Positions 1 through 64,000 of a stretch of DNA of 64,000 nt are shown piece after piece (within the stretch, counting starts at the first letter, position 1; each line of letters begins with the position of its first letter). Under the pieces are notes generated by a model that saw only the letters and a list, made by a program, of their open reading frames with translations, did no database searches and had not been told where the DNA came from. The stretch lies in contig JABXHW010000050.1 in NCBI GenBank assembly GCA_013373425.1, positions 25,916 through 89,915 on the forward strand. Reading direction: 5' to 3'. A program made the translations under genes and the position numbers. Source of the stretch: Flavobacteriia bacterium. GTDB lineage: Bacteria; Bacteroidota; Bacteroidia; Flavobacteriales; Schleiferiaceae.

Positions 1-1335
1 TCGGATATCAACAAGGAAATTTCAGCACTTGGATTGGCCACCCTTCTTTCATGCTCTATTGGCGGATTGAACGTGAGTGCTACAGTGGCTCAGAGCTCTA
101 CTAATGCTCAATTGAAGGCGCATACACGATGGAGTGGGGTATTGTCGGCTATAATGTTGCTCTTGATCGTAATCTTCCTGAAACCTTGGTTGGAGCAATT
201 GCTGATTCCAATTCTTTCAGCAATGATGTTGTACATCGGCTACAGAATGGCGGCACCTTCGCATTTAAGAAGTATTGCCGAAATCGGATGGGAAGACTTT
301 GTGGCATTTGCTGCGGCCTTCTTCATCGCATGGGAGTATGGAATCTTATACGGACTCCTTTCTGGTATCGTCATCATTTTCGTACTCCAGTTGATTGTAT
401 CTGGGAAGCCCGGTTTCATATTGCGCTATGCTTTCCGTCCTAATACCTTGCTCTACGAAGAGGAGAATAGTGGGTATCTACTCAGTATCAAGCACTACGG
501 TAGCTTCATCAATCTAGGCCGTATCCGAGAGCAAATCGATAGCGTCCCATCGTCATCGGATATGGTTGTTGATTTCAGCTTGGCCAAGTATGTAGACCAA
601 AACGTGCTCATTCAACTTGAGTATTACGAGGAGATATTCACGCGGAGAGGCGGACGGTTTGAGATTGTTGGAGTAGACGATTTGCCGATTCGGGTGCATC
701 ACCCATTTGCTTCATGGATGCCCTTTGGTAGTGCACCTTCGGAAGAAGGACCTTTGTCGAGCCGACAAGAAGCGCTGGCAGAATGGGCGGAGGAGGAAGG
801 TTATACTTTCAGACCGGCTGCGTGGTATTCGGGCCATCCTTTTTATGCGTTCCAGTATTTCCGAGTGGTTCGAATCGAAGGTCAGCGAAACCGCATTCAC
901 GGGAAGTTGAATGGCTTGAGTTTCATCCTAGCGGATATTGATTATCACGAAGGTGAGTTTATCGCAAGGGGGAATACCCATTCTACCATGATTTACATGA
1001 AGTCTGAGAAGAAGCTTCCACAGTTTGTATTGGACAAAGAGCGACTTCTAGATAAAGTAGCTGCATTTGCCGGTTTTAGTGATATCAATTTTGAAAATCA
1101 TCCGAAGTTCAGTGCAAAGCATCGACTACAAGGGGTGAATGAGAAAGCGATACGCGACTTCTTTACGGATGACTTCATCAGCTTGATTGAGAAAAGTGAA
1201 GACTACCACATTGAAGCCCGTGGAAATCAGATCATGATTTTTGAGAAAGAGCGCTTGGCAACAACCAATGAGATAAAAGATATGGTTAGCTTTGCCGCAG
1301 AATTAGCAGCATTTCTCAAAATCACTGAAGAATGA
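1..1335 (+). CDS. SulP/SLC26 family anion transporter, C-terminal part (5' end outside window)
   Basis: Frame 1 is open from base 1 (SDINKEISALGLATLLSCSIGGL..), typical SulP motif and TM helices, then a hydrophilic C-terminal region. Confidence 0.85.
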   Translation, partial: SDINKEISALGLATLLSCSIGGLNVSATVAQSSTNAQLKAHTRWSGVLSAIMLLLIVIFLKPWLEQLLIPILSAMMLYIGYRMAAPSHLRSIAEIGWEDFVAFAAAFFIAWEYGILYGLLSGIVIIFVLQLIVSGKPGFILRYAFRPNTLLYEEENSGYLLSIKHYGSFINLGRIREQIDSVPSSSDMVVDFSLAKYVDQNVLIQLEYYEEIFTRRGGRFEIVGVDDLPIRVHHPFASWMPFGSAPSEEGPLSSRQEALAEWAEEEGYTFRPAAWYSGHPFYAFQYFRVVRIEGQRNRIHGKLNGLSFILADIDYHEGEFIARGNTHSTMIYMKSEKKLPQFVLDKERLLDKVAAFAGFSDINFENHPKFSAKHRLQGVNEKAIRDFFTDDFISLIEKSEDYHIEARGNQIMIFEKERLATTNEIKDMVSFAAELAAFLKITEE

Positions 1336-1919
1336 GCATGTTAGGTCTGAAATTGCCGACCGACCCACGATGGGCCAATATCGCTGAAAAGAACGTAGAA
1401 GAGATTCTTACGGACCACGCCTATTGCGAGCAGAAAGCCGCATCCACAGCGATTTCCTTGATCATTGGATATCCAGATTACCCCGATTTGGTGGAGGAGA
1501 TGGCAGCCTTAGCCAGAGAAGAGATGAGCCACTTTGAAATGGTTCATAAGAAGATTCGCGAGCGCAATCTATCCCTAGGAAAAGAGCGCAAGGACGCATA
1601 TGTCCATAGAATCATGGAGTTCTTTCCAAAGACCGGCAATCGTGTAGAGCGATTAGTGAATCGCTTGTTGATTGCTGCGCTCATCGAAGCTAGATCCTGT
1701 GAGCGATTTAAGGTGCTTTCAGAGAATATTGAAGATCAAGACTTGGCCGAGTTTTACCGCAAATTGATGGTGAGTGAAGCCAATCACTATACCATGTTCT
1801 TGAAGTTCGCCAGAGAAATCGGTGGAAGAGAACAGGTAGATCCAAAGTGGCAGGAGTTGCTCGAATACGAAGCAACGGTAATGTCAACCCTAGGTACAAA
1901 AGAACACATCCACGGCTAA
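1332..1919 (+). CDS. miaE: tRNA-(ms2io6A)-hydroxylase, MiaE-like
   Basis: Ferritin-like di-iron protein; motifs [39 protein letters not shown]. Confidence 0.85.
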
Positions 1920-1942
1920 GCCGAAACTCAAACTATACGACT

Positions 1943-3025
1943 ATGAAGAATACAGCTCTAACCGCTGTTCACGAGGCTTTGGGAGCTAAGATGGTCCCAT
2001 TTGCAGGCTATAACATGCCCGTTCAATACGAAGGCGTAATTGCAGAACACAACAACGTTCGCGAGCACGTTGGTGTATTTGACGTAAGTCACATGGGCGA
2101 ATTTTGGGTTCGTGGTCCTCAAGCACTCGACTTGATTCAGAAAGTGACTTCAAATGATGCAAGCAAGCTTGTTCCTGGAAAGGTGCAGTACAGCTGTTTG
2201 CCAAATGATAAAGGTGGCATAGTTGATGACTTGTTGGTGTACTGTGAAGATGAGCAGAACTTCTTGCTCGTAGTGAATGCATCGAATATCGAGAAAGATT
2301 GGAACTGGATCAGCAGTCACAATTCCTTCGACTGTGTGATGGAGAATGATTCCGATACTATTTCATTATTGGCCATTCAAGGTCCGAAAGCTGTTGAAGC
2401 ACTTCAGAGCTTGACCGATATCAACTTGGCGGAGATGAAGTACTACACTTTTGAGAAGGGAACTTTCGCAGGTGTGGATAACGTGATTGTGTCGGCTACT
2501 GGTTATACCGGTGCAGGCGGATTTGAGATTTACTTCCCGAATGCCGATGCACAGAAAATTTGGGATGCTGTATTTGCAGCGGGTGCCGATTCAAACATCA
2601 AGCCTATCGGCCTTGCAGCTCGCGATACCCTTCGTTTGGAAATGGGCTTTTGCTTGTACGGAAACGATATTGATGATACTACCTCTCCGTTAGAAGCAGG
2701 CTTGGGATGGATTACCAAGTTCACCAAGGAATTCATCAACTCTGAGGCATTGAAAGCACAGAAGGAGGAAGGGGTTTCGAAGAAGCTCGTTGGATTTGAG
2801 CTTATCGACAGAGGAATTCCTCGTCACGATTATCCTATCGTTGACTCAGAAGGAAATGAAGTGGGTCGCGTAACTAGCGGAACCATGTCGCCAAGCACAG
2901 GCAAGGCGATTGGTTTGGGGTATGTACCTACAGGCCTAAGTGCAGCGGATTCCGAAATCGGAATTCAGGTTCGCAATAAAGTATTGAAAGCAAAAGTGGT
3001 GAAGTTGCCTTTTTATAAGGGGTGA
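1943..3025 (+). CDS. gcvT: Glycine cleavage system aminomethyltransferase (T protein)
   Basis: [29 protein letters not shown]..; start trimmed to ATG 1943 from the longer ORF. Confidence 0.95.
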
Positions 3026-3110
3026 TTGAACTGAGATAAAGATGGGAAGCCCTCGCTGATGTTTTCGGTGGGGGCTTTTTGTATTCAGCACCTAGCTCTT
3101 TGCAAGTGGT

Positions 3111-3608
3111 TTATACCCAAAGCCTCCATAGATCTCCGAAAGTTGCAATTAAAGACAACAAGGCTAGGAATACAGCAACGATAGTGAGAGCTAGATTTCC
3201 CTTTTGTTTAAAAGAGAGCAGAGCGGCGAGGAGTGCGGCAAATCCGATGGTGGAGTAGCTGAACCGATAGAGGTGAGATATCCCATAAAGCGCTTGCGTC
3301 TTGCCAACAGCTGTGGCGTATTCTTTGGCCATTTTCCATCCGATGTAGAATGCAATTGCGGTACATAGTAGGCTGAGCACAATAGCAAGCCAGGCTAAAC
3401 TATTCTTTGACATGGATGCCTTGGAATCTTGCTTCAACGACTTGCTCAGTATGGCGATGCTGGAGACCAAGAGTACAATTGAAGTGAGTACGGATACAAA
3501 ATCAATAAACTCGAACTCCTCTGAGGAAACAGCATTGATGAGTATGATCAAGCCTAGCAAGAGAAATGATATGGCGGGAATCCTTGAATTGAATTGGCTT
3601 TTTGACAT
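3111..3608 (-). CDS. Hypothetical multi-pass membrane protein
   Basis: 165-aa ORF with about four hydrophobic segments. Confidence 0.6.
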   Translation of the reverse strand: MSKSQFNSRIPAISFLLLGLIILINAVSSEEFEFIDFVSVLTSIVLLVSSIAILSKSLKQDSKASMSKNSLAWLAIVLSLLCTAIAFYIGWKMAKEYATAVGKTQALYGISHLYRFSYSTIGFAALLAALLSFKQKGNLALTIVAVFLALLSLIATFGDLWRLWV

Positions 3609-3736
3609 CAGTGAGAAGAGAGAATTTATCGTGAGAGGTGAATATAAGGATTCTTAGAACCGGCTCCTGGATGGAATCTCGGGCCGGGGTAGAATTGTCA
3701 CCTCTGGCGACAAAGAATTGTTGTGAATAGAACGGG

Positions 3737-3945
3737 TTAGTCGAAAACGTAGCGCATGTCATATTCTACTTGATGAGTGTCGATCCACTTGAGGTATTCT
3801 TCTTCAAACATTTTGTTATTGTGGTGAGCAGCCTGGTTTTTTATGTAGTAGCGAACCCATCCGATGTGTGTTCTTGAAATTGAGAATGCGGCGTAGCCAT
3901 TTTGCCAATAGAGTTTATCCCCAGATGATTCGAGCGAAGTGAGTC
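3737..3945 (-). pseudogene. IS200-like / REP-associated (Y1_Tnp) transposase C-terminal remnant
   Basis: Hand translation: ..SSGDKLYWQNGYAAFSISRTHIGWVRYYIKNQAAHHNNKMFEEEYLKWIDTHQVEYDMRYVFD*; family hallmarks WQ.GY.AFS, YI.NQ..HH, F..EY; no N-terminal half. Confidence 0.8.
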
Positions 3946-3977
3946 ATCTTCTGGCGTTGTTTCAAAGAATCAAAATC

Positions 3978-4014
3978 AAAAAGCCCCCACTGAAATCATC
4001 AGCAGGGGCTTTAT
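3978..4014. terminator. Intrinsic terminator hairpin
   Basis: AAAAGCCCC..CTGAAATCATCAG..GGGGCTTTA inverted repeat downstream of gapdh (- strand). Confidence 0.75.
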
Positions 4015-4049
4015 ATTAAAATTGAATTTCAGATGAAATTCGCTTCTCT

Positions 4050-5495
4050 CTAGTAGTAACGCTTTCTGCGAACTTGAGCGATGTACTTGCTCAAGCGCAT
4101 TACTTGGCGAGTGTAACCGTACTCGTTGTCGTACCACACGTACAATACCAATGAACGGTTGTCGGTGTGAACGATGGTAGCCTTACTGTCGAAAATTGAT
4201 GGGCAAGAGTTACCGATGATATCGCTAGAAACAAGCTCGTTGCTGATGCTGAACATGATTTGCTCAACCAAGTTGCCTTTCAAGGCTGCATCGCGCATGA
4301 TTTCGTTTACGTCTTCTACAGAAGTGTCTTTGCCTACAGTGAGGTTCAAAATCGCCAAAGAACCATCTGGAACAGGAACACGAATCGCGTTTGAGCTCAA
4401 CTTCGCGCCCAAACCTGGGATGGCTTTGTCAACTGCTTTTCCCGCACCTGTCTCAGTGATAACCATGTTCAAAGCAGCAGCGCGACCACGACGGTATTTG
4501 CTGTGCATGTTATCTACCAAGTTCTGGTCGTTCGTGTACGCGTGGATGGTTTCAATATGACCTTTCTCAATGCCCAACTTGTCGTTGATCACCTTCAATA
4601 CTGGAACGATAGCGTTCGTAGTACAAGAAGCTGCAGAGAAGATGTCTACTGTATTTGGATCGTAATCCATTTGATTCACACCGTGAACGATGTTTGGAAC
4701 ACCTTTACCTGGAGCAGTCAAGAGAACTTTAGAAGCTCCTTTAGCCTTGAGGTGGCGACCCAATGCTTCATCATCGCGGAAAGCACCGGTGTTATCGATG
4801 ATCAATGCATCATTGATACCGTATGAAGTATAGTCGATGTCTTCTGGTGCGTTAGCAGCAATCATGTTGATGCGACGGCCATTGATTACCAATGCCATGT
4901 TCTCAACGTCCGCTTCCACTGTGCCAGGGAACTGACCGTGAACTGAATCAACGCGGAGTAGGGAAGCACGTTTTTCAAGCGACTCAGCTGTTTCACCGCG
5001 AGATACGATGGCGCGCAAACGAAGCTGCTGACCACGACCTTCTTGAGCGATGAGCTCGCGAGCTACCAAACGTCCAATACGACCAAAACCGTAGAGAACA
5101 ACGTCCTTAGGCTCAACTTTAGAATCAGATGATCCGATGAAGTCACCCATTTTAGCTGCTACGAAAGCTGCTTTTGAATCGAAAGAAGAACCTTCTTCCA
5201 ACCATTCTGCTGCCAATCTACCGATGTCGAAACGCGCTGGACAAATGTCGGCGTTCAATACTTCGGTTGCCAAACTCAAAGTGTCGGCAATGGTGATGTT
5301 CTTTCCAACTACTTTCTCAGCGTAGTTGTGGAGATTCAAAATCTCACTCGGACGCTGGTCGATAAGTGTGTTTCGGAACAATACAGTTTCAACGCCTTTG
5401 TCGTAAAAGAGGTCGCTGATAACTTTGATGAACTCTGTGGCGGATTTCTCCATACCAATCCGTTCTTGAACGGAATTTTCATAAGAGATTGACAT
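4050..5495 (-). CDS. Glyceraldehyde-3-phosphate dehydrogenase, long (about 480 aa) form
   Basis: VVLYGFGRIGRLVARELI, SAASCTTNAIVPVLKVIND, WYDNEYGYTRQVMRL; N-terminal extension of about 130 aa. Confidence 0.95.
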   Translation of the reverse strand: MSISYENSVQERIGMEKSATEFIKVISDLFYDKGVETVLFRNTLIDQRPSEILNLHNYAEKVVGKNITIADTLSLATEVLNADICPARFDIGRLAAEWLEEGSSFDSKAAFVAAKMGDFIGSSDSKVEPKDVVLYGFGRIGRLVARELIAQEGRGQQLRLRAIVSRGETAESLEKRASLLRVDSVHGQFPGTVEADVENMALVINGRRINMIAANAPEDIDYTSYGINDALIIDNTGAFRDDEALGRHLKAKGASKVLLTAPGKGVPNIVHGVNQMDYDPNTVDIFSAASCTTNAIVPVLKVINDKLGIEKGHIETIHAYTNDQNLVDNMHSKYRRGRAAALNMVITETGAGKAVDKAIPGLGAKLSSNAIRVPVPDGSLAILNLTVGKDTSVEDVNEIMRDAALKGNLVEQIMFSISNELVSSDIIGNSCPSIFDSKATIVHTDNRSLVLYVWYDNEYGYTRQVMRLSKYIAQVRRKRYY

Positions 5496-5575
5496 GCTTG
5501 GAAGGATTTAATTGGGCATGAAAAACTGCCGCAAAAATAGTTCGACCAATCGGTTCGGGCAATTAATAACAAATA

Positions 5576-5602
5576 AATAAACCCCTCAAAAAGAGGGGTT
5601 TA
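5576..5602 (-). terminator. Intrinsic terminator
   Basis: AAACCCCTCAAAAAGAGGGGTTT hairpin downstream of htrA-like gene. Confidence 0.75.
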
Positions 5603-5642
5603 CAAAATATTCAAAGGTGTAAATCTTACACTTACTTGTCAA

Positions 5643-7082
5643 TTATAATCCGAAGGCAAAGAAGTCGGGTTGACCATTGGTTCTGTAGCCTTGAATTAAG
5701 ATGCCATCGCCTGGACCTAATTTGCTGATAATGGCGGTGATGTCTTCTTCAGAATCCACTCGCTCATTGTTGATTTTGCTAATGATGAAACCGCGTGGAA
5801 CGCCTGCTTTAGCAAGTTGACCATTTCCTGGATCTCGAACGACCACCCCATTGCGAAGTTTCAATTGCATTTTCTGTTGATCGGTTAGGCCTTCAAATTG
5901 GGCACCTAGATTGGACGAAATCATTTCGCCTTCTGCTCGAACGAGATCGGTGTTACCGCGCTCATTGGTCAAGGTTAAACTGAACACGTTTGCTTCTCCA
6001 TCTCTGTCGACGGTCAGCTGCACATCATCTCCAGGACGTTTACTACCCACTACTTCGAGCAATTCACTTGTGCGTGAAACCGTTCTGTTATTGATTCGAG
6101 TGATTATGTCACCTCGCTCCAATCCAGCGTCTTGTGCGGCACTACCTTCAACAACATCTGCAATATATACACCGGAGGTAGCTTCCAAACCGAGTTGAGC
6201 GGATAGTTCAGGAGTCACATTTGTGATGTTAACTCCGAGATACGCGCGCTGTACTCTACCGTATTCGATGATGTCACTTACCACTTTCTGAGCTAGGTTT
6301 GAAGGGATGGCAAATGAGTATCCTTCGAATGATCCTGTATGCGTACTGATGGCAGTATTGATTCCCACTAAGTCGCCATTCACATTCACCAATGCACCTC
6401 CAGAGTTACCTGGGTTCACGGCTGCATCTGTTTGAATGAAAGATTCGATGGCGCTCTTCTCATCAATGATGTTGATGTTTCGTCCCTTAGCGGATACGAT
6501 TCCCGCAGTTACTGTTGAAGTAAGATTGAAAGGGTTGCCCACTGCGAGCACCCATTGTCCCAATCGGATATCGTCTGAATTGGCGAAAGGGAGGGGAGTA
6601 AGGTCGTCTGCTTCAATCTTTAGTACTGCGATATCTGTAGTTGGATCGGTACCTACCACTTCAGCGGTGAACTCACGATTGTCGTTGAGCATCACTTTGA
6701 CAGATCGAGCATTTTGAACGACGTGGTTGTTAGTGACGATATACCCATCTTCGGATAGAATGACCCCGGATCCGGCGCCTTCGACGATACGTGGAGTCAT
6801 GTTTCCGCGACCAAAATTGAATCCCCTAAACGGACTCATATAATAGCCTTGCTCAACTGAAGTTTTAACGTGAACTACTGAGTTTACTGCTGATTCAGCA
6901 GCGTCAGAGAAACTATCCCATTGGAGGGGAGCGCCATTTGCCGTTCGGATAGAAGGTGTTGTATTGCTCTCTTGGATGAGCACTTGAGGTGTATGTTCGG
7001 TGAATTGTTCGTAGCCTACAACAGCCATTACACCACCGGCTGCTGCTATGGCGAATGTGGCTAAGATTTGCTTCGTATTCAT
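5643..7082 (-). CDS. Do/DegQ (HtrA) family periplasmic serine protease with PDZ domains
   Basis: TNNHVVQNA, TDIAVLKIE, DAAVNPGNSGGALVN; start trimmed to MNTKQILATFAIAAAGG. Confidence 0.95.
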   Translation of the reverse strand: MNTKQILATFAIAAAGGVMAVVGYEQFTEHTPQVLIQESNTTPSIRTANGAPLQWDSFSDAAESAVNSVVHVKTSVEQGYYMSPFRGFNFGRGNMTPRIVEGAGSGVILSEDGYIVTNNHVVQNARSVKVMLNDNREFTAEVVGTDPTTDIAVLKIEADDLTPLPFANSDDIRLGQWVLAVGNPFNLTSTVTAGIVSAKGRNINIIDEKSAIESFIQTDAAVNPGNSGGALVNVNGDLVGINTAISTHTGSFEGYSFAIPSNLAQKVVSDIIEYGRVQRAYLGVNITNVTPELSAQLGLEATSGVYIADVVEGSAAQDAGLERGDIITRINNRTVSRTSELLEVVGSKRPGDDVQLTVDRDGEANVFSLTLTNERGNTDLVRAEGEMISSNLGAQFEGLTDQQKMQLKLRNGVVVRDPGNGQLAKAGVPRGFIISKINNERVDSEEDITAIISKLGPGDGILIQGYRTNGQPDFFAFGL

Positions 7083-7207
7083 CTTTATTTGCGTTTTATT
7101 GATGTGGATTCCTCTGCAATTTGCACACCAAGTTAACACCTGTCATGCCGCTTTGATTGTGGGTTAACAACATTTTAACCTAGCTTCACAATGACTACCT
7201 TCGCATT

Positions 7208-7981
7208 ATGAAATTCAAGTTCGAGAAATACCAAGGTACGGGAAATGATTTCGTGATGATTGACCATCGTGAGCCTTTCTTGTTGCACCTGACACGGGAA
7301 GATATCGCCCTCATCTGTCACCGTCGATTTGGCATTGGCGCAGATGGTTTTATCCTCATCGAGAAGGATGAATCCACCGATTTCAAGATGGTCTATTTCA
7401 ATAGTGATGGACGTGAATCAACCATGTGCGGAAACGGTGGACGTTGTTCGGTAATGTTCGCTAAATCCCTTGGAATGATTGGCGATAAGGACATTCGTTT
7501 TCAAGCTATAGACGGTGTTCACACTGCGAGTATCGATGGAGAAACCGTGAACTTGGGTATGAACGATGTTCGTCAAATCACCAGCGCGGAGTCTGGAGTT
7601 TTCCTTGATACTGGGTCTCCTCATCACGTTCAATCTGTTCCCGACTTGACGGACTTTGAAGTAGATTCAGAAGGACGAAGGATTCGCGAACAGGTGTATG
7701 GCGAAGAAGGATCTAATGTGAATTTCATCGAATGGGATGGAGCGACGCTAAAGGTTAGAACCTATGAGCGAGGAGTAGAAGGAGAGACCTATAGCTGCGG
7801 TACCGGAGTTACGGCGAGCGCGATTGCACTTCACCACCTCAATCAAACTAAAGAAGAGAAAGTGAGCATCTCAACTCCAGGAGGAGAGCTCAGCGTTTCG
7901 TTCTCCCACAACGACGGCGTATATTCGAATGTAATTCTAAGCGGACCCGCAAAGAAAGTTTTTGAAGGAGAGTGGAAGTAA
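7208..7981 (+). CDS. dapF: Diaminopimelate epimerase
   Basis: KYQGTGNDFVMID, STMCGNGGRCSVMFA, YSCGTGVTASAIA. Confidence 0.95.
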   Translation: MKFKFEKYQGTGNDFVMIDHREPFLLHLTREDIALICHRRFGIGADGFILIEKDESTDFKMVYFNSDGRESTMCGNGGRCSVMFAKSLGMIGDKDIRFQAIDGVHTASIDGETVNLGMNDVRQITSAESGVFLDTGSPHHVQSVPDLTDFEVDSEGRRIREQVYGEEGSNVNFIEWDGATLKVRTYERGVEGETYSCGTGVTASAIALHHLNQTKEEKVSISTPGGELSVSFSHNDGVYSNVILSGPAKKVFEGEWK

Positions 7982-8502
7982 TCCCAAGTAATACTACACA
8001 ACGTCTTAAGTTCAGGGCTCTGGAGCCTGAGGATTTGTCGTGGTTGATGGAGCTTGAAAATGATCCGTCGCATTGGATGGTGGGCGACCGCCAGTTGCCT
8101 TTGTCGAGAGCCGCGTTCCGCGCATACATTGAAAACGCATCTGAAACGCTGGAACAAGCGGGACAATTTCGTTGGGTAATCGAGTGTACAGAACAAAACA
8201 CACAGGTTGGTCTACTCGATTTATATGCCTTCAGCGAGCGTCATCAGCGCGCATCCGTTGGCATATTGATTCAACCCATTCACCGCGGACATGGATATGC
8301 TAAGGAAGCTTTGAATTGGTTGATTGATTATGCTTCGAATGTTGGACATCTCCATCAAATACATGCAGAAGTAGATGCTGAGAACACCCAAAGCATAGAG
8401 CTTTTCAAATCATGTGGTTTTGAGAATTCGGGAGTTTTGAAAGATTGGTTGCGCAGAGGAGGAAGGTTCGTAGACGTTTGGCAAATGCAAAGAGTTTTAT
8501 GA
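7972..8502 (+). CDS. GNAT family N-acetyltransferase (RimJ/RimL-like), GTG start
   Basis: LKFRALEPEDLSWL, VGILIQPIHRGHGYAKEAL, NTQSIELFKSCGF; overlaps dapF stop. Confidence 0.85.
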   Translation: MEVIPSNTTQRLKFRALEPEDLSWLMELENDPSHWMVGDRQLPLSRAAFRAYIENASETLEQAGQFRWVIECTEQNTQVGLLDLYAFSERHQRASVGILIQPIHRGHGYAKEALNWLIDYASNVGHLHQIHAEVDAENTQSIELFKSCGFENSGVLKDWLRRGGRFVDVWQMQRVL

Positions 8503-10460
8503 GGAAGTCGCTTCTCGTTCTATTTCTTTTCGTCGGACTCACCGTAGTACTCGTTCAATGCAATGATCCGCAAGAATCGAGTGATTCGTCTCAAGAGTTA
8601 GCTTGGCGAAACCATCACGACACGGTTTCTTATGTGGGAATGAATGCCTGCTTGAGCTGTCACGGCGAGATCCATCATACTTTCCAGCACACTGGCATGG
8701 GCCAGTCCTTTGGTCGGGCTACCTTGGAAAAGTCGCATTATGACTGGAATGGGAGCGAAGTAATCTACGATGAAGATCTCAATTTATATTATCAACCAAT
8801 CTTTCGAGATAGCCTGCTTTTCGTTCGCGAGTTTCGATTAGAGGATGGCGATACAATACACAAGAGAATTCAACAGATTCAATATATCATTGGATCCGGT
8901 CAGCATACGAATAGTCACATCTACAATGTCAATGGCTATCTCTATCAAGCTCCATTCACTTATTACACACAAGATGGAAAGGCAGATTTACCTCCTGGTT
9001 TTGAGGATGGTGCTAATAGTCGTTTTTCCAGAATCATTGGATTGGAATGCATGAGTTGCCACAATGCCATGCCTACAAACTTCCAATTAGGGTCCGATAA
9101 CAAGTTCAACTCTGTTCCGATGGGGATCGACTGTGAGCGTTGTCATGGGCCTGGAGAATTGCACGTTTCCGAAAAGCTGAAGGGAATTGTCGTGGATACA
9201 GCATTGGAGGCCGACAATAGCATCGTCAATCCGCGTAGGCTTTCATCTGAACTTCAAATGGAGCTCTGCCAACGTTGCCACTTGCAAGGAAACGCAGTCT
9301 TGAAGCCAGGAATGAGCTTTTTCGACTTCAAACCGGGAATGCACCTTTCAGAAGTTATGGATGTTTACCTCCCTAGATATGATGATAGTGAGCATTCTTT
9401 CATAATGGCTAGTCACGCTGATCGACTAAAGCTGTCCGAGTGTTACATAGCAGGTGAGGGGAGCTTCAACTGCATATCTTGTCACAATCCGCATGTGAGT
9501 GTTCGAGAAACGAATACCTTGAGGTTTAATCAGACCTGTACTTCTTGTCATGGCGGCGCGGATCAATCATTCTGCACAGAGGATGAATCGGTTCGAATGA
9601 GCACAGATAATAACTGTGTGTCATGCCATATGCCGTCGAGTTCTTCCAACGATATACCTCACGTAAGTGTGCACGATCACTGGATTAGAGTTCCTCAAGA
9701 GCCCACAGTGCAAGTTTCAGAGAATAAAACCCTTCGAGCTTTGGTTGCGATCAACAATCCGAACCCTTCAACAAGGAGTAAGGCTCGCGCTTTCCTTCGG
9801 CAATTTGAGCAGTTTGAAGGCGACTTGACCCTTCTAGATTCCGCTTGGAAGTATATTCAGAAGCTGCCGAGAGAGGAGAGTATGACTGAGCGTGTTCATC
9901 TCTTCCACTTGAGAGGCACTCCAGCATTGTTGAGGAATTATGTAAATCAGGAAGGGCCATCGAATATCTTGCAGCGACTCACAGAAAGGAGCTTTGACAA
10001 TCGCCATGCTTGGACCGCTTACCGAATTGGTGAAGCGTACAACTCACTTCAGGAATATGAGAATGCACGTGCCTACTATCAAAAGGCGGTAGAGCTGGCT
10101 CCATTGGTACTGGATTTTAGAAATAAGCTTGGTGCTGCGGCATTGAAGATTGGAGATATTGAATCGGCTCGTACCGAATACACATTTATGCTTGAATCGA
10201 ATCCGTACTTATCGGAAGCGCATAACAATCTTGGATACTTGGAGTTGTTCTACGGAGATACGGCGTCGGCGACGCGTTATTTCGAGAATGCGCTGGAGCT
10301 CGACCCCGATTACCACACTGCTCGATTGAACTTGGTTTCAACATATGCAGCTCAGGGTGAGTATGCTAAGGCTAGAACATTGTTCCGTCCACTGATTCAA
10401 AGGTATCCTGATAATCGTGAATATCTTCTGTTTTGGGAGGAGCTCCAACGCATAGATTGA
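8499..10460 (+). CDS. Multiheme c-type cytochrome lipoprotein with C-terminal TPR repeats
   Basis: Seven CxxCH motifs (CLSCH, CMSCH, CERCH, CQRCH, CISCH, CTSCH, CVSCH), lipobox-like VLVQC, TPR helices; start overlaps previous stop (ATGA). Confidence 0.85.
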   Translation: MRKSLLVLFLFVGLTVVLVQCNDPQESSDSSQELAWRNHHDTVSYVGMNACLSCHGEIHHTFQHTGMGQSFGRATLEKSHYDWNGSEVIYDEDLNLYYQPIFRDSLLFVREFRLEDGDTIHKRIQQIQYIIGSGQHTNSHIYNVNGYLYQAPFTYYTQDGKADLPPGFEDGANSRFSRIIGLECMSCHNAMPTNFQLGSDNKFNSVPMGIDCERCHGPGELHVSEKLKGIVVDTALEADNSIVNPRRLSSELQMELCQRCHLQGNAVLKPGMSFFDFKPGMHLSEVMDVYLPRYDDSEHSFIMASHADRLKLSECYIAGEGSFNCISCHNPHVSVRETNTLRFNQTCTSCHGGADQSFCTEDESVRMSTDNNCVSCHMPSSSSNDIPHVSVHDHWIRVPQEPTVQVSENKTLRALVAINNPNPSTRSKARAFLRQFEQFEGDLTLLDSAWKYIQKLPREESMTERVHLFHLRGTPALLRNYVNQEGPSNILQRLTERSFDNRHAWTAYRIGEAYNSLQEYENARAYYQKAVELAPLVLDFRNKLGAAALKIGDIESARTEYTFMLESNPYLSEAHNNLGYLELFYGDTASATRYFENALELDPDYHTARLNLVSTYAAQGEYAKARTLFRPLIQRYPDNREYLLFWEELQRID

Positions 10461-10483
10461 CTTAAGTTTGTGCCGAATTCACA

Positions 10484-11518
10484 TTGATTATGCGCAGAAG
10501 AATATTTCTCTTTCTTTTCATCTTCCTCATCTTGGGCGGTTCGGCTATTGCCTATTTTGGATATGGAATGGTGATGGCTTCAAACTTCAAGGGTGAGCCC
10601 ATCGCATTTGTTGTGAAGGAGGAAACAACCGTTGATGACATTGTTCACGAGTTGGGCAACGGCCTGATAGACCCTGAGACCTTCAAGACTTGGGCAGATA
10701 TGCGCAATTTAGAGTCGAGCTTGAAAATTGGCCGCTATGAATTCAGAGAAGGAATGTCCAATCGCCAAATGGTAAATTACCTGAAGGCTGGATTGCAGGC
10801 GCCTCATAGAATTCAGTTTCACAATGTGAAGAACTTCCAAGAACTAGCTGAGGAGCTCGCTTTGGACATGGATCAAGATTCAGTCGACTACTACGAGGTA
10901 TTGGTTGACGATAGCTTCTGGGAGCATAGAGATGTGCTGGACAAGAATGCGCGTTGGGCCTACATCATTCCAAACACCTACGAAATCTACTATACCAACA
11001 CTCCAAGAGAAGTGCTGGATCGTTTAGTAGAAGAACGCAATCGATTCTGGAATGAGGAAAGAAGAGCGCAAGCAGAAGAGTTGGGACTAACACCAGTGGA
11101 AGTGAGTATTCTCGCATCGATTGTTTCTGGTGAGACTTACATGGTGGATGAAATGCCAACTGTTGCTGGTCTTTACTTAAACCGCCTTGAGCGGGGTATT
11201 CGACTTCAATGTGATGCGACATCAAAGTTTGCATGGGAGATGGAGCACCCGGAAGATCGACCTGTCCGTACGGTGTTGAATCCGATGGTTGAGTTTATAC
11301 ATCCTTATAACACATACACTTTCGAAGGACTTCCTCCAGGGCCAATTTCTATTCCTGAGATTCAAGCCATCGAAGCGGTGTTGGACTATGAGGAGCACGA
11401 CTACCTCTTCATGATGGTAGACCCGGATAGGGTAGGGTATCACAAGTTTGCTCGAACAAATGCCGAGCACGAGAGAAATGTGAACTATTACAGAAGAGTT
11501 CGCGCATCAAGACGGTAA
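10484..11518 (+). CDS. mltG: Endolytic transglycosylase MltG (YceG-like)
   Basis: ILASIVSGETYMVDEMPTVAGLYLNRLERGIRLQCDAT; FEGLPPGPISIPEIQAIEAV. Confidence 0.95.
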   Translation: MIMRRRIFLFLFIFLILGGSAIAYFGYGMVMASNFKGEPIAFVVKEETTVDDIVHELGNGLIDPETFKTWADMRNLESSLKIGRYEFREGMSNRQMVNYLKAGLQAPHRIQFHNVKNFQELAEELALDMDQDSVDYYEVLVDDSFWEHRDVLDKNARWAYIIPNTYEIYYTNTPREVLDRLVEERNRFWNEERRAQAEELGLTPVEVSILASIVSGETYMVDEMPTVAGLYLNRLERGIRLQCDATSKFAWEMEHPEDRPVRTVLNPMVEFIHPYNTYTFEGLPPGPISIPEIQAIEAVLDYEEHDYLFMMVDPDRVGYHKFARTNAEHERNVNYYRRVRASRR

Positions 11519-11519
11519 A

Positions 11520-11554
11520 CAAAAAAAGCGACTCCATTTGGAATCGCCTTCTCA
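11520..11554. terminator. Hairpin between convergent genes
   Basis: AGCGACTCC-ATTT-GGAATCGCCTT preceded by an A tract. Confidence 0.6.
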
Positions 11555-11575
11555 TAAATCTTTGTTGGTGGACTT

Positions 11576-12373
11576 CTACTGGAGCACAACACGTGAACTT
11601 CTCAATACTTCGTTGTCTCTTGTAAACTGAAGGAGATAAACGCCAGGATGCAGATTAGAAAGTGCCAATCTACTTTGTCCAGCATCAACTCTACGGTTAA
11701 GTACAACTTTTCCACTCATGTCAATCATTCTAGCCGTGTAATCTTCGCTCAACTGTGGGAGAGTGATAAAACTAGTTGCAGGGTTTGGATGAGGTGTCCA
11801 GTTCTCTAACAAGTTTTCATCCAGAGAAACACTATATACCATATTCAATGTGAAATATGGAAAGATGAGGTCGGGGTCAACAGGTTGATCTACCATACCT
11901 GTTAATTCGGTTGTATTAATTTCAATCGGACCGTTGTCGATTGGTCTCCACGGGAATGAGCTGTTTGAATATACTGTAACATCAACTTGAGTCAAATCAA
12001 ACTCTAATGTGTAGCTTTCATTTGTTTCAAACACGACAGTGCTTGCATCAAAGCCATGGGTGCTGGCTCCTAATTCTTCAGGGTACCCCGACCAAAGCAC
12101 ACTGCCGTCCGTATCCAAAATTCGTAGATAAGCACTGCCTGAAGTGGTGCTTGCAGGATTCTGCCATTTGATGACATCAATGCGGCTAGGAAGCCCCGTC
12201 CAAGTAAAGTTCATACTGAACGTTCCGTCTACTTCAACATCGGTTGGTGTGCTATTAGACGGGTATAGTGGATACGATTCTGTCTCACTCTGTGCAAGAG
12301 CAAGGAACGGAATCACCCCCATGAGGAGTGTGGCAATTACGCCTCGTAAGTTGAAGGTGTGCGACTTCTTCAT
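11576..12373 (-). CDS. T9SS type A sorting domain-containing secreted protein
   Basis: Signal peptide; C-terminal PHPATSFITLPQ..RMIDMSGKVVLNRRVDAGQSRLALSNLHPGVYLLQF. Confidence 0.8.
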   Translation of the reverse strand: MKKSHTFNLRGVIATLLMGVIPFLALAQSETESYPLYPSNSTPTDVEVDGTFSMNFTWTGLPSRIDVIKWQNPASTTSGSAYLRILDTDGSVLWSGYPEELGASTHGFDASTVVFETNESYTLEFDLTQVDVTVYSNSSFPWRPIDNGPIEINTTELTGMVDQPVDPDLIFPYFTLNMVYSVSLDENLLENWTPHPNPATSFITLPQLSEDYTARMIDMSGKVVLNRRVDAGQSRLALSNLHPGVYLLQFTRDNEVLRSSRVVLQ

Positions 12374-12487
12374 ACGACTTGTTAATTAGGCTTTGGATTA
12401 GAAAGTTACAAATAAAATCTTTCCTTAGCCCCTCTGTATGAAGAAGTCACACACACCGAATTTGTTAATAACCTCTGTAACTTAGAA

Positions 12488-15082
12488 TCAGTCTATGTTT
12501 CGGAAAACAACTTCTCCTTCAAATTCATCAACAAGAATGACGCTATCGGCGGTAATCTCTTGGGAAATGATGCTTTTTGATAGTGGGTTCAGCACTTCTC
12601 GTTGGATGACACGCTTCACAGGACGGGCTCCAAACTGAGGATCGTATCCCACCGTTGCAATGTGTTTGATAGCTTCTCGGGAGAAGTCCAGAGTGATATC
12701 TTGTTTCGCCAATGTCTTCTTCAACAGCTGTAGCTGAATCTTTACCACCCCTGAGATTTGCTTCGAAGTGAGTGGAGTGAAAGTCACTACTTCATCAATA
12801 CGATTCAAGAATTCTGGTCGCAATTGCGACTTCAACATGGTGAATAGGTCATCCTTTAAGCCAGACATCAATTCTGTATCCGAACGCTCATCGTACTCCG
12901 AGAGTCGTTCTTGGATGAGTTGTGATCCTAAATTGGATGTCATGATGATGATTGTATTCTTAAAGTTGACCACTCGACCTTTGTTGTCGGTTAGTCTACC
13001 ATCATCTAGAACTTGCAAGAGGATATTAAAGACATCTGGATGCGCTTTCTCGATCTCATCGAGGAGAACTACGCTGTAAGGTCGACGTCGTACTGCTTCT
13101 GTGAGCTGCCCACCTTCATCGTATCCAACATATCCCGGAGGCGCGCCGACCAATCTGCTTACGGAATGGCGTTCTTGATACTCACTCATGTCGATGCGCT
13201 GAAGAGCTGCTTCATCATCGAATAAGAACTGGGCGAGTGTCTTCGCAAGTTCAGTTTTACCAACACCGGTAGATCCAATGAAAATGAATGAGCCTATTGG
13301 ACGTTTATCATCTCCTAGACCTGCACGATTCCTACGAATGGCATCAGCAACAGCTTGAATCGCTTCATCCTGACCAACAACTCGATGATGCAACTCATCT
13401 TCAAGTCGAAGGAGTTTAGATCGCTCTGATTCGAGCATTTTATTCACCGGAATTCCGGTCCATTTTGACACTACTTCAGCAATGTCCTCGCTGGTAACTT
13501 CTTCTTTGATAAGGCTATCCTGCGACTCTCTCGACTCGAGTTCAGCTTCGCTAGCGCGTAGCGTCTGTTCTGCCTCCTGAATTCGACCGTATCGCAATTC
13601 GGCAACTCTTCCGTAGTCACCAGCGCGCTCAGATTGGTCTGCTTCGAGCTTGAACTTCTCTATGTCTTCCTTTGCCTTTTGGATGCGCTCAACAATTTCA
13701 ACTTCGCCTTCCCATTTGGCGGCAAGTGAATTGCGTTCATCTCTCAGGTTAGCTAGCTCCTCTTTTATGACGGCTAACTTCTTCGCGTCATCTTCCCGTT
13801 TAATTGCTTCCTGTTCAATTTCGAGCTGCATGATTTTACGATCTAGAACATCGATTTCCTCGGGCTTTGAATTTATCTCCATTCTCAATTTCGACGCTGC
13901 TTCATCCACGAGGTCGATGGCTTTATCTGGAAGGAATCGATCGGTAATGTATCGCTGAGATAGCTCTACAGCTGATATAATCGCTTCGTCCTTGATTCTA
14001 ACCTTGTGGTGGGTTTCATATTTGTCCTTAATCCCACGGAGGATTGAAATTGAGCTTTCGGTATCGGGTTCGTCGACAAATACTTTTTGAAAGCGTCGTT
14101 CAAGAGCTTTGTCCTTCTCAAAAAATTTCTGGAACTCGTTGAGAGTTGTTGCACCAATAGCTCGAAGTTCTCCTCTAGCTAGAGCTGGTTTTAGGATATT
14201 TGCGGCATCCATCGCTCCTTCTCCGCCACCGGCACCTACCAAGGTGTGTATCTCATCTATAAAGAGAATGACCTCACCATCACTTTGACTGACTTCTTTC
14301 ACCACTGCTTTGAGTCGCTCTTCAAATTCACCTTTGTATTTCGCTCCGGCGATTAGAGAAGCCATGTCCAAGGAGTGAATCACTTTGGATTTGAGGTTTT
14401 CAGGCACGTCTCCCTTTACGATTCTATGCGCCAATCCTTCAGCGATAGCCGTTTTACCGACACCTGGTTCTCCAACGAGTATGGGATTGTTTTTGGTTCT
14501 TCGTGAGAGTATTTGCAGAACTCGACGAATCTCCTCGTCTCGTCCAATTACGGGATCCAACTTTCCGGAATCCGCCATTTCATTGAGGTTCATGGCGTAT
14601 TTACCCAGGGCGTTGTAGGAGTTCTCGGCAGATGCTGTTGTTGCTTTGTCTCCCTTTCTCAACTCTTCAATGGCCGCATTCAGGTCTTTATCACGGATTC
14701 CCGCATCTTTCAACATTCGAGCAACGGGTCCGCTTGCATTTAGCAATCCGCGAACGAGGTGCTCTATAGACACAAAGTCATCACCATTCTTAGTTGCAAA
14801 AGTCTGCGCTTTTTGAATGGCTTCTGATGCCTCTCGAGAGAAGTATTGCTGACCGCCCTCTACTTTGGGAATACCTTCCAGTTGGGCGCGAACTGCTGAA
14901 ACAATTGAATCCGCATTCACCCCAAGCTTCTTGAAGAGGAAGGGTAGGACCTGCTCATCTGCTTCGTGTATTCCCTCGAAGAGATGTAAGTCTGTGATAT
15001 TCTGATGGCCTTTCTCCAATGCAACAGATTGTGCTGCCTGGATGGCCTCTTGTGATTTTATAGTGAACTTATCTAGTTTCAT
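12488..15082 (-). CDS. clpB: ATP-dependent disaggregase ClpB
   Basis: [58 protein letters not shown]; coiled-coil middle domain. Confidence 0.97.
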
Positions 15083-15202
15083 GATGATCTGGTTTACGTC
15101 GAAGCATCATCAACTTTAGCACCAAGGCGAAAAGGGAAGAAGCTGAATGTCTAATTGGCGTGTATCTCCTATGTGTACTGACTTCCCGACAGGTGGAAAC
15201 AA

Positions 15203-15232
15203 AAAAAGGGCGCCAAAATGACGCCCTTTCCG
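15203..15232 (-). terminator. Intrinsic terminator
   Basis: AAAAAAAGGGCGCCAAAATGACGCCCTTT hairpin downstream of the large T9SS gene. Confidence 0.65.
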
Positions 15233-15252
15233 TGTTGAAAAATGAGAACGAT

Positions 15253-18200
15253 TTACTCGTGAGTTACGATGAACTTCAGTGTACGTTGTTCTCCATTAAT
15301 GGTAACATTCGCGATGTACATACCATTTGTGAAGCTCTCAGTGTTCACGCTTACAGCGTTCTTACCAATTGAGAGTTTTTCATTCGTTGAGAAGATAACC
15401 TGACCAAGCAAGTTGGTGATTGAAATCTCCGCATCACCGTTCACAGAAGACAGGATGTTGATATCCGTGTAGCTATCTGCTGGGTTAGGGAAGATCTGAA
15501 GATCACCAATAGCGCTAGGCTCTAGTTCTTCGATACTAATTGGACCTGTAGAAGGTGGATTTCCAGTAATTGTGAAACAGAAATCATCTACAGTCCATCC
15601 CGCACTTTCAACGGTGTAATCTGAAGCGAATCTCCAACGGAATACCACCGTACCAATAGTGTCTACAGAGAATGTAGCTACTGATTTGGTCCATGGGAAC
15701 TGACCACTCCAGCCACCAGAAAGGCGGTTGAGTGAAGTTACGTGAGTAGTATTGTACCAAGTACCGTTAGGATTCACAGAACCCAAGGTGTACCAGTTGA
15801 TACCCCCGTTGAAGCTGAATTCGATAGCGCCACCGTCGTGATACTGCTCGCCGTTCATCTGGTGCCAGAAGCTGAATTCATAAACAGAATCAGGAACCAA
15901 GTTGAAGAATGGCGTGTGCAGTGCACTCTCATTCAGGTTTTCATAATTGGAGTCGAGATCGACACTCCATGCATTTGACCCTGAGTAAGTACCCGGTAGA
16001 GTAGGTTGAGTTGGGTTACCAAACTCCCACTCGTGTTGCAACTGCTTATCGTAAGAGTGGAGTGCAACCAATGGAATAGCATTCGGATCCTCAAAGTCAT
16101 TACAGTAGTTGCTAGAGTCACGTGTTGGAGTAACCTCAGGCAATACTGAGAATGTGAAGCTGAACAGGTCATCCGCTGGACGGTTATCCGCCTTTGGAAT
16201 ACTGTCGAATGCAGATTCAGGGCGAGACGTTTGAATGTCTACGGTATGTGGTCCTGGTGCCATAGGGCCAGTAGGAGTAGTGAAGTTATAACGAACCACT
16301 TTACCTTTGAAGAAATTAGGTTCGCTCACTGTCTCCCAATTCGACCATGTACCATTGTCGATTCGATATCTGATCTTGTAACCGCGCAAAACTTTCTCAC
16401 CTGTGTTCTGAACGCGAGCCCAGATATTCGCTGGTTGATTAGGTACTACCAAGTACTCTTTAGTATCACCAAAGATTGGGCTTACAGAGTTCTGTGGAGG
16501 AACGATTATGTTGAAGTCATCGATGCTCCAACCACGTCCACCTGAAGTGGTACCCGTAGTTTGCAATTGATAACGAAGACGAAGTGGGTTAGGGTTGAAG
16601 TTCCAAATCAATAATGGGAACTCCGCCAATTTCCAGCCGGCACTGCTGCCAGTCCAACCCTCACCACCGTTGAAGGCAGGTACACCTGCAACGTCGTACC
16701 AGTTTACACCTACTTGAGTAGAGTTGAAACCGAATTGGTTCCAGCTACCGTTCAAGAAGTATTCTACACGGCCACCATCACCACCACTAAAGTCGAAACG
16801 GTGACGGAAGCGTAGAATAGCACCAACTACGGTGTCAAATCCAACAAGTGGTGGAACACGAAGACCTTCGTTGAGGTTCTGGTAATCAAAGTTATTTGCA
16901 ACGTTCCAAGAGCTAGGTGCAGAGAACGCAGCGTTCCAAGAACCTTTCTGAGGAGTACCGTGCTCCCATGCTTTCAAACCACCTTGTGAGAACCAGCCCT
17001 TAGTGTCATATGAACAGCTGTCGAAGTTCTCATTCAAGTAAGGAATATTGATCTCCTTGAAGGCAGTAGGGTAGTAGTCGACGGTATCATTCCAAGTATT
17101 AGCGTCACTAGCCATTCCCGTGTACGCTTGGATGTGCATCACGCCCGTGTAATAAGCAGGATTGTTTGGCAATGTCACTTCTGTAGATGCGTGAGCGGCA
17201 ATCGGACCAGGAACTGTGTAGTTTACAGTATTGGTCTTGCTTGGGTCACAGGCATCTGTTACGATTACAGTAAGAGGAACGTTTGAAACTGCAGCCTCAC
17301 CGTAGTTTTGAACGATAACCTTTGTAGCAGGTTGATTCACTGCATCCATGTTTACAACATTTGGACTAGTGATAATTGCTGCACCTACGTCAGTCTGACC
17401 ATCTTCGTCCCAAATCATGATGTTATCGATAGCAGCATCTGTAGCATTGCCCGTACCTCCTGATTGTACGATGATTCTCAAGCGAACCAATCCGCCTACA
17501 TAAGCACTAAGATCAGCGCGCTTCCATCTCCAATCATCTGTAGTTGATGTCTGTTGAGGAGAAGTCACTGCGCTTCCAGGTACATCCAGCCACTGTGTGG
17601 TTCCATCTAGCTGGTACTGCACTTTGATGAAGTTCACGTTTGCACCATACATGTGGTACCAGTAAGAGATACTTGGGTTGGTCATGTTGGTCAAATCCAC
17701 ACAACGATCCAACTCGTAACGTGCGAAGTTGGTACCTGTAGCACGACTGTCGGTGTAGAGGTAGTTTCCGTCTCCTTTGAAGTCGCGACGTGGACCTGTG
17801 TTGAAGTCTTCTGTCACTTCACGGCCTACAACGAAAGCCAAATCGGCTTGGTTTACCGGAGGAAGAACCAACCAGTCAGGGTTACCATAAGTACCCGGGT
17901 TATTAATGGTACCGTTTCCGTATACCCAACCTGCACCGTCGAAGTCCTCTACATAAGGGAAGCTGTTAACTGGTTGAATGTGCTCGATGAGGAGTGGGCC
18001 AATGGTATCATTGGTATTATCACCATCACCTGGCATATCTACCCAAGCGTAAATTTCAAATACGCCGTATTGGCTCAAGTCGGCCTTAGGAACAGGAATG
18101 TAATTCATGACATCACCCAACTCCATAGTATCAGTAATCACGTCTGTGAGAATTACTGGCGTTCCGCCGTTCAAGCTAACGCTGAATCCAACTGGAATAC

Positions 18201-20013
18201 TGTCTTGAGTAGCACATCCTTTAGATCGGATTACAAATTCAACGTCCTCTGCGTTGGAGTAAGAACAAAGACCATTGACTGGATTTTCGAAATTCACCAA
18301 TTCCATATCGATTGGATTTGGCTCGTAGATAGAGATATCATCGATTGCGATATCCTGCATATCACCGGAAGTACGCTTAACCCCCAAGAAGCGGAAGTTA
18401 ATGGTCTGACCTGCGTAATCCTCTAAAGGAACAATAGCAGTAGACCATGCATCATTCGAAGAAGTGTGCTGTGAACCTACATACTGAGATACGCCTTGAA
18501 CAAACTGTCCGGGTGTACCACCCGTACTTGTATCGATATCCACACGGATAAGACCACGTGGTGTATTGTTGAAGCTATTTCCATACATGTGATACTTGAA
18601 CTCTAGTACGGCACAAGTATTCGCTGGAAGGTCGAAACAAGGAGTGATGAGTGGTGAAGTATTTACACCGCTTCCACCTTGTGATGATTCTGTGTAGAGG
18701 TAGTTGCCTGAACCTGTGGTCGCATCTCCACTAGGTCCTGTATTCGCTGTACCCGTAGGTCCATTGATCACACTCCAGCCGTAACCAGCTTGCGCTGGTA
18801 GTGGTGTTACCTGCCAGTTTCTTCCAGAAGGAGGGTTACCCAATGGGAAGTTACCTCTGTGTGCAGAACCCGTATTTCCCGATCCTGAACCTGCCGTCCA
18901 AAGACCTGGGTTCTCGAAGCTTTCCGTGAATGGGAAATTCGCCACGATATACGGGAAACTGTTTGTAGATGTAGGTCCGCACTTCGCTGGTGGCGAAGGG
19001 TCAATCCAGAACTTTGCATATGGATCGGCAGCTGCCTGATCTGGGAAGCGCGCAATATTCGGACATGCACAGTCTTCAACATATACTTTCCATTCTACAG
19101 TGTCACCAACCACAAGGCCTGGGATAATGTAGAAATATTGAGATACCGCTGGACAAGTCGCACTCACAGCCGCAGTCATGAGTAGCGTAGTATCTGGCGC
19201 ACCATTGATGCTGTATGTAAGAAGTACGCTATCTACACCGGCACCTGCGTCACTCGCTTCAAGGCGAATTTCTTGGTTGCTCTGGTAGCGCGGCCCAACG
19301 GGTTGTCTTGCTGTAGAGAAACTCCAATCGATTTGTGGCGGTTGAAGTTCACAGGTAGAACCGATGATGTCGATGTTGTCCACATACCATCCTGCATAAG
19401 AAGCAGCGATATTCGGGTTAACATCCACCACTGCAAAACGAATCTGGCAGTGTGTGTAAGGATTCGTGGCGTTCACCATCAAGTTCGACAAGTCGAACGT
19501 TTCGTGCGCCCACCAGTTTGATGAAGGCGAGCTGTTGTTGAACGGATCCCAGTATGGGGATGCTGATGGGTTCGGGTAAGATCCTCCGTTGAAGTACACC
19601 GTAGAGTTGTAGCCTGGACTGGCACCCAAGTAAGCGCTGCCTGGGATAGATGTCCATGTGGCTCCACTATCTACCGAATACTGAACACGACCTTGTTGTA
19701 CGAGGTTCAACTTACAGATGTGGTCGAACTCCAAACGAACGTTGGTCAAGTTTACAGTGGAGAAGAAGTCGGTGTACAGATACTTGGTCTTGTTGATGGT
19801 ACGAACTCCGCGCATACTGTTCGGAGATGATACGCTCAAGTTTGAAGCCAAGTTCCAACCGCCCGTAATTACGTTTTGGTTGAGATTGTCCATTGTCGTC
19901 GTGGTGGTCTGGACAACCGTCGAATCGAAATTCTCGATGAATAAGTCGACCAACTGTGCGTGCGAAAAGTTAGCGACCAATAATAACCCAAGGGTGGGTA
20001 TCCATTTTCTCAT
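15253..20013 (-). CDS. Giant (1586 aa) T9SS-secreted protein with repeated choice-of-anchor J/MAM-like domains
   Basis: Signal peptide; repeated (NF/SF/DF)..W..(S/T)PW and WY.DDI/DDF blocks; C-terminal LQIFPNPADSYTDINI..GMYIANVTINGEQRTLKFIV. Confidence 0.85.
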   Translation of the reverse strand: MRKWIPTLGLLLVANFSHAQLVDLFIENFDSTVVQTTTTTMDNLNQNVITGGWNLASNLSVSSPNSMRGVRTINKTKYLYTDFFSTVNLTNVRLEFDHICKLNLVQQGRVQYSVDSGATWTSIPGSAYLGASPGYNSTVYFNGGSYPNPSASPYWDPFNNSSPSSNWWAHETFDLSNLMVNATNPYTHCQIRFAVVDVNPNIAASYAGWYVDNIDIIGSTCELQPPQIDWSFSTARQPVGPRYQSNQEIRLEASDAGAGVDSVLLTYSINGAPDTTLLMTAAVSATCPAVSQYFYIIPGLVVGDTVEWKVYVEDCACPNIARFPDQAAADPYAKFWIDPSPPAKCGPTSTNSFPYIVANFPFTESFENPGLWTAGSGSGNTGSAHRGNFPLGNPPSGRNWQVTPLPAQAGYGWSVINGPTGTANTGPSGDATTGSGNYLYTESSQGGSGVNTSPLITPCFDLPANTCAVLEFKYHMYGNSFNNTPRGLIRVDIDTSTGGTPGQFVQGVSQYVGSQHTSSNDAWSTAIVPLEDYAGQTINFRFLGVKRTSGDMQDIAIDDISIYEPNPIDMELVNFENPVNGLCSYSNAEDVEFVIRSKGCATQDSIPVGFSVSLNGGTPVILTDVITDTMELGDVMNYIPVPKADLSQYGVFEIYAWVDMPGDGDNTNDTIGPLLIEHIQPVNSFPYVEDFDGAGWVYGNGTINNPGTYGNPDWLVLPPVNQADLAFVVGREVTEDFNTGPRRDFKGDGNYLYTDSRATGTNFARYELDRCVDLTNMTNPSISYWYHMYGANVNFIKVQYQLDGTTQWLDVPGSAVTSPQQTSTTDDWRWKRADLSAYVGGLVRLRIIVQSGGTGNATDAAIDNIMIWDEDGQTDVGAAIITSPNVVNMDAVNQPATKVIVQNYGEAAVSNVPLTVIVTDACDPSKTNTVNYTVPGPIAAHASTEVTLPNNPAYYTGVMHIQAYTGMASDANTWNDTVDYYPTAFKEINIPYLNENFDSCSYDTKGWFSQGGLKAWEHGTPQKGSWNAAFSAPSSWNVANNFDYQNLNEGLRVPPLVGFDTVVGAILRFRHRFDFSGGDGGRVEYFLNGSWNQFGFNSTQVGVNWYDVAGVPAFNGGEGWTGSSAGWKLAEFPLLIWNFNPNPLRLRYQLQTTGTTSGGRGWSIDDFNIIVPPQNSVSPIFGDTKEYLVVPNQPANIWARVQNTGEKVLRGYKIRYRIDNGTWSNWETVSEPNFFKGKVVRYNFTTPTGPMAPGPHTVDIQTSRPESAFDSIPKADNRPADDLFSFTFSVLPEVTPTRDSSNYCNDFEDPNAIPLVALHSYDKQLQHEWEFGNPTQPTLPGTYSGSNAWSVDLDSNYENLNESALHTPFFNLVPDSVYEFSFWHQMNGEQYHDGGAIEFSFNGGINWYTLGSVNPNGTWYNTTHVTSLNRLSGGWSGQFPWTKSVATFSVDTIGTVVFRWRFASDYTVESAGWTVDDFCFTITGNPPSTGPISIEELEPSAIGDLQIFPNPADSYTDINILSSVNGDAEISITNLLGQVIFSTNEKLSIGKNAVSVNTESFTNGMYIANVTINGEQRTLKFIVTHE

Positions 20014-20106
20014 ACTTAGTGTTTTAATGCGAGATACACTACGGGTAACAAATATAACTATCTCATTGAGTCAGACACTCACTTTTTTCTGAGTGTTACT
20101 AAGAGT

Positions 20107-20721
20107 TTATTTAACGTCCACCGCGAACGCTTTTTTGCCTTCGATAAAGCCGACCAATTTGTCGTCTCTATTCACTCTTGCAACACCGGCTGGAGTACCT
20201 GTAAAAATAAGATCGCCTTGTCTTAATGTATAGTACGCAGAGAGATGTGAAATGAGGTCATTGACCGAGAAAATCATTTCACTGGTATTTCCAGATTGAC
20301 GAAGTGTGTCATTGACATCGAGTTGAATGTCAATATCTTGGATGCCTTTTCCCAAGCTCTCAAGCGTAAAGAATTTCCCTACAACAGCCGATCCATCGAA
20401 GCCTTTGGCCTTTTCCCAAGGGAGTCCTTTTGCCTTCAATTGTGATTGAACATCGCGTGCCGTGAAGTCGATTCCGACAGTAACTTCGTCGTAATACTTG
20501 TGTGCGAATTTTGGCGCAATGTGTTTACCAAGTCGATTGATTCTGACTACCAATTCCAACTCGTGATGAACATCTTCACTGAAATCTGGGATGAAAAAAG
20601 GTCGCCTCGGAACGAGAATAGAAGAGTCTGGCTTACTAAAGACCACCGGTTCGGTAGGAACCTCGTTCTTCAACTCTTTGGCGTGGTCGGCGTAATTACG
20701 ACCAATACATAAAATCTTCAT
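20107..20721 (-). CDS. Fumarylacetoacetate hydrolase family protein
   Basis: MKILCIGRNYADHAKEL, HHELELVVRI, GIDFTARDVQ, GDLIFTGTPAGVARV. Confidence 0.9.
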   Translation of the reverse strand: MKILCIGRNYADHAKELKNEVPTEPVVFSKPDSSILVPRRPFFIPDFSEDVHHELELVVRINRLGKHIAPKFAHKYYDEVTVGIDFTARDVQSQLKAKGLPWEKAKGFDGSAVVGKFFTLESLGKGIQDIDIQLDVNDTLRQSGNTSEMIFSVNDLISHLSAYYTLRQGDLIFTGTPAGVARVNRDDKLVGFIEGKKAFAVDVK

Positions 20722-20769
20722 GAAAGCCCTGTTTTAGCGGGCTGAAGATACACAATGGAGATTCACATC

Positions 20770-21534
20770 TCAAGACTTAAGTCCCTTGAGTTTGATGTTG
20801 GTGAGAATCTTCTTGGTATAAAGAGGAAAATCTGAATTCAAAATCCATCCGAAATACCCTGGATCCTTTGCGAGTACTTCTGCGACAAGCGTTCCCTTGT
20901 ATTTCCCGAAAGTGAAGAACTCACTTCCATTTTCATCATAGGCGATAAACCCGGCAAAGTCGGCTACTTTCTGGCGATTAGAGAATTCACTCAACCATTC
21001 GATATCGTTTTCCAGCTCCTCGTATTTCTCGATCTGAGCTAACAGAACTTCATACGTCGCTTCCACATCAGCCTCGGCACTGTGCGCATTTTCTAGGCTC
21101 TTGCCGCAGTAGAATTTGTAAGCTGCACTCAGTGTGCGCTGTTCCATTCTGTGGAAGATATTCTGAACGTCAACCGCCACGCGTTTCTGCATTTCGAAGT
21201 CGATGTCCACACGGAGGAACTCTTCAGCCAAAAGTGGGATGTCGAACTTGTTCGAATTGTAGCCACCTAGGTCACTATCCTTAATCATGTCGTACACACG
21301 ATGGGCGATGTCCTTGAAGAGGGGTGCATCCTTCACTTTTTCATCTGTAATTCCATGAATGGCTGAAGTCTCTGCTGGAATTGGAACTCCCGGATTTACG
21401 ATCCAGGTTCTGCTCTCTCTCTCGCCGTGCGGGTGAATCTTGAGTATCGAGATTTCAACGATTCTGTCTTTCACAACATTGGTGCCGGTGGTTTCAAGAT
21501 CGAAGAAGCAAATAGGGCGTTTGAGGTTGAGCAT
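20770..21534 (-). CDS. DnaQ-like 3'-5' exonuclease
   Basis: ICFFDLETTGTNVVKDRIVEIS; HSAEADVEATYEVL. Confidence 0.9.
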   Translation of the reverse strand: MLNLKRPICFFDLETTGTNVVKDRIVEISILKIHPHGERESRTWIVNPGVPIPAETSAIHGITDEKVKDAPLFKDIAHRVYDMIKDSDLGGYNSNKFDIPLLAEEFLRVDIDFEMQKRVAVDVQNIFHRMEQRTLSAAYKFYCGKSLENAHSAEADVEATYEVLLAQIEKYEELENDIEWLSEFSNRQKVADFAGFIAYDENGSEFFTFGKYKGTLVAEVLAKDPGYFGWILNSDFPLYTKKILTNIKLKGLKS

Positions 21535-21569
21535 AGTTGAGATTTGTTATCTGGAAGGATGTAAGTTCA

Positions 21570-21601
21570 AAAAAAAAGGGAGCATCAAGCCCCCTTTTGG
21601 T
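21570..21601 (-). terminator. Intrinsic terminator of E2 gene
   Basis: Minus strand AAAGGGGGCTTGATGCTCCCTTTTTTTTT. Confidence 0.75.
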
Positions 21602-21604
21602 ATA

Positions 21605-22948
21605 TTAAAACTCGCGGTTCGGATCCCACTGTTCGAGATAGTCGGCTACCCGTCTTACAAACATTCCTCCGAGCGCACCATCTACAACACGGTGGTCGTA
21701 GCTGTGTGAGAGGAACATCTTGTGACGAATCGCGATCACATCTCCGTCTGGTGTTTCTAAAACGGATGGTTTCTTTTGAATAGAACCTACTGCCATAATT
21801 GCCACTTGTGGCTGGTTGATGATAGGTGTTCCAAGTACGTTACCGAATGAACCAACATTGGTTAGAGTATAGGTGCCGTCTTTGATTTCATCTGGAGACA
21901 ACTTGTTCGCTCTCGCCCGGTTGGCCAAGTCGTTTACTTGCTTGGTCAATCCTACCAAATTCAATTGATCGGCATTCTTAATTACAGGAACAATCAAGTT
22001 GCCTGATGGAAGGGCTGCTGCCATTCCAATGTTGATTGGCTTGTGCTTGATAAGCTTGTCGCCATCTACAGAAACATTGATGTTCGGGAAATCTTTAATC
22101 GCTTTAACCAAGGCTTCGATGAAGATAGGAGTGAAGGTGATTTTCTCGCCTTCGCGGTCCATGAATTCTTTCTTCACCTTGTTTCTCCAATTCACGATGT
22201 TGGTTACATCGGCTTCAACAAAGCTTGTTACGTGAGGGGACACGTGCTTACTCATCACCATGTGGTCGGAGATAAGCTTACGCATGCGGTCCATTTCAAC
22301 GATCTCGTCACCTGGGAAGACAGGAATAGTACCTGTGTATTTCGGCATTCCTCCGCCTTGCGCAGGTGCAGCAGCAGCCGCTGGCTTGGCCGCAGGAGCA
22401 GCTGCCGGCTTTGCTGGAGCACTACCACGATTCTCGAGGTAGTTCAAAATATCATGCTTGGTAACGCGGCCTTCAGAACCTGATCCGTCGATAGAATCGA
22501 GTTCGGCCTGACCAATACCTTCTTTTTCTGCAATGCTTCGAACGAGTGGTGAGTAGAAGCGACCGTTGCTTTCACGGGAAATACTTCCAGCAGCTTCCAT
22601 TGCATCATCTACGCGTTGCGCAGCTTCAGCTGCAGCCTCTTTAACAGCAGGCTCTGACTTTGCAGGAGCTTCTGTCTTTGGAGCCTCACTCGCAGGAGCG
22701 TCGCCACCCTCTGTTTCAATGATAGCAATTACTTCGCCTACTTGCACTACGTCGTTCTCACCGAATTTCTTCTCAACAAGCTTTCCTTCTACTGGAGAAG
22801 GAACTTCGCTGTCGACTTTGTCAGTGGCGATTTCGAGTACCGATTCCTCGATATCAATCGAGTCGCCCTCGTCTTTAAGCCAATTGATGATTGTAGCTTC
22901 TGCTACACTTTCGCCCATCTTGGGCATGATCAATTCATACTGAGCCAT
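21605..22948 (-). CDS. 2-oxo acid dehydrogenase E2 (dihydrolipoyl acyltransferase)
   Basis: Lipoyl domain ETSVLEIATDKVDSEVPSP-like segment, peripheral subunit-binding domain, SHSYDHRVVDGALGGMF. Confidence 0.95.
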   Translation of the reverse strand: MAQYELIMPKMGESVAEATIINWLKDEGDSIDIEESVLEIATDKVDSEVPSPVEGKLVEKKFGENDVVQVGEVIAIIETEGGDAPASEAPKTEAPAKSEPAVKEAAAEAAQRVDDAMEAAGSISRESNGRFYSPLVRSIAEKEGIGQAELDSIDGSGSEGRVTKHDILNYLENRGSAPAKPAAAPAAKPAAAAAPAQGGGMPKYTGTIPVFPGDEIVEMDRMRKLISDHMVMSKHVSPHVTSFVEADVTNIVNWRNKVKKEFMDREGEKITFTPIFIEALVKAIKDFPNINVSVDGDKLIKHKPINIGMAAALPSGNLIVPVIKNADQLNLVGLTKQVNDLANRARANKLSPDEIKDGTYTLTNVGSFGNVLGTPIINQPQVAIMAVGSIQKKPSVLETPDGDVIAIRHKMFLSHSYDHRVVDGALGGMFVRRVADYLEQWDPNREF

Positions 22949-23032
22949 AGGATGCGTTCTTTTTCGCGACTGCGAAGGTAATAAAAAGGTAGCCTTGAAG
23001 TATGGCTTTTTACAACGACTTCAATTCTCGGT

Positions 23033-24925
23033 TCAACGTTTAACACCAAAACGAAGATATCGAATAAGTGTTCGTGCATCGAGGTTTACGTCGGAGGTAG
23101 CCGCATAGGTTTTGTCGACCTTCGGGGCTAAGGAATTGTCCGATAAGTGTTTAATGGGAACAACAGCTTTTCGGATTTGGGGTAAGTCGCGCCCATCTCC
23201 TGAGTATCCTATCCACGTTTTAAGTCCGGCCAGCACGGCAAATGAATTCCACCAAAGCAGATTAAATCGTGGAGCCCAAATCGCGAATGGGGTTAGAATC
23301 CAAAGAAACACGACCACAACAACGTCGAATGTGCGCTTACTTCTGCGTACATCCCCTTTACTCAATTCGAATACTTCCTGGGCCGTAGCTTTTCCTTGAG
23401 TGTGAATGCTACTGCTTCCTATCATCCAGCCTTCACTTGGATAAGCAATTTGAAACTTAATCCCCTTGTGTGAATTGTGAGTGATGCATTCGATAATCTC
23501 CTTGTAGGAAAGTTGCTCAGCATCAAAAATGAGCTCGTTTATGTCCAATAGCTCACATTGCGATTCAATTGCGCCTGCATTCAATTTTTCAAACAGGTTG
23601 AGTTTACTTTCTTCCTTGGCCATTGAGCGGATAGCGGAAGCGCCCTCTTGACTGCCGATATATCCCACACGCCTTTGTCCAGATCGCCAGAAGCCCAAGC
23701 CAAGTGTAGGGAAGAAGCTCAACACTAATCGAATGAAGAAAACTCCGAAAGTCATCCAAACTCCACCGAGGACAATCAGTGCGCGAGAGAATCTGTATTC
23801 TTCAGGACTAAGTGCGTATGCTCCGAAGATGATACTGATACCGAGTAGTAATCCGGTTATAATGCGATTGAGCTGAATGGGTTTGCGATAGCCACCGATT
23901 ACAGTGATGCCCAATAAATAGAGTAGGCCGTAAATGGGAGTAATCCCCAATTTGTAGAACTCAGGGTAACTACCTCCTTCAATAAACCTATGGTTGGACT
24001 CCCAATAGCCAATCAACAGCTGCATGCCGCCGACGAAAAGTGCTAAATCGAGGAGAGGGAGCGTGGTTCGCTTGATGATGCGCTTGACAACGCTGAGACC
24101 TGCTCTCAGGTAAATGGCGAATCGGATGAGTAAACTAAATACACGTGCATAGCCTTTGGACAAATGCTTTTTTGCAAAGATGAGCATGGCGTTGTAGAAC
24201 ATGAACACGTAGTTCAAGCTCCCCTTCTTAGTACTCTCGCCTTTGTAGTGAATAATCGGTGAGTCGGCTAGATAATGAACTTCATACCCCGCCTTTTCAA
24301 CGGAATAGCTGAGGTCGATATCTTCTCCATACATAAAGTACGTCTCATCCAAGCCACCGGCTTTCTCCCAAGCTTCTCGCTTCATCAGCATATATGCACC
24401 GGCGAGAATCTCAACTCGGTGGCTCGACTGTGCATCGAGGTGCCCCATGTGATACTTGGCGAACTTCTTCGACTTAGGGAAGAGGCTGCTTAATCCGAAA
24501 ATCTTATAAAAAGCCACCCAAGGAGTGGGCAATCCACGTTTCGATTCTGGAAGATATTCCCCCGATCCATCGTGCATCTTGATACCAAGTGCTCCACACT
24601 TCGGGTGTGTAGTCATGTATTCCAAAGCCACCTTCAGATTGTCTTCAGGCAAAATGGTGTCTGGGTTGAGAAGTAAAACGTAATCGCTCTTAGAATCATT
24701 AGCAGCTTGGTTATTCGCGGTTGCGAAGCCAACATTTTTCTTGTTCTCGATGGTTTTCACCCATGGGAATCGATCGGCAACCATGGCCATCGAATCGTCG
24801 GACGAATCATTATCCACTACCCAAACTTCAGCGTCCAATCCATCAATAGCCTTCTCCACTGAGCGCAAGCATTGCTCAAGGAAGTAGCGAACATTGTAAT
24901 TGACAATGATGATGGACAGTTTCAA
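23033..24925 (-). CDS. Family 2 glycosyltransferase with C-terminal membrane domain
   Basis: MKLSIIIVNYNVRYFLEQCLRSV; VDNDSSDDS; LLLNPDTIL; MYGEDIDLSYSVEKAGYEV. Confidence 0.9.
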   Translation of the reverse strand: MKLSIIIVNYNVRYFLEQCLRSVEKAIDGLDAEVWVVDNDSSDDSMAMVADRFPWVKTIENKKNVGFATANNQAANDSKSDYVLLLNPDTILPEDNLKVALEYMTTHPKCGALGIKMHDGSGEYLPESKRGLPTPWVAFYKIFGLSSLFPKSKKFAKYHMGHLDAQSSHRVEILAGAYMLMKREAWEKAGGLDETYFMYGEDIDLSYSVEKAGYEVHYLADSPIIHYKGESTKKGSLNYVFMFYNAMLIFAKKHLSKGYARVFSLLIRFAIYLRAGLSVVKRIIKRTTLPLLDLALFVGGMQLLIGYWESNHRFIEGGSYPEFYKLGITPIYGLLYLLGITVIGGYRKPIQLNRIITGLLLGISIIFGAYALSPEEYRFSRALIVLGGVWMTFGVFFIRLVLSFFPTLGLGFWRSGQRRVGYIGSQEGASAIRSMAKEESKLNLFEKLNAGAIESQCELLDINELIFDAEQLSYKEIIECITHNSHKGIKFQIAYPSEGWMIGSSSIHTQGKATAQEVFELSKGDVRRSKRTFDVVVVVFLWILTPFAIWAPRFNLLWWNSFAVLAGLKTWIGYSGDGRDLPQIRKAVVPIKHLSDNSLAPKVDKTYAATSDVNLDARTLIRYLRFGVKR

Positions 24926-26298
24926 GGCGCTGTATTGATGAGTGGTTTACCGTAACGTGCAAGCAGGTCGTGACCGTATCTCTGCTCGTTGAATATCTCC
25001 GCTTCAGGGGTGAAAAATATGGACTTTCCTTCACGCAGCGCAGTCATGATCTGATTTTCATCCGCATAGTACACATACTCGATGTTCATCGTCAACCGAT
25101 CTAATGGATACTTGAAGTGCGCCATTTGAAGAAAGGGATACCACCAGCCTGTAACCACAAACGCCTCTCCTTCAATTTGATGCATTTCCCCCATTAGCTT
25201 CAAAACCGTTGCTTCCTTATTGTCCATTTTGGCTGCAACGTCAGGGAAGAAAAGTTGAATTCCTAAAGTCTGACCACCTGCTGGAATCGAAATGTCTACT
25301 TGTTCATCTGGAATGCCTCTGTATTCATCTACTAAGTCGGTTCCTAAGAATAGAGGATTCAAAAACAGAAGCGCAAAGCTTAACTTCAGGAATAGTGGTC
25401 GGCCGTTCACGATAACTAAACCGACTATCAGAACAGTGAACGGTAGGAGGAAAGCTGATTTTTCCGGCAATGCAATGAACAATCCGAGGGAGAAGAGGAA
25501 AGCAAGTGCATAGGCGGCGAATGGTAGGTCGATTCTTTTAATAACCCTCGACCAATGTACTCCCAAAAGCCCAATGCAAATTCCTAACAATCCAAGGATT
25601 CCCCAAACGCCAATAGTCCCCTTGTAAATGATCTTTAATAGAGGTGGATAAGGCAGTTCGTAGGTGTCGAAGAACTCAAATCCTAATAATTGATATACAG
25701 GGATATACGCTACTGCACTTAATGCAAAAGTGAATAAAGAGAAGTAGATGGATTGAAGGAGAGAGTTTCGATCCCAAATCAGCAAGAAAATGGGAAGTCC
25801 AAAGATGAGATTGGGAATTCGCAATCCAGTGGATATGGCAAGGAATACAGCACCGAGTAGCCAGTTTCCCTTTTGACCAAAATTCCATGCGGCCACGAGT
25901 GTTCCAAGCGACAATGTGTACTCCATCGTTTCACCCAGTGAAAAGCGCATTACTGGAATCATGAGAGCGCCCAAGAACAGGAATGAATTCTCCGGACTAA
26001 CTCCATGACGTTCGAGAATCTGTCGGCCAAATATACCTGTCAATACCATTCCGAGTCCGACGAAAATAGGCCACATCAATTGACGGATGGGCCAGGTGGT
26101 TCCAAGTAAAAATTCGAAAATAGGATGACCTGGAAGTCGGGAGATATGATACTCTCCCGAACTGTAGATTTCGTAGGCAGTATACGCGGCCGTCAGACTG
26201 TCTTCTTCAACTCCATAACCATTGCGGAAGATGCCAAAGACGTGCAGGCCGACCCATAGCAGGAGTAGAGGGATATAGAATTTCGAAATCGCTTTCAC
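24922..26298 (-). CDS. Polytopic membrane protein, glycosyltransferase-like
   Basis: Many TM helices; overlaps neighbouring GT2 gene by 4 nt. Confidence 0.6.
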   Translation of the reverse strand: MKAISKFYIPLLLLWVGLHVFGIFRNGYGVEEDSLTAAYTAYEIYSSGEYHISRLPGHPIFEFLLGTTWPIRQLMWPIFVGLGMVLTGIFGRQILERHGVSPENSFLFLGALMIPVMRFSLGETMEYTLSLGTLVAAWNFGQKGNWLLGAVFLAISTGLRIPNLIFGLPIFLLIWDRNSLLQSIYFSLFTFALSAVAYIPVYQLLGFEFFDTYELPYPPLLKIIYKGTIGVWGILGLLGICIGLLGVHWSRVIKRIDLPFAAYALAFLFSLGLFIALPEKSAFLLPFTVLIVGLVIVNGRPLFLKLSFALLFLNPLFLGTDLVDEYRGIPDEQVDISIPAGGQTLGIQLFFPDVAAKMDNKEATVLKLMGEMHQIEGEAFVVTGWWYPFLQMAHFKYPLDRLTMNIEYVYYADENQIMTALREGKSIFFTPEAEIFNEQRYGHDLLARYGKPLINTAP

Positions 26299-26915
26299 TA
26301 CGACTTCAAGCTTTGTTCATAAGGCACGCGCTGTTGGAGCGACCTACCCAATGTGATTTCATCGGCGTACTCAAGGGCATCACCCACAGCAAGTCCGCGT
26401 GCAATGGTGGATACGTTCATTTCCAAGCCTTCAAGTTTCTTGTAGATGTAGAATGTTGTGGTATCGCCTTCCATGTTTGAGCTCAAGGCGAAGATTACTT
26501 CCTTGACCTCATCACCCTGAATTCTCCCGACTAAATCGGAAATATTGAGATCTGTTGGTCCAATTCCCTCCATTGGGGAAATGAGTCCTCCAAGAACATG
26601 GTACAATCCTCTATACTGACTGGTCTGTTCGATGGCCAGAACATCTCTAATGTCTTCAACAATGCACAGGAGTGAAGCATCTCGCTTTGGATCTGCGCAA
26701 ATCTGGCAGATCTCTGTGTCACTGATGTTATGGCACTTAGAGCAATAGATCACATCGTCCACCAAGTGGTTTACTGCCTCTGTGAATTGATGGATATCTT
26801 CTTTTTCCTGTCTGAGCATGTGAAGAGCCAGACGAAGCGCCGTACGCTGACCGATTCCCGGTAGCTTGGCGATTTCACGAATGGCATTCTCAAGAACTTT
26901 TGAGGAGTGTTGCAT
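26298..26915 (-). CDS. recR: Recombination protein RecR
   Basis: LPGIGQRTALRLALHML; CSKCHNISDTEICQIC; YHVLGGLISPMEGIGP. Confidence 0.97.
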   Translation of the reverse strand: MQHSSKVLENAIREIAKLPGIGQRTALRLALHMLRQEKEDIHQFTEAVNHLVDDVIYCSKCHNISDTEICQICADPKRDASLLCIVEDIRDVLAIEQTSQYRGLYHVLGGLISPMEGIGPTDLNISDLVGRIQGDEVKEVIFALSSNMEGDTTTFYIYKKLEGLEMNVSTIARGLAVGDALEYADEITLGRSLQQRVPYEQSLKS

Positions 26916-26948
26916 GAAGCAAAGATAGGTGGGTAAACAGCACAGTGC

Positions 26949-27386
26949 CTAATGCGTTCTGCGGTTTTCTGTACGCGCTCGATAGAGTGTGGCCATGAAC
27001 AACGCTCGTTCTTTCCACAGCTTCATTCGTTCACGCGCTTCAATCACGCGATACATGCGCGCACTGTACGATTCATAGTGCTCCCGGTTCATTTGAATTT
27101 GAGTCTGAATGTATGCCTCCCAAGCCGTTTGATTTGCCTCCAATGTTTCCCTCATGCCCTCGGGATAGTTGGATATCAATTCGGAGTAGGAGGTATCTAC
27201 AACACGTTCATACCTGCGATGTGCGCGGAATATACACTCCAGCATGATCCTGCTTTCAAGCTGACTCGAATCGTCGATGCAGCGTTGCATATCTATTTCA
27301 ATCTGATGAATGTCTGACAAGCCATTCTGAGCATTGCTCGTCAGACTGGATCCTAGGATGAGTGCAATGATAAGGGTGTATTTCAT
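26949..27386 (-). CDS. LprI/DUF1311-like secreted protein
   Basis: Signal peptide MKYTLIIALILGSSLTSNAQ; ANQTAWEAYIQTQ motif. Confidence 0.6.
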   Translation of the reverse strand: MKYTLIIALILGSSLTSNAQNGLSDIHQIEIDMQRCIDDSSQLESRIMLECIFRAHRRYERVVDTSYSELISNYPEGMRETLEANQTAWEAYIQTQIQMNREHYESYSARMYRVIEARERMKLWKERALFMATLYRARTENRRTH

Positions 27387-27473
27387 AGGCAGGGCTTTAT
27401 GCAAGTTTAACGATTTCAGAAAGAGCTGGAAGGAAGGACACCATCTAAACGGGACCGTTCTTATATTCGTCTT

Positions 27474-28991
27474 ATGAATCCCATGCACATCCTTCTGCTC
27501 GTTGCAGGATATTTTGCCATTCTATTATTGATTGCTCGAGTTACGGGTAAAAACGACTCGAATGCAACATTCTTCACTGGGAACAGAAGCTCCCCTTGGT
27601 TTGTGGTCGCTTTCGGCATGATTGGCGCGTCGCTGAGTGGGGTAACCTTTATTTCGGTTCCTGGTTGGGTGGAGACTTCCAACTTTGCCTACATGCAGAT
27701 GGTGTTGGGCTATTTTGCTGGATATGTGGTAATCGCACATGTTCTTTTACCATTGTACTATCGCTTAAACCTCACGTCCATCTATACCTATTTGGAAGGG
27801 CGGTTTGGCGTCGCGACATACAAGACGGGCTCGTCATTCTTCCTGCTTTCGCGAATTATCGGTGCGAGCTTCCGACTTTATCTAGTAGCCATCGTACTTC
27901 AACTGGCGGTGTTCGACGCACTGGATGTGCCTTTCTGGGCGACGGTTTTAGGAACGATACTGTTGATATGGGTTTACACGTTCAGGGGTGGAATTAAAAC
28001 GATCGTTTACACCGATACGCTTCAGACCTTGTTTATGTTGTTAGCCGCTGGTATGTCGGTCTACTACTTGGCCGATGAAGTAATTCCAGAAGGGGTTTCA
28101 CTTACCGAGTACATCCGATCTCACCCTATGAGCAAGACCTGGTTCTTCGGAGAGGGACAAGGTGGATTCTGGAAATCGCTATTCAACGGAGCATCTGCTC
28201 AGCACTTCTTTAAGCAGTTCTTAGGAGGGATGTTTATCACAATCTGCATGACTGGTCTCGATCAAGACATGATGCAGAAGAACCTCACGTGTAGGTCAAT
28301 TGGCGATGCTCAAAAGAACATGTACGGCTTCAGCTTATCCTTGATTGTCGTTAACCTTCTGTTCCTCAGCTTGGGAATCCTCCTCGTCGATTTCGCTGAA
28401 CTCAACGGCATTGTAGAACGCGGAGATAAGCTCTTTCCAGCGGTGGCTCTTGAAGGTGGGTTGCCTTCGGTGATAACGATCATGTTCATTATTGGCTTGA
28501 TTGCCTCTGCATATTCAAGCGCGGACAGTGCGCTCACTTCTCTGACCACTTCGTTTTCTGTGGATATTTTGGGTGTTGACACTCAGAATGAAGATCGCTC
28601 TTCGAGAGTTTTGAGAAGGAAGGTCCACATAGGGATGTCAGCGGTGATATTCCTGGTTATCATCGCCTTTAAGTACCTCGTAAAAGACAGTGTCATCAAA
28701 GAGTTATTCACCGTCGCGGGATACACATATGGACCGCTTCTTGGATTGTATGCTTATGGGTTGATGACGAAACGACACACGTTAGATCGAGGGGTGCCAT
28801 TCGCGGCCGTATTAAGTCCGATTTTAACTTACATCATCAATTTGAATTCCGTGGAATGGTTCAACTACAAGATAGGGTTTGAACTGCTCTTGTTGAATGG
28901 TGTAATCATGTTCACCTTCTTGTATCTCCTCAGCTTTGTAAAGAGATCAAACGATAATCAATCTTTGGATTCGTCGATGATTCGCGAGTAA
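27474..28991 (+). CDS. Sodium:solute symporter (SSS) family protein
   Basis: FFTGNRSSPWFVVAFGMIGASLSGVTFISVPG; GLDQDMMQKNLTCRS. Confidence 0.9.
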   Translation: MNPMHILLLVAGYFAILLLIARVTGKNDSNATFFTGNRSSPWFVVAFGMIGASLSGVTFISVPGWVETSNFAYMQMVLGYFAGYVVIAHVLLPLYYRLNLTSIYTYLEGRFGVATYKTGSSFFLLSRIIGASFRLYLVAIVLQLAVFDALDVPFWATVLGTILLIWVYTFRGGIKTIVYTDTLQTLFMLLAAGMSVYYLADEVIPEGVSLTEYIRSHPMSKTWFFGEGQGGFWKSLFNGASAQHFFKQFLGGMFITICMTGLDQDMMQKNLTCRSIGDAQKNMYGFSLSLIVVNLLFLSLGILLVDFAELNGIVERGDKLFPAVALEGGLPSVITIMFIIGLIASAYSSADSALTSLTTSFSVDILGVDTQNEDRSSRVLRRKVHIGMSAVIFLVIIAFKYLVKDSVIKELFTVAGYTYGPLLGLYAYGLMTKRHTLDRGVPFAAVLSPILTYIINLNSVEWFNYKIGFELLLLNGVIMFTFLYLLSFVKRSNDNQSLDSSMIRE

Positions 28992-29323
28992 ACTGTATCT
29001 GTTCCGCTCACCACAAATTTCAACTCTACCACGTTCTCATTCAATCCAAACCAGCTTTTTGCCGGGTAATAGAAGATTTGAACCGTGTGCATTTGGGATA
29101 GGGTATGTGCTTTAGAAGAATCTACTTCTTCTAAATAGTAGCGACGCTCATCATTGTCGAGCTCAATCCAGTAGTCCTCAATACCGGAATAGTAGTAGGC
29201 TGTATCAATAACTCCATCGACTTTTATTAATTCATCGTTTGAGCCTGGAGCATTAGAGATAGAGTAGAAGGCATAGAGCAAGATTAGCCCTAGTGCGATG
29301 GTGATATACGTTTTGGTAGACAT
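28958..29323 (-). CDS. Hypothetical membrane-anchored protein
   Basis: 121-aa ORF with N-terminal TM; start overlaps next gene's stop. Confidence 0.6.
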   Translation of the reverse strand: MSTKTYITIALGLILLYAFYSISNAPGSNDELIKVDGVIDTAYYYSGIEDYWIELDNDERRYYLEEVDSSKAHTLSQMHTVQIFYYPAKSWFGLNENVVELKFVVSGTDTVYSRIIDESKD

Positions 29324-29973
29324 TATCCGACAGCTTGAATGGGGAACAAATCAGCAATGATAGGGCGTAATCCCGATAGGAAGAACTCCACTGCAATCAC
29401 CATTACGATCAATCCCATAATTCTCATCATCACGTTGTTGCCCGTTTCTCCCAAGAGTTTGATGATGCGAGAAGAGGAGTAGAGCACGAGGTAAACGAGA
29501 AGCATCACAACGGCAATGACTGCAATCAAAATGATTTTCTTCATTTCCGTATCTGCATCCTTCATCATTACGATGGCATTGGTCATTGCACCTGGACCAC
29601 AGATCATGGGGATGGCAAGTGGAGTGATAGAGATGTCATTCACGTAACTCTTCGCTTGCTCGTCAGTGTCCACCTTGGTTCTGGCTAGACGAGCTTGTAG
29701 CATATCCATACCCATTAGGAAGAAGATGATACCACCAACAATGCGGAAGCTATGCTCTGAAATTCCGAAAAAGCTGAAGAGCAACTGTCCAGAGAAGGCA
29801 AACGCTATGATGGTAAAGAATGCTACAATCGAAGCCTTCCTAGCCGTGCGCGTTCGGTGTTGAGCATCTAAATCAGCCGTCATAGTCATGAAAATCGGCA
29901 TAGTACCCAACGGATTAATCAAAGTGAAGAATGAGGTGAATACCACCAGAGCATACGATAGCGTCTCATCCAT
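29323..29973 (-). CDS. MarC family integral membrane protein
   Basis: FFTLINPLGTMPIFMTMT; TPLAIPMICGPGAMTNAIV. Confidence 0.9.
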   Translation of the reverse strand: MDETLSYALVVFTSFFTLINPLGTMPIFMTMTADLDAQHRTRTARKASIVAFFTIIAFAFSGQLLFSFFGISEHSFRIVGGIIFFLMGMDMLQARLARTKVDTDEQAKSYVNDISITPLAIPMICGPGAMTNAIVMMKDADTEMKKIILIAVIAVVMLLVYLVLYSSSRIIKLLGETGNNVMMRIMGLIVMVIAVEFFLSGLRPIIADLFPIQAVG

Positions 29974-30025
29974 GGTCGGTCAGTTAGCGTTTAAGAATTC
30001 GAAATTAGTCATACGCCCTGAAATG

Positions 30026-30060
30026 AAGAAAGCCATCCTCAGAAGAAGATGGCTTTTCAT
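30026..30060 (-). terminator. Hairpin downstream of secreted subtilase
   Basis: AAAGCCATC-CTCAGAAGAA-GATGGCTTTT. Confidence 0.65.
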
Positions 30061-30079
30061 TCAAATTGAATCTATTCGA

Positions 30080-33000
30080 TTAACGCTGCACGGCGAATCG
30101 CATAGTATAGCTCTCATTATCACCGTATGTTCTCAAGAGATAAACTCCCGCAGGTAGGTCGGTAATATCGAAATTAACGTGTGCCTTACCGTCCAGGCTA
30201 TTCTGAACAGCGAGTTGTTTTCCATTTATCGTGAAAATTTGTGCACTCTGGATGCCCAAATCTCCTTCTACGGTGAACAGCGAAATCTGAGACGACGCTG
30301 GGTTAGGAGCCAGGATCCAAGAAGATGGTGCATCTTCTGGAAGGTTTATGTTACCAATAACAACGGACGATGTATCTGGGCCACAACGGTTGGAAGTGAT
30401 CAACATTACTGTAGTTGCACCTCCAGTGGAGTACAAATACAGCGGGTTTGGATCATTGGAAGTACTTCCATCTCCAAAGTCCCAGAAGTATGTGTCTATG
30501 GAACCCGAGCTAGGGCCGGAACTAAATTGCACTTCATACCCGTTGCTACCCGGTACAAATGCATAGGTCAATCCAGCGCGAGGCTTTTGACTAATTGGGA
30601 ATACCACGTTAGAAGTGCTTGTTCCACCGCCATTAACTGCAGTCATTTCAACCAACTTAGATCCGCCAAAGGTGTATGTCACATTGTGCGGACCGTTTCC
30701 TGTGGCAGATGCAGGTGAAGCACCTGAGCCAAAGTCCCAAGTAACCGTAGTACCTGCAGCACCTGGATAAGTGAAGGTGAAGGTTCTCGCCAAACATGAA
30801 TCGGCCAAGTTACTAGTGAAGGCGCTAGAAGGAGGAGTGATACTCAAATCGTACAATTGAACATTATCCAAATACAGTGCATTACCGCCATCGGTGATGT
30901 TCACGAAGCGGATTTTCACGCTTGAGCCTGCATAGGCTGTCAAGTCGATAGTGTCTCTTCTCCAGTGGCCCGCTCCGGTTGGGATGTACTCATTATTCTG
31001 ATTGATGTTCAAAGTAGTGAGAGCTCCTGTGGTTCTATCGTACACGGCAGGATCCCAAGTATTTCCACAGTCAGATGAAATCTGAATCTGCAGACGATCA
31101 TTCTTGTTTGATGTAGTTCCAACATAGGCAACGTCAAACACGAGGGATGGAGAGGTAGCCGTGCTGAGGTCGATGCTTGGAGAATTCAGGTAGTCACGCT
31201 GACCAGTTGATCCGTAACTAAAGTTGTTTACTCGGAATGCACGTCCAGCTGAGCCATTGTACTCGATACAGGTCTGCGATTCCCAAGTGTTCAATCCATC
31301 AGGATTCTCTACAAACCAACCAGAAGGAACGAATACAGAAGGGAAGTCCTCGATGATTGGAAGTGGAAGACCATTACCCGCAATAACAGCATTTGTGGTT
31401 GTAATCGTGTCGGCCCCATTGGAATTCGAAGCCACCAAAGTGATAGTGTAGTTGCCTAAAGCATTGAATACCACTTGTGGATTCTGACTTGTAGACGATG
31501 TGCCGTTTACAAAGTTGTATGTGTTCGGAGTGATGCTCCATGTCCAAGTCGAAGGCACATTTGTGCTCTGATCAATGAGATCTACGACTTCGCCTGTACA
31601 AGGTGTTGGATTGCTTACGCCGAAGCCTGCAATTGGAGCAGTGCTCGCTTGGGTGATACTGAAGTCGTCAATAGCAATATCTCCCTGATAATCAGAGCCA
31701 GTACTGGCACGGAATCGGATGCTAACGATCTGACCTGCCCATGGCACTAAGCTCAAATTTTCGTTCATCCAAATGGATCCTTGAGGACCAACCTTTGCTG
31801 GTACGATATCCAAGAACCATTCACCATTACTGAACAAATCAACATGTAATTCTCCGATGTGTGAACCTTGCATGTGGTATGCGAACTCTAGCTGAGGTAG
31901 AGTTGTATTAGTCAGGTCTATACATGGTGAAACCAAAAGTGCTTCTTGGAAATTACATCCTCCACTGGCTTCCAAATACAAATACTTACCAGCACTTGTT
32001 CCTAGGGTGTTGTCGTTCGATGGTCCCGTTCCTGATGAAGGAGTAGAACCACTGTTTGTACGGAAATCAATATCATCGAACGTACCATTTGATAGGTTGT
32101 TCCAGTCATCAAAAAGTCCACAAACGGTAGCACCACAGTCGGTAGTAGTCGGACAATTAGAGAATCCATCGAAGTTCTGAGTGTACGGGGCTGTTTTAGC
32201 TGTGCCGCCTGAAGCCACAGTGAATGTCACTTCGCTGGTATCGTTGTAGATGTTTCCATCATTCATAGCATTCGACCAAACCTTCACAGTGTAAGAGCCC
32301 AAGGATGAAGCATTCACAGTTGTTGGGAAAGTGAAGTCGAGGGAAGCACCCGAGGCTAGCGTGTTGTAGAGGGTATCTAATACCACAGTTCCATTGAACT
32401 CATATCCGATTGGAATACTGTCCTGACCATTCAATCCAGTGTTGCGGAATCGCGCCTTGATTGGCATGGCGGTAAGGTCGTGGCATGCTGCAACTTCTCC
32501 CGGTTGAGGCGAAGTGAGTTCAACTATTCCAATGTCGTTTACAACCACACAACCCTGAAGGCCCGAACCTTTTAGGCGAGCAATCGCACGCTTTCCAGGC
32601 TGACCGTTCTGTGACGGTACTGCAGCCACAGACCACCAAACTTCTTGTGTAGATGGTATATTTCTGAATACGTGGAATGTGTCGACAGTTCGTGCGATAC
32701 TGTCCATGTACTTCGCGCCGAGTGCATAAACTTCATATTCGAAGGCTCCTGGTAATGGGTCCCAAGCAACAACGAAGCTATCCGGACAAGATTGAACGAG
32801 ACGAAGCCCGTTAGGCTGATTGATCAAAGTTACAGGCGCATCTACCATGTCGGTCTGTGTGCCGCGGGTAATTCGAATCAACAAATCATTTGTTGGAGTC
32901 GTAGGAACGCTCGTCCAAGTGTAAGTTCTAGCACCAGCCGCAGCGTTGCCAATATTACTCCAGCTTGTGCCATTGTTGGTGCTGTATTCAAGTGTGAAAC

Positions 33001-34972
33001 CCTGAGTTCCATCTGAAGCATCCCAGTAAATTCTAGTTGAACCCGAAGTGGTGATTGCTTCACCACCATAAGGATAAGTGAGCTCAACATCATCGGGTAC
33101 AAATGAATAGACGAGGTAATATTTCTGAGGTCCAACTGGAATATTGGTTCCGCCAATGCGAACCGTATAATTTCCTTGAGCAGGATTAGCAAGCGTAACC
33201 TGTTCTGCGTTATTCATTGTATCGGTGGCGCGAACTGCATTGGAGTTCAATGCAGTGGCGTTAGGAGTAGGATCGAGCACCCATGGTTGAAGAACAGAGG
33301 TGTCAGTAATCTTCAAGGTCAAGTCCAGATCATTCACCAAAACACGGCCGGCAGCTGGAGACGCGGCTGGATCGGTCCAGTAGAGCATTACTCTCAGCTC
33401 CGCTGTGTTGGCAGGAACTGAAATCTGGAAGCTATCCATTTGCGCTGTTGTGATCGAGTCGGTGATGAACTGACCCGCTTCGATGTCTCGAATACCGCGA
33501 AGAATATTCATTCGACCGTATCCATAGATGAAGTCCGGACCTGGGTTTCCAAGGTCATCCGCCGTATTCATCAAAATGGCTTTTAGCAATCCGCCATCTG
33601 GTTCGTCGCTATGGTTCTCTTCGTAGGCTTGGAACATTTGAGCCATAGCGCCGGCAACACCTGGAGCGGCCATACTTGTTCCGGTCTTGAATCCGTACGT
33701 GTGCGGATCGATAGTGGAAAATACACTTGAACCCACACTAGAAATGTCTGGCTTCAATCGTCCGTCTGCAGATGGTCCTCTAGAGCTAGATGGAGCAATC
33801 ACATCATTTGCATCGATGTTGGCAGTAGCGATAACATTCTTACCGATTTTATGTCCACCAGTGACATTACCCCAACCAGCTCCAGCGCCATAGTTACAGT
33901 TATTCGAACCGGCGTTACCCGCACTAAATACGTGCATCAAGTGATCGTTGTCGTAAATATCCTCATCCATTTGCTGTGAGTAGGAGGTATATCCCGCGTT
34001 ACAGCCATTGGAATAACTCGAGTTTGTGATGCGGACGGCGTGAGAAACGTAGTCGGCATCTACATCGTTCAAGTTTCTTGGGTAACGGTAGTAGAACATA
34101 TCAGCTCCAGGAGCCATTCCTTCTCCTTCCGGATTAATGTTTCCTGCACCGAAAATGGTTCCGGCCACGTGATCGCCGTGATCACCTGAACTGGCATTGG
34201 TGTTTCTAGCAATGATTCTTCCTTGGTAATCCGCGTGAGGTCCGATGTCACCATCATCACCTAAGCCAACAACTACTCCTGATCCGTCGTAATTACGGCC
34301 ACCGGTGAATCTGTTCTTTACGGATAGTGAGCGTGCGCTGCGAATCGCGTTGAAGTTTTCAGGCTCCCCTGGATCTTCACCTACCTGCAAGAAGGCAATG
34401 GCGCGATCAGAAGCCAATTCGAAACGGTCTTCGAGATCAATTTCTATCGTGAGCTTCTCATGATATGGGTCGTACTCTGTTACGTCATAGCCCATCTCGT
34501 TGAGTCGGTAAGCCACCATTTCAGTATTGCTGTGGGGAATGAGCCCTGCTACTACTTCAATGCGATTGGCCCCTCGTACTGCATATTCAGGAATATCGAG
34601 ATCGGTCAATCGACGGGTCATCTTCATTTCAGGTGACAAAACATCCACCGCGAAGAGTGGAAGGTTTCCGAAATCTCCTGCATTTAAATCTGAAGGGAGC
34701 ACCATGGTATAGGCATAGTCGGGAAGGTAATTGATTACTTCACCAACATTCTCAGCCAACCATTCTTGCTCATTCTGAGTAAGGGGTCGAGTAAATTGAA
34801 CAACTCTGAACAAGGACATCCCTTCATCGTTTAGAGCTGTTAGAGCGAGCTCATTCGATGATGGAGTTAGTGTATAAGTACCACTGTTCAGAAGTAATCG
34901 TGGAGCGTCTTGTGCGACCAATGCGCCCCCGATTGTAAGGGAAAGTAGCAGTGTGTAAAGCTTCTTCATCAA
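30080..34972 (-). CDS. T9SS-secreted S8 (subtilisin-like) peptidase with PKD domains
   Basis: Catalytic-type motifs GDDGDIGPHADYQGRI, SSGDHGDHVAGTIFG, GTSMAAPGVAGAMAQ; PKD WDFGDGSTSNDPNP; C-terminal APNPASSQISLFTV.. Confidence 0.9.
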   Translation of the reverse strand: MMKKLYTLLLSLTIGGALVAQDAPRLLLNSGTYTLTPSSNELALTALNDEGMSLFRVVQFTRPLTQNEQEWLAENVGEVINYLPDYAYTMVLPSDLNAGDFGNLPLFAVDVLSPEMKMTRRLTDLDIPEYAVRGANRIEVVAGLIPHSNTEMVAYRLNEMGYDVTEYDPYHEKLTIEIDLEDRFELASDRAIAFLQVGEDPGEPENFNAIRSARSLSVKNRFTGGRNYDGSGVVVGLGDDGDIGPHADYQGRIIARNTNASSGDHGDHVAGTIFGAGNINPEGEGMAPGADMFYYRYPRNLNDVDADYVSHAVRITNSSYSNGCNAGYTSYSQQMDEDIYDNDHLMHVFSAGNAGSNNCNYGAGAGWGNVTGGHKIGKNVIATANIDANDVIAPSSSRGPSADGRLKPDISSVGSSVFSTIDPHTYGFKTGTSMAAPGVAGAMAQMFQAYEENHSDEPDGGLLKAILMNTADDLGNPGPDFIYGYGRMNILRGIRDIEAGQFITDSITTAQMDSFQISVPANTAELRVMLYWTDPAASPAAGRVLVNDLDLTLKITDTSVLQPWVLDPTPNATALNSNAVRATDTMNNAEQVTLANPAQGNYTVRIGGTNIPVGPQKYYLVYSFVPDDVELTYPYGGEAITTSGSTRIYWDASDGTQGFTLEYSTNNGTSWSNIGNAAAGARTYTWTSVPTTPTNDLLIRITRGTQTDMVDAPVTLINQPNGLRLVQSCPDSFVVAWDPLPGAFEYEVYALGAKYMDSIARTVDTFHVFRNIPSTQEVWWSVAAVPSQNGQPGKRAIARLKGSGLQGCVVVNDIGIVELTSPQPGEVAACHDLTAMPIKARFRNTGLNGQDSIPIGYEFNGTVVLDTLYNTLASGASLDFTFPTTVNASSLGSYTVKVWSNAMNDGNIYNDTSEVTFTVASGGTAKTAPYTQNFDGFSNCPTTTDCGATVCGLFDDWNNLSNGTFDDIDFRTNSGSTPSSGTGPSNDNTLGTSAGKYLYLEASGGCNFQEALLVSPCIDLTNTTLPQLEFAYHMQGSHIGELHVDLFSNGEWFLDIVPAKVGPQGSIWMNENLSLVPWAGQIVSIRFRASTGSDYQGDIAIDDFSITQASTAPIAGFGVSNPTPCTGEVVDLIDQSTNVPSTWTWSITPNTYNFVNGTSSTSQNPQVVFNALGNYTITLVASNSNGADTITTTNAVIAGNGLPLPIIEDFPSVFVPSGWFVENPDGLNTWESQTCIEYNGSAGRAFRVNNFSYGSTGQRDYLNSPSIDLSTATSPSLVFDVAYVGTTSNKNDRLQIQISSDCGNTWDPAVYDRTTGALTTLNINQNNEYIPTGAGHWRRDTIDLTAYAGSSVKIRFVNITDGGNALYLDNVQLYDLSITPPSSAFTSNLADSCLARTFTFTYPGAAGTTVTWDFGSGASPASATGNGPHNVTYTFGGSKLVEMTAVNGGGTSTSNVVFPISQKPRAGLTYAFVPGSNGYEVQFSSGPSSGSIDTYFWDFGDGSTSNDPNPLYLYSTGGATTVMLITSNRCGPDTSSVVIGNINLPEDAPSSWILAPNPASSQISLFTVEGDLGIQSAQIFTINGKQLAVQNSLDGKAHVNFDITDLPAGVYLLRTYGDNESYTMRFAVQR

Positions 34973-35100
34973 TACAATTTGTACAGTTAAACGTGCGTGC
35001 GAACTGGCTAATTTAACGATTAGACGGTACGAGTTGTTCTACTTTACAGATAGTTTGATTCGCCTTTGGTATATTCGAGACTTAAACCGCAGAGACTACT

Positions 35101-37563
35101 ATGCGTATTACACCAATCATTGCAGCGCTTGCGTTGCTTTTTTCGTATTCGGCTCAAGCTCAATCCTCTTCTGAAATTCAGAAGAAACTTCAACGACTTA
35201 ATTCATTCGGTAGGGTGATGTATATCGCGGCTCACCCCGACGATGAAAATACAAGAGTGATATCATGGCTATCAAATGGTCTGAACGCAGAGGTTCGATA
35301 TCTATCGCTTACTAGAGGTTCAGGCGGACAGAACATGATCGGGACAGAATTAGGACCGGAATTGGGAGTTTTAAGAACAGAAGAGCTTCTCGCAGCTCGT
35401 TCTATCGACGGTGGTACGCAGAGATTTACCCAGGCTGTCGACTTCGGTTATTCAAAGACCGCAGAGGAGTCGATGGAGATATGGGACAAGGAAGAAGTGC
35501 TCAACGATGTAGTTCGTGCCATTCGCGAATTCCGTCCAGATATCATTCTAACCCGTTTCCCCCCAGACAGCAGAGGCGGACACGGTCACCACACAGCATC
35601 GGCTATACTTGCTTTGGAAGCTTTTGAGCTAGCTGGAGACCCGGATTACCTGAGAGAAATGAATGGTGGAATTCCGCATCAACCTAAAGCCATTTATTGG
35701 AATACATACAGCTGGAGATGGGATCCAAACCTAGATTCCTTGGCTACCAATGATCCAAAGTATTTCAAGGCCAATGTGGGGGGATTCGATCCAGTCCTAG
35801 GAATGTCCTACAATGAAATTGGCTCTCATGCGAGAAGTCAGCACCGTTGTCAGGGTTTTGGAGTGAGCATTTCGCGAGGCGATGCGTGGGAATTCTTTGC
35901 ACACATGAATGGGGATATCATTGAAAATGACATGACTGAACTCTTTCCAAGCAATTGGGAGGATTTCGGTGTTTCTAGTGAAGTAGGCGCTTTAGCTTTG
36001 GAGGTAGAGGAGAACTTCGACGCTTCTATTCCTGCGGCTTCAGTAGGTCCACTAATGAATCTTTATGAAGCTCTTTATCAAGAGTCGATGTACAGAAGCG
36101 ATATCAATGTGATTAGAGCCGATCGTGAGAAACTGGCACTCATTCGCGATTTGATTCTCGATTGCATGGGGCTGTATGCGGAGTGCATTACTAGCGACTG
36201 GTCGTATCCTTATAATTCGGGTGGAAACGTTATGGTACCCGCTCAACTTCGGATGATTGCCCGAAATGTTGAAGGATTGTCTGTGGCCACGGAAGATGTC
36301 CGATTCGACAACCCAGTTCTTCCACTTAATGAGTTCGCAGAGTATGATATTGATGTGAATTTAGGATCTGGAATTTCCCAACCTTATTGGCTGAAGGATG
36401 TCGCACCAAGCGCCGTTCAAGACCAGCGACTTCGCTCGGCCAATGCAGGATATGCAGGCTGGGTGAACCTTCAGCTTACCTACGAAGGTAAGTCGATTAA
36501 GATGGAAGTGCCAGTTACGCATCGTTGGAGCGACAGAGTGGATGGTGAGCAGCGTAGACCTACGGTGGTTGCACCTTTGGCTACTGCTACCTTCGACAGA
36601 GATGTGGCGATATTCTCTGATAATCTAGCTCAAACCGTTCAGCTCCGAGTAAAGAACTTTCAAGAAGACCTTCGCACAAGTGTGAGCTTGGATGTGCCGG
36701 AAGGATGGACGTATGCACCGGCGCGGATCGATCTAAACTTTGGTGCCACACACGAAGAGCGCGTGGTTACTTTTACCGTAACGCCGCCTTCCAACGCAAG
36801 TGAAGCCTATATTCGTCCAAAGCTTTCGGGTGTAAACGGTACTATTCAACAGTTCTCAGAGATCGCATATCCTCATATTCCAACTCAAGTTGTTTTTGGT
36901 GAATCGAAAACCAAGGTGGTACGATTGGATATGCAGCTCAATCGGGGCACCATTGGATATATTCAAGGTGCAGGCGATGAAGTCGACGTGGCCATTGAAC
37001 AAATGGGCTTTGATGTCACACGCCTCGAAGAGTCAGACTTAGCTTCAATCGACCTAAATCAATTCCAAGCCATCGTCGTAGGTATTCGCGCTTACAATGT
37101 GCATCCATGGCTGTTGAATTACCGAGAGAAGCTCTTCAACTACGTGGAAGAAGGGGGGCACTTAGTCGTTCAATACAATACGGCTACACGCGACTTGCTT
37201 ACATCAGAATTGGGACCTTATCCTTTCACCTTAAGTCGAAATAGAGTTACGGAGGAAGATGCTGATGTGACATTGCTCAATGAATCTCACCCATTCTTCA
37301 CATCACCAAATCGTATCAATACCAATGATTTTGAAAATTGGGTTCAAGAGCGTGGACTGTATTTCGCGAGTGAATGGAGTAGTGATTACGAAGCTTTGAT
37401 TTCATGGCATGATGAAGGTGAAGAACCTCAAAATGGGGGATTGCTCTATGCAGAGTATGGCGACGGTCATTTCACCTATACCGGCATTAGCTTTTTCCGT
37501 GAACTCCCTGCCGGAGTGCCAGGAGCATTTAAATTACTCGCTAACATTCTATCTCATGAGTAG
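35101..37563 (+). CDS. PIG-L (LmbE) family deacetylase with C-terminal ThuA/GATase-like domain
   Basis: MYIAAHPDDENTRVISWL, RFPPDSRGGHGHHTASAILA; C-terminal FQAIVVGIRAYNVHPWLLNYREKLFNYVEEGGHLVVQYNT. Confidence 0.85.
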   Translation: MRITPIIAALALLFSYSAQAQSSSEIQKKLQRLNSFGRVMYIAAHPDDENTRVISWLSNGLNAEVRYLSLTRGSGGQNMIGTELGPELGVLRTEELLAARSIDGGTQRFTQAVDFGYSKTAEESMEIWDKEEVLNDVVRAIREFRPDIILTRFPPDSRGGHGHHTASAILALEAFELAGDPDYLREMNGGIPHQPKAIYWNTYSWRWDPNLDSLATNDPKYFKANVGGFDPVLGMSYNEIGSHARSQHRCQGFGVSISRGDAWEFFAHMNGDIIENDMTELFPSNWEDFGVSSEVGALALEVEENFDASIPAASVGPLMNLYEALYQESMYRSDINVIRADREKLALIRDLILDCMGLYAECITSDWSYPYNSGGNVMVPAQLRMIARNVEGLSVATEDVRFDNPVLPLNEFAEYDIDVNLGSGISQPYWLKDVAPSAVQDQRLRSANAGYAGWVNLQLTYEGKSIKMEVPVTHRWSDRVDGEQRRPTVVAPLATATFDRDVAIFSDNLAQTVQLRVKNFQEDLRTSVSLDVPEGWTYAPARIDLNFGATHEERVVTFTVTPPSNASEAYIRPKLSGVNGTIQQFSEIAYPHIPTQVVFGESKTKVVRLDMQLNRGTIGYIQGAGDEVDVAIEQMGFDVTRLEESDLASIDLNQFQAIVVGIRAYNVHPWLLNYREKLFNYVEEGGHLVVQYNTATRDLLTSELGPYPFTLSRNRVTEEDADVTLLNESHPFFTSPNRINTNDFENWVQERGLYFASEWSSDYEALISWHDEGEEPQNGGLLYAEYGDGHFTYTGISFFRELPAGVPGAFKLLANILSHE

Positions 37564-37663
37564 GCCGATTTTCAAGAAGTGGAGTCAGCTCTACACGGTT
37601 GTCGTGTTAGCGCTCGCAGCAGAGATTGTTTTGTTTGGAGTCCTTACCAATATCTTTAACTGA
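37556..37663 (+). CDS. Small membrane protein (35 aa) coupled to both neighbours
   Basis: ATG 37556 inside PIG-L 3' end: MSRPIFKKWSQLYTVVVLALAAEIVLFGVLTNIFN*; TGATG overlap with symporter start at 37663. Confidence 0.65.
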   Translation: MSRPIFKKWSQLYTVVVLALAAEIVLFGVLTNIFN

Positions 37664-39405
37664 TGCATTTAGTCGACTGGATTGTATTGGGAGGAACCCT
37701 TCTCTTCATCGTGATGTTTGGCATCTGGAAGAGTCGCAATCAGAGTATTACTGGATTTTTAAGAGGTGAGAAGCTCTCATGGAGTACCATCGGGCTATCC
37801 ATTATGGCTACACAAGCCAGTGCGATTACTTTTTTGAGTACTCCAGGGCAAGCGTATGAAGATGGAATGGGCTTCGTTCAGTTCTACTTCGGTTTGCCGA
37901 TTGCCATCATAATTATCTGCGCTTTCTTTCTGCCAATTTATTACCGACTGAATGTTGTTACAGCCTACGAATACCTAGAGTCACGCTTTGATCTACGCAC
38001 GCGACTATTCACCGCGTTACTCTTCTTGGTATCCCGCGGCTTGGCTGCAGGAATTACCATATATGCTCCAGCCATCATCTTGTCGAAGATTATGAACTGG
38101 AACCTTCAGATGACCATCTTGGTGGTGGGAATTCTGGTGATTCTCTACACGGTTAGTGGCGGAACAAAGGCCGTGAGCATGACCCAACGTTGGCAGATGA
38201 CCATCATTCTTTTCGGAATGTTTTTGGCTTTTTTCATCATTGTAGATCAACTTCCAGATTCCATGAGCTTTGTGGAGAGCCTTGAGTTGGCGGGGGTGAT
38301 GGATAGAATGAATATCATCGATACCAACCTCGATTTATCGAATAGGTATACGATATGGTCGGGTCTCACCGGTGGTTTGTTCTTAGCCTTGAGTTATTTC
38401 GGAACCGATCAAAGTCAGGTTCAGAGGTATTTGGGTGGTCGATCATTGAAGGAGAGTAGAATGGGTTTGATTTTCAATGCCCTATTGAAAGTTCCAATGC
38501 AGTTCTTCATTCTTCTCGTGGGAATCATGGTATTCGTTTTCTACCAAGTGAATGAACCACCGATGTTCTTCAATTCAGCTGGAATTGCAAAAGCAGAAGA
38601 ATTGGGTTTTGGTGGACAAGTTCAGATTTATCAAGAGCAATACAGTCGCACTCAAATTGAGAAACAAGCCATCGTTGGTCATTGGATGGATGCTCCTGCC
38701 GCAGAGCGCCCTGCTTTGGAAACTCAGATCAGAAACTTGAACGAAGAGGCTGAGCTTCAACGGGATCAATTGAAGGAGTTTTTAGAGAACGATCAATTGA
38801 ATGTTGAAACCAAGGACGGTGACTATATCTTCATCACCTTCATTATGGATCACATGCCCATTGGAATAGTCGGCCTCCTGTTGGCTGTTATTATGTCCGC
38901 CGCGATGTCGTCAACTGCAGGTGAGCTGAATGCCCTGGCGAGTACGACGGTTCATGATTTCTATTGGCGATTGAGAGGGAAAGAGGAGGAAGATGAATTG
39001 GATACAGAACTCAAGGAAGAGTCAGATTCTGCTAAGCTTTCTACTTCAAAGCTGTTCACGGCCATATGGGGCCTTTTAGCAATCATTATCGCGTTGTCGG
39101 CAAATATGGTTGACAACCTTATAGAGTTGGTAAACATTCTAGGATCGATTTTCTACGGAACCATCTTGGGCATTTTCCTCGTAGCCTTCTTCTTTAAGCG
39201 CATTAAAGCGAGAGCTGTTTTCATTGCAGCGGTCATAGCCCAGTCTACCGTTCTCATTGCTCATGCACTGAATGTTGCTGAGGTGATTGAGTTGGGATAC
39301 CTGATGTACAATGCAATAGGATGTGGTGTATTAGTGGGTATGGCCCTCTTACTTCAATTGATGATGGGGTCTAATCATCAGGATGACCTGATTGACAACG
39401 ACTAA
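37663..39405 (+). CDS. Sodium:solute symporter (SSS) family protein
   Basis: LSWSTIGLSIMATQASAITFLSTPGQAYEDGMGF; SYFGTDQSQVQRYLGGRS. Confidence 0.9.
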   Translation: MHLVDWIVLGGTLLFIVMFGIWKSRNQSITGFLRGEKLSWSTIGLSIMATQASAITFLSTPGQAYEDGMGFVQFYFGLPIAIIIICAFFLPIYYRLNVVTAYEYLESRFDLRTRLFTALLFLVSRGLAAGITIYAPAIILSKIMNWNLQMTILVVGILVILYTVSGGTKAVSMTQRWQMTIILFGMFLAFFIIVDQLPDSMSFVESLELAGVMDRMNIIDTNLDLSNRYTIWSGLTGGLFLALSYFGTDQSQVQRYLGGRSLKESRMGLIFNALLKVPMQFFILLVGIMVFVFYQVNEPPMFFNSAGIAKAEELGFGGQVQIYQEQYSRTQIEKQAIVGHWMDAPAAERPALETQIRNLNEEAELQRDQLKEFLENDQLNVETKDGDYIFITFIMDHMPIGIVGLLLAVIMSAAMSSTAGELNALASTTVHDFYWRLRGKEEEDELDTELKEESDSAKLSTSKLFTAIWGLLAIIIALSANMVDNLIELVNILGSIFYGTILGIFLVAFFFKRIKARAVFIAAVIAQSTVLIAHALNVAEVIELGYLMYNAIGCGVLVGMALLLQLMMGSNHQDDLIDND

Positions 39406-39495
39406 GGAAGGTGACAATCTGCTACATGTCCGACATAAGGGCATGACTCCATGACTGAATTCCTTGATTTTCATGGCATTTCAGGGTATTGGCCT

Positions 39496-39503
39496 TACCT
39501 TTG
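39496..39503 (+). promoter_or_regulatory. Bacteroidota-type -7 promoter element (TACCTTTG)
   Basis: Exact TAnnTTTG match, 29 nt upstream of FKBP start. Confidence 0.6.
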
Positions 39504-39532
39504 CGACTTCATTTGAAAAAAGAAAACGGATT

Positions 39533-39961
39533 ATGTCCACAGTAAAAGCAAATGACACCGTACGTGTCCACTACACAGGAAAATTGAATGACGGCGAGAT
39601 CTTCGACTCAAGCGTTGATCGCGACCCATTGCAGTTCACAGTTGGAGCAGGTCAGATGATTCCTGGTTTCGACAAAGCAGTGGAAGGTATGGAGCTTAAC
39701 GAGAAGAAGACCGTAACTCTAGCACCAGCTGATGCTTACGGCGACGTAAATAAAGATCTCTTCCACAAGGTAGAGCGCACTCAGCTTCCAGAAGATTTGA
39801 AGCCTGAAGTAGGCCAGATGTTGGTGGCAGGCTCACCTGACGGTCGTGAAATGCAAGTTCGTGTTGCTGAAGTAGCCGACGATGCGATCACAATCGATGC
39901 TAACCACCCACTTGCTGGCAGAGATCTCACTTTTGATATCCAGTTGGTAGAGATTCTCTAA
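39533..39961 (+). CDS. FKBP-type peptidyl-prolyl isomerase (SlyD-like)
   Basis: VRVHYTGKLNDGEIFDSSVDRDPLQFTVGAGQMIPGFDKAVEGM; start trimmed to ATG 39533. Confidence 0.92.
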   Translation: MSTVKANDTVRVHYTGKLNDGEIFDSSVDRDPLQFTVGAGQMIPGFDKAVEGMELNEKKTVTLAPADAYGDVNKDLFHKVERTQLPEDLKPEVGQMLVAGSPDGREMQVRVAEVADDAITIDANHPLAGRDLTFDIQLVEIL

Positions 39962-39979
39962 TCAGAACCACCTGAAACA

Positions 39980-40018
39980 ATGAAACCCCGTTGGCGTAAT
40001 GCTGGCGGGGTTTTTTTG
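39980..40018 (+). terminator. Intrinsic terminator
   Basis: AACCCCGTTGGCGTAATGCTGGCGGGGTTTTTTT. Confidence 0.75.
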
Positions 40019-40028
40019 TGGGAAGGAG

Positions 40029-40105
40029 CGCAGAACGCAGAACGCAGAACGCAGAACGCAGAACGCAGAACGCAGAACGCAGGAGCGCAGGAACGCAGGA
40101 ATACA
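40029..40105. repeat. Heptamer tandem array (CGCAGAA): 7 perfect units plus degenerate tail
   Basis: Units at 40029, 40036, 40043, 40050, 40057, 40064, 40071, then cgcagga and a degenerate gcgcaggaacgcagg tail. Confidence 0.95.
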
Positions 40106-40135
40106 GGTGGCACGAACACGAAAGCACGCAGCTAC

Positions 40136-40238
40136 CAGTATTAAGTATCCAGTATCCAGTATTGATTCAGAACTAAAACACCCCTGAAGGTCAGCATACC
40201 CCAATCCGTGCTAAATTGTACCCAGTACCCAGTACCCA
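40136..40238 (+). repeat. Composite intergenic element copy 1: [NAGTATY]x4 (40136-40163), 54-nt core (40164-40217), [GTACCCA]x3 (40218-40238)
   Basis: Direct reading; same layout as 60741-60836 (minus) and 63850-64000. Confidence 0.9.
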
Positions 40239-40244
40239 TTTCAA

Positions 40245-41084
40245 TCACGGTATCCACTTAATATCATCAAAGTTCGGCTTGCGTTTTTCGAGGAACGCAT
40301 TACGTCCTTCCTTTGCTTCGTCTGTCATGTAGGCAAGGCGAGTAGCTTCACCAGCGAATACCTGTTGTCCAACCATTCCATCGTCGGTGAGGTTGAAGGC
40401 AAACTTGAGCATCTTGATAGAGGTAGGTGATTTCTCAAGAATCTCTTGAGCCCATTCGTATGCAGTATCCTCTAATTCGTCGTGCGGGATAGACGCATTG
40501 GCCATTCCCATAGCAACTGCGTCGTCTGCGCTGTAGTTTCTACCGAGGAAGAAGATTTCACGAGCTTTCTTTTGTCCGACCATCTTAGCGAGGTAAGCCG
40601 ATCCGTAACCGCCATCAAAGCTAGTTACATCGGCATCGGTTTGCTTGAAGATAGCGTGCTCCTTACTCGCCAAAGTGAGGTCGCACACCACGTGCAAACT
40701 GTGACCGCCACCTACAGCCCATCCAGGAACAACTGCGATGACAACCTTAGGCATAAAGCGAATCAATCGCTGCACCTCGAGGATGTTCAAGCGAGGCATT
40801 CCGTCGTCGTCTACATACCCTTGATGTCCGCGAGCATTCTGATCGCCACCAGAACAGAAGCTGTATACACCGTCCTTCGGACTAGGTCCTTCGGCACTGA
40901 ACAGAACAACACCGATGTTCGTATCTTCTCTAGCGTCGAGAAATGCTTGATACAATTCAGCTACCGTCTTGGGACGGAATGCGTTTCTCACGTGTGGTCG
41001 GTTGAAGGCAATACGCGCCACTTTACCCGACTTCTTATAGGTAATGTCTTCGAACTCTCTAACGGTCGTCCAATTCGCTTTCAT
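40245..41084 (-). CDS. menB: 1,4-dihydroxy-2-naphthoyl-CoA synthase
   Basis: YSFCSGGDQNARG; VPGWAVGGGHSLHVVCDLTLAS; FDGGYGSAYLAKMVGQKKAREIFFLGR. Confidence 0.95.
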   Translation of the reverse strand: MKANWTTVREFEDITYKKSGKVARIAFNRPHVRNAFRPKTVAELYQAFLDAREDTNIGVVLFSAEGPSPKDGVYSFCSGGDQNARGHQGYVDDDGMPRLNILEVQRLIRFMPKVVIAVVPGWAVGGGHSLHVVCDLTLASKEHAIFKQTDADVTSFDGGYGSAYLAKMVGQKKAREIFFLGRNYSADDAVAMGMANASIPHDELEDTAYEWAQEILEKSPTSIKMLKFAFNLTDDGMVGQQVFAGEATRLAYMTDEAKEGRNAFLEKRKPNFDDIKWIP

Positions 41085-41091
41085 GTGTTAC

Positions 41092-41664
41092 TCATTTTGG
41101 AAAGTAAGCTTTACTATTCCGAGTTAATAGGAGAACAATCTGCTCTAACATCAAAATTACATTATCCGTTGCGTCCATGTAGTATTTTAGAGATTTATTC
41201 ACCTTGTCAAGACGCTCTTTATTCAGTGCGGATGTTGAATAGCAGTCTGTTTTTTCCTTCCCTCGAGATATCACATGTTGAGTGATATGCTCGAAGTAAT
41301 TTTTAGTGTGAATTTGAACCTGATTAAGTGGGAAACCAGCTTTTTTGTCTCCAACGCAAGCTAATATTCTCAATAATATGGCATCACTGAGAGTTTGGTT
41401 GCCACTGAAAGATTTCTTGGGAGGGATTCTCAATGGTTCTTTGATTTTTTCACGATCTGCATTGATTAGTTCTTCAATGATGCCTCTTCCTGTCTTAACC
41501 TCCTCGAGAAGGGCATTAATCCGCACTACGCCTAGTTTGCTTTGATTTCTTCTTTCCCTTATTTGGCTGAGGAAACTTGTTAAGTAAAAAGTTAGAGAAC
41601 CAATGACGATCGGAAGTATGAACTTTTCAGCAAAATCTAGAAATTCTGAAGTTGTTAAGTTCAT
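41092..41664 (-). CDS. Hypothetical protein with N-terminal TM segment
   Basis: 190-aa ORF. Confidence 0.55.
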   Translation of the reverse strand: MNLTTSEFLDFAEKFILPIVIGSLTFYLTSFLSQIRERRNQSKLGVVRINALLEEVKTGRGIIEELINADREKIKEPLRIPPKKSFSGNQTLSDAILLRILACVGDKKAGFPLNQVQIHTKNYFEHITQHVISRGKEKTDCYSTSALNKERLDKVNKSLKYYMDATDNVILMLEQIVLLLTRNSKAYFPK

Positions 41665-42119
41665 TATCGCTTGATGTTCGTTTCGTAAATATCAATCCAA
41701 CGTTCAGGAGTGATCTTTGTGCACAACTCACCAATCAAATCATAGGGAATGTGTTTTGGATTCTTCAATCGCAAACAGCTCTTGCCCATATCTAATTTCG
41801 TTGGCACTTGCTTGGTGTACTCGTCTTGAAACCACTTATACAACACATTATCAGCATAAACCCCCATGTGGTAAAATGCGATGAAGTTCTTTTGAGAAGC
41901 TAGGCTCAGGAAGGGGAGTGGCTCTGAAGGCTTGCAGTGGTATCCAGCCGGATACGTGCTGTGAGGGACGACCCATCCTGGCATGCCGTAAGAGAGGGCT
42001 TCTTCAAATCCCTTAGGAATGTTTGCATTGATAACCTCGCGCAATTTGAGCATCGGTTCTTTTCGGTCTTCTGGAATCAGTTCGTAGTATTCGTCTACGG
42101 TGGCAGCTTTGTAATTCAT
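41664..42119 (-). CDS. DUF1801-like protein
   Basis: YYELIPEDRKEPMLKLREVINANIPKGFEEALSYGMPGWVVPH. Confidence 0.8.
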   Translation of the reverse strand: MNYKAATVDEYYELIPEDRKEPMLKLREVINANIPKGFEEALSYGMPGWVVPHSTYPAGYHCKPSEPLPFLSLASQKNFIAFYHMGVYADNVLYKWFQDEYTKQVPTKLDMGKSCLRLKNPKHIPYDLIGELCTKITPERWIDIYETNIKR

Positions 42120-42121
42120 AA

Positions 42122-42361
42122 TCAGATATCGTCAAGTAGTTCTTCGTTTTGCTCTTTGCGCCGTACTTTCTTAGGCACATAAAGGTCGTAAAGATTGTAA
42201 AACAATAGTCCTAGAAAGGGGATCAACGTCACTATTATCATCCAGATACCCATCGCAAGTCCACTCAGGTATTTCGACTTGAAGATGCTGTGAATGTTTA
42301 TGGCCCACACCACTAAATAAAGGATGAGGAAGATGAGCAGACTTAGTGAGACGATGTCCAT
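42122..42361 (-). CDS. Small PLDc_N-like membrane protein
   Basis: Two TM segments; WMIIVTLIPFLGLLFYNLY. Confidence 0.6.
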   Translation of the reverse strand: MDIVSLSLLIFLILYLVVWAINIHSIFKSKYLSGLAMGIWMIIVTLIPFLGLLFYNLYDLYVPKKVRRKEQNEELLDDI

Positions 42362-43014
42362 CAGTTGCCGTAGTTATTGGATGTAATCGTCATCTTTTCA
42401 CCGCTCTTAGGATGTGTGAAAGTATAGGAAAACGAGTGTAGTGCAATGCTGTTGCCCGTATAGGAGTGGGTACTTCCGTAGCTTGTGTCTCCAACAATAG
42501 GGTGGCCGTTAAAGGCGCAGTGAGCGCGGATTTGATGAAATCTTCCCGTCTTTAAATCAAGCTCTAGCATCGTTCTGTTACCCTCGAAATTAAGCACCTT
42601 CCAGAATGTAGTTGCGGCTTTCAGCTCTAAACCTTCTTTGCTCGCTCTTTTTCTATCGAAGGACCGTCCCAAAGGCATATCCCACTTTCCACTTTTTCCT
42701 TCGAGTTGACCTTCAACCCAAGCGTGATAGATTTTCTTCACCTTACGATTGGCAATCTGCTCATTCAATGACTTCAACGCCATTGGCGTCTTTGCAAAAA
42801 CAATGACACCAGAAACCACCCGATCTAGCCGGTGAACTACACCCAGGCCGCTTTTAATTTTTGGCTTGTGCTGCATAATCCGCTCAATCTCTTGAACAAG
42901 GTTAGGGTGGCCATGTGCATCTGGCTCCACCATTAGACCGGCGGGCTTATCTACCGCGATGATGTATGCATCCTCGTATAGGATTTGTTCCTTGGTGAGC
43001 CTTTCACTGCTCAT
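42361..43014 (-). CDS. RluA-family pseudouridine synthase
   Basis: VDKPAGLMV, VHRLDRVVSGVIVFAKT, LELDLKTGRFHQIRAH, PIVGDTSYGS. Confidence 0.92.
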   Translation of the reverse strand: MSSERLTKEQILYEDAYIIAVDKPAGLMVEPDAHGHPNLVQEIERIMQHKPKIKSGLGVVHRLDRVVSGVIVFAKTPMALKSLNEQIANRKVKKIYHAWVEGQLEGKSGKWDMPLGRSFDRKRASKEGLELKAATTFWKVLNFEGNRTMLELDLKTGRFHQIRAHCAFNGHPIVGDTSYGSTHSYTGNSIALHSFSYTFTHPKSGEKMTITSNNYGN

Positions 43015-43903
43015 ATTGCTTGGCGGCTTCTATCAAGTGACTATACACTTCTGTTGCGAGACTCTTGGGTTGAAGCACCTTCACCTTGGCGCCTAGCATG
43101 AGTATTCGCTGAATGAACTCGTAATTGGGAATCACTTTCACTTCAAACACAGTTTCATGCGTGCTGTCACGAATAATACGCTGACTCTTATGGAGGGGAA
43201 GTGTTTTGATGTATTGAGCTTGAACGGGTTCGCAGGAGAACCGCACAGTCTCCACTTTTCCACGACTGTGATCTAGTCCAACAACATTGGCGAATCGGTC
43301 ACGTGGATCTCCTGGAGGAGGAGTGAATCCTTGATCTCTAATCTTTAATTCTTCTATTCTGTCGATTCCAAATGTTCGGTCCTCGCCGTTCTGTTGCTGA
43401 CCAATGAGGTACCATCTACCTTGATATTGCTTGAGTAGAAGCGGCATTAGTGAGTAATGCTTGGTTTGATCCGACTCAAACTTGCGATAGTCGAATCCAA
43501 TCCACTTATGACTCTTCACTGCCGTTACCAAAGTGGGTAACCAACGCGTTCCCGCCCACAGGCCTTCATTCTCAAAATTGACATAGGGAGATACCTCTTT
43601 CTGCTCCTGAAGTGCTTGTCCGATAATATCAGAAACACGGGACATGCCCAGAAAATCTAGGAATTCATCCGATGCGATTTTTCCTTCCTCAGAGATGAAG
43701 TATCCGTCCTTTCCTCTGTGATAGAGGATGTCAATTCCGAAAGTGTCACGCAGATTGGTGATATCGCCTTGAACGGTTTTGGGTGTCGCTTCAAAGCCTT
43801 TGTCAATCAGCGTTCTACTCAATTGGATGGCTGACGGATACTCCTGTTCTCGAAGTGCCTCTGCGAGAGTGCCCAAGCGGGGAAGTGACAGTTGGATGTT
43901 CAT
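43004..43903 (-). CDS. WYL domain transcriptional regulator
   Basis: N-terminal HTH region; KHYSLMPLLLKQYQGRWYLIGQQQNGEDRTFGIDRIEEL. Confidence 0.85.
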   Translation of the reverse strand: MNIQLSLPRLGTLAEALREQEYPSAIQLSRTLIDKGFEATPKTVQGDITNLRDTFGIDILYHRGKDGYFISEEGKIASDEFLDFLGMSRVSDIIGQALQEQKEVSPYVNFENEGLWAGTRWLPTLVTAVKSHKWIGFDYRKFESDQTKHYSLMPLLLKQYQGRWYLIGQQQNGEDRTFGIDRIEELKIRDQGFTPPPGDPRDRFANVVGLDHSRGKVETVRFSCEPVQAQYIKTLPLHKSQRIIRDSTHETVFEVKVIPNYEFIQRILMLGAKVKVLQPKSLATEVYSHLIEAAKQYEQ

Positions 43904-43992
43904 GGTAGCTAAGGTAAGAACTACGCCGAAGCTTCACACATTCTGCGAAAGGCAGAATCGCCAGAGCCTCATCAAAATACCTATATTCGAGT

Positions 43993-44805
43993 ATGAGTTG
44001 GAAACCCCGTCTACGCCGAATTATTTTTGAGTCCGACACTCCTTCAGGAAAGGCCTTTGATGTCATTTTAATTTGGGCGATTGTAGCCAGTATTCTCATC
44101 GTACTTCTAGATAGTGTGGAGCATCTGCACTCCAAGTATGGACTCCTTTTTAAGTGGTTAGAGTGGGGATTCACCATCCTATTTACCATCGAGTATCTCC
44201 TTCGCATCATCATCACTCCAAAGCCGAAGTCTTATACACTTTCATTTTTGGGGATTATCGATCTAATCTCGATTCTCCCTACCTATATGAGCATTTTCAT
44301 TGGCGGTCCGCAGTACCTCATAGTGATACGCGGATTACGCATTCTGCGCGTATTTCGAGTTCTTAAGTTGTACCATTACAGTAGAGATGGAGTCATTATG
44401 CTTCGTGCGCTTATCGAGAGCTCGCGCAAGATTTCCGTGTTCATTCTATCCATTGTAATACTCGTTACTATACTCGGTTCCTTGATGTATGTTATTGAAG
44501 GAGCTGATAGTGGTTTCAAGGATATTCCCAATTCTATCTATTGGGCAATTGTAACCTTATCAACTGTGGGTTATGGCGATATCTCTCCTGAAACGCCACT
44601 TGGAAAAATGCTCGCCAGTTTAATAATGTTGTTGGGCTATGGGATCATCGCTGTGCCTACCGGAATAGTGACATCTGAGTTTGTTCACGCTCGAAAAAAT
44701 CAGAAATCTGAAGATTCAGGAGTGAAGTGTGAAAATTGCGGAGCGGAGCAACACCCTGATAAGGCAGTTCATTGCTATAATTGTGGTAGAAGATTATCAA
44801 GCTAA
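43993..44805 (+). CDS. Voltage-gated-type potassium channel with C-terminal zinc ribbon
   Basis: Selectivity filter TLSTVGYGDISPETPLGKML; S4-like RGLRILRVFRVLKLYHYSRDG; C-terminal VKCENCGAEQHPDKAVHCYNCGRRL. Confidence 0.9.
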   Translation: MSWKPRLRRIIFESDTPSGKAFDVILIWAIVASILIVLLDSVEHLHSKYGLLFKWLEWGFTILFTIEYLLRIIITPKPKSYTLSFLGIIDLISILPTYMSIFIGGPQYLIVIRGLRILRVFRVLKLYHYSRDGVIMLRALIESSRKISVFILSIVILVTILGSLMYVIEGADSGFKDIPNSIYWAIVTLSTVGYGDISPETPLGKMLASLIMLLGYGIIAVPTGIVTSEFVHARKNQKSEDSGVKCENCGAEQHPDKAVHCYNCGRRLSS

Positions 44806-44821
44806 CTAAAACACACAAAAG

Positions 44822-45142
44822 ATGATTCTCACAACAACGAATTCAATTGAAGGTCAGAAGATTATCAGTTACAAAGGAGTAATTGCCGGTGAAACCATCA
44901 TTGGTGCAAACCTTTTTAAAGACCTGTTTGCTGGCATTCGCGATATCGTAGGAGGTCGCTCGGGCTCTTATGAACAAGTCTTGCTCGAAGCAAGGGAGAC
45001 CGCGATGATGGAACTCGAACAACGTGCTCGTCAACTCGGCGCTAATGCAGTAGTTGCGATTGACATCGACTATGAAGTGATCGGTTCGAATGGTAGCATG
45101 CTTATGGTGAGCGCCAGCGGAACGGCTGTGGTTGTCGAGTAA
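44822..45142 (+). CDS. YbjQ/UPF0145 family protein
   Basis: [52 protein letters not shown]. Confidence 0.9.
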
Positions 45143-45493
45143 TTACGAAACTCGAGTGCCGTTTGCAACCGGTCTTTCAGGTTGAAGCAGTGTGACCGCC
45201 GTGTTCGGCTCATCTGAGGCGGGAAGACCGAGAACTAAGCATTCACTTCGAACACTTCCAATCTGACGAACAGGTAGATTTACAACCGCGATGATTTGTT
45301 TACCCAGCAAGTCGTTCTCAGCATAAAGCTTCGTTATTCTAGCGGAGCTTTTTTTAATTCCCAGCGGACCAAAGTCGATTTCTAGTACCCATGCTGGAAT
45401 GCGAGCGCTTTTCAAAGCTTCAACCCCGATGATCGTCCCAGCGCGAAGCTCAGATTCAAAGAATGTATTAATATCAATCTCAGAATTGCTCAT
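45143..45493 (-). CDS. tRNA-binding (CsaA-like) protein
   Basis: ELRAGTIIGVEALKSARIPAWVLEIDFG; QIIAVVNLPVRQIGSVRSECLVLG. Confidence 0.88.
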   Translation of the reverse strand: MSNSEIDINTFFESELRAGTIIGVEALKSARIPAWVLEIDFGPLGIKKSSARITKLYAENDLLGKQIIAVVNLPVRQIGSVRSECLVLGLPASDEPNTAVTLLQPERPVANGTRVS

Positions 45494-45971
45494 TTAGCTT
45501 TTCTAGTATCGTGAATACTGCTGGGCAAACCGTGGCATTTTTTCGTGTCAGATTGAGGATTTGTTGCTGCTTGATGCGATCGGTATGCGGATACTCCCTG
45601 CAGGCCTTTGGTCGAACTTCGTAAATGCTGCACTTGTTGTCGGCTTCTAAAAATCGACAAGGCACGCTTTGAAGCACAAAGTCATTATCCTCATCAACAC
45701 GGAGATACTCTGCTTCAAATTCGGCGGGCTTAATCCGAAGATGTTTGCTGATGCGGTCGATATCCTTTCGAGTAAACAAAGGTCCTGTGGTCGTACAACA
45801 GTTCGCGCAGTGCAGACAATCCGTACAATCGAATACCTCTTCGTGTAGGTCGTGGATCACCCTGTCCACCTTCTTTCCATCGGCTTTAGCCAATCGACGA
45901 ACTAGCTTTTGGTGCGACTTTTTCTTCGCGCTGGAAAGTTCTTTAAGATCGGGTAGGAGCTCGTGAGACAT
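45480..45971 (-). CDS. YkgJ family cysteine-cluster protein
   Basis: DCLHCANCCTTTGPLFTRKDIDRI; CRFLEADNKCSIYEVRPKACREYP. Confidence 0.88.
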   Translation of the reverse strand: MSHELLPDLKELSSAKKKSHQKLVRRLAKADGKKVDRVIHDLHEEVFDCTDCLHCANCCTTTGPLFTRKDIDRISKHLRIKPAEFEAEYLRVDEDNDFVLQSVPCRFLEADNKCSIYEVRPKACREYPHTDRIKQQQILNLTRKNATVCPAVFTILEKLNEQF

Positions 45972-45975
45972 GGGC

Positions 45976-47205
45976 TTACTCCGCTAATAATTCCTGAATG
46001 AAAGCGTCTGTCTCTTCCGTATACGGGATGTACTCGTTCGTTCCAGGGCCATTAAATCCAGTGTGAATCAATCTTACATTTCCATTCTTATCGATGAAGA
46101 TGGAAGTGGGGTAAGACATAAAGTTGTCAATCATAGGAAGCACTTCAGCGATGCGATCACCAGAGGCTCTTCCACCGAAAACAACAGGGTAAGGTATTTC
46201 CAAGTCTTCAATCATCTTGTTGATGCTTGGACGAGCTTCTTCTAATTCACTCTTGTATTCAAAGGTCACTCCAATGAAGTTCAAGCCACGATCCGCATAT
46301 CTCGCGTGCAATTGGTTGAAATACTGGGTTTCATCCATACAATTCGGACACCAGGAGCCCATAATTTGAATGATGGTCGGTCCTGACTCCGATTGGCCGT
46401 TGAATGTGAACAGTTCTCCATTTGGAAGAGGCAGAGTAAACTCTACACCATCATATCCATCTTTGAGGAAGGTAAGCTGCGTAGGATCGCGAAGCTCAAA
46501 AGTCTCGCTCGGAATTCCCATCCACGGCTCGGCATAACCTTTACCGCTGTAGTGATAGCCTCTCAAGGTATCATTCACCAACTCTGCAGTAAAAACGTAC
46601 GCATGTGTTCCGTCAAATGTGGAGAGGTTTAGCGTGTTCCCGCACATGCTTCCTGCGAGGAAGCGGTAATCGCCGGTTTCGCGAGCGAAAGAGCCGGTAA
46701 CATTACCAGCCTCGTCCGTTTGAAACTGACCAATAGCTGGCAAGGGCTTTTCTGACGTAACCTTCGTGTGAACTTCCCAGCGCGGAGCAAGATTGTCGAA
46801 TGCATCGCATCCATCTGAGAATCGAAAATCGAGACCTTTTTCAGCTTTGAATGGAAGTCTGTAATTGTCTTGATCGAGACGAATCCAGTATCCATTCCAC
46901 AGATCCTCCGTTCTATGAACGACAAATGCGGTGGGGAAAACAGGGAGATAGAAATAGGTTGAATCTCCTTCCACTCGCGAAGAATCAACTTCAATGATTT
47001 CCTCGCCATTTTCTATGAGCAGAAGTTCGCCCCCATTCATACTGGTAAACGTGAAAGGGAGTTTGATACTGTCAACAATGGTGATTTCGGCTCTCCATAC
47101 CTCTTCAAAATTTTCCGGTGTCTCAACAACCGCGTCATCCGATTCGGAAGGAGATTGACATGCGAAGAGGGTAAGAAGAGGGAGGAAGTAAACGTATTTC
47201 TTCAT
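45976..47205 (-). CDS. TlpA-like thioredoxin-fold lipoprotein
   Basis: LTLFACQS lipobox; IMGSWCPNCMDETQYFNQLHARYADRGLNFIGV. Confidence 0.85.
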   Translation of the reverse strand: MKKYVYFLPLLTLFACQSPSESDDAVVETPENFEEVWRAEITIVDSIKLPFTFTSMNGGELLLIENGEEIIEVDSSRVEGDSTYFYLPVFPTAFVVHRTEDLWNGYWIRLDQDNYRLPFKAEKGLDFRFSDGCDAFDNLAPRWEVHTKVTSEKPLPAIGQFQTDEAGNVTGSFARETGDYRFLAGSMCGNTLNLSTFDGTHAYVFTAELVNDTLRGYHYSGKGYAEPWMGIPSETFELRDPTQLTFLKDGYDGVEFTLPLPNGELFTFNGQSESGPTIIQIMGSWCPNCMDETQYFNQLHARYADRGLNFIGVTFEYKSELEEARPSINKMIEDLEIPYPVVFGGRASGDRIAEVLPMIDNFMSYPTSIFIDKNGNVRLIHTGFNGPGTNEYIPYTEETDAFIQELLAE

Positions 47206-48908
47206 CAGTCTGGAATTAGAATCCTTACTAAGTACGTCATTTCCACAGCATCCTTACGCGTTTCATGATTCATGAACTCCCAAGTTGGCATGGTGACGGG
47301 GTAGTATGGATAGCTCTTCACAACTTCAACGGAAACTCTACTATCGTCGATAAGCTCCATGCCTTTCTCATCAATATATGCATAGGTGTTCGGATAGAAG
47401 ATTGTCGTGTCGAGCATGGTTCTGTTGATTCGATTCAATTCGAATCCCGTGCGATACGCCAAGCTGAACATGCCACGAGGTGGATGTACGTAAAGATGAT
47501 CCTCGTCGATATTCAAGGCTCTAATCTCTCTTACAACATCATCGGAAGGTTGGTATTCTGTAATTCTAGGGAAGTACAAGCCATTGATGAACACATACAT
47601 CGCCAATGCACCGAACATACTTGAAACCACCAATCGATTCAAGTTTGATCCACGCATGAATACGTATGAGCTGATAGCCATAGCAACTCCACTTATTACC
47701 CAGAGCGACCAAGATCCGTCTGGGAACACGTAAGTTCCAATGAAGATTACAATGGCGGCGGCAAGGATCACATTCAGGATTTGCAAGCTGAGTGCTATTC
47801 TGTACCACGACTTTGGCTTTTCAAATGCGATTCGCAATGTGAATTCGGAGGTGAATATGGCGGCGAAAGGCATGACTACATAGATGTAGTGTGGGAGTTT
47901 GTAATTGGACAAACTCAAAGAGAAAAACGTGAGTAAGAATCCGCCAAGCGTGAGCCATTCTTGTTTCTTTTCGCCGCGAACCACGTCCTTAATAGCTGTG
48001 ATGATTCTCCAGAATATGGCCCAAAATGCCAATAGAGACCAAGGGAAGAAACTCCAAATAAAGGTGTGCACAAAGAATAGTGGCCCCGCGTCATTCTGCC
48101 ATGGGTTATCGCCAGTAATGCGACCAAAACTCTGATCCCAATAGAAGAACTTCAGTCCACTAACTGAATCTTCTTTAACAACACCATCAGGGGTTACAAT
48201 ATTCACCACTTTTTCAGGATGAGCGTCAAATTGCTGATAGAGACCATAGCTCATCGGAATCAGTAAAATCGCTACAATTGCAATTCCCCAAAGCCATTGA
48301 GCTCTGAACAGGTCGTTGTAACGCTTACGTCCTAAGGTATAACTCACCAAAGCAAAGAGTGGTATCAGCATTCCAATAGGCCCTTTCGTCATCATCGCGA
48401 TAGCCATTGCCACAAATCCGTATATCAGATCTGAGCGCTTCTTGTAGTACAGATATGCTGTGAGTTTCCAGACCGAAATTACCACTGCTGATGTGAGAAT
48501 GGTATCCGTCCGAACATCGTTGTTCATCAATACCATAGAAAAACTGGTCATCAGCATCAGCGCCGCTACGAATCCTATTCGCTTGTTATACAGCAGGTTG
48601 CCCAACTTATAGGTGGCAATAACACCTACAGCACTAAAAAGGACACTTCCAATCTTGAAACTCCAGTTGAAGTAGCCGAAAATCCAGAAAAAGAATGAGT
48701 TCAGCCAGAATAGGAAAGGGGGCTTATCTAGATAATCTTGGCCTTGTTGAAAGACTTCTAAATACGACCCAGTCTCCACCATTTCTTTACTGATGGCGGC
48801 GTATTGAGCAGAATCGATATCGAGAATCTCAACAAATAAGCCGAGGATATACACCAATGCGGCAAAGGCGAATATCAAATTGATTGACCATCGCTTGAAT
48901 AATCCCAT
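47205..48908 (-). CDS. ArnT/PMT-like membrane glycosyltransferase
   Basis: DIDSAQYAAISKEMVETGSYLEVFQQGQDYLDKPPFLFWLNSFFFWIFG. Confidence 0.85.
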   Translation of the reverse strand: MGLFKRWSINLIFAFAALVYILGLFVEILDIDSAQYAAISKEMVETGSYLEVFQQGQDYLDKPPFLFWLNSFFFWIFGYFNWSFKIGSVLFSAVGVIATYKLGNLLYNKRIGFVAALMLMTSFSMVLMNNDVRTDTILTSAVVISVWKLTAYLYYKKRSDLIYGFVAMAIAMMTKGPIGMLIPLFALVSYTLGRKRYNDLFRAQWLWGIAIVAILLIPMSYGLYQQFDAHPEKVVNIVTPDGVVKEDSVSGLKFFYWDQSFGRITGDNPWQNDAGPLFFVHTFIWSFFPWSLLAFWAIFWRIITAIKDVVRGEKKQEWLTLGGFLLTFFSLSLSNYKLPHYIYVVMPFAAIFTSEFTLRIAFEKPKSWYRIALSLQILNVILAAAIVIFIGTYVFPDGSWSLWVISGVAMAISSYVFMRGSNLNRLVVSSMFGALAMYVFINGLYFPRITEYQPSDDVVREIRALNIDEDHLYVHPPRGMFSLAYRTGFELNRINRTMLDTTIFYPNTYAYIDEKGMELIDDSRVSVEVVKSYPYYPVTMPTWEFMNHETRKDAVEMTYLVRILIPD

Positions 48909-48943
48909 AGGGTAGTTGGATGTGGGTTCGATTCGAAGATAAC

Positions 48944-50665
48944 CTAGATGGCTAAATCTTCAATCATCTGTTGGATAATCTCACGTAAACTTTTCTCCAT
49001 CTCATCGTAATCGCCCGACTTCCATTCTCTATTCACAGAAAAGTAGAACTTAATCTTCGGCTCTGTGCCAGAAGGTCTAGCAGTGGTAATATCCCCATTC
49101 TCATTGACGAGTTGAATCACATTACTAGATGGTAAATTCGTAGGACGCTTTTCTCCAGTGTGTAGGTCGGTAATCTCGCCTAACTTGAAATCTCTAAGCT
49201 CAACCACTTTCTTGGATGCCAATGTTTGTGGAGGGTTTGAACGTAAGTTCTCCATAATTGCAGCAATTTCCTCAGCTCCAGAGCGACCTTTCTTCACGAT
49301 TGAAATCAAGTGTTCTTGATAGAAGCCGTACTTCTTTTGAATGTCGGCTAGATATTCAAAGAAGGAAGAGCCTTGCGATTTGGCGTATGCGGCAGCTTCA
49401 GCAATCATAAGTGCACCCGAGATTGCATCCTTATCGCGCACGAAGTCGCCGATCATATAGCCGTAACTTTCTTCAGCACCAACGATGAACTTCTTAGTTC
49501 CTTCGTAGCGATGGATTAGTTCTGCAATCCACTTGAAACCCGTGAGACAGCGCATGGATTCTACCCCGTAATTCAAGGAGATCTGTTCCATGAGATTGCT
49601 AGTAACAATGGTAGTGGCGGTAAACGACTTACTAAGGTCTACGCCTTTCTCGGCCATCTTGCTCAGCATGTATTCAAAGACAACCGCTCCGGTTTGGTTT
49701 CCGTTGAGCAATCGCATTTGCCCCTTGTGGTCGCGTACAGCAATACCGACACGGTCTGTATCTGGGTCGCATCCAATCACCAAATCGGCATTATCACGCT
49801 CAGCTTGATCTACGGCCATTTTAAGGGCCGCCGCTTCTTCTGGGTTTGGAGAATCGACGGTTGGAAAGTTTCCATCTGGATTTGATTGCTCTTTAACTAG
49901 GGATATAGAACTGAATCCAGCGGTATTAAAGGCATCCTCCATCAAAACAACGCTGGTTCCATGCAACGGGGTAAATACCACCTTTATATCATCCTTACCT
50001 TCATTTCCTAAAGAGATTCGGGCTACTTGCTGAAGGTATGCACGGTCTACATCCCGACCTATCTCTTCGATGAAGTCGTCGTTTCCATTGAACTTCACTT
50101 CGTTCAACTTAACCTTTCGAACTTCTTCGATGATAGCTTTATCGTGTGGTGGAACGAGCTGTCCTCCATCTTGCCAGTACACTTTATATCCGTTGTACTC
50201 CTTCGGATTGTGGGATGCTGTGAGAACAATTCCCGCCTGGCAGCCCAAGTGTCGGATAGTGAAGGAAAGCTCAGGAGTAGGGCGCAGGTTCTCAAATAGG
50301 AACACCTTGATTCCATTAGCTGAGAACACCTCAGCTACGCTGCTGGCTAAAGCCTGACTGTTGTTTCTTGAGTCGAATGCAATGGCCACCTTAATCGCCT
50401 CATCTCCTAATTGCTGATGCAAGTAATTCGATAGACCTTGCGTGGCTAATCCCAAAGTGTATTTGTTTACACGATTGGTACCGACGCCCATAATGCCTCT
50501 CATTCCTCCTGTGCCAAAATCGAGGTCCTTATAAAACGACTCGGTCAATTCTTCAGGCTCATTGCTCAACATTTGCTGAACCTTAGCTTGGGAATCCTTA
50601 TCAATAGGGTCTTGTAACCATTCATTTGCCTTTTGGACAATGGCAGTATCGAGGTTATGACTCAT
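48944..50665 (-). CDS. Phosphoglucomutase/phosphomannomutase (phospho-sugar mutase)
   Basis: LTASHNPKEYNGYKVYW; GCDPDTDRVGIAVRD; GAEESYGYMIGDFVRDKDA; TARPSGTEPKIKFY. Confidence 0.93.
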   Translation of the reverse strand: MSHNLDTAIVQKANEWLQDPIDKDSQAKVQQMLSNEPEELTESFYKDLDFGTGGMRGIMGVGTNRVNKYTLGLATQGLSNYLHQQLGDEAIKVAIAFDSRNNSQALASSVAEVFSANGIKVFLFENLRPTPELSFTIRHLGCQAGIVLTASHNPKEYNGYKVYWQDGGQLVPPHDKAIIEEVRKVKLNEVKFNGNDDFIEEIGRDVDRAYLQQVARISLGNEGKDDIKVVFTPLHGTSVVLMEDAFNTAGFSSISLVKEQSNPDGNFPTVDSPNPEEAAALKMAVDQAERDNADLVIGCDPDTDRVGIAVRDHKGQMRLLNGNQTGAVVFEYMLSKMAEKGVDLSKSFTATTIVTSNLMEQISLNYGVESMRCLTGFKWIAELIHRYEGTKKFIVGAEESYGYMIGDFVRDKDAISGALMIAEAAAYAKSQGSSFFEYLADIQKKYGFYQEHLISIVKKGRSGAEEIAAIMENLRSNPPQTLASKKVVELRDFKLGEITDLHTGEKRPTNLPSSNVIQLVNENGDITTARPSGTEPKIKFYFSVNREWKSGDYDEMEKSLREIIQQMIEDLAI

Positions 50666-50690
50666 AGGTATGTCTTGTAAGTATTGTCAA

Positions 50691-51377
50691 TTAGTTCTTA
50701 TCCGCTCTGGTGATGTCAGCGGCTCCTGATGTGGTTCCTTCAACTTCAGGATCACCTGAAATGTAGATATCAGAAGAGCCGCTCGCTGATGCACTCACAC
50801 TTGAAGTGGCATGAATGGAGGCGTTGCTTGAGCCAGAAGAGCGCACTTCGGAAATTTGGCTTATCAAATCGAAAGCGTGTAAGTCGCTGCTACCGCTTGT
50901 TCTAACTTTTGACACCGTTGAGGTCCCAAATACCGTGGCGCTAGAAGCACCGGAACAGCGGATATTCAATCTGTCTGAAACGTCTACACCCACCTCCATT
51001 CGGCTACTTCCGCTGGAGTGTAAGTATATGTTCGTGGCATGTAACGAATTGAAGCTTTCGAGATTAACTACACCGCTAATGTCGATTTCCTCGATTTCCA
51101 CCATTGTAATGTACAGCGTGGCTTCACGGTCGAAGTCCATATCCCAATCGTCATCCCAAGAAATGGTAACACGATTGCCGTCAAAGTCGAGCTCAATATC
51201 GCCTAGGTCGTCAGAAGCAGCAATAATTTCTGGATGATCTCCCTGGCGAAGCATGACCTCGAAATTTCCATGTACTTCGAGTTCTGTGAAATCACGATCA
51301 CTGAGAGTTCTTCTCTCTTGCGCATGTAGCGTAGGGAAGAGGAAGAGAAGTCCGACTAAGGCTAGTAGGTTTTTCAT
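50691..51377 (-). CDS. GIN domain (DUF2807) secreted protein
   Basis: Signal peptide; FTELEVHGNFEVMLRQGDHPEIIA; S/G-rich beta repeats. Confidence 0.8.
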   Translation of the reverse strand: MKNLLALVGLLFLFPTLHAQERRTLSDRDFTELEVHGNFEVMLRQGDHPEIIAASDDLGDIELDFDGNRVTISWDDDWDMDFDREATLYITMVEIEEIDISGVVNLESFNSLHATNIYLHSSGSSRMEVGVDVSDRLNIRCSGASSATVFGTSTVSKVRTSGSSDLHAFDLISQISEVRSSGSSNASIHATSSVSASASGSSDIYISGDPEVEGTTSGAADITRADKN

Positions 51378-51426
51378 GACGGTCGATGTTTTGCACTAAT
51401 TTAAGGAAGAACAGTGCTAAACCGAC

Positions 51427-51921
51427 CTATCTGAGGCGTCTTCTGCGTAGATCGGCCATTTTTACCGCCGCAACCGCTGCTTCAACGCCCTTGTTTCCGT
51501 GTTCACCACCCGAGCGCGCACGGCTTTGCTCGATATTCATATCGGTCAATACACAGAAGATGGTTGGAGCATTATAGGTGTGATTCAACTGCACCAAGCC
51601 TTGAGTAACGCCATCACATACAAAGTCGAAATGACGCGTTTCCCCCTGAATAACTACGCCGATTGTGATAACGGCATCAACTGCTTCCGACTCAAGTATG
51701 CACCTTGCACCGAATGGTAGCTCGAAAGAGCCAGGCACATTCTCACGAATGATATTGTCTGGTGTAACTCCTAAGTCGAGCAATGTCTCGTAAGCACCGT
51801 TGAAGAGACCTTCGGTGATTTCTTCGTTCCATTCAGAAACGACAATGCCGAAGCGCATGCTGGATGCGTTCGGCATTGTGTTCTTATCGTAGTTCGATAA
51901 ATTCTTGTTGGCTGTGGCCAT
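51427..51921 (-). CDS. ribH: 6,7-dimethyl-8-ribityllumazine synthase
   Basis: RFGIVVSEWNEEITEGLFNGA; PGSFELPFGARCIL; VQIGVVIQGETRHFDFVC-like segment. Confidence 0.95.
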   Translation of the reverse strand: MATANKNLSNYDKNTMPNASSMRFGIVVSEWNEEITEGLFNGAYETLLDLGVTPDNIIRENVPGSFELPFGARCILESEAVDAVITIGVVIQGETRHFDFVCDGVTQGLVQLNHTYNAPTIFCVLTDMNIEQSRARSGGEHGNKGVEAAVAAVKMADLRRRRLR

Positions 51922-52619
51922 TAGCTATTCGCTGCTTTTGCTTCGCAGTATGCGATGAATTTATCAACGTCTTTTGATTGGCGAGCGTCTGGGAACTCGT
52001 TCTTGAGGCGGTTGTAGAAACCAAGCGCTTTGTCCCAATTCTGAAGCATTTCAGCAGTTTGAGCCGCTTTCTCAAGAGCGATAGGTGTAGAGAACTCATT
52101 TCCTTCGGCATTCGCTGCCTTGGTGTAGTAGTCCAATGCATCCTCTGGCTGGTTCAACTCGTGGAATGCATCTCCAATAGCCTTCTTGGCTAGAACATTG
52201 AATACTCCATCACTTCCAGAGTACTTGTCCAAGTAAGCAATTGCATTGGTGAAATCGCCCAACTGCAAGTAGCAAAGACCTGCATAGTAGTTAGCGAGGT
52301 TTCCCGCATCTGTGCTTCCGAACTCATCAGCTACGTCCAAGAAACCCAAGTTACCGCCAGCACCATTCAATGCTTGTGTAAGTGAGTCTTGCTCGAAATA
52401 CTGCTGAGCTTCGTACATGGCCACTTGAGCTTCCTTTTCAGCAGGCTCAACCACATATTTCAAGTATCCAACGTATGCAGCGACAACTGCACCAGCAATA
52501 CCGATTACGTATAATATCTTGTTCCAGTTACCTTCAACATACTGCTCTGCTCTTGAGAGAGTCTGATCTACGTTATCAACTGGGCTAATTACGTCTTGTT
52601 GTTTCTTCTTTTTGGCCAT
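51921..52619 (-). CDS. TPR-containing membrane protein
   Basis: N-terminal TM; GLCYLQLGDFTNAIAYLDKY, AIGDAFHELNQPEDALDYYTKA. Confidence 0.8.
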   Translation of the reverse strand: MAKKKKQQDVISPVDNVDQTLSRAEQYVEGNWNKILYVIGIAGAVVAAYVGYLKYVVEPAEKEAQVAMYEAQQYFEQDSLTQALNGAGGNLGFLDVADEFGSTDAGNLANYYAGLCYLQLGDFTNAIAYLDKYSGSDGVFNVLAKKAIGDAFHELNQPEDALDYYTKAANAEGNEFSTPIALEKAAQTAEMLQNWDKALGFYNRLKNEFPDARQSKDVDKFIAYCEAKAANS

Positions 52620-52695
52620 TGTAGTCTATTTGACAGACGGCAAAAATACCATTTTTATCATACGCTCCAAGTTCTTTGTGAGTCGGTCTTTCTTG

Positions 52696-52703
52696 TACTT
52701 TTG
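52696..52703 (+). promoter_or_regulatory. -7 promoter element TACTTTTG upstream of recF
   Basis: Exact TAnnTTTG; ends 5 nt before ATG 52709. Confidence 0.65.
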
Positions 52704-52708
52704 AAGAC

Positions 52709-53830
52709 ATGAAAAAAGCCGTTGTTCGCAACCTCCATCTGCTTGATTTTAAGAATTATCCCGAAGCGAGCTTGGAATTCTCGCCGAAGGTGAATGTTTT
52801 TGTCGGCAATAATGGTGTGGGTAAAACGAACGTTTTGGATGCCATTCACTATCTATCGGTAACCAAAAGCTATTTCAATCCTATTGATTCACAGAACATC
52901 CGACACGACCAACCTTTTATGGTAATTGAAGGAGAATTTGAATCTGAGGGCGGGACCGACAAGATTTATTGTGGTCTCAAGCGAGGACAGAAAAAGGTTT
53001 TTTCAAAGAACAAGAAGGAGTATGAAAAGCTCGCTGACCATATTGGAGAGATTCCCCTTGTGATGATTTCCCCTTCCGACCGCGACCTAATTTTAGAGGG
53101 GTCTGAAACTCGCCGTAAATTCATGGATGGGGTTATCTCTCAGAGCGATAGGGTTTATTTGGATGATCTTCTGAATTACAACAAGGCCTTGACCCAACGC
53201 AATAGCCTGCTGAAGTACTTTGCAAAGAACAACACCTTCGATTCAGATCAACTGTCCATTTATGATGAGCAGCTCATCGAACGTGGCACCAGAATCCATG
53301 ACCGAAGAAAGCAATTCATGGATCAACTGGCTCCTATCATGCTTTCGGCGTACTCTAGCATAGCCCAGACGGATGAGCCCGTTTCAGTTGAATATGCTTC
53401 TAAGTTGAATGAAATGGATATGCGACAAGCTTTGCAAGATGCATTACAGAAAGATCGCGTGTTGCAATATTCTTCAACGGGTATCCATAAAGATGATTTG
53501 GCGTTCAAGCTCAGAGATTATCCTTTGAAGAAGGTGGGTTCCCAAGGACAGCAGAAGACCTTTACCATTGCATTGAAGCTCGCTCAGTTTGAATTTCTCA
53601 AAGAGGTGACCGGTAGAAAGCCAATCTTGCTTTTGGATGATATTTTCGATAAACTCGATGAAACCCGAGTGGAAGCCATTGTGAGTATGGTGAATGATCA
53701 CCGGTTCGGTCAGATTTTCATCACCGATACACACGAAGAGCGAACGGGGGGAATTGTGAAGCGCATTGCCGAAGAGAGCAAAGTGTTCAGCGTAGAAGCA
53801 GGAGGGAAGATAACAGAACTAGAAGGATGA
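52709..53830 (+). CDS. recF: DNA replication/repair protein RecF
   Basis: NVFVGNNGVGKTNVLDAIHYLS; SQGQQKTFTIALKLAQFEFL; PILLLDDIFDKLD. Confidence 0.95.
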   Translation: MKKAVVRNLHLLDFKNYPEASLEFSPKVNVFVGNNGVGKTNVLDAIHYLSVTKSYFNPIDSQNIRHDQPFMVIEGEFESEGGTDKIYCGLKRGQKKVFSKNKKEYEKLADHIGEIPLVMISPSDRDLILEGSETRRKFMDGVISQSDRVYLDDLLNYNKALTQRNSLLKYFAKNNTFDSDQLSIYDEQLIERGTRIHDRRKQFMDQLAPIMLSAYSSIAQTDEPVSVEYASKLNEMDMRQALQDALQKDRVLQYSSTGIHKDDLAFKLRDYPLKKVGSQGQQKTFTIALKLAQFEFLKEVTGRKPILLLDDIFDKLDETRVEAIVSMVNDHRFGQIFITDTHEERTGGIVKRIAEESKVFSVEAGGKITELEG

Positions 53831-54120
53831 AGAATTCAAACGAGCAGAGTTTAGGAGATGCAATCCGACAGTTTTTGAAGCATCATGAGCTGAACGGCAA
53901 ACTGGCTGAAGCGGAAATTGTGGCGGCATGGTCGAAAGTTCTTGGACCTGCAATTGATCGACGTACAACTAAAATCAAACTTGAATCTGGTGGCGTGGTA
54001 TACGTTACTCTTGATTCATCCTCCCTTCGTCAGGAGTTGTCTATGCAGCGCACTAAACTTGTCGATGCCCTAAACGAGTCCATTGGTAAAGTGCTGGTTA
54101 AAGAAGTAATTCTATCTTGA
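53827..54120 (+). CDS. DUF721 (DciA-like) protein
   Basis: LGDAIRQFLKHHELNGKLAEAEIVAAWSKVLG; VYVTLDSSSLRQELSM; overlaps recF stop. Confidence 0.85.
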   Translation: MKNSNEQSLGDAIRQFLKHHELNGKLAEAEIVAAWSKVLGPAIDRRTTKIKLESGGVVYVTLDSSSLRQELSMQRTKLVDALNESIGKVLVKEVILS

Positions 54121-54124
54121 ATTC

Positions 54125-55144
54125 GTGAACCGACTCACCTTCCTATTTTTCTTCAACCTCATTACCATTTTCTCCTTCGCACAGGACGTGAAGGATACAC
54201 TTTGGCTTCGCGATGGGCAGGTGCTGTATGGTTCAATTACAGAATTAGATGTAGGTGTATTAAAGTTTGATGCTCAATCGATTGGAGATATTGAAGTGAA
54301 GCATTTCGACATTCTATCAATGTACTCCACTTCTAAGTTTTACCGACTCCGTTCCTTTAAGGGCTTCGAATATTATGGCTGGCTATTTCGAGGGGATACC
54401 GGAGAAGTTCGGATCTACAATTTGATGGATACAACAAGCGTGCAGCTCATAGAAATATCTACACTCAACTCGTACGAAGATGGCTTTCCTCAGCGCTGGT
54501 CTGGATTGATTGGCGCGGGCTATTCTTTCACAAGAAGCAGCAATATTGGTCGATTTAATATCGATGCGAGTGCACATTATAAAGGGGAAAGAGTGGAATA
54601 CGATTTCTCAGCAAATTCAATTCTCACTTCTGTAGATGAAGTGGTTTCCCGGGAGCGTGAGATTGGCTCTTTTGTAGGCAATCGCTTTGTTTCGCAACGC
54701 TGGTCGATTTTCTCTGCATTGAGTTATCAGCGAAATCAAACATTGGGATTGTTGTATCGTACTCAGGCGGGTGCGGGTATGACGTACAGGAGGTATTTGA
54801 ACAATCGTACACGTTTTGCGATTGGTGCCGGCGCTTTTTACAACTATGAAGAGAACTTTGAGAATGTGGCACTTTCATCGACAGAAGCGCCTATTCTGTT
54901 CAGTTTTCGATTCTTTAAGTATAGAGGAGCAAAGGTTTCATTGATTATAGAGCAACAGCTATTCATTGGGATTACCGAATCAGGACGTATCAGAAATGAT
55001 GGAGAAGTAAGCTTGAATTGGGAGTTGATAAACGATTTATCCCTGAACTTGAGCTTATATAACAACTACGACTCACAATCGCCATCCAATGGTGAAGCCT
55101 TGTTTGATTACGGTGTGGTGACTGGGATTTCTTATTCATTCTAA
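54125..55144 (+). CDS. DUF481-like outer membrane protein
   Basis: Signal peptide; beta-strand-rich; DTLWLRDGQVLYGSITELDVGVLKFDA; GTG start. Confidence 0.7.
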   Translation: MNRLTFLFFFNLITIFSFAQDVKDTLWLRDGQVLYGSITELDVGVLKFDAQSIGDIEVKHFDILSMYSTSKFYRLRSFKGFEYYGWLFRGDTGEVRIYNLMDTTSVQLIEISTLNSYEDGFPQRWSGLIGAGYSFTRSSNIGRFNIDASAHYKGERVEYDFSANSILTSVDEVVSREREIGSFVGNRFVSQRWSIFSALSYQRNQTLGLLYRTQAGAGMTYRRYLNNRTRFAIGAGAFYNYEENFENVALSSTEAPILFSFRFFKYRGAKVSLIIEQQLFIGITESGRIRNDGEVSLNWELINDLSLNLSLYNNYDSQSPSNGEALFDYGVVTGISYSF

Positions 55145-55146
55145 CA

Positions 55147-55839
55147 ATGAACAGAAAAGGTCTCGTTTTTATCGCGATATTCTTTGCTCTGAGTGCTGTC
55201 GTCTCTGGTCAGATTCGAAGGGAATACTGGACTGACATTATGGGTGAGACGAGTGCAAGTGGACGCTCAGAAATCTTATTTGAGTTGAGCACGCGTGCGA
55301 ATTCTGAAACGCAAAATATCCATCAAGTGCTAGCAAGAGCTACGGTCGACTATCAATGGACAGATTCATGGAAAGCAGTTGGCGGTCTGGCTTTCGCACA
55401 GACACTTTTATTGGCGCCCTCCGATTTTCTTTTTGAGGCTCGTCCATTTATCGGACTCGAGTATGTCTACGTTGAATTTGGATGGATTGAACTCTCTGTA
55501 CTCGCTCGAAACGAGCTTAGAATGAACTATTTACGAGCGGGAGGGGACTTACAGGAATCTTACGCCAATCGACTTAGAGTTCGCCCGGGTTTACAGATTC
55601 GACCTTTTAGGCAAGGGAATCTTGAGGGATTGGTTCTTTTTGGTGATGCAGAGCTGCTATCAGAAAAGGTATTTGACTTCCCTACATCCCAGGCAACAGG
55701 CCGATATCGTATGGGATTGCAGTATGCCTTGAACGAAAGATGGACATTGGAAGGAAGCTACTTTATGGAGAGAGGTCTGTCTACCTGGGGCAGCTTTTAC
55801 AGAGATGTGTATCGCCTTTCTGCTACATACACTTGGTAA
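55147..55839 (+). CDS. DUF2490-like outer membrane protein
   Basis: Signal peptide; RVRPGLQIRPFRQ; amphipathic beta strands; C-terminal YTW. Confidence 0.65.
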   Translation: MNRKGLVFIAIFFALSAVVSGQIRREYWTDIMGETSASGRSEILFELSTRANSETQNIHQVLARATVDYQWTDSWKAVGGLAFAQTLLLAPSDFLFEARPFIGLEYVYVEFGWIELSVLARNELRMNYLRAGGDLQESYANRLRVRPGLQIRPFRQGNLEGLVLFGDAELLSEKVFDFPTSQATGRYRMGLQYALNERWTLEGSYFMERGLSTWGSFYRDVYRLSATYTW

Positions 55840-55842
55840 ACC

Positions 55843-55898
55843 CACACACGCCTCTGCATCCACACTTCCCCACTTCCGCACCTCCGTACGTCCCCACG
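55843..55898. repeat. Degenerate octamer array O1 (NCCNCACN; reverse strand NGTGNGGA), about 7 units
   Basis: cacacacg|cctctgca|tccacact|tccccact|tccgcacc|tccgtacg|tccccacg. Confidence 0.8.
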
Positions 55899-55938
55899 TA
55901 AAAAAAAATCCCCCAGCGCCGAGAAACACTGGGGGACT
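55899..55938. terminator. A-tract plus hairpin between convergent genes
   Basis: TAAAAAAAAATCCCCCAGCGCCGAGAAACACTGGGGGACT. Confidence 0.65.
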
Positions 55939-55960
55939 AAAATATCTGTTGTCTTCTACC

Positions 55961-56380
55961 TTAGTAGCGCTCGCGAGCTGAGAAGAAGAAGTTTCCTTCG
56001 ATTTCAGCGTTTTCGTCGCTGTCAGATCCGTGAACCGCGTTAGCAGCGATGCTAGTTGCGAAAAGCTTACGGATAGTTCCTTCGTCAGCTTTTGCTGGGT
56101 CGGTGTTACCGATAAGTGTACGGAAGTCAGCTACAGCGTTGTCCTTTTCAAGGATAGCAGCTACAATGTGACCGCTTGTCATGTATTCAACGAGCTCTCC
56201 GAAGAACGGACGCTCTTTGTGAACAGCGTAGAACTGTCCTGCATCACGACGGCTCAATTGAGTCATTTTCATTGAAACGATACGGAATCCTGCTTCATTG
56301 ATTTTAGCAAGGATAGCACCGATGTGGCCATTTTCAACCGCATCTGGCTTGATCATCGTGAAGGTTCTGTTACCAGCCAT
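55961..56380 (-). CDS. ndk: Nucleoside diphosphate kinase
   Basis: [52 protein letters not shown]. Confidence 0.97.
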
Positions 56381-56470
56381 AATTTCTTGTCGATTAATCG
56401 TAATTCGGCCGCGAAAGTACTTATTTCCGCATAAAATCTCACCCTGTCAAAGTAAACTTTGCGTAAACTT

Positions 56471-57343
56471 TTACATGGAGGCGATGATTTGAAGAGAATG
56501 TTCAATCATCTCATCAACAACGCTTTGCGGATTAGGATGGAATTCCCCGTTCATTCGATTCGCCAAGAGAGCAGAAATGCTGAGTGCGTCGTGGCCCAAG
56601 ATGTCGGCCAACCCGTAGATACCTGCCGTTTCCATTTCGAGATTTGTCAATCTTGAATCATCAGATAAGCGGAAGTTCGCAAATCGATGGAATCGCTCGC
56701 TTGTTGGGTTAGTAAGGCGTAGTGCCCTTCCTTGTGGGGCATAGAACCCTGGCATAGTAAGCGTATGGCCTGTGCGGTACTTTTCAGAGGAGAATGCAGC
56801 TAGCAGTGAGTCAGAAGCGTGCGCGATATAGGGGAGTGGGAGGCCTTCCAAATGCTCTTGTAAACGAATAGCGTCGGTTTGATCCGAAGAGGTGCTGCCA
56901 TAAAAGTGGAGCAAATCGTCGTAACCGAAAGCTGACAATGAAACCAACCATGTCCCTAAGTCAATATCGCTTTGAAGTGCTCCAGATGTTCCTAAGCGTA
57001 TGAATCGCAAAGAGGTATGATCCTGCTTCACTCTTCGCGTCTTCAAATCAATATTGACTAATGCATCGAGCTCGTGCAAGACAATGTCCACATTATCAGT
57101 CCCGATTCCTGTTGAAATGACGGTGAGTCTGGTGCCTTTGTAAGTTCCCGTATGCGTGACAAATTCGCGATGTCCCTTTTTGAATTCAATAGAATCAAAG
57201 TGTTTTGAAACTTCGGAGACACGGTCGGGGTCACCAACGGTGATGATGGTATGTGCTATATCCTCCGGTAGAAGGTGCAAATGATACACGGATCCATCCG
57301 GATTCAATATCAATTCTGAGGGGCCAAGTTGATTTCTTTCCAC
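56471..57343 (-). CDS. Nucleoside phosphorylase (uridine phosphorylase-like)
   Basis: ITVGDPDRVSEVSKHFD; TVISTGIGTDNVDIVLHEL; FIRLGTSGALQ; NLEMETAGIYGLA. Confidence 0.9.
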   Translation of the reverse strand: MERNQLGPSELILNPDGSVYHLHLLPEDIAHTIITVGDPDRVSEVSKHFDSIEFKKGHREFVTHTGTYKGTRLTVISTGIGTDNVDIVLHELDALVNIDLKTRRVKQDHTSLRFIRLGTSGALQSDIDLGTWLVSLSAFGYDDLLHFYGSTSSDQTDAIRLQEHLEGLPLPYIAHASDSLLAAFSSEKYRTGHTLTMPGFYAPQGRALRLTNPTSERFHRFANFRLSDDSRLTNLEMETAGIYGLADILGHDALSISALLANRMNGEFHPNPQSVVDEMIEHSLQIIASM

Positions 57344-57421
57344 GTGTCCGAAATTACGTATTAGGAACCACGGGGAAAAGTCCTACTTTTGGTTCAAGTT
57401 GAAATCAACATAAATACACCA

Positions 57422-58297
57422 ATGAGTAAGAACACGAACCGCATTCTAGTGCCAGTTGGCTTCTCTGAGCAGTCGATTACAGCACTGACGCACGCCATTT
57501 CTATTGCACAAAAGACCAACTCTGAGATCACCCTATTATCGGTAATTGAAGATGCTGGCTTGTTCTCTCGACTTTTCGGCAGTGAAGTAGAAAAGCACGA
57601 AGAAAGAATGAAAGAGGAAGCTACCAAGAAGCTCGAAGAGCTCATCGAGGCAAACTCTGGTTCTGGCGTTCGAATGAATCATATGACGGCGAAGGGCACC
57701 GTTTATTCTGAGATTTCAGAAGTAGCGGATATGCTCGACGTTGACTTGGTAGTGATGGGAACTACGGGTAAACCAAATAACGTTCGCGGAAGCGTTGTAG
57801 GTTCGAATACCTATCGCGTGGTTAACAACGTAAAGCCACCAGTAATGACTATCCCAGGCGGCGAAACTCCACGTCCTATTAAGAGAATCATTTTCCCACT
57901 CGTCCTCGACCGTCGCTCTCGTGAGAAGGTCGGACCGGCGCTTCACTATGCGCGCATCTTTGGCGCTGAGATTCGCATCGTAGGTGTGTCTAGGTCTAAA
58001 GAGGAAGCCAAGAAGCTTCAGCTCAATTTGAACCAGACTATGAAATTCATCGCTGACGCTGGAACGAAAGTGGAAGGCGAAATCATTCGCGATGAAGGTA
58101 AAGGGGTGGCAGAAGCTACTTTGGAATACTCACATAAAGAGAATGGAGATCTTCTCATCATCATGGAAGAAGGAGATCAAGGAATCTTCCGCCTTCGCAG
58201 CAGCGATGTGGAGAAAATCCTTTACGGTTCTAAGATGCCGGTGATGTCCGTTACTCCATCCAAAGCGAAATACGAGAATCAATTCTCAAACTTTTAA
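57422..58297 (+). CDS. Universal stress protein family
   Basis: RILVPVGFSEQSITALTHAISIAQ; DLVVMGTTGKPNNVRGSVVGSNTYRVV. Confidence 0.88.
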   Translation: MSKNTNRILVPVGFSEQSITALTHAISIAQKTNSEITLLSVIEDAGLFSRLFGSEVEKHEERMKEEATKKLEELIEANSGSGVRMNHMTAKGTVYSEISEVADMLDVDLVVMGTTGKPNNVRGSVVGSNTYRVVNNVKPPVMTIPGGETPRPIKRIIFPLVLDRRSREKVGPALHYARIFGAEIRIVGVSRSKEEAKKLQLNLNQTMKFIADAGTKVEGEIIRDEGKGVAEATLEYSHKENGDLLIIMEEGDQGIFRLRSSDVEKILYGSKMPVMSVTPSKAKYENQFSNF

Positions 58298-58337
58298 CGT
58301 GGATACGCGCATGCGTGGATACGTGTAAACGTAAAAA
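58298..58337. repeat. Octamer array O2 (CGTGNNNN), 5 units, starting at the base after a stop codon
   Basis: cgtggata|cgcgcatg|cgtggata|cgtgtaaa|cgtaaaaa. Confidence 0.85.
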
Positions 58338-58374
58338 AAAAAAGCCTCCCGAATTTCAGGAGGCTTTTTTATTG
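58335..58374. terminator. Bidirectional terminator
   Basis: AAAAAAAGCCTCCCGAATTTCAGGAGGCTTTTTTATT. Confidence 0.85.
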
Positions 58375-58387
58375 GAATTAATCGAAC

Positions 58388-59758
58388 CTATCGACTGAGT
58401 ACCACTTTGCGAACACCGCGCTTCTTCTCGTCGGTGATTTCTACATAGTAAACCCCTTCAGGTTGAGTCAATATGATTTTGGTGGTTCCGGTCACTTGTG
58501 CTCCGTAAACCAGAACACCAGTGCTGGTGAAGATCTTTAGGTCATACGCCCCGTCGGCTGGAATGTCAATAGTAAATGTTCCGTCGGTTGTGGGGTTGGG
58601 ATAGAGGCTGAACTCCATGGGTTCCCATTCGGTTTGACCAATACCTGTAACTGCCTTACAAGCCGAAGTGTCGGTGCAAGCTCCGCTCGTTACTATCACA
58701 GCATAGGAGCCATTTGCGCTGGCGGTGAAGGTGGAGGAGGTCGCTCCATTGATAGGAGTGAAGCCATTGGAGCAATCTACCCATTGCCACGCATCTGCTG
58801 TAGATGCAGCAGTGAGTACAGAGTCCGTGACAGTCACTGAAGTGTCATTTGGTGTAATGGTTACCTGATAGTTAATGATGGAATCACAACCACTGCTGGC
58901 TTGAACGGTATCGGCGTAAGCACCACTCATAGTGACTAATTGTCCAGAGGAAGGAAGGGTAACGCTATTGCAGCCGCTGAGTGTATCATAGGAAGTAACT
59001 CCTCCAGAATTCAAGACTGTGCTTCCGTTCACCCAATTGGATCCAGAACCATTCAGACTGAAGTTGTTCAAGGTTCCGTTGTTGCCAAAGCCATCGTCGA
59101 TAACAGTAGTTAGACCGGCATTATTCCCTCCCGCTGTTCCTTGGTTGAAGCGATAGTAAAGCTTCAAGGCGTTTGGAGCTGCACAGTATTCGTCGTTGGC
59201 TGAAGCCTGAATATCGTTGGCTGAAAGTGCTGTATTCCAAACTCGAACTTCATCGATGTCTCCATCAAAAAAGTTGACTCCATCAATACGACGACCGATG
59301 GTGATGCCTAGACCAGTCCCGGTATTCACTCCTGTAAGCGATCCAGTGGTTTCTAAGCTGCCATCAATATAGAGTCTGGTATTAGGAGAAGCAGATGGAT
59401 CGTATGTAACCGCCACATGGTGCCAGTTTCCATCATTTACAGCTGTCGTTCCGCTAACGCCCATTCCTCCAATCTCTATGCGTATGGAATTGCTCCACAA
59501 AAGATTCAAGGTAAAGCGTTGACCCGTTGTGAAGGTCCCGTAATCTATTATCACTTTTTGAACTCCTCCTGCATTGGGGTTGCAATTTGCAGTTGTCCTG
59601 ATGTGCGCCTCAATAGTACGGGCACCGTTACCTGTAATTGCACCGTATGAGCTTGAGACGAAATCGTCTGCTCCATCAAAGTTCAGAGCTCGCTGTTGAG
59701 CAAATGAAATAGTGGAAATCACCGCTAGCGCTGCGGCGTAGAGTAGTTTTGTCTTCAT
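58388..59758 (-). CDS. LamG-like (concanavalin-type) T9SS-secreted protein
   Basis: FDGDIDEVRVWNTALSANDI; C-terminal FSLYPNPTTDGTFTIDI..GVYYVEITDEKKRGVRKVVLSR; start trimmed to MKTKLLYAAAL. Confidence 0.85.
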   Translation of the reverse strand: MKTKLLYAAALAVISTISFAQQRALNFDGADDFVSSSYGAITGNGARTIEAHIRTTANCNPNAGGVQKVIIDYGTFTTGQRFTLNLLWSNSIRIEIGGMGVSGTTAVNDGNWHHVAVTYDPSASPNTRLYIDGSLETTGSLTGVNTGTGLGITIGRRIDGVNFFDGDIDEVRVWNTALSANDIQASANDEYCAAPNALKLYYRFNQGTAGGNNAGLTTVIDDGFGNNGTLNNFSLNGSGSNWVNGSTVLNSGGVTSYDTLSGCNSVTLPSSGQLVTMSGAYADTVQASSGCDSIINYQVTITPNDTSVTVTDSVLTAASTADAWQWVDCSNGFTPINGATSSTFTASANGSYAVIVTSGACTDTSACKAVTGIGQTEWEPMEFSLYPNPTTDGTFTIDIPADGAYDLKIFTSTGVLVYGAQVTGTTKIILTQPEGVYYVEITDEKKRGVRKVVLSR

Positions 59759-59958
59759 AAATCCGTTTCGAAGATGGTTAGTTTCATCAAGTATATGACG
59801 AATGAGAAAATTAGCAATGTTTTTAAACATAGTGTTACAGATTTCAACATTTGTAATGAAGGAGTTTCATCTAATTGAAAATCAGTACATTTAGGCGAAT
59901 CTCACTTGCTCGTTCGAATTGTCAGGATACTCCTTCGCATTAATTGGACGTCTTGATT

Positions 59959-59966
59959 TACCTTCG
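59959..59966 (+). promoter_or_regulatory. -7 promoter-like TACCTTCG upstream of kdsB
   Basis: One mismatch to TAnnTTTG; 20 nt before ATG. Confidence 0.45.
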
Positions 59967-59986
59967 ATGGCTCAACAACCGCTACC

Positions 59987-60736
59987 ATGAGAACTCTTGC
60001 CATAATCCCCGCCCGTTACGCATCTACGCGCTTTCCGGGAAAACCATTGGTCGATTTAGTAGGTAAATCCATGATTCGTCGTGTGTATGAACGCGCGAGC
60101 ATGGGGTGTGATGAAGTTCTGGTGGCCACCGACGATAATCGAATATTAGAAGAAGTAGAGAGCTTCGGCGGAAATGTGGTAATGACATCAACCAATCATT
60201 CTACAGGAACAAATAGATGTTTAGAGGCCTATGAGATTTGGCGCATCAATGCTGGGGCTGATGTGGATGTGGTTATCAATGTTCAAGGCGATGAACCGAT
60301 GTTGAACCCCACATCACTTCGTACGCTTGTACACCCTTTCGTGAATCCTGATTGCGACATGTCTACTTTGGTGAAACCCGTGAAGAACGCGGAGGATCTG
60401 AAGAACCCGAACAATGTTTTCGTAACGATTAATCAGAACGGACAGGCTTTATATTTCAGTCGACACCCTATCCCATTCGTGCGTGGAGTTGAGATGGAGA
60501 ATTGGCTCTCTAAAGTTGATTTCTTCCAACATATCGGTCTCTACGCATTCCGACCTAAAACACTGCGTGACTTTGCCTCCATGGCCATGGGAGATCTTGA
60601 AAAAGCCGAATCACTAGAACAACTGCGCTGGCTAGAAGGCGGACATGAAATCTACTGCGGATTAGTACAGGAGGTATCGGTGAGTGTTGATACGCCAGAG
60701 GATGCGGAGACGGTGAGGGCGATGTTGGGGGAGTAG
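59987..60736 (+). CDS. kdsB: 3-deoxy-manno-octulosonate cytidylyltransferase
   Basis: IIPARYASTRFPGKPLVDLVGKSMIRRVYERA; VINVQGDEPML; QHIGLYAFRPKTL; SVDTPEDAETVRAML. Confidence 0.95.
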   Translation: MRTLAIIPARYASTRFPGKPLVDLVGKSMIRRVYERASMGCDEVLVATDDNRILEEVESFGGNVVMTSTNHSTGTNRCLEAYEIWRINAGADVDVVINVQGDEPMLNPTSLRTLVHPFVNPDCDMSTLVKPVKNAEDLKNPNNVFVTINQNGQALYFSRHPIPFVRGVEMENWLSKVDFFQHIGLYAFRPKTLRDFASMAMGDLEKAESLEQLRWLEGGHEIYCGLVQEVSVSVDTPEDAETVRAMLGE

Positions 60737-60740
60737 GGGA

Positions 60741-60836
60741 TTGGTACTGGGTACAACATTTCACAGCTAGGGGTAAGCTCATCTAGTGGGGAGAAGCTGT
60801 TCTGAATTAATACTGGATGCTGGATACTGGATACTT
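60741..60836 (-). repeat. Composite intergenic element copy 2 (minus): [NAGYATY]x4 (60836-60809), 54-nt core (60808-60755), GTACCCA-type heptamers (60754-60741)
   Basis: Minus reading aagtatc cagtatc cagcatc cagtatt, then core, then gtaccca gtaccaa. Confidence 0.9.
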
Positions 60837-60842
60837 GGGTTG

Positions 60843-60882
60843 CGTGCTTACGTGCATGCGTGCCCACGTGCCCGCGTTCTTC
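60843..60882. repeat. Octamer array O5 (CGTGNNNN), 5 units
   Basis: cgtgctta|cgtgcatg|cgtgccca|cgtgcccg|cgttcttc. Confidence 0.9.
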
Positions 60883-60890
60883 ACCAAACT

Positions 60891-61514
60891 TCACATCGGT
60901 GGTGGCGGTGGAACGGGAAATTGATTCCAAAATACAATTGGCGACTCATTCGAAATATTGAGTTCTTCACGAATTTCGATGTACTTCAGAAGTGTAGTCC
61001 TTAGCGTGGTCCCATCAAATGAACCTATTTCAAAATTTGTAACGAGTTCGTCAGGTGAAGAGCTCCAATCCTTTAATTTACCATGGTTTGAATAGTCTTT
61101 GGATAGTACATATTCCATACTGTCCAGAGGGTAAACATGTCCAGCTTTCCTAATCCCTTTTCCGGTTATTAGTAGAAAGTTAAATCTTGGAAAATCATAG
61201 ACATCCCGATGGCAAGGATTGGCAGAAATGATTTGGAAGATATGTGTTTCGGATTCAACCTGTAATACTGGTAAAGCACCATTTTCACAAAGTGAGTCCA
61301 TTTGCTCTGCAATATTATCTCTCCCATCTACAAGAATTATCCAATCATGGGGAATAGAATCATTTCCCAAATGCACCGTTCCGTCGTAGACGACAATTTC
61401 TTTTTCAAACTCTGGTGGGCCTTGATATTTCGATTCTTCGGCACAGCTGCCGAGGATGATGAATCCGATCGATAGTATTAAGAGGTTCGACTTTCTAATC
61501 ATCTGCTTAATCAT
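60891..61514 (-). CDS. Hypothetical lipoprotein
   Basis: Lipobox IILGSCAEE; 207 aa; C-terminal PVPPPPPM. Confidence 0.6.
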   Translation of the reverse strand: MIKQMIRKSNLLILSIGFIILGSCAEESKYQGPPEFEKEIVVYDGTVHLGNDSIPHDWIILVDGRDNIAEQMDSLCENGALPVLQVESETHIFQIISANPCHRDVYDFPRFNFLLITGKGIRKAGHVYPLDSMEYVLSKDYSNHGKLKDWSSSPDELVTNFEIGSFDGTTLRTTLLKYIEIREELNISNESPIVFWNQFPVPPPPPM

Positions 61515-61557
61515 TAATCACTTGTCTTCATTAGCCTGTCTAGTTATTTATCCTTGC

Positions 61558-61597
61558 AGCGCGTTCGTGCTCACGTGCAATCGTGCTCACGTTCTCC
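61558..61597. repeat. Octamer array O3 (CGTGNNNN), about 5 units
   Basis: agcgcgtt|cgtgctca|cgtgcaat|cgtgctca|cgttctcc. Confidence 0.85.
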
Positions 61598-61599
61598 AT

Positions 61600-62187
61600 T
61601 CACCTTCCATCATATCGGTAATGCCCGATAATTCTGAACTTGAAAAGAACATCTTCCAATACTTGACCTCTTCCGATATTATGGATGATTTTATAGCGTT
61701 GCCCATTGGTGGTGCGCTCATCTGATACTATCCCAATGTGGGTAATACCTCCGCCAAGATTCCAACAAACAATATCCCCAGGACGATAGTCAGCGGAGTT
61801 AGTTGAGTTTGACAATGTCAATCCGTGTCTACTAAAGAAAGTCATCAAGTTTGGAACTCTACGATGATCGATGTTTCGGTCTGGACGTGACAGGCCCCAA
61901 TTCTTTGGGTAGAGTTGAAAATGGTCACGCATATCTTGATGAACATCAACCTGCAAGTCGATTCCCATCTTGCGATAAGCGCGAATCACCACATCAGTGC
62001 ACACCCCTCGATCGGCAGGGACATCGCCGCCGGGATAGTCGATACTGAAGTAGGAGGGGTCATATCTTACACGATCTAGAGTAAGTGTCTCTGCTGAATC
62101 CGCAAGTTCAGAGTAAAATGACGTTTGACCTAAACAAGTGGTACCACTTAAAAGAGAGATAAATAAGAGAGCGATTGTTTTCATCAC
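61600..62187 (-). CDS. DUF1287 family secreted protein
   Basis: Signal peptide; YPGGDVPADRGVCTDVVIRAYRKMGIDLQ; DYRPGDIVCWNLGGGITHIGIVSD; HNIGRGQVLEDVLF. Confidence 0.9.
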   Translation of the reverse strand: MMKTIALLFISLLSGTTCLGQTSFYSELADSAETLTLDRVRYDPSYFSIDYPGGDVPADRGVCTDVVIRAYRKMGIDLQVDVHQDMRDHFQLYPKNWGLSRPDRNIDHRRVPNLMTFFSRHGLTLSNSTNSADYRPGDIVCWNLGGGITHIGIVSDERTTNGQRYKIIHNIGRGQVLEDVLFKFRIIGHYRYDGR

Positions 62188-62235
62188 CTAAGATTTATTA
62201 GTAATTCAATCACGTGTAGAGTGGGACTTCCTAAA

Positions 62236-62275
62236 CGTGCTCACATGCCTGCGTGCTTACGTGCATCCCTGCCAT
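62236..62275. repeat. Octamer array O4 (CGTGNNNN), 5 units, overlapping the 3' end of a CDS
   Basis: cgtgctca|catgcctg|cgtgctta|cgtgcatc|cctgccat; minus stop codon at 62241-62243 lies inside. Confidence 0.85.
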
Positions 62276-62534
62276 AGAGATATAACAACGCAATCACGAG
62301 AACTAGCGCATACCATCTCAAAATACTCAATGAAATGAGATGGTGACGAATAACGAGGAGGGTTAATCCGAAAGATGTTGCTCCCGTAAGCAGAATGAGG
62401 GTTGCTTTTCGAAGATTCGAGCCGTGATATCCCTTCCACATTCGAAGCAAGCCAACATGGAGCGCAGGAATAAAGAATATCAAAAGCATGCTCCACATGA
62501 TGGCATCTCCTAAAGCATCACCAACTCCAATCAT
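62241..62534 (-). CDS. Small membrane protein; C-terminal tail encoded by octamer array
   Basis: 97 aa with TM helices; tail GRDARKHAGM. Confidence 0.55.
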   Translation of the reverse strand: MIGVGDALGDAIMWSMLLIFFIPALHVGLLRMWKGYHGSNLRKATLILLTGATSFGLTLLVIRHHLISLSILRWYALVLVIALLYLYGRDARKHAGM

Positions 62535-62536
62535 AA

Positions 62537-62986
62537 TTACTGAAATGTTAATTCCATAAAATATAAATCGAATCCGGGTGCCCAGTAGTCCTTTTCTGTG
62601 CGAACGAGATTGAATCCGTTCTTTTGGTAAAATCGATAGGCCACTTGGGAAGTCCGAACGACAATCGTCTCAATAGAACTCATCGATTTTAGTATTGCTA
62701 ATCGATGCAGCAGCAGTTTAGTGCCCAATCCTTTGGCTTGAAAATCAGGATGGAACATGTCCCAACTGATGATGCCCATCTTTTCTTGCTCATCGAAATT
62801 GATGCCTCCACATCCTACTACTTCACCACCCATTTCCATTACGAAGTATTGCTCAATCTCCGAATCCAGATACGCCTCGAACTCCGCTTCTTCCTCCTCA
62901 GCAAAGTACTCCGGCGTATTCAAACGGATTAACGCAAGGAGGGAGTCGCGGTGGGAGGGGGCGTACACGTGAATTCTTGGAAGCAT
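62537..62986 (-). CDS. GNAT family N-acetyltransferase
   Basis: MGIISWDMFHPDFQAKGLGTKLLLHRLAILK; VAYRFYQKNGFNLVRTEKDYW. Confidence 0.85.
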   Translation of the reverse strand: MLPRIHVYAPSHRDSLLALIRLNTPEYFAEEEEAEFEAYLDSEIEQYFVMEMGGEVVGCGGINFDEQEKMGIISWDMFHPDFQAKGLGTKLLLHRLAILKSMSSIETIVVRTSQVAYRFYQKNGFNLVRTEKDYWAPGFDLYFMELTFQ

Positions 62987-63000
62987 GTTATGATTGGTAA

Positions 63001-63043
63001 CGAGTACAAGGTACTAAGTACTAAGTACTCGGTACTGGGTTAC
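63001..63043. repeat. Heptamer array (NNNGTAC), 6 units
   Basis: cgagtac|aaggtac|taagtac|taagtac|tcggtac|tgggtta-c. Confidence 0.9.
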
Positions 63044-63639
63044 TAGTAAGGTCGAAATTCTATTGTCGATTTAAATTTCTGAATTTCATCGTAATCGTGA
63101 ATGCCAAGAATGTCGATTAGGTTGATGAAGTGGAGTACTTCAGATTCGTAATAGTGAATGAATAGATCTCCGGCCTGCGAAAGGTCCGAAGCACTTTTCA
63201 TCTGAAACATGAGGTGAATGGTTTCACCACTTTTCTATTTCAGATTGAAATAATTCTGTACGCCAATGGAATACTTGTGTGAATGACTACCATGCACAAC
63301 CTGTCCTACATAGTCATCCACTGTAATAGATAGATTAAGTATTTCAGAAGGATGAATGTATCTGCTCCCTATGGTTACTGAGTCTTTTTTAAGAACTAGA
63401 CTAGAGTTCAGTGTTCCATGTAGTTTCTCTGTAGCATAAAGTGACCTCACCCTTAGCCCTAATATAAAAGCCAACATGATTCCAATACCTAAGAGATGAT
63501 TGAGTCCAGGATGAGGAAAAAGTTTGAAATACCCAAGGAGCATAAGCAACAAGCATACGCCAATCACTACGACTAAAGCCTTGTCTTCTTGAGTAAGCTC
63601 TTTCTTCCTCTCGTAAATCTTTAACTCAATTTCTTGCAT
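63043..63639 (-). pseudogene. Hypothetical membrane protein interrupted by an in-frame TAG (63235-63237)
   Basis: Same-frame translation: ..HKYSIGVQNYFNLK*KSGETIHLMFQMKSASDLSQAGDLFIHYYESEVLHFINLIDILGIHDYDEIQKFKSTIEFRPY*; N-terminal 134-aa ORF plus 64 codons. Confidence 0.65.
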
Positions 63640-63645
63640 GGGATA

Positions 63646-63725
63646 GTGAGCTTGTAACCTGGCAACCTAGTGAGCTGGTGAGCTGGTGAGCTGGTGACGT
63701 GGTGACCTAGTGAGTTGGTGAAGTG
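63646..63725. repeat. Octamer array O8 (GTGANNTG-like), 10 units
   Basis: gtgagctt|gtaacctg|gcaaccta|gtgagctg x3|gtgacgtg|gtgaccta|gtgagttg|gtgaagtg. Confidence 0.92.
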
Positions 63726-63755
63726 GTATCTCTATCGAGAAACCTTTACACTGAA

Positions 63756-63787
63756 GCACATGAGCACGCATGCACGCGATCAAGCAT
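63756..63787. repeat. Short octamer array O7 (GCACNNNN)
   Basis: gcacatga|gcacgcat|gcacgcga|tcaagcat. Confidence 0.6.
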
Positions 63788-63849
63788 ATGAGTTGTCAGT
63801 TCGCTTCACATGAGTTTCGTTCTTCAAGAGAACCATCATTGTCCAGCCC

Positions 63850-64000
63850 TAGTATTGAGTATCCAGTATTCAGTATCACTGTAAAACTTCCTCGCCTCTA
63901 AACAAGAGCTTACCTCAATCCGTGCTAGTTTGTACCCTGTACCCTGTACCCTGTACCCTGTACCCTGTACCCTGTACCCTGTACCCTGTACCCTGTACCC
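63850..64000 (+). repeat. Composite intergenic element copy 3: [NAGTATY]x4 (63850-63877), 54-nt core (63878-63931), [GTACCCT]x9+ (63932 to window end)
   Basis: Direct reading; array truncated by window end. Confidence 0.92.

Follow-up and report, generated by a model that had tools for sequence, protein, structure and literature searches.

The window, a 64-kb stretch from the metagenome-assembled genome (MAG) of a Flavobacteriia bacterium, carries three copies of a composite intergenic repeat, each made up of 28 nt of heptamers, a 54-nt core, and GTACCC[A/T] units. Copy 1, on the plus strand, begins right behind an intrinsic terminator (hairpin plus T7) of its left gene at 39984..40017, and the sister species have this terminator with no composite behind it. 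It opens with a G-rich octamer/heptamer array of GAACGCA / GGARCGCA units (module O, 40029..40107), a module identified by TRF that is also found ahead of many other copies. This is followed by a GCACG-type octamer stretch with the linker AGCTAC (module P, 40107..40135), recognized by eye in alignments across copies, and by four AGTATYN heptamers (module H, 40136..40163; TRF and pattern search). The 54-nt core occupies 40164..40217 (alignment A1; E = 5.6e-24 with the family model R1 described below), and three GTACCCA heptamers (module G, 40218..40238; TRF) end 6 nt from the called stop codon of the convergent menB (40245-41084). Copy 2 lies on the minus strand, with an O/P-like stretch of GCGTGCCCACGTGC repeats seen in the sequence and by TRF (60837..60882), four heptamers found by the same pattern search (60809..60836), and an alignable core (60755..60808; R1, E = 7.4e-23). 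Its module G, one GTACCCA and one GTACCAA unit (60741..60754), is separated by 4 nt from the TAG that ends kdsB (59987-60736, plus strand), as called. Copy 3, on the plus strand, has four heptamers (63850..63877; sequence and pattern search), a core of a divergent subtype, ACTGTAAAAC...GCCTC (63878..63931; alignment and R1, E = 6.2e-23), and a GTACCCT array of ~10 units delimited by TRF (63932..64000). The window covers positions 25916-89915 of contig C35, whose length is 89,915 nt. Because the contig itself ends at window base 64000, inside this array, the array has at least ~10 units.

The layout described in the first-pass annotation, four heptamers followed by 54 nt and a GTACCC[A/T] array, is borne out at all three loci. 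Aligned without gaps, the cores of copies 1 and 2 and those of copies 1 and 3 are identical at 34/54 positions, and those of copies 2 and 3 at 32/54. These values are far above the ~14/54 of shuffled cores, and 0 of 20,000 shuffles reached them. The four-heptamer pattern, with up to three mismatches allowed, gave 4 overlapping matches in the window, all at the three loci (shuffles, 0.00), and the GTACCCWGTACCM pattern gave 12 matches compared with 0.08 in shuffles. Other short tandem arrays at 63670-63727, 63004-63046, and 60841-60877 (GTGAGCTG octamers, GTACTAG heptamers, and TGCGTGCC octamers) belong to a wider set of 7-8-nt intergenic words of this genome. The window also encodes two large secreted proteins with T9SS sorting domains (TIGR04183), as fits a member of the Bacteroidota.

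A genome-wide family and its architecture

The MAG (G000) amounts to 3.09 Mb in 76 contigs, from which long arrays are missing. About a quarter of it (~0.84 Mb) was read as sequence, as was about a quarter of one same-genus genome (G002) and less of another (G001); gene calls are longest or simple ORFs and are not curated. A DNA search of the genome with copy 1 recovered ~22 full composites. The sequence-only model R1 (heptamers, 54-nt core, and GTACCCA), built from a 26-copy alignment, found 30 copies at E ≤ 3e-11 (best to 1e-26) that match most of the model, together with weaker partial ones, badly decayed copies being under-counted in a family collected by similarity. Doublets of GTACCCA and GGARCGCA occur 122 and 107 times genome-wide and those of reversed control patterns 0 times. 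Many contigs start or stop within a GTACCCA array, so the actual arrays are often longer than those assembled.

The full unit is longer than the boundaries first described. It runs from the left gene's intrinsic terminator through the GGARCGCA octamers, the GCACGTAA-like octamers, the AGTATYC heptamers (as a rule four), and the core to the GTACCCA heptamers, which end beside the right gene. In most copies both octamer modules precede the heptamers, and the GCACGTAA-like stretch carries one of the short linkers CCAGCT, AGCTAC, and AACCC. The composite has a consensus of ~120-250 bp, which can be written as [GGARCGCA]n, the GCACGTAA-like stretch, AGTATTG.AGTATCC.AGTATYC.AGTATT, the 54-nt core, and [GTACCCA]n, and there is no reading frame in it. 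The core is exactly 54 nt in 24/30 copies, the others having 50, 52, 52, 52, and 53 nt and one lacking a recognizable GTACCCA end; exactly four heptamers are present in ~21/30, with a range of 2-5. GTACCCA units number from 1 to at least 10 per copy across the 30, counts that were corrected by eye for two loci (L013 and L008). The variability claimed for the second array is thus confirmed, and the supposedly invariant units and spacing stand as the majority state, not as an absolute rule, as variant loci exist. The first-pass annotation had named two findings that would speak against a family, the lack of further copies and random unit numbers or core lengths; neither applies to these ~30 copies.

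Among the variant loci, heptamers lie 5 nt from GTACCCA at L220 and directly on it at L226, and the spacers between the two are ~26 nt at L225, 31 nt at L224, and 49 nt at L223. At L231 a 35-nt core adjoins a full copy, and at L229 the arrays are in reversed order. Octamer arrays without other modules stand behind some terminators, and modules are also found alone elsewhere. Judging by these variant and stand-alone arrays, each module recombines or decays on its own, and a spacing of 54 nt is the norm within a single subfamily, typical but not absolute. Another dispersed unit of greater length, GGTGCGCAGGAACGCAGGTCGGCAGGTGACGAAATATCACC...CAGCATGC...ACTCACTCCAAC, is present at L225 (G000:C47:20800-21700), with 2-3 repeats ahead of the heptamers, and represents a different core in a frame of the same kind.

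The left gene points at the element in 23/27 copies (p = 3e-4), a count made after correcting by eye those left genes that the simple ORF finder had miscalled; among the 23 are an SRP RNA gene (L044, by eye) and a tRNA gene (L004, the tRNA being confirmed by an Rfam-type search). Of 32 O arrays, 11 have a terminator T-run in the 60 nt upstream, and 1 has an A-run there. In the 0.84 Mb read, median distances to the left and right gene are 57 and 207 nt for module O, 157 and 97 nt for H, and 256 and 23 nt for G. Divergent intergenic regions are nearly avoided, with 1/29 O arrays. From the direction of the left genes, the T-runs, the distances, and the scarcity of divergent sites it follows that the unit lies, in one preferred orientation, between a terminator and the gene that comes next. 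By simple-ORF gene calls, 8/16 copies with both neighbors known lie between convergent genes, compared with 45/280 intergenic regions, and all 14/14 GTACCCA loci on the sampled contigs are intergenic. The stop codons that border GTACCCA arrays are TAG in 8/14 convergent genes versus 22% of long ORFs (p = 0.004, after removal of one doubly counted locus), as at window positions 60734-60736 and at L005 and L007, as if GTACTA/GTACCTA units had supplied the stops; this observation is not used here as a mechanism.

The modules differ in how they change. In the 23 four-unit copies, the last base is characteristic of each heptamer position (T, C, C/T, and T in turn), and unit 2 begins with G in 16 (p = 4e-6). 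Because these unit-specific bases are kept, the H array has descended as one 28-nt piece, an inherited 28-mer and not a free array, so that its constancy reflects shared ancestry and does not have to imply a constraint on spacing. The GTACCCA array slips, with CTACCCA units in L010, GTACCCT units throughout copy 3, and slippage variants also in L011. Mismatch to the consensus is 3.5% of positions in the heptamer words (scored against AGTAT) and roughly 30% in the core, for which a computed 39% was inflated by four rows one base off register. Pairwise core identity spans 33-87%, with a median of 57%, and ~30% of the core tree is internal. The length of the core is better kept than its sequence. 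Rates vary among the sites of the core (lnL rises from -1214.6 to -1194.6 with gamma under GTR+G, alpha 1.9), hinting at constraint, and its similarity is weakly correlated with that of the upstream modules (Mantel r = 0.14, p = 0.036).

Proposals that the unit acts as RNA found no backing. Covariation, which the first-pass annotation had put forward for examination, was not found; the aligned copies have 0 consensus pairs, single copies fold like shuffles (z-scores of -1.8 to +0.5), and Rfam holds no match to the composite. The absence of covariation and structure argues against an RNA element. No terminal inverted repeats were found, the consensus unit having just one internal 7-nt palindromic pair, and no target duplication was seen at site 1 (PPIase/menB), where divergence of the flanks blurs the precise junction. 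No transposase linked to the composite was found in the genome. Its only Y1 transposase is flanked by different palindromes (CATCGGGTGG.AACCCGATG) and not by the composite. This IS200/RAYT-like gene, at L218:1190-1460 (G000:C61, ~57 kb), has the palindromes CATCGGGTGGTAACCCGATG / CATCGGGTGGGAACCCGATG ahead of it and, with them, looks like a separate REP/RAYT system. Palindromes of the same type (CGTCGGGT..AACCCGACG) also adjoin some composite copies (L016, L026, L100, and L231). Reverse transcriptase was set aside as the copying machinery, the genome having one type VI retron-like pair of reverse transcriptase and HTH protein with no link to the composite seen (L219:1366-2525; G000:C44, ~19 kb; RT_VI 5.6e-57, HTH_VI 1.4e-30).

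Relatives and described repeat systems

Related Bacteroidota, which the first-pass annotation had proposed to scan, yielded no further copies. R1 found 0 copies in 2 same-genus genomes (G001 and G002), 88 genomes of the family, and 397 of the order, and the composite had no match in plasmids, phages, or viral contigs. At the PPIase/menB site of copy 1, both G002 and G001 keep the convergent pair, the terminator, and a short spacer, and the genome studied here has ~200 bp extra. The genes at the L016 site are ~345 nt apart here versus 50 nt in G002, and two further array-bearing convergent sites measure 239 versus 0 nt and 210 versus 56 nt. Given the lack of copies in the relatives and these empty or shorter sites, the spread of the family is, as far as comparison of these genomes indicates, recent relative to the split from the G001 and G002 species.

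The relatives have repeats of their own. The tandem-array load per kb of intergenic DNA is 1.58 in G000, 1.10 in G002, and 0.43 in G001. At the L007 and L044 sites, G002 carries different repeats, and its composites, located between genes, are built on AGAGGGTT and GGACTTAT octamers. On its contig 1 (L143, L147, L162, L164, L170, and L171), its own composites include AGAGGGTT octamers, GGACTYAT octamers, and GTTCCGACTG units, with a hairpin core, AAGGAGGAATCCCGAGAGGCGAAGCCGATTCGGG, followed in places by GCCTATC-like heptamers. A grammar common to the species, with G-rich arrays near the 3' end and C-rich ones toward the following gene, did not hold up in general: near-3' arrays are G-rich and C-rich at a ratio of 41:17 in G000 and 13:15 in G002, and far-half arrays in G002 are C-rich by 18:1. 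In a different genus of the same family, G045 (L070, L071, and L072) has AGTATTC arrays that are interspersed with AGTTTGGGGT-type units and lack the core; one of these arrays is directly behind a terminator. The single match in a wider collection of genome contigs came from the Chloroflexi MAG HyVt-449, with similar words and another spacer; it was rejected as a family member and taken to be an array of independent origin. Neighboring AAGTATC, CACGTAT, GTACCCT, and CTCACCCA arrays lie there (DRKV01000131.1, L073:60-180). The same heptamer words seem to recur in distant bacteria.

The view that no described element has this structure proved right in detail: two heptamer words bracketing a fixed 54-nt core and preceded by two octamer words were not found in the literature searched. 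The general kind, however, has been described, in BOX, STAR, and heptamer arrays. BOX of Streptococcus pneumoniae (boxA-boxBn-boxC) is likewise modular and intergenic, combines a constant frame with a variable tandem array, is enriched between convergent genes, and is mostly confined to a species and its nearest relatives (PMC3049150). BOX is bounded by terminal inverted repeats and forms a strong stem-loop RNA, neither of which was found in the composite; the composite has an architecture of its own, and a relation in sequence is not expected. STAR of Staphylococcus aureus is also intergenic and species-biased, with direct-repeat motifs, recurring spacers of 40-44 bp, and a copy number that varies per locus (PMC3532100). 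In STAR one 14-bp GC-rich motif alternates with spacers, whereas the composite has a single 54-nt core enclosed by two different heptamer arrays and preceded by octamer arrays, and by eye the STAR motif T(G/A/T)TGTTG(G/T)GGCCC(C/A) is in no aligned copy of the composite. The intergenic heptamer repeats TAACTGA (PMC4679880) and GGGAATC/GGGGAYT (PMC4692102) share with the composite modules their 7-nt tandem arrays of variable number, and their sporadic distribution includes the Bacteroidetes; (TGGGTAC)n likewise has the G3N4 form, which could in principle fold into G-quadruplexes. They are single-word arrays, and the composite has several words in fixed order and a nonrepetitive core, so that the definition of a heptamer simple sequence repeat fits the GTACCCA modules and does not describe the whole unit. 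REP/RAYT systems are similar in being dispersed intergenic repeats, and the genome has one Y1 transposase. REPs, however, are hairpins beside their own transposase; the composite has no hairpins, and the Y1 gene is beside other palindromes, on which grounds this assignment was rejected.

Origin of the repeat

The most likely explanation is that the family is a non-autonomous interspersed repeat, of one kind with BOX and STAR, that spread recently and sits in the gap beyond terminators. Whole units of ~200 bp have been gained at new intergenic sites relative to the sister species, oriented and often just behind a terminator. The fuller account, to which we give a somewhat better than even chance, is of a young, species-restricted repeat whose units are gained between genes and copied in trans, whose outer arrays slip, and which has no required function. 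Copying in trans would be carried out by a cellular or mobile recombination or transposition activity, and the repeat would survive chiefly where it is least harmful, behind terminators and between convergent genes. This position matches that of BOX, RUP, and SPRITE in the pneumococcus, whose enrichment between convergent genes has been interpreted as marking parasites that are tolerated in positions behind genes (PMC3049150). In the outer GTACCCA and GGARCGCA arrays the number of units varies, and variant units have spread within single arrays, as expected from replication slippage; the core drifts freely in sequence and rarely in length. The unit would lengthen the 3' UTRs of its convergent neighbors and may be a weak insulator. 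Several observations run against this account. There is no near-identical young pair of cores (maximum 87%, median 57%), unlike in a currently active transposon, and heptamer words at 3.5% mismatch beside a core at roughly 30% are not accounted for by the neutral decay of a single burst. That no terminal inverted repeats, target duplication, or linked transposase were found, that modules occur alone or with other cores, and that the core rates are uneven, which hints at constraint, also count against it. As for the dispersed family under spacing constraint that was originally suggested, it is indeed dispersed, with a mostly fixed layout and a core that drifts at kept length; the spacing is not absolute, and descent accounts for the constant 28-mer.

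The better conservation of the words than of the core, which drifts at fixed length, would be expected if the unit were a selected transcription insulator, its C-rich, G-poor, and unstructured H-core-G part serving as a Rho-loading (rut-like) backup behind the intrinsic terminator. On the strand of the left gene, that part averages 26.8 C and 15.1 G per 96 nt (the core, 16.3 C and 8.0 G), H and G have a YC dinucleotide at 7-nt intervals, no structure is conserved, and the orientation behind terminators and the avoidance of divergent regions (1/29 O arrays) agree. The rut reading, however, draws on composition and position, nearly half of the copies with both neighbors known face a gene reading away, and both same-genus genomes lack the element at the orthologous site tested, where it is therefore not needed. 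Moreover, BOX has the same convergent-gene bias, taken there as a sign of parasitism (PMC3049150), and we consider a selected insulator unlikely. Words ~tenfold better conserved than the core, and a core length kept in 24/30 copies, would also suit a putative binding site for a sequence-specific DNA protein in nucleoid organization or regulation, which would recognize the words AGTATYC and GTACCCA while the core spaces them. This we hold to be quite improbable, as unit numbers vary, some loci have no core, relatives lack the element, and the few flanking genes identified have no obvious common theme.

It has also to be asked whether any unit was copied at all. Arrays might arise in place by slippage from favored 7-8-nt words, the layout being a by-product of where slippage is tolerated, and indeed arrays of other words are common between genes in G002 (AGAGGGTT and GGACTTAT), AAGTATC and GTACCCT arrays lie close together in the Chloroflexi MAG, which is unrelated, and single modules occur alone. 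Independent slippage cannot give a nonrepetitive 54-nt core that is homologous at ~30 places (R1, E to 1e-26) or unit-specific heptamers. On this evidence, the idea is largely refuted for core-bearing copies and, as a general account, very improbable; stand-alone arrays may have arisen in this way. A broader proposal, which we regard as doubtful but worth stating, is that the composite represents a mobile noncoding element without hairpins or terminal inverted repeats, built of ordered 7- and 8-nt modules and inserting directionally behind terminators, and that the sister species would have a system of the same kind with entirely different words (in G002, AGAGGGTT, GGACTTAT, and a GTTCCGACTG core), sometimes at the same sites.

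If the repeat is, as we favor, a recently spread interspersed family, this genome offers natural material for its study. The ~30 natural copies, the empty sister sites, and the strict order of modules make the building and copying of composite repeats such as BOX, STAR, and the heptamer arrays testable. GTACCCA arrays stop assembly, which explains many of the breaks in this MAG. They also carry a warning for annotation, in that stop codons and 3' UTRs adjoining such arrays may be recent.
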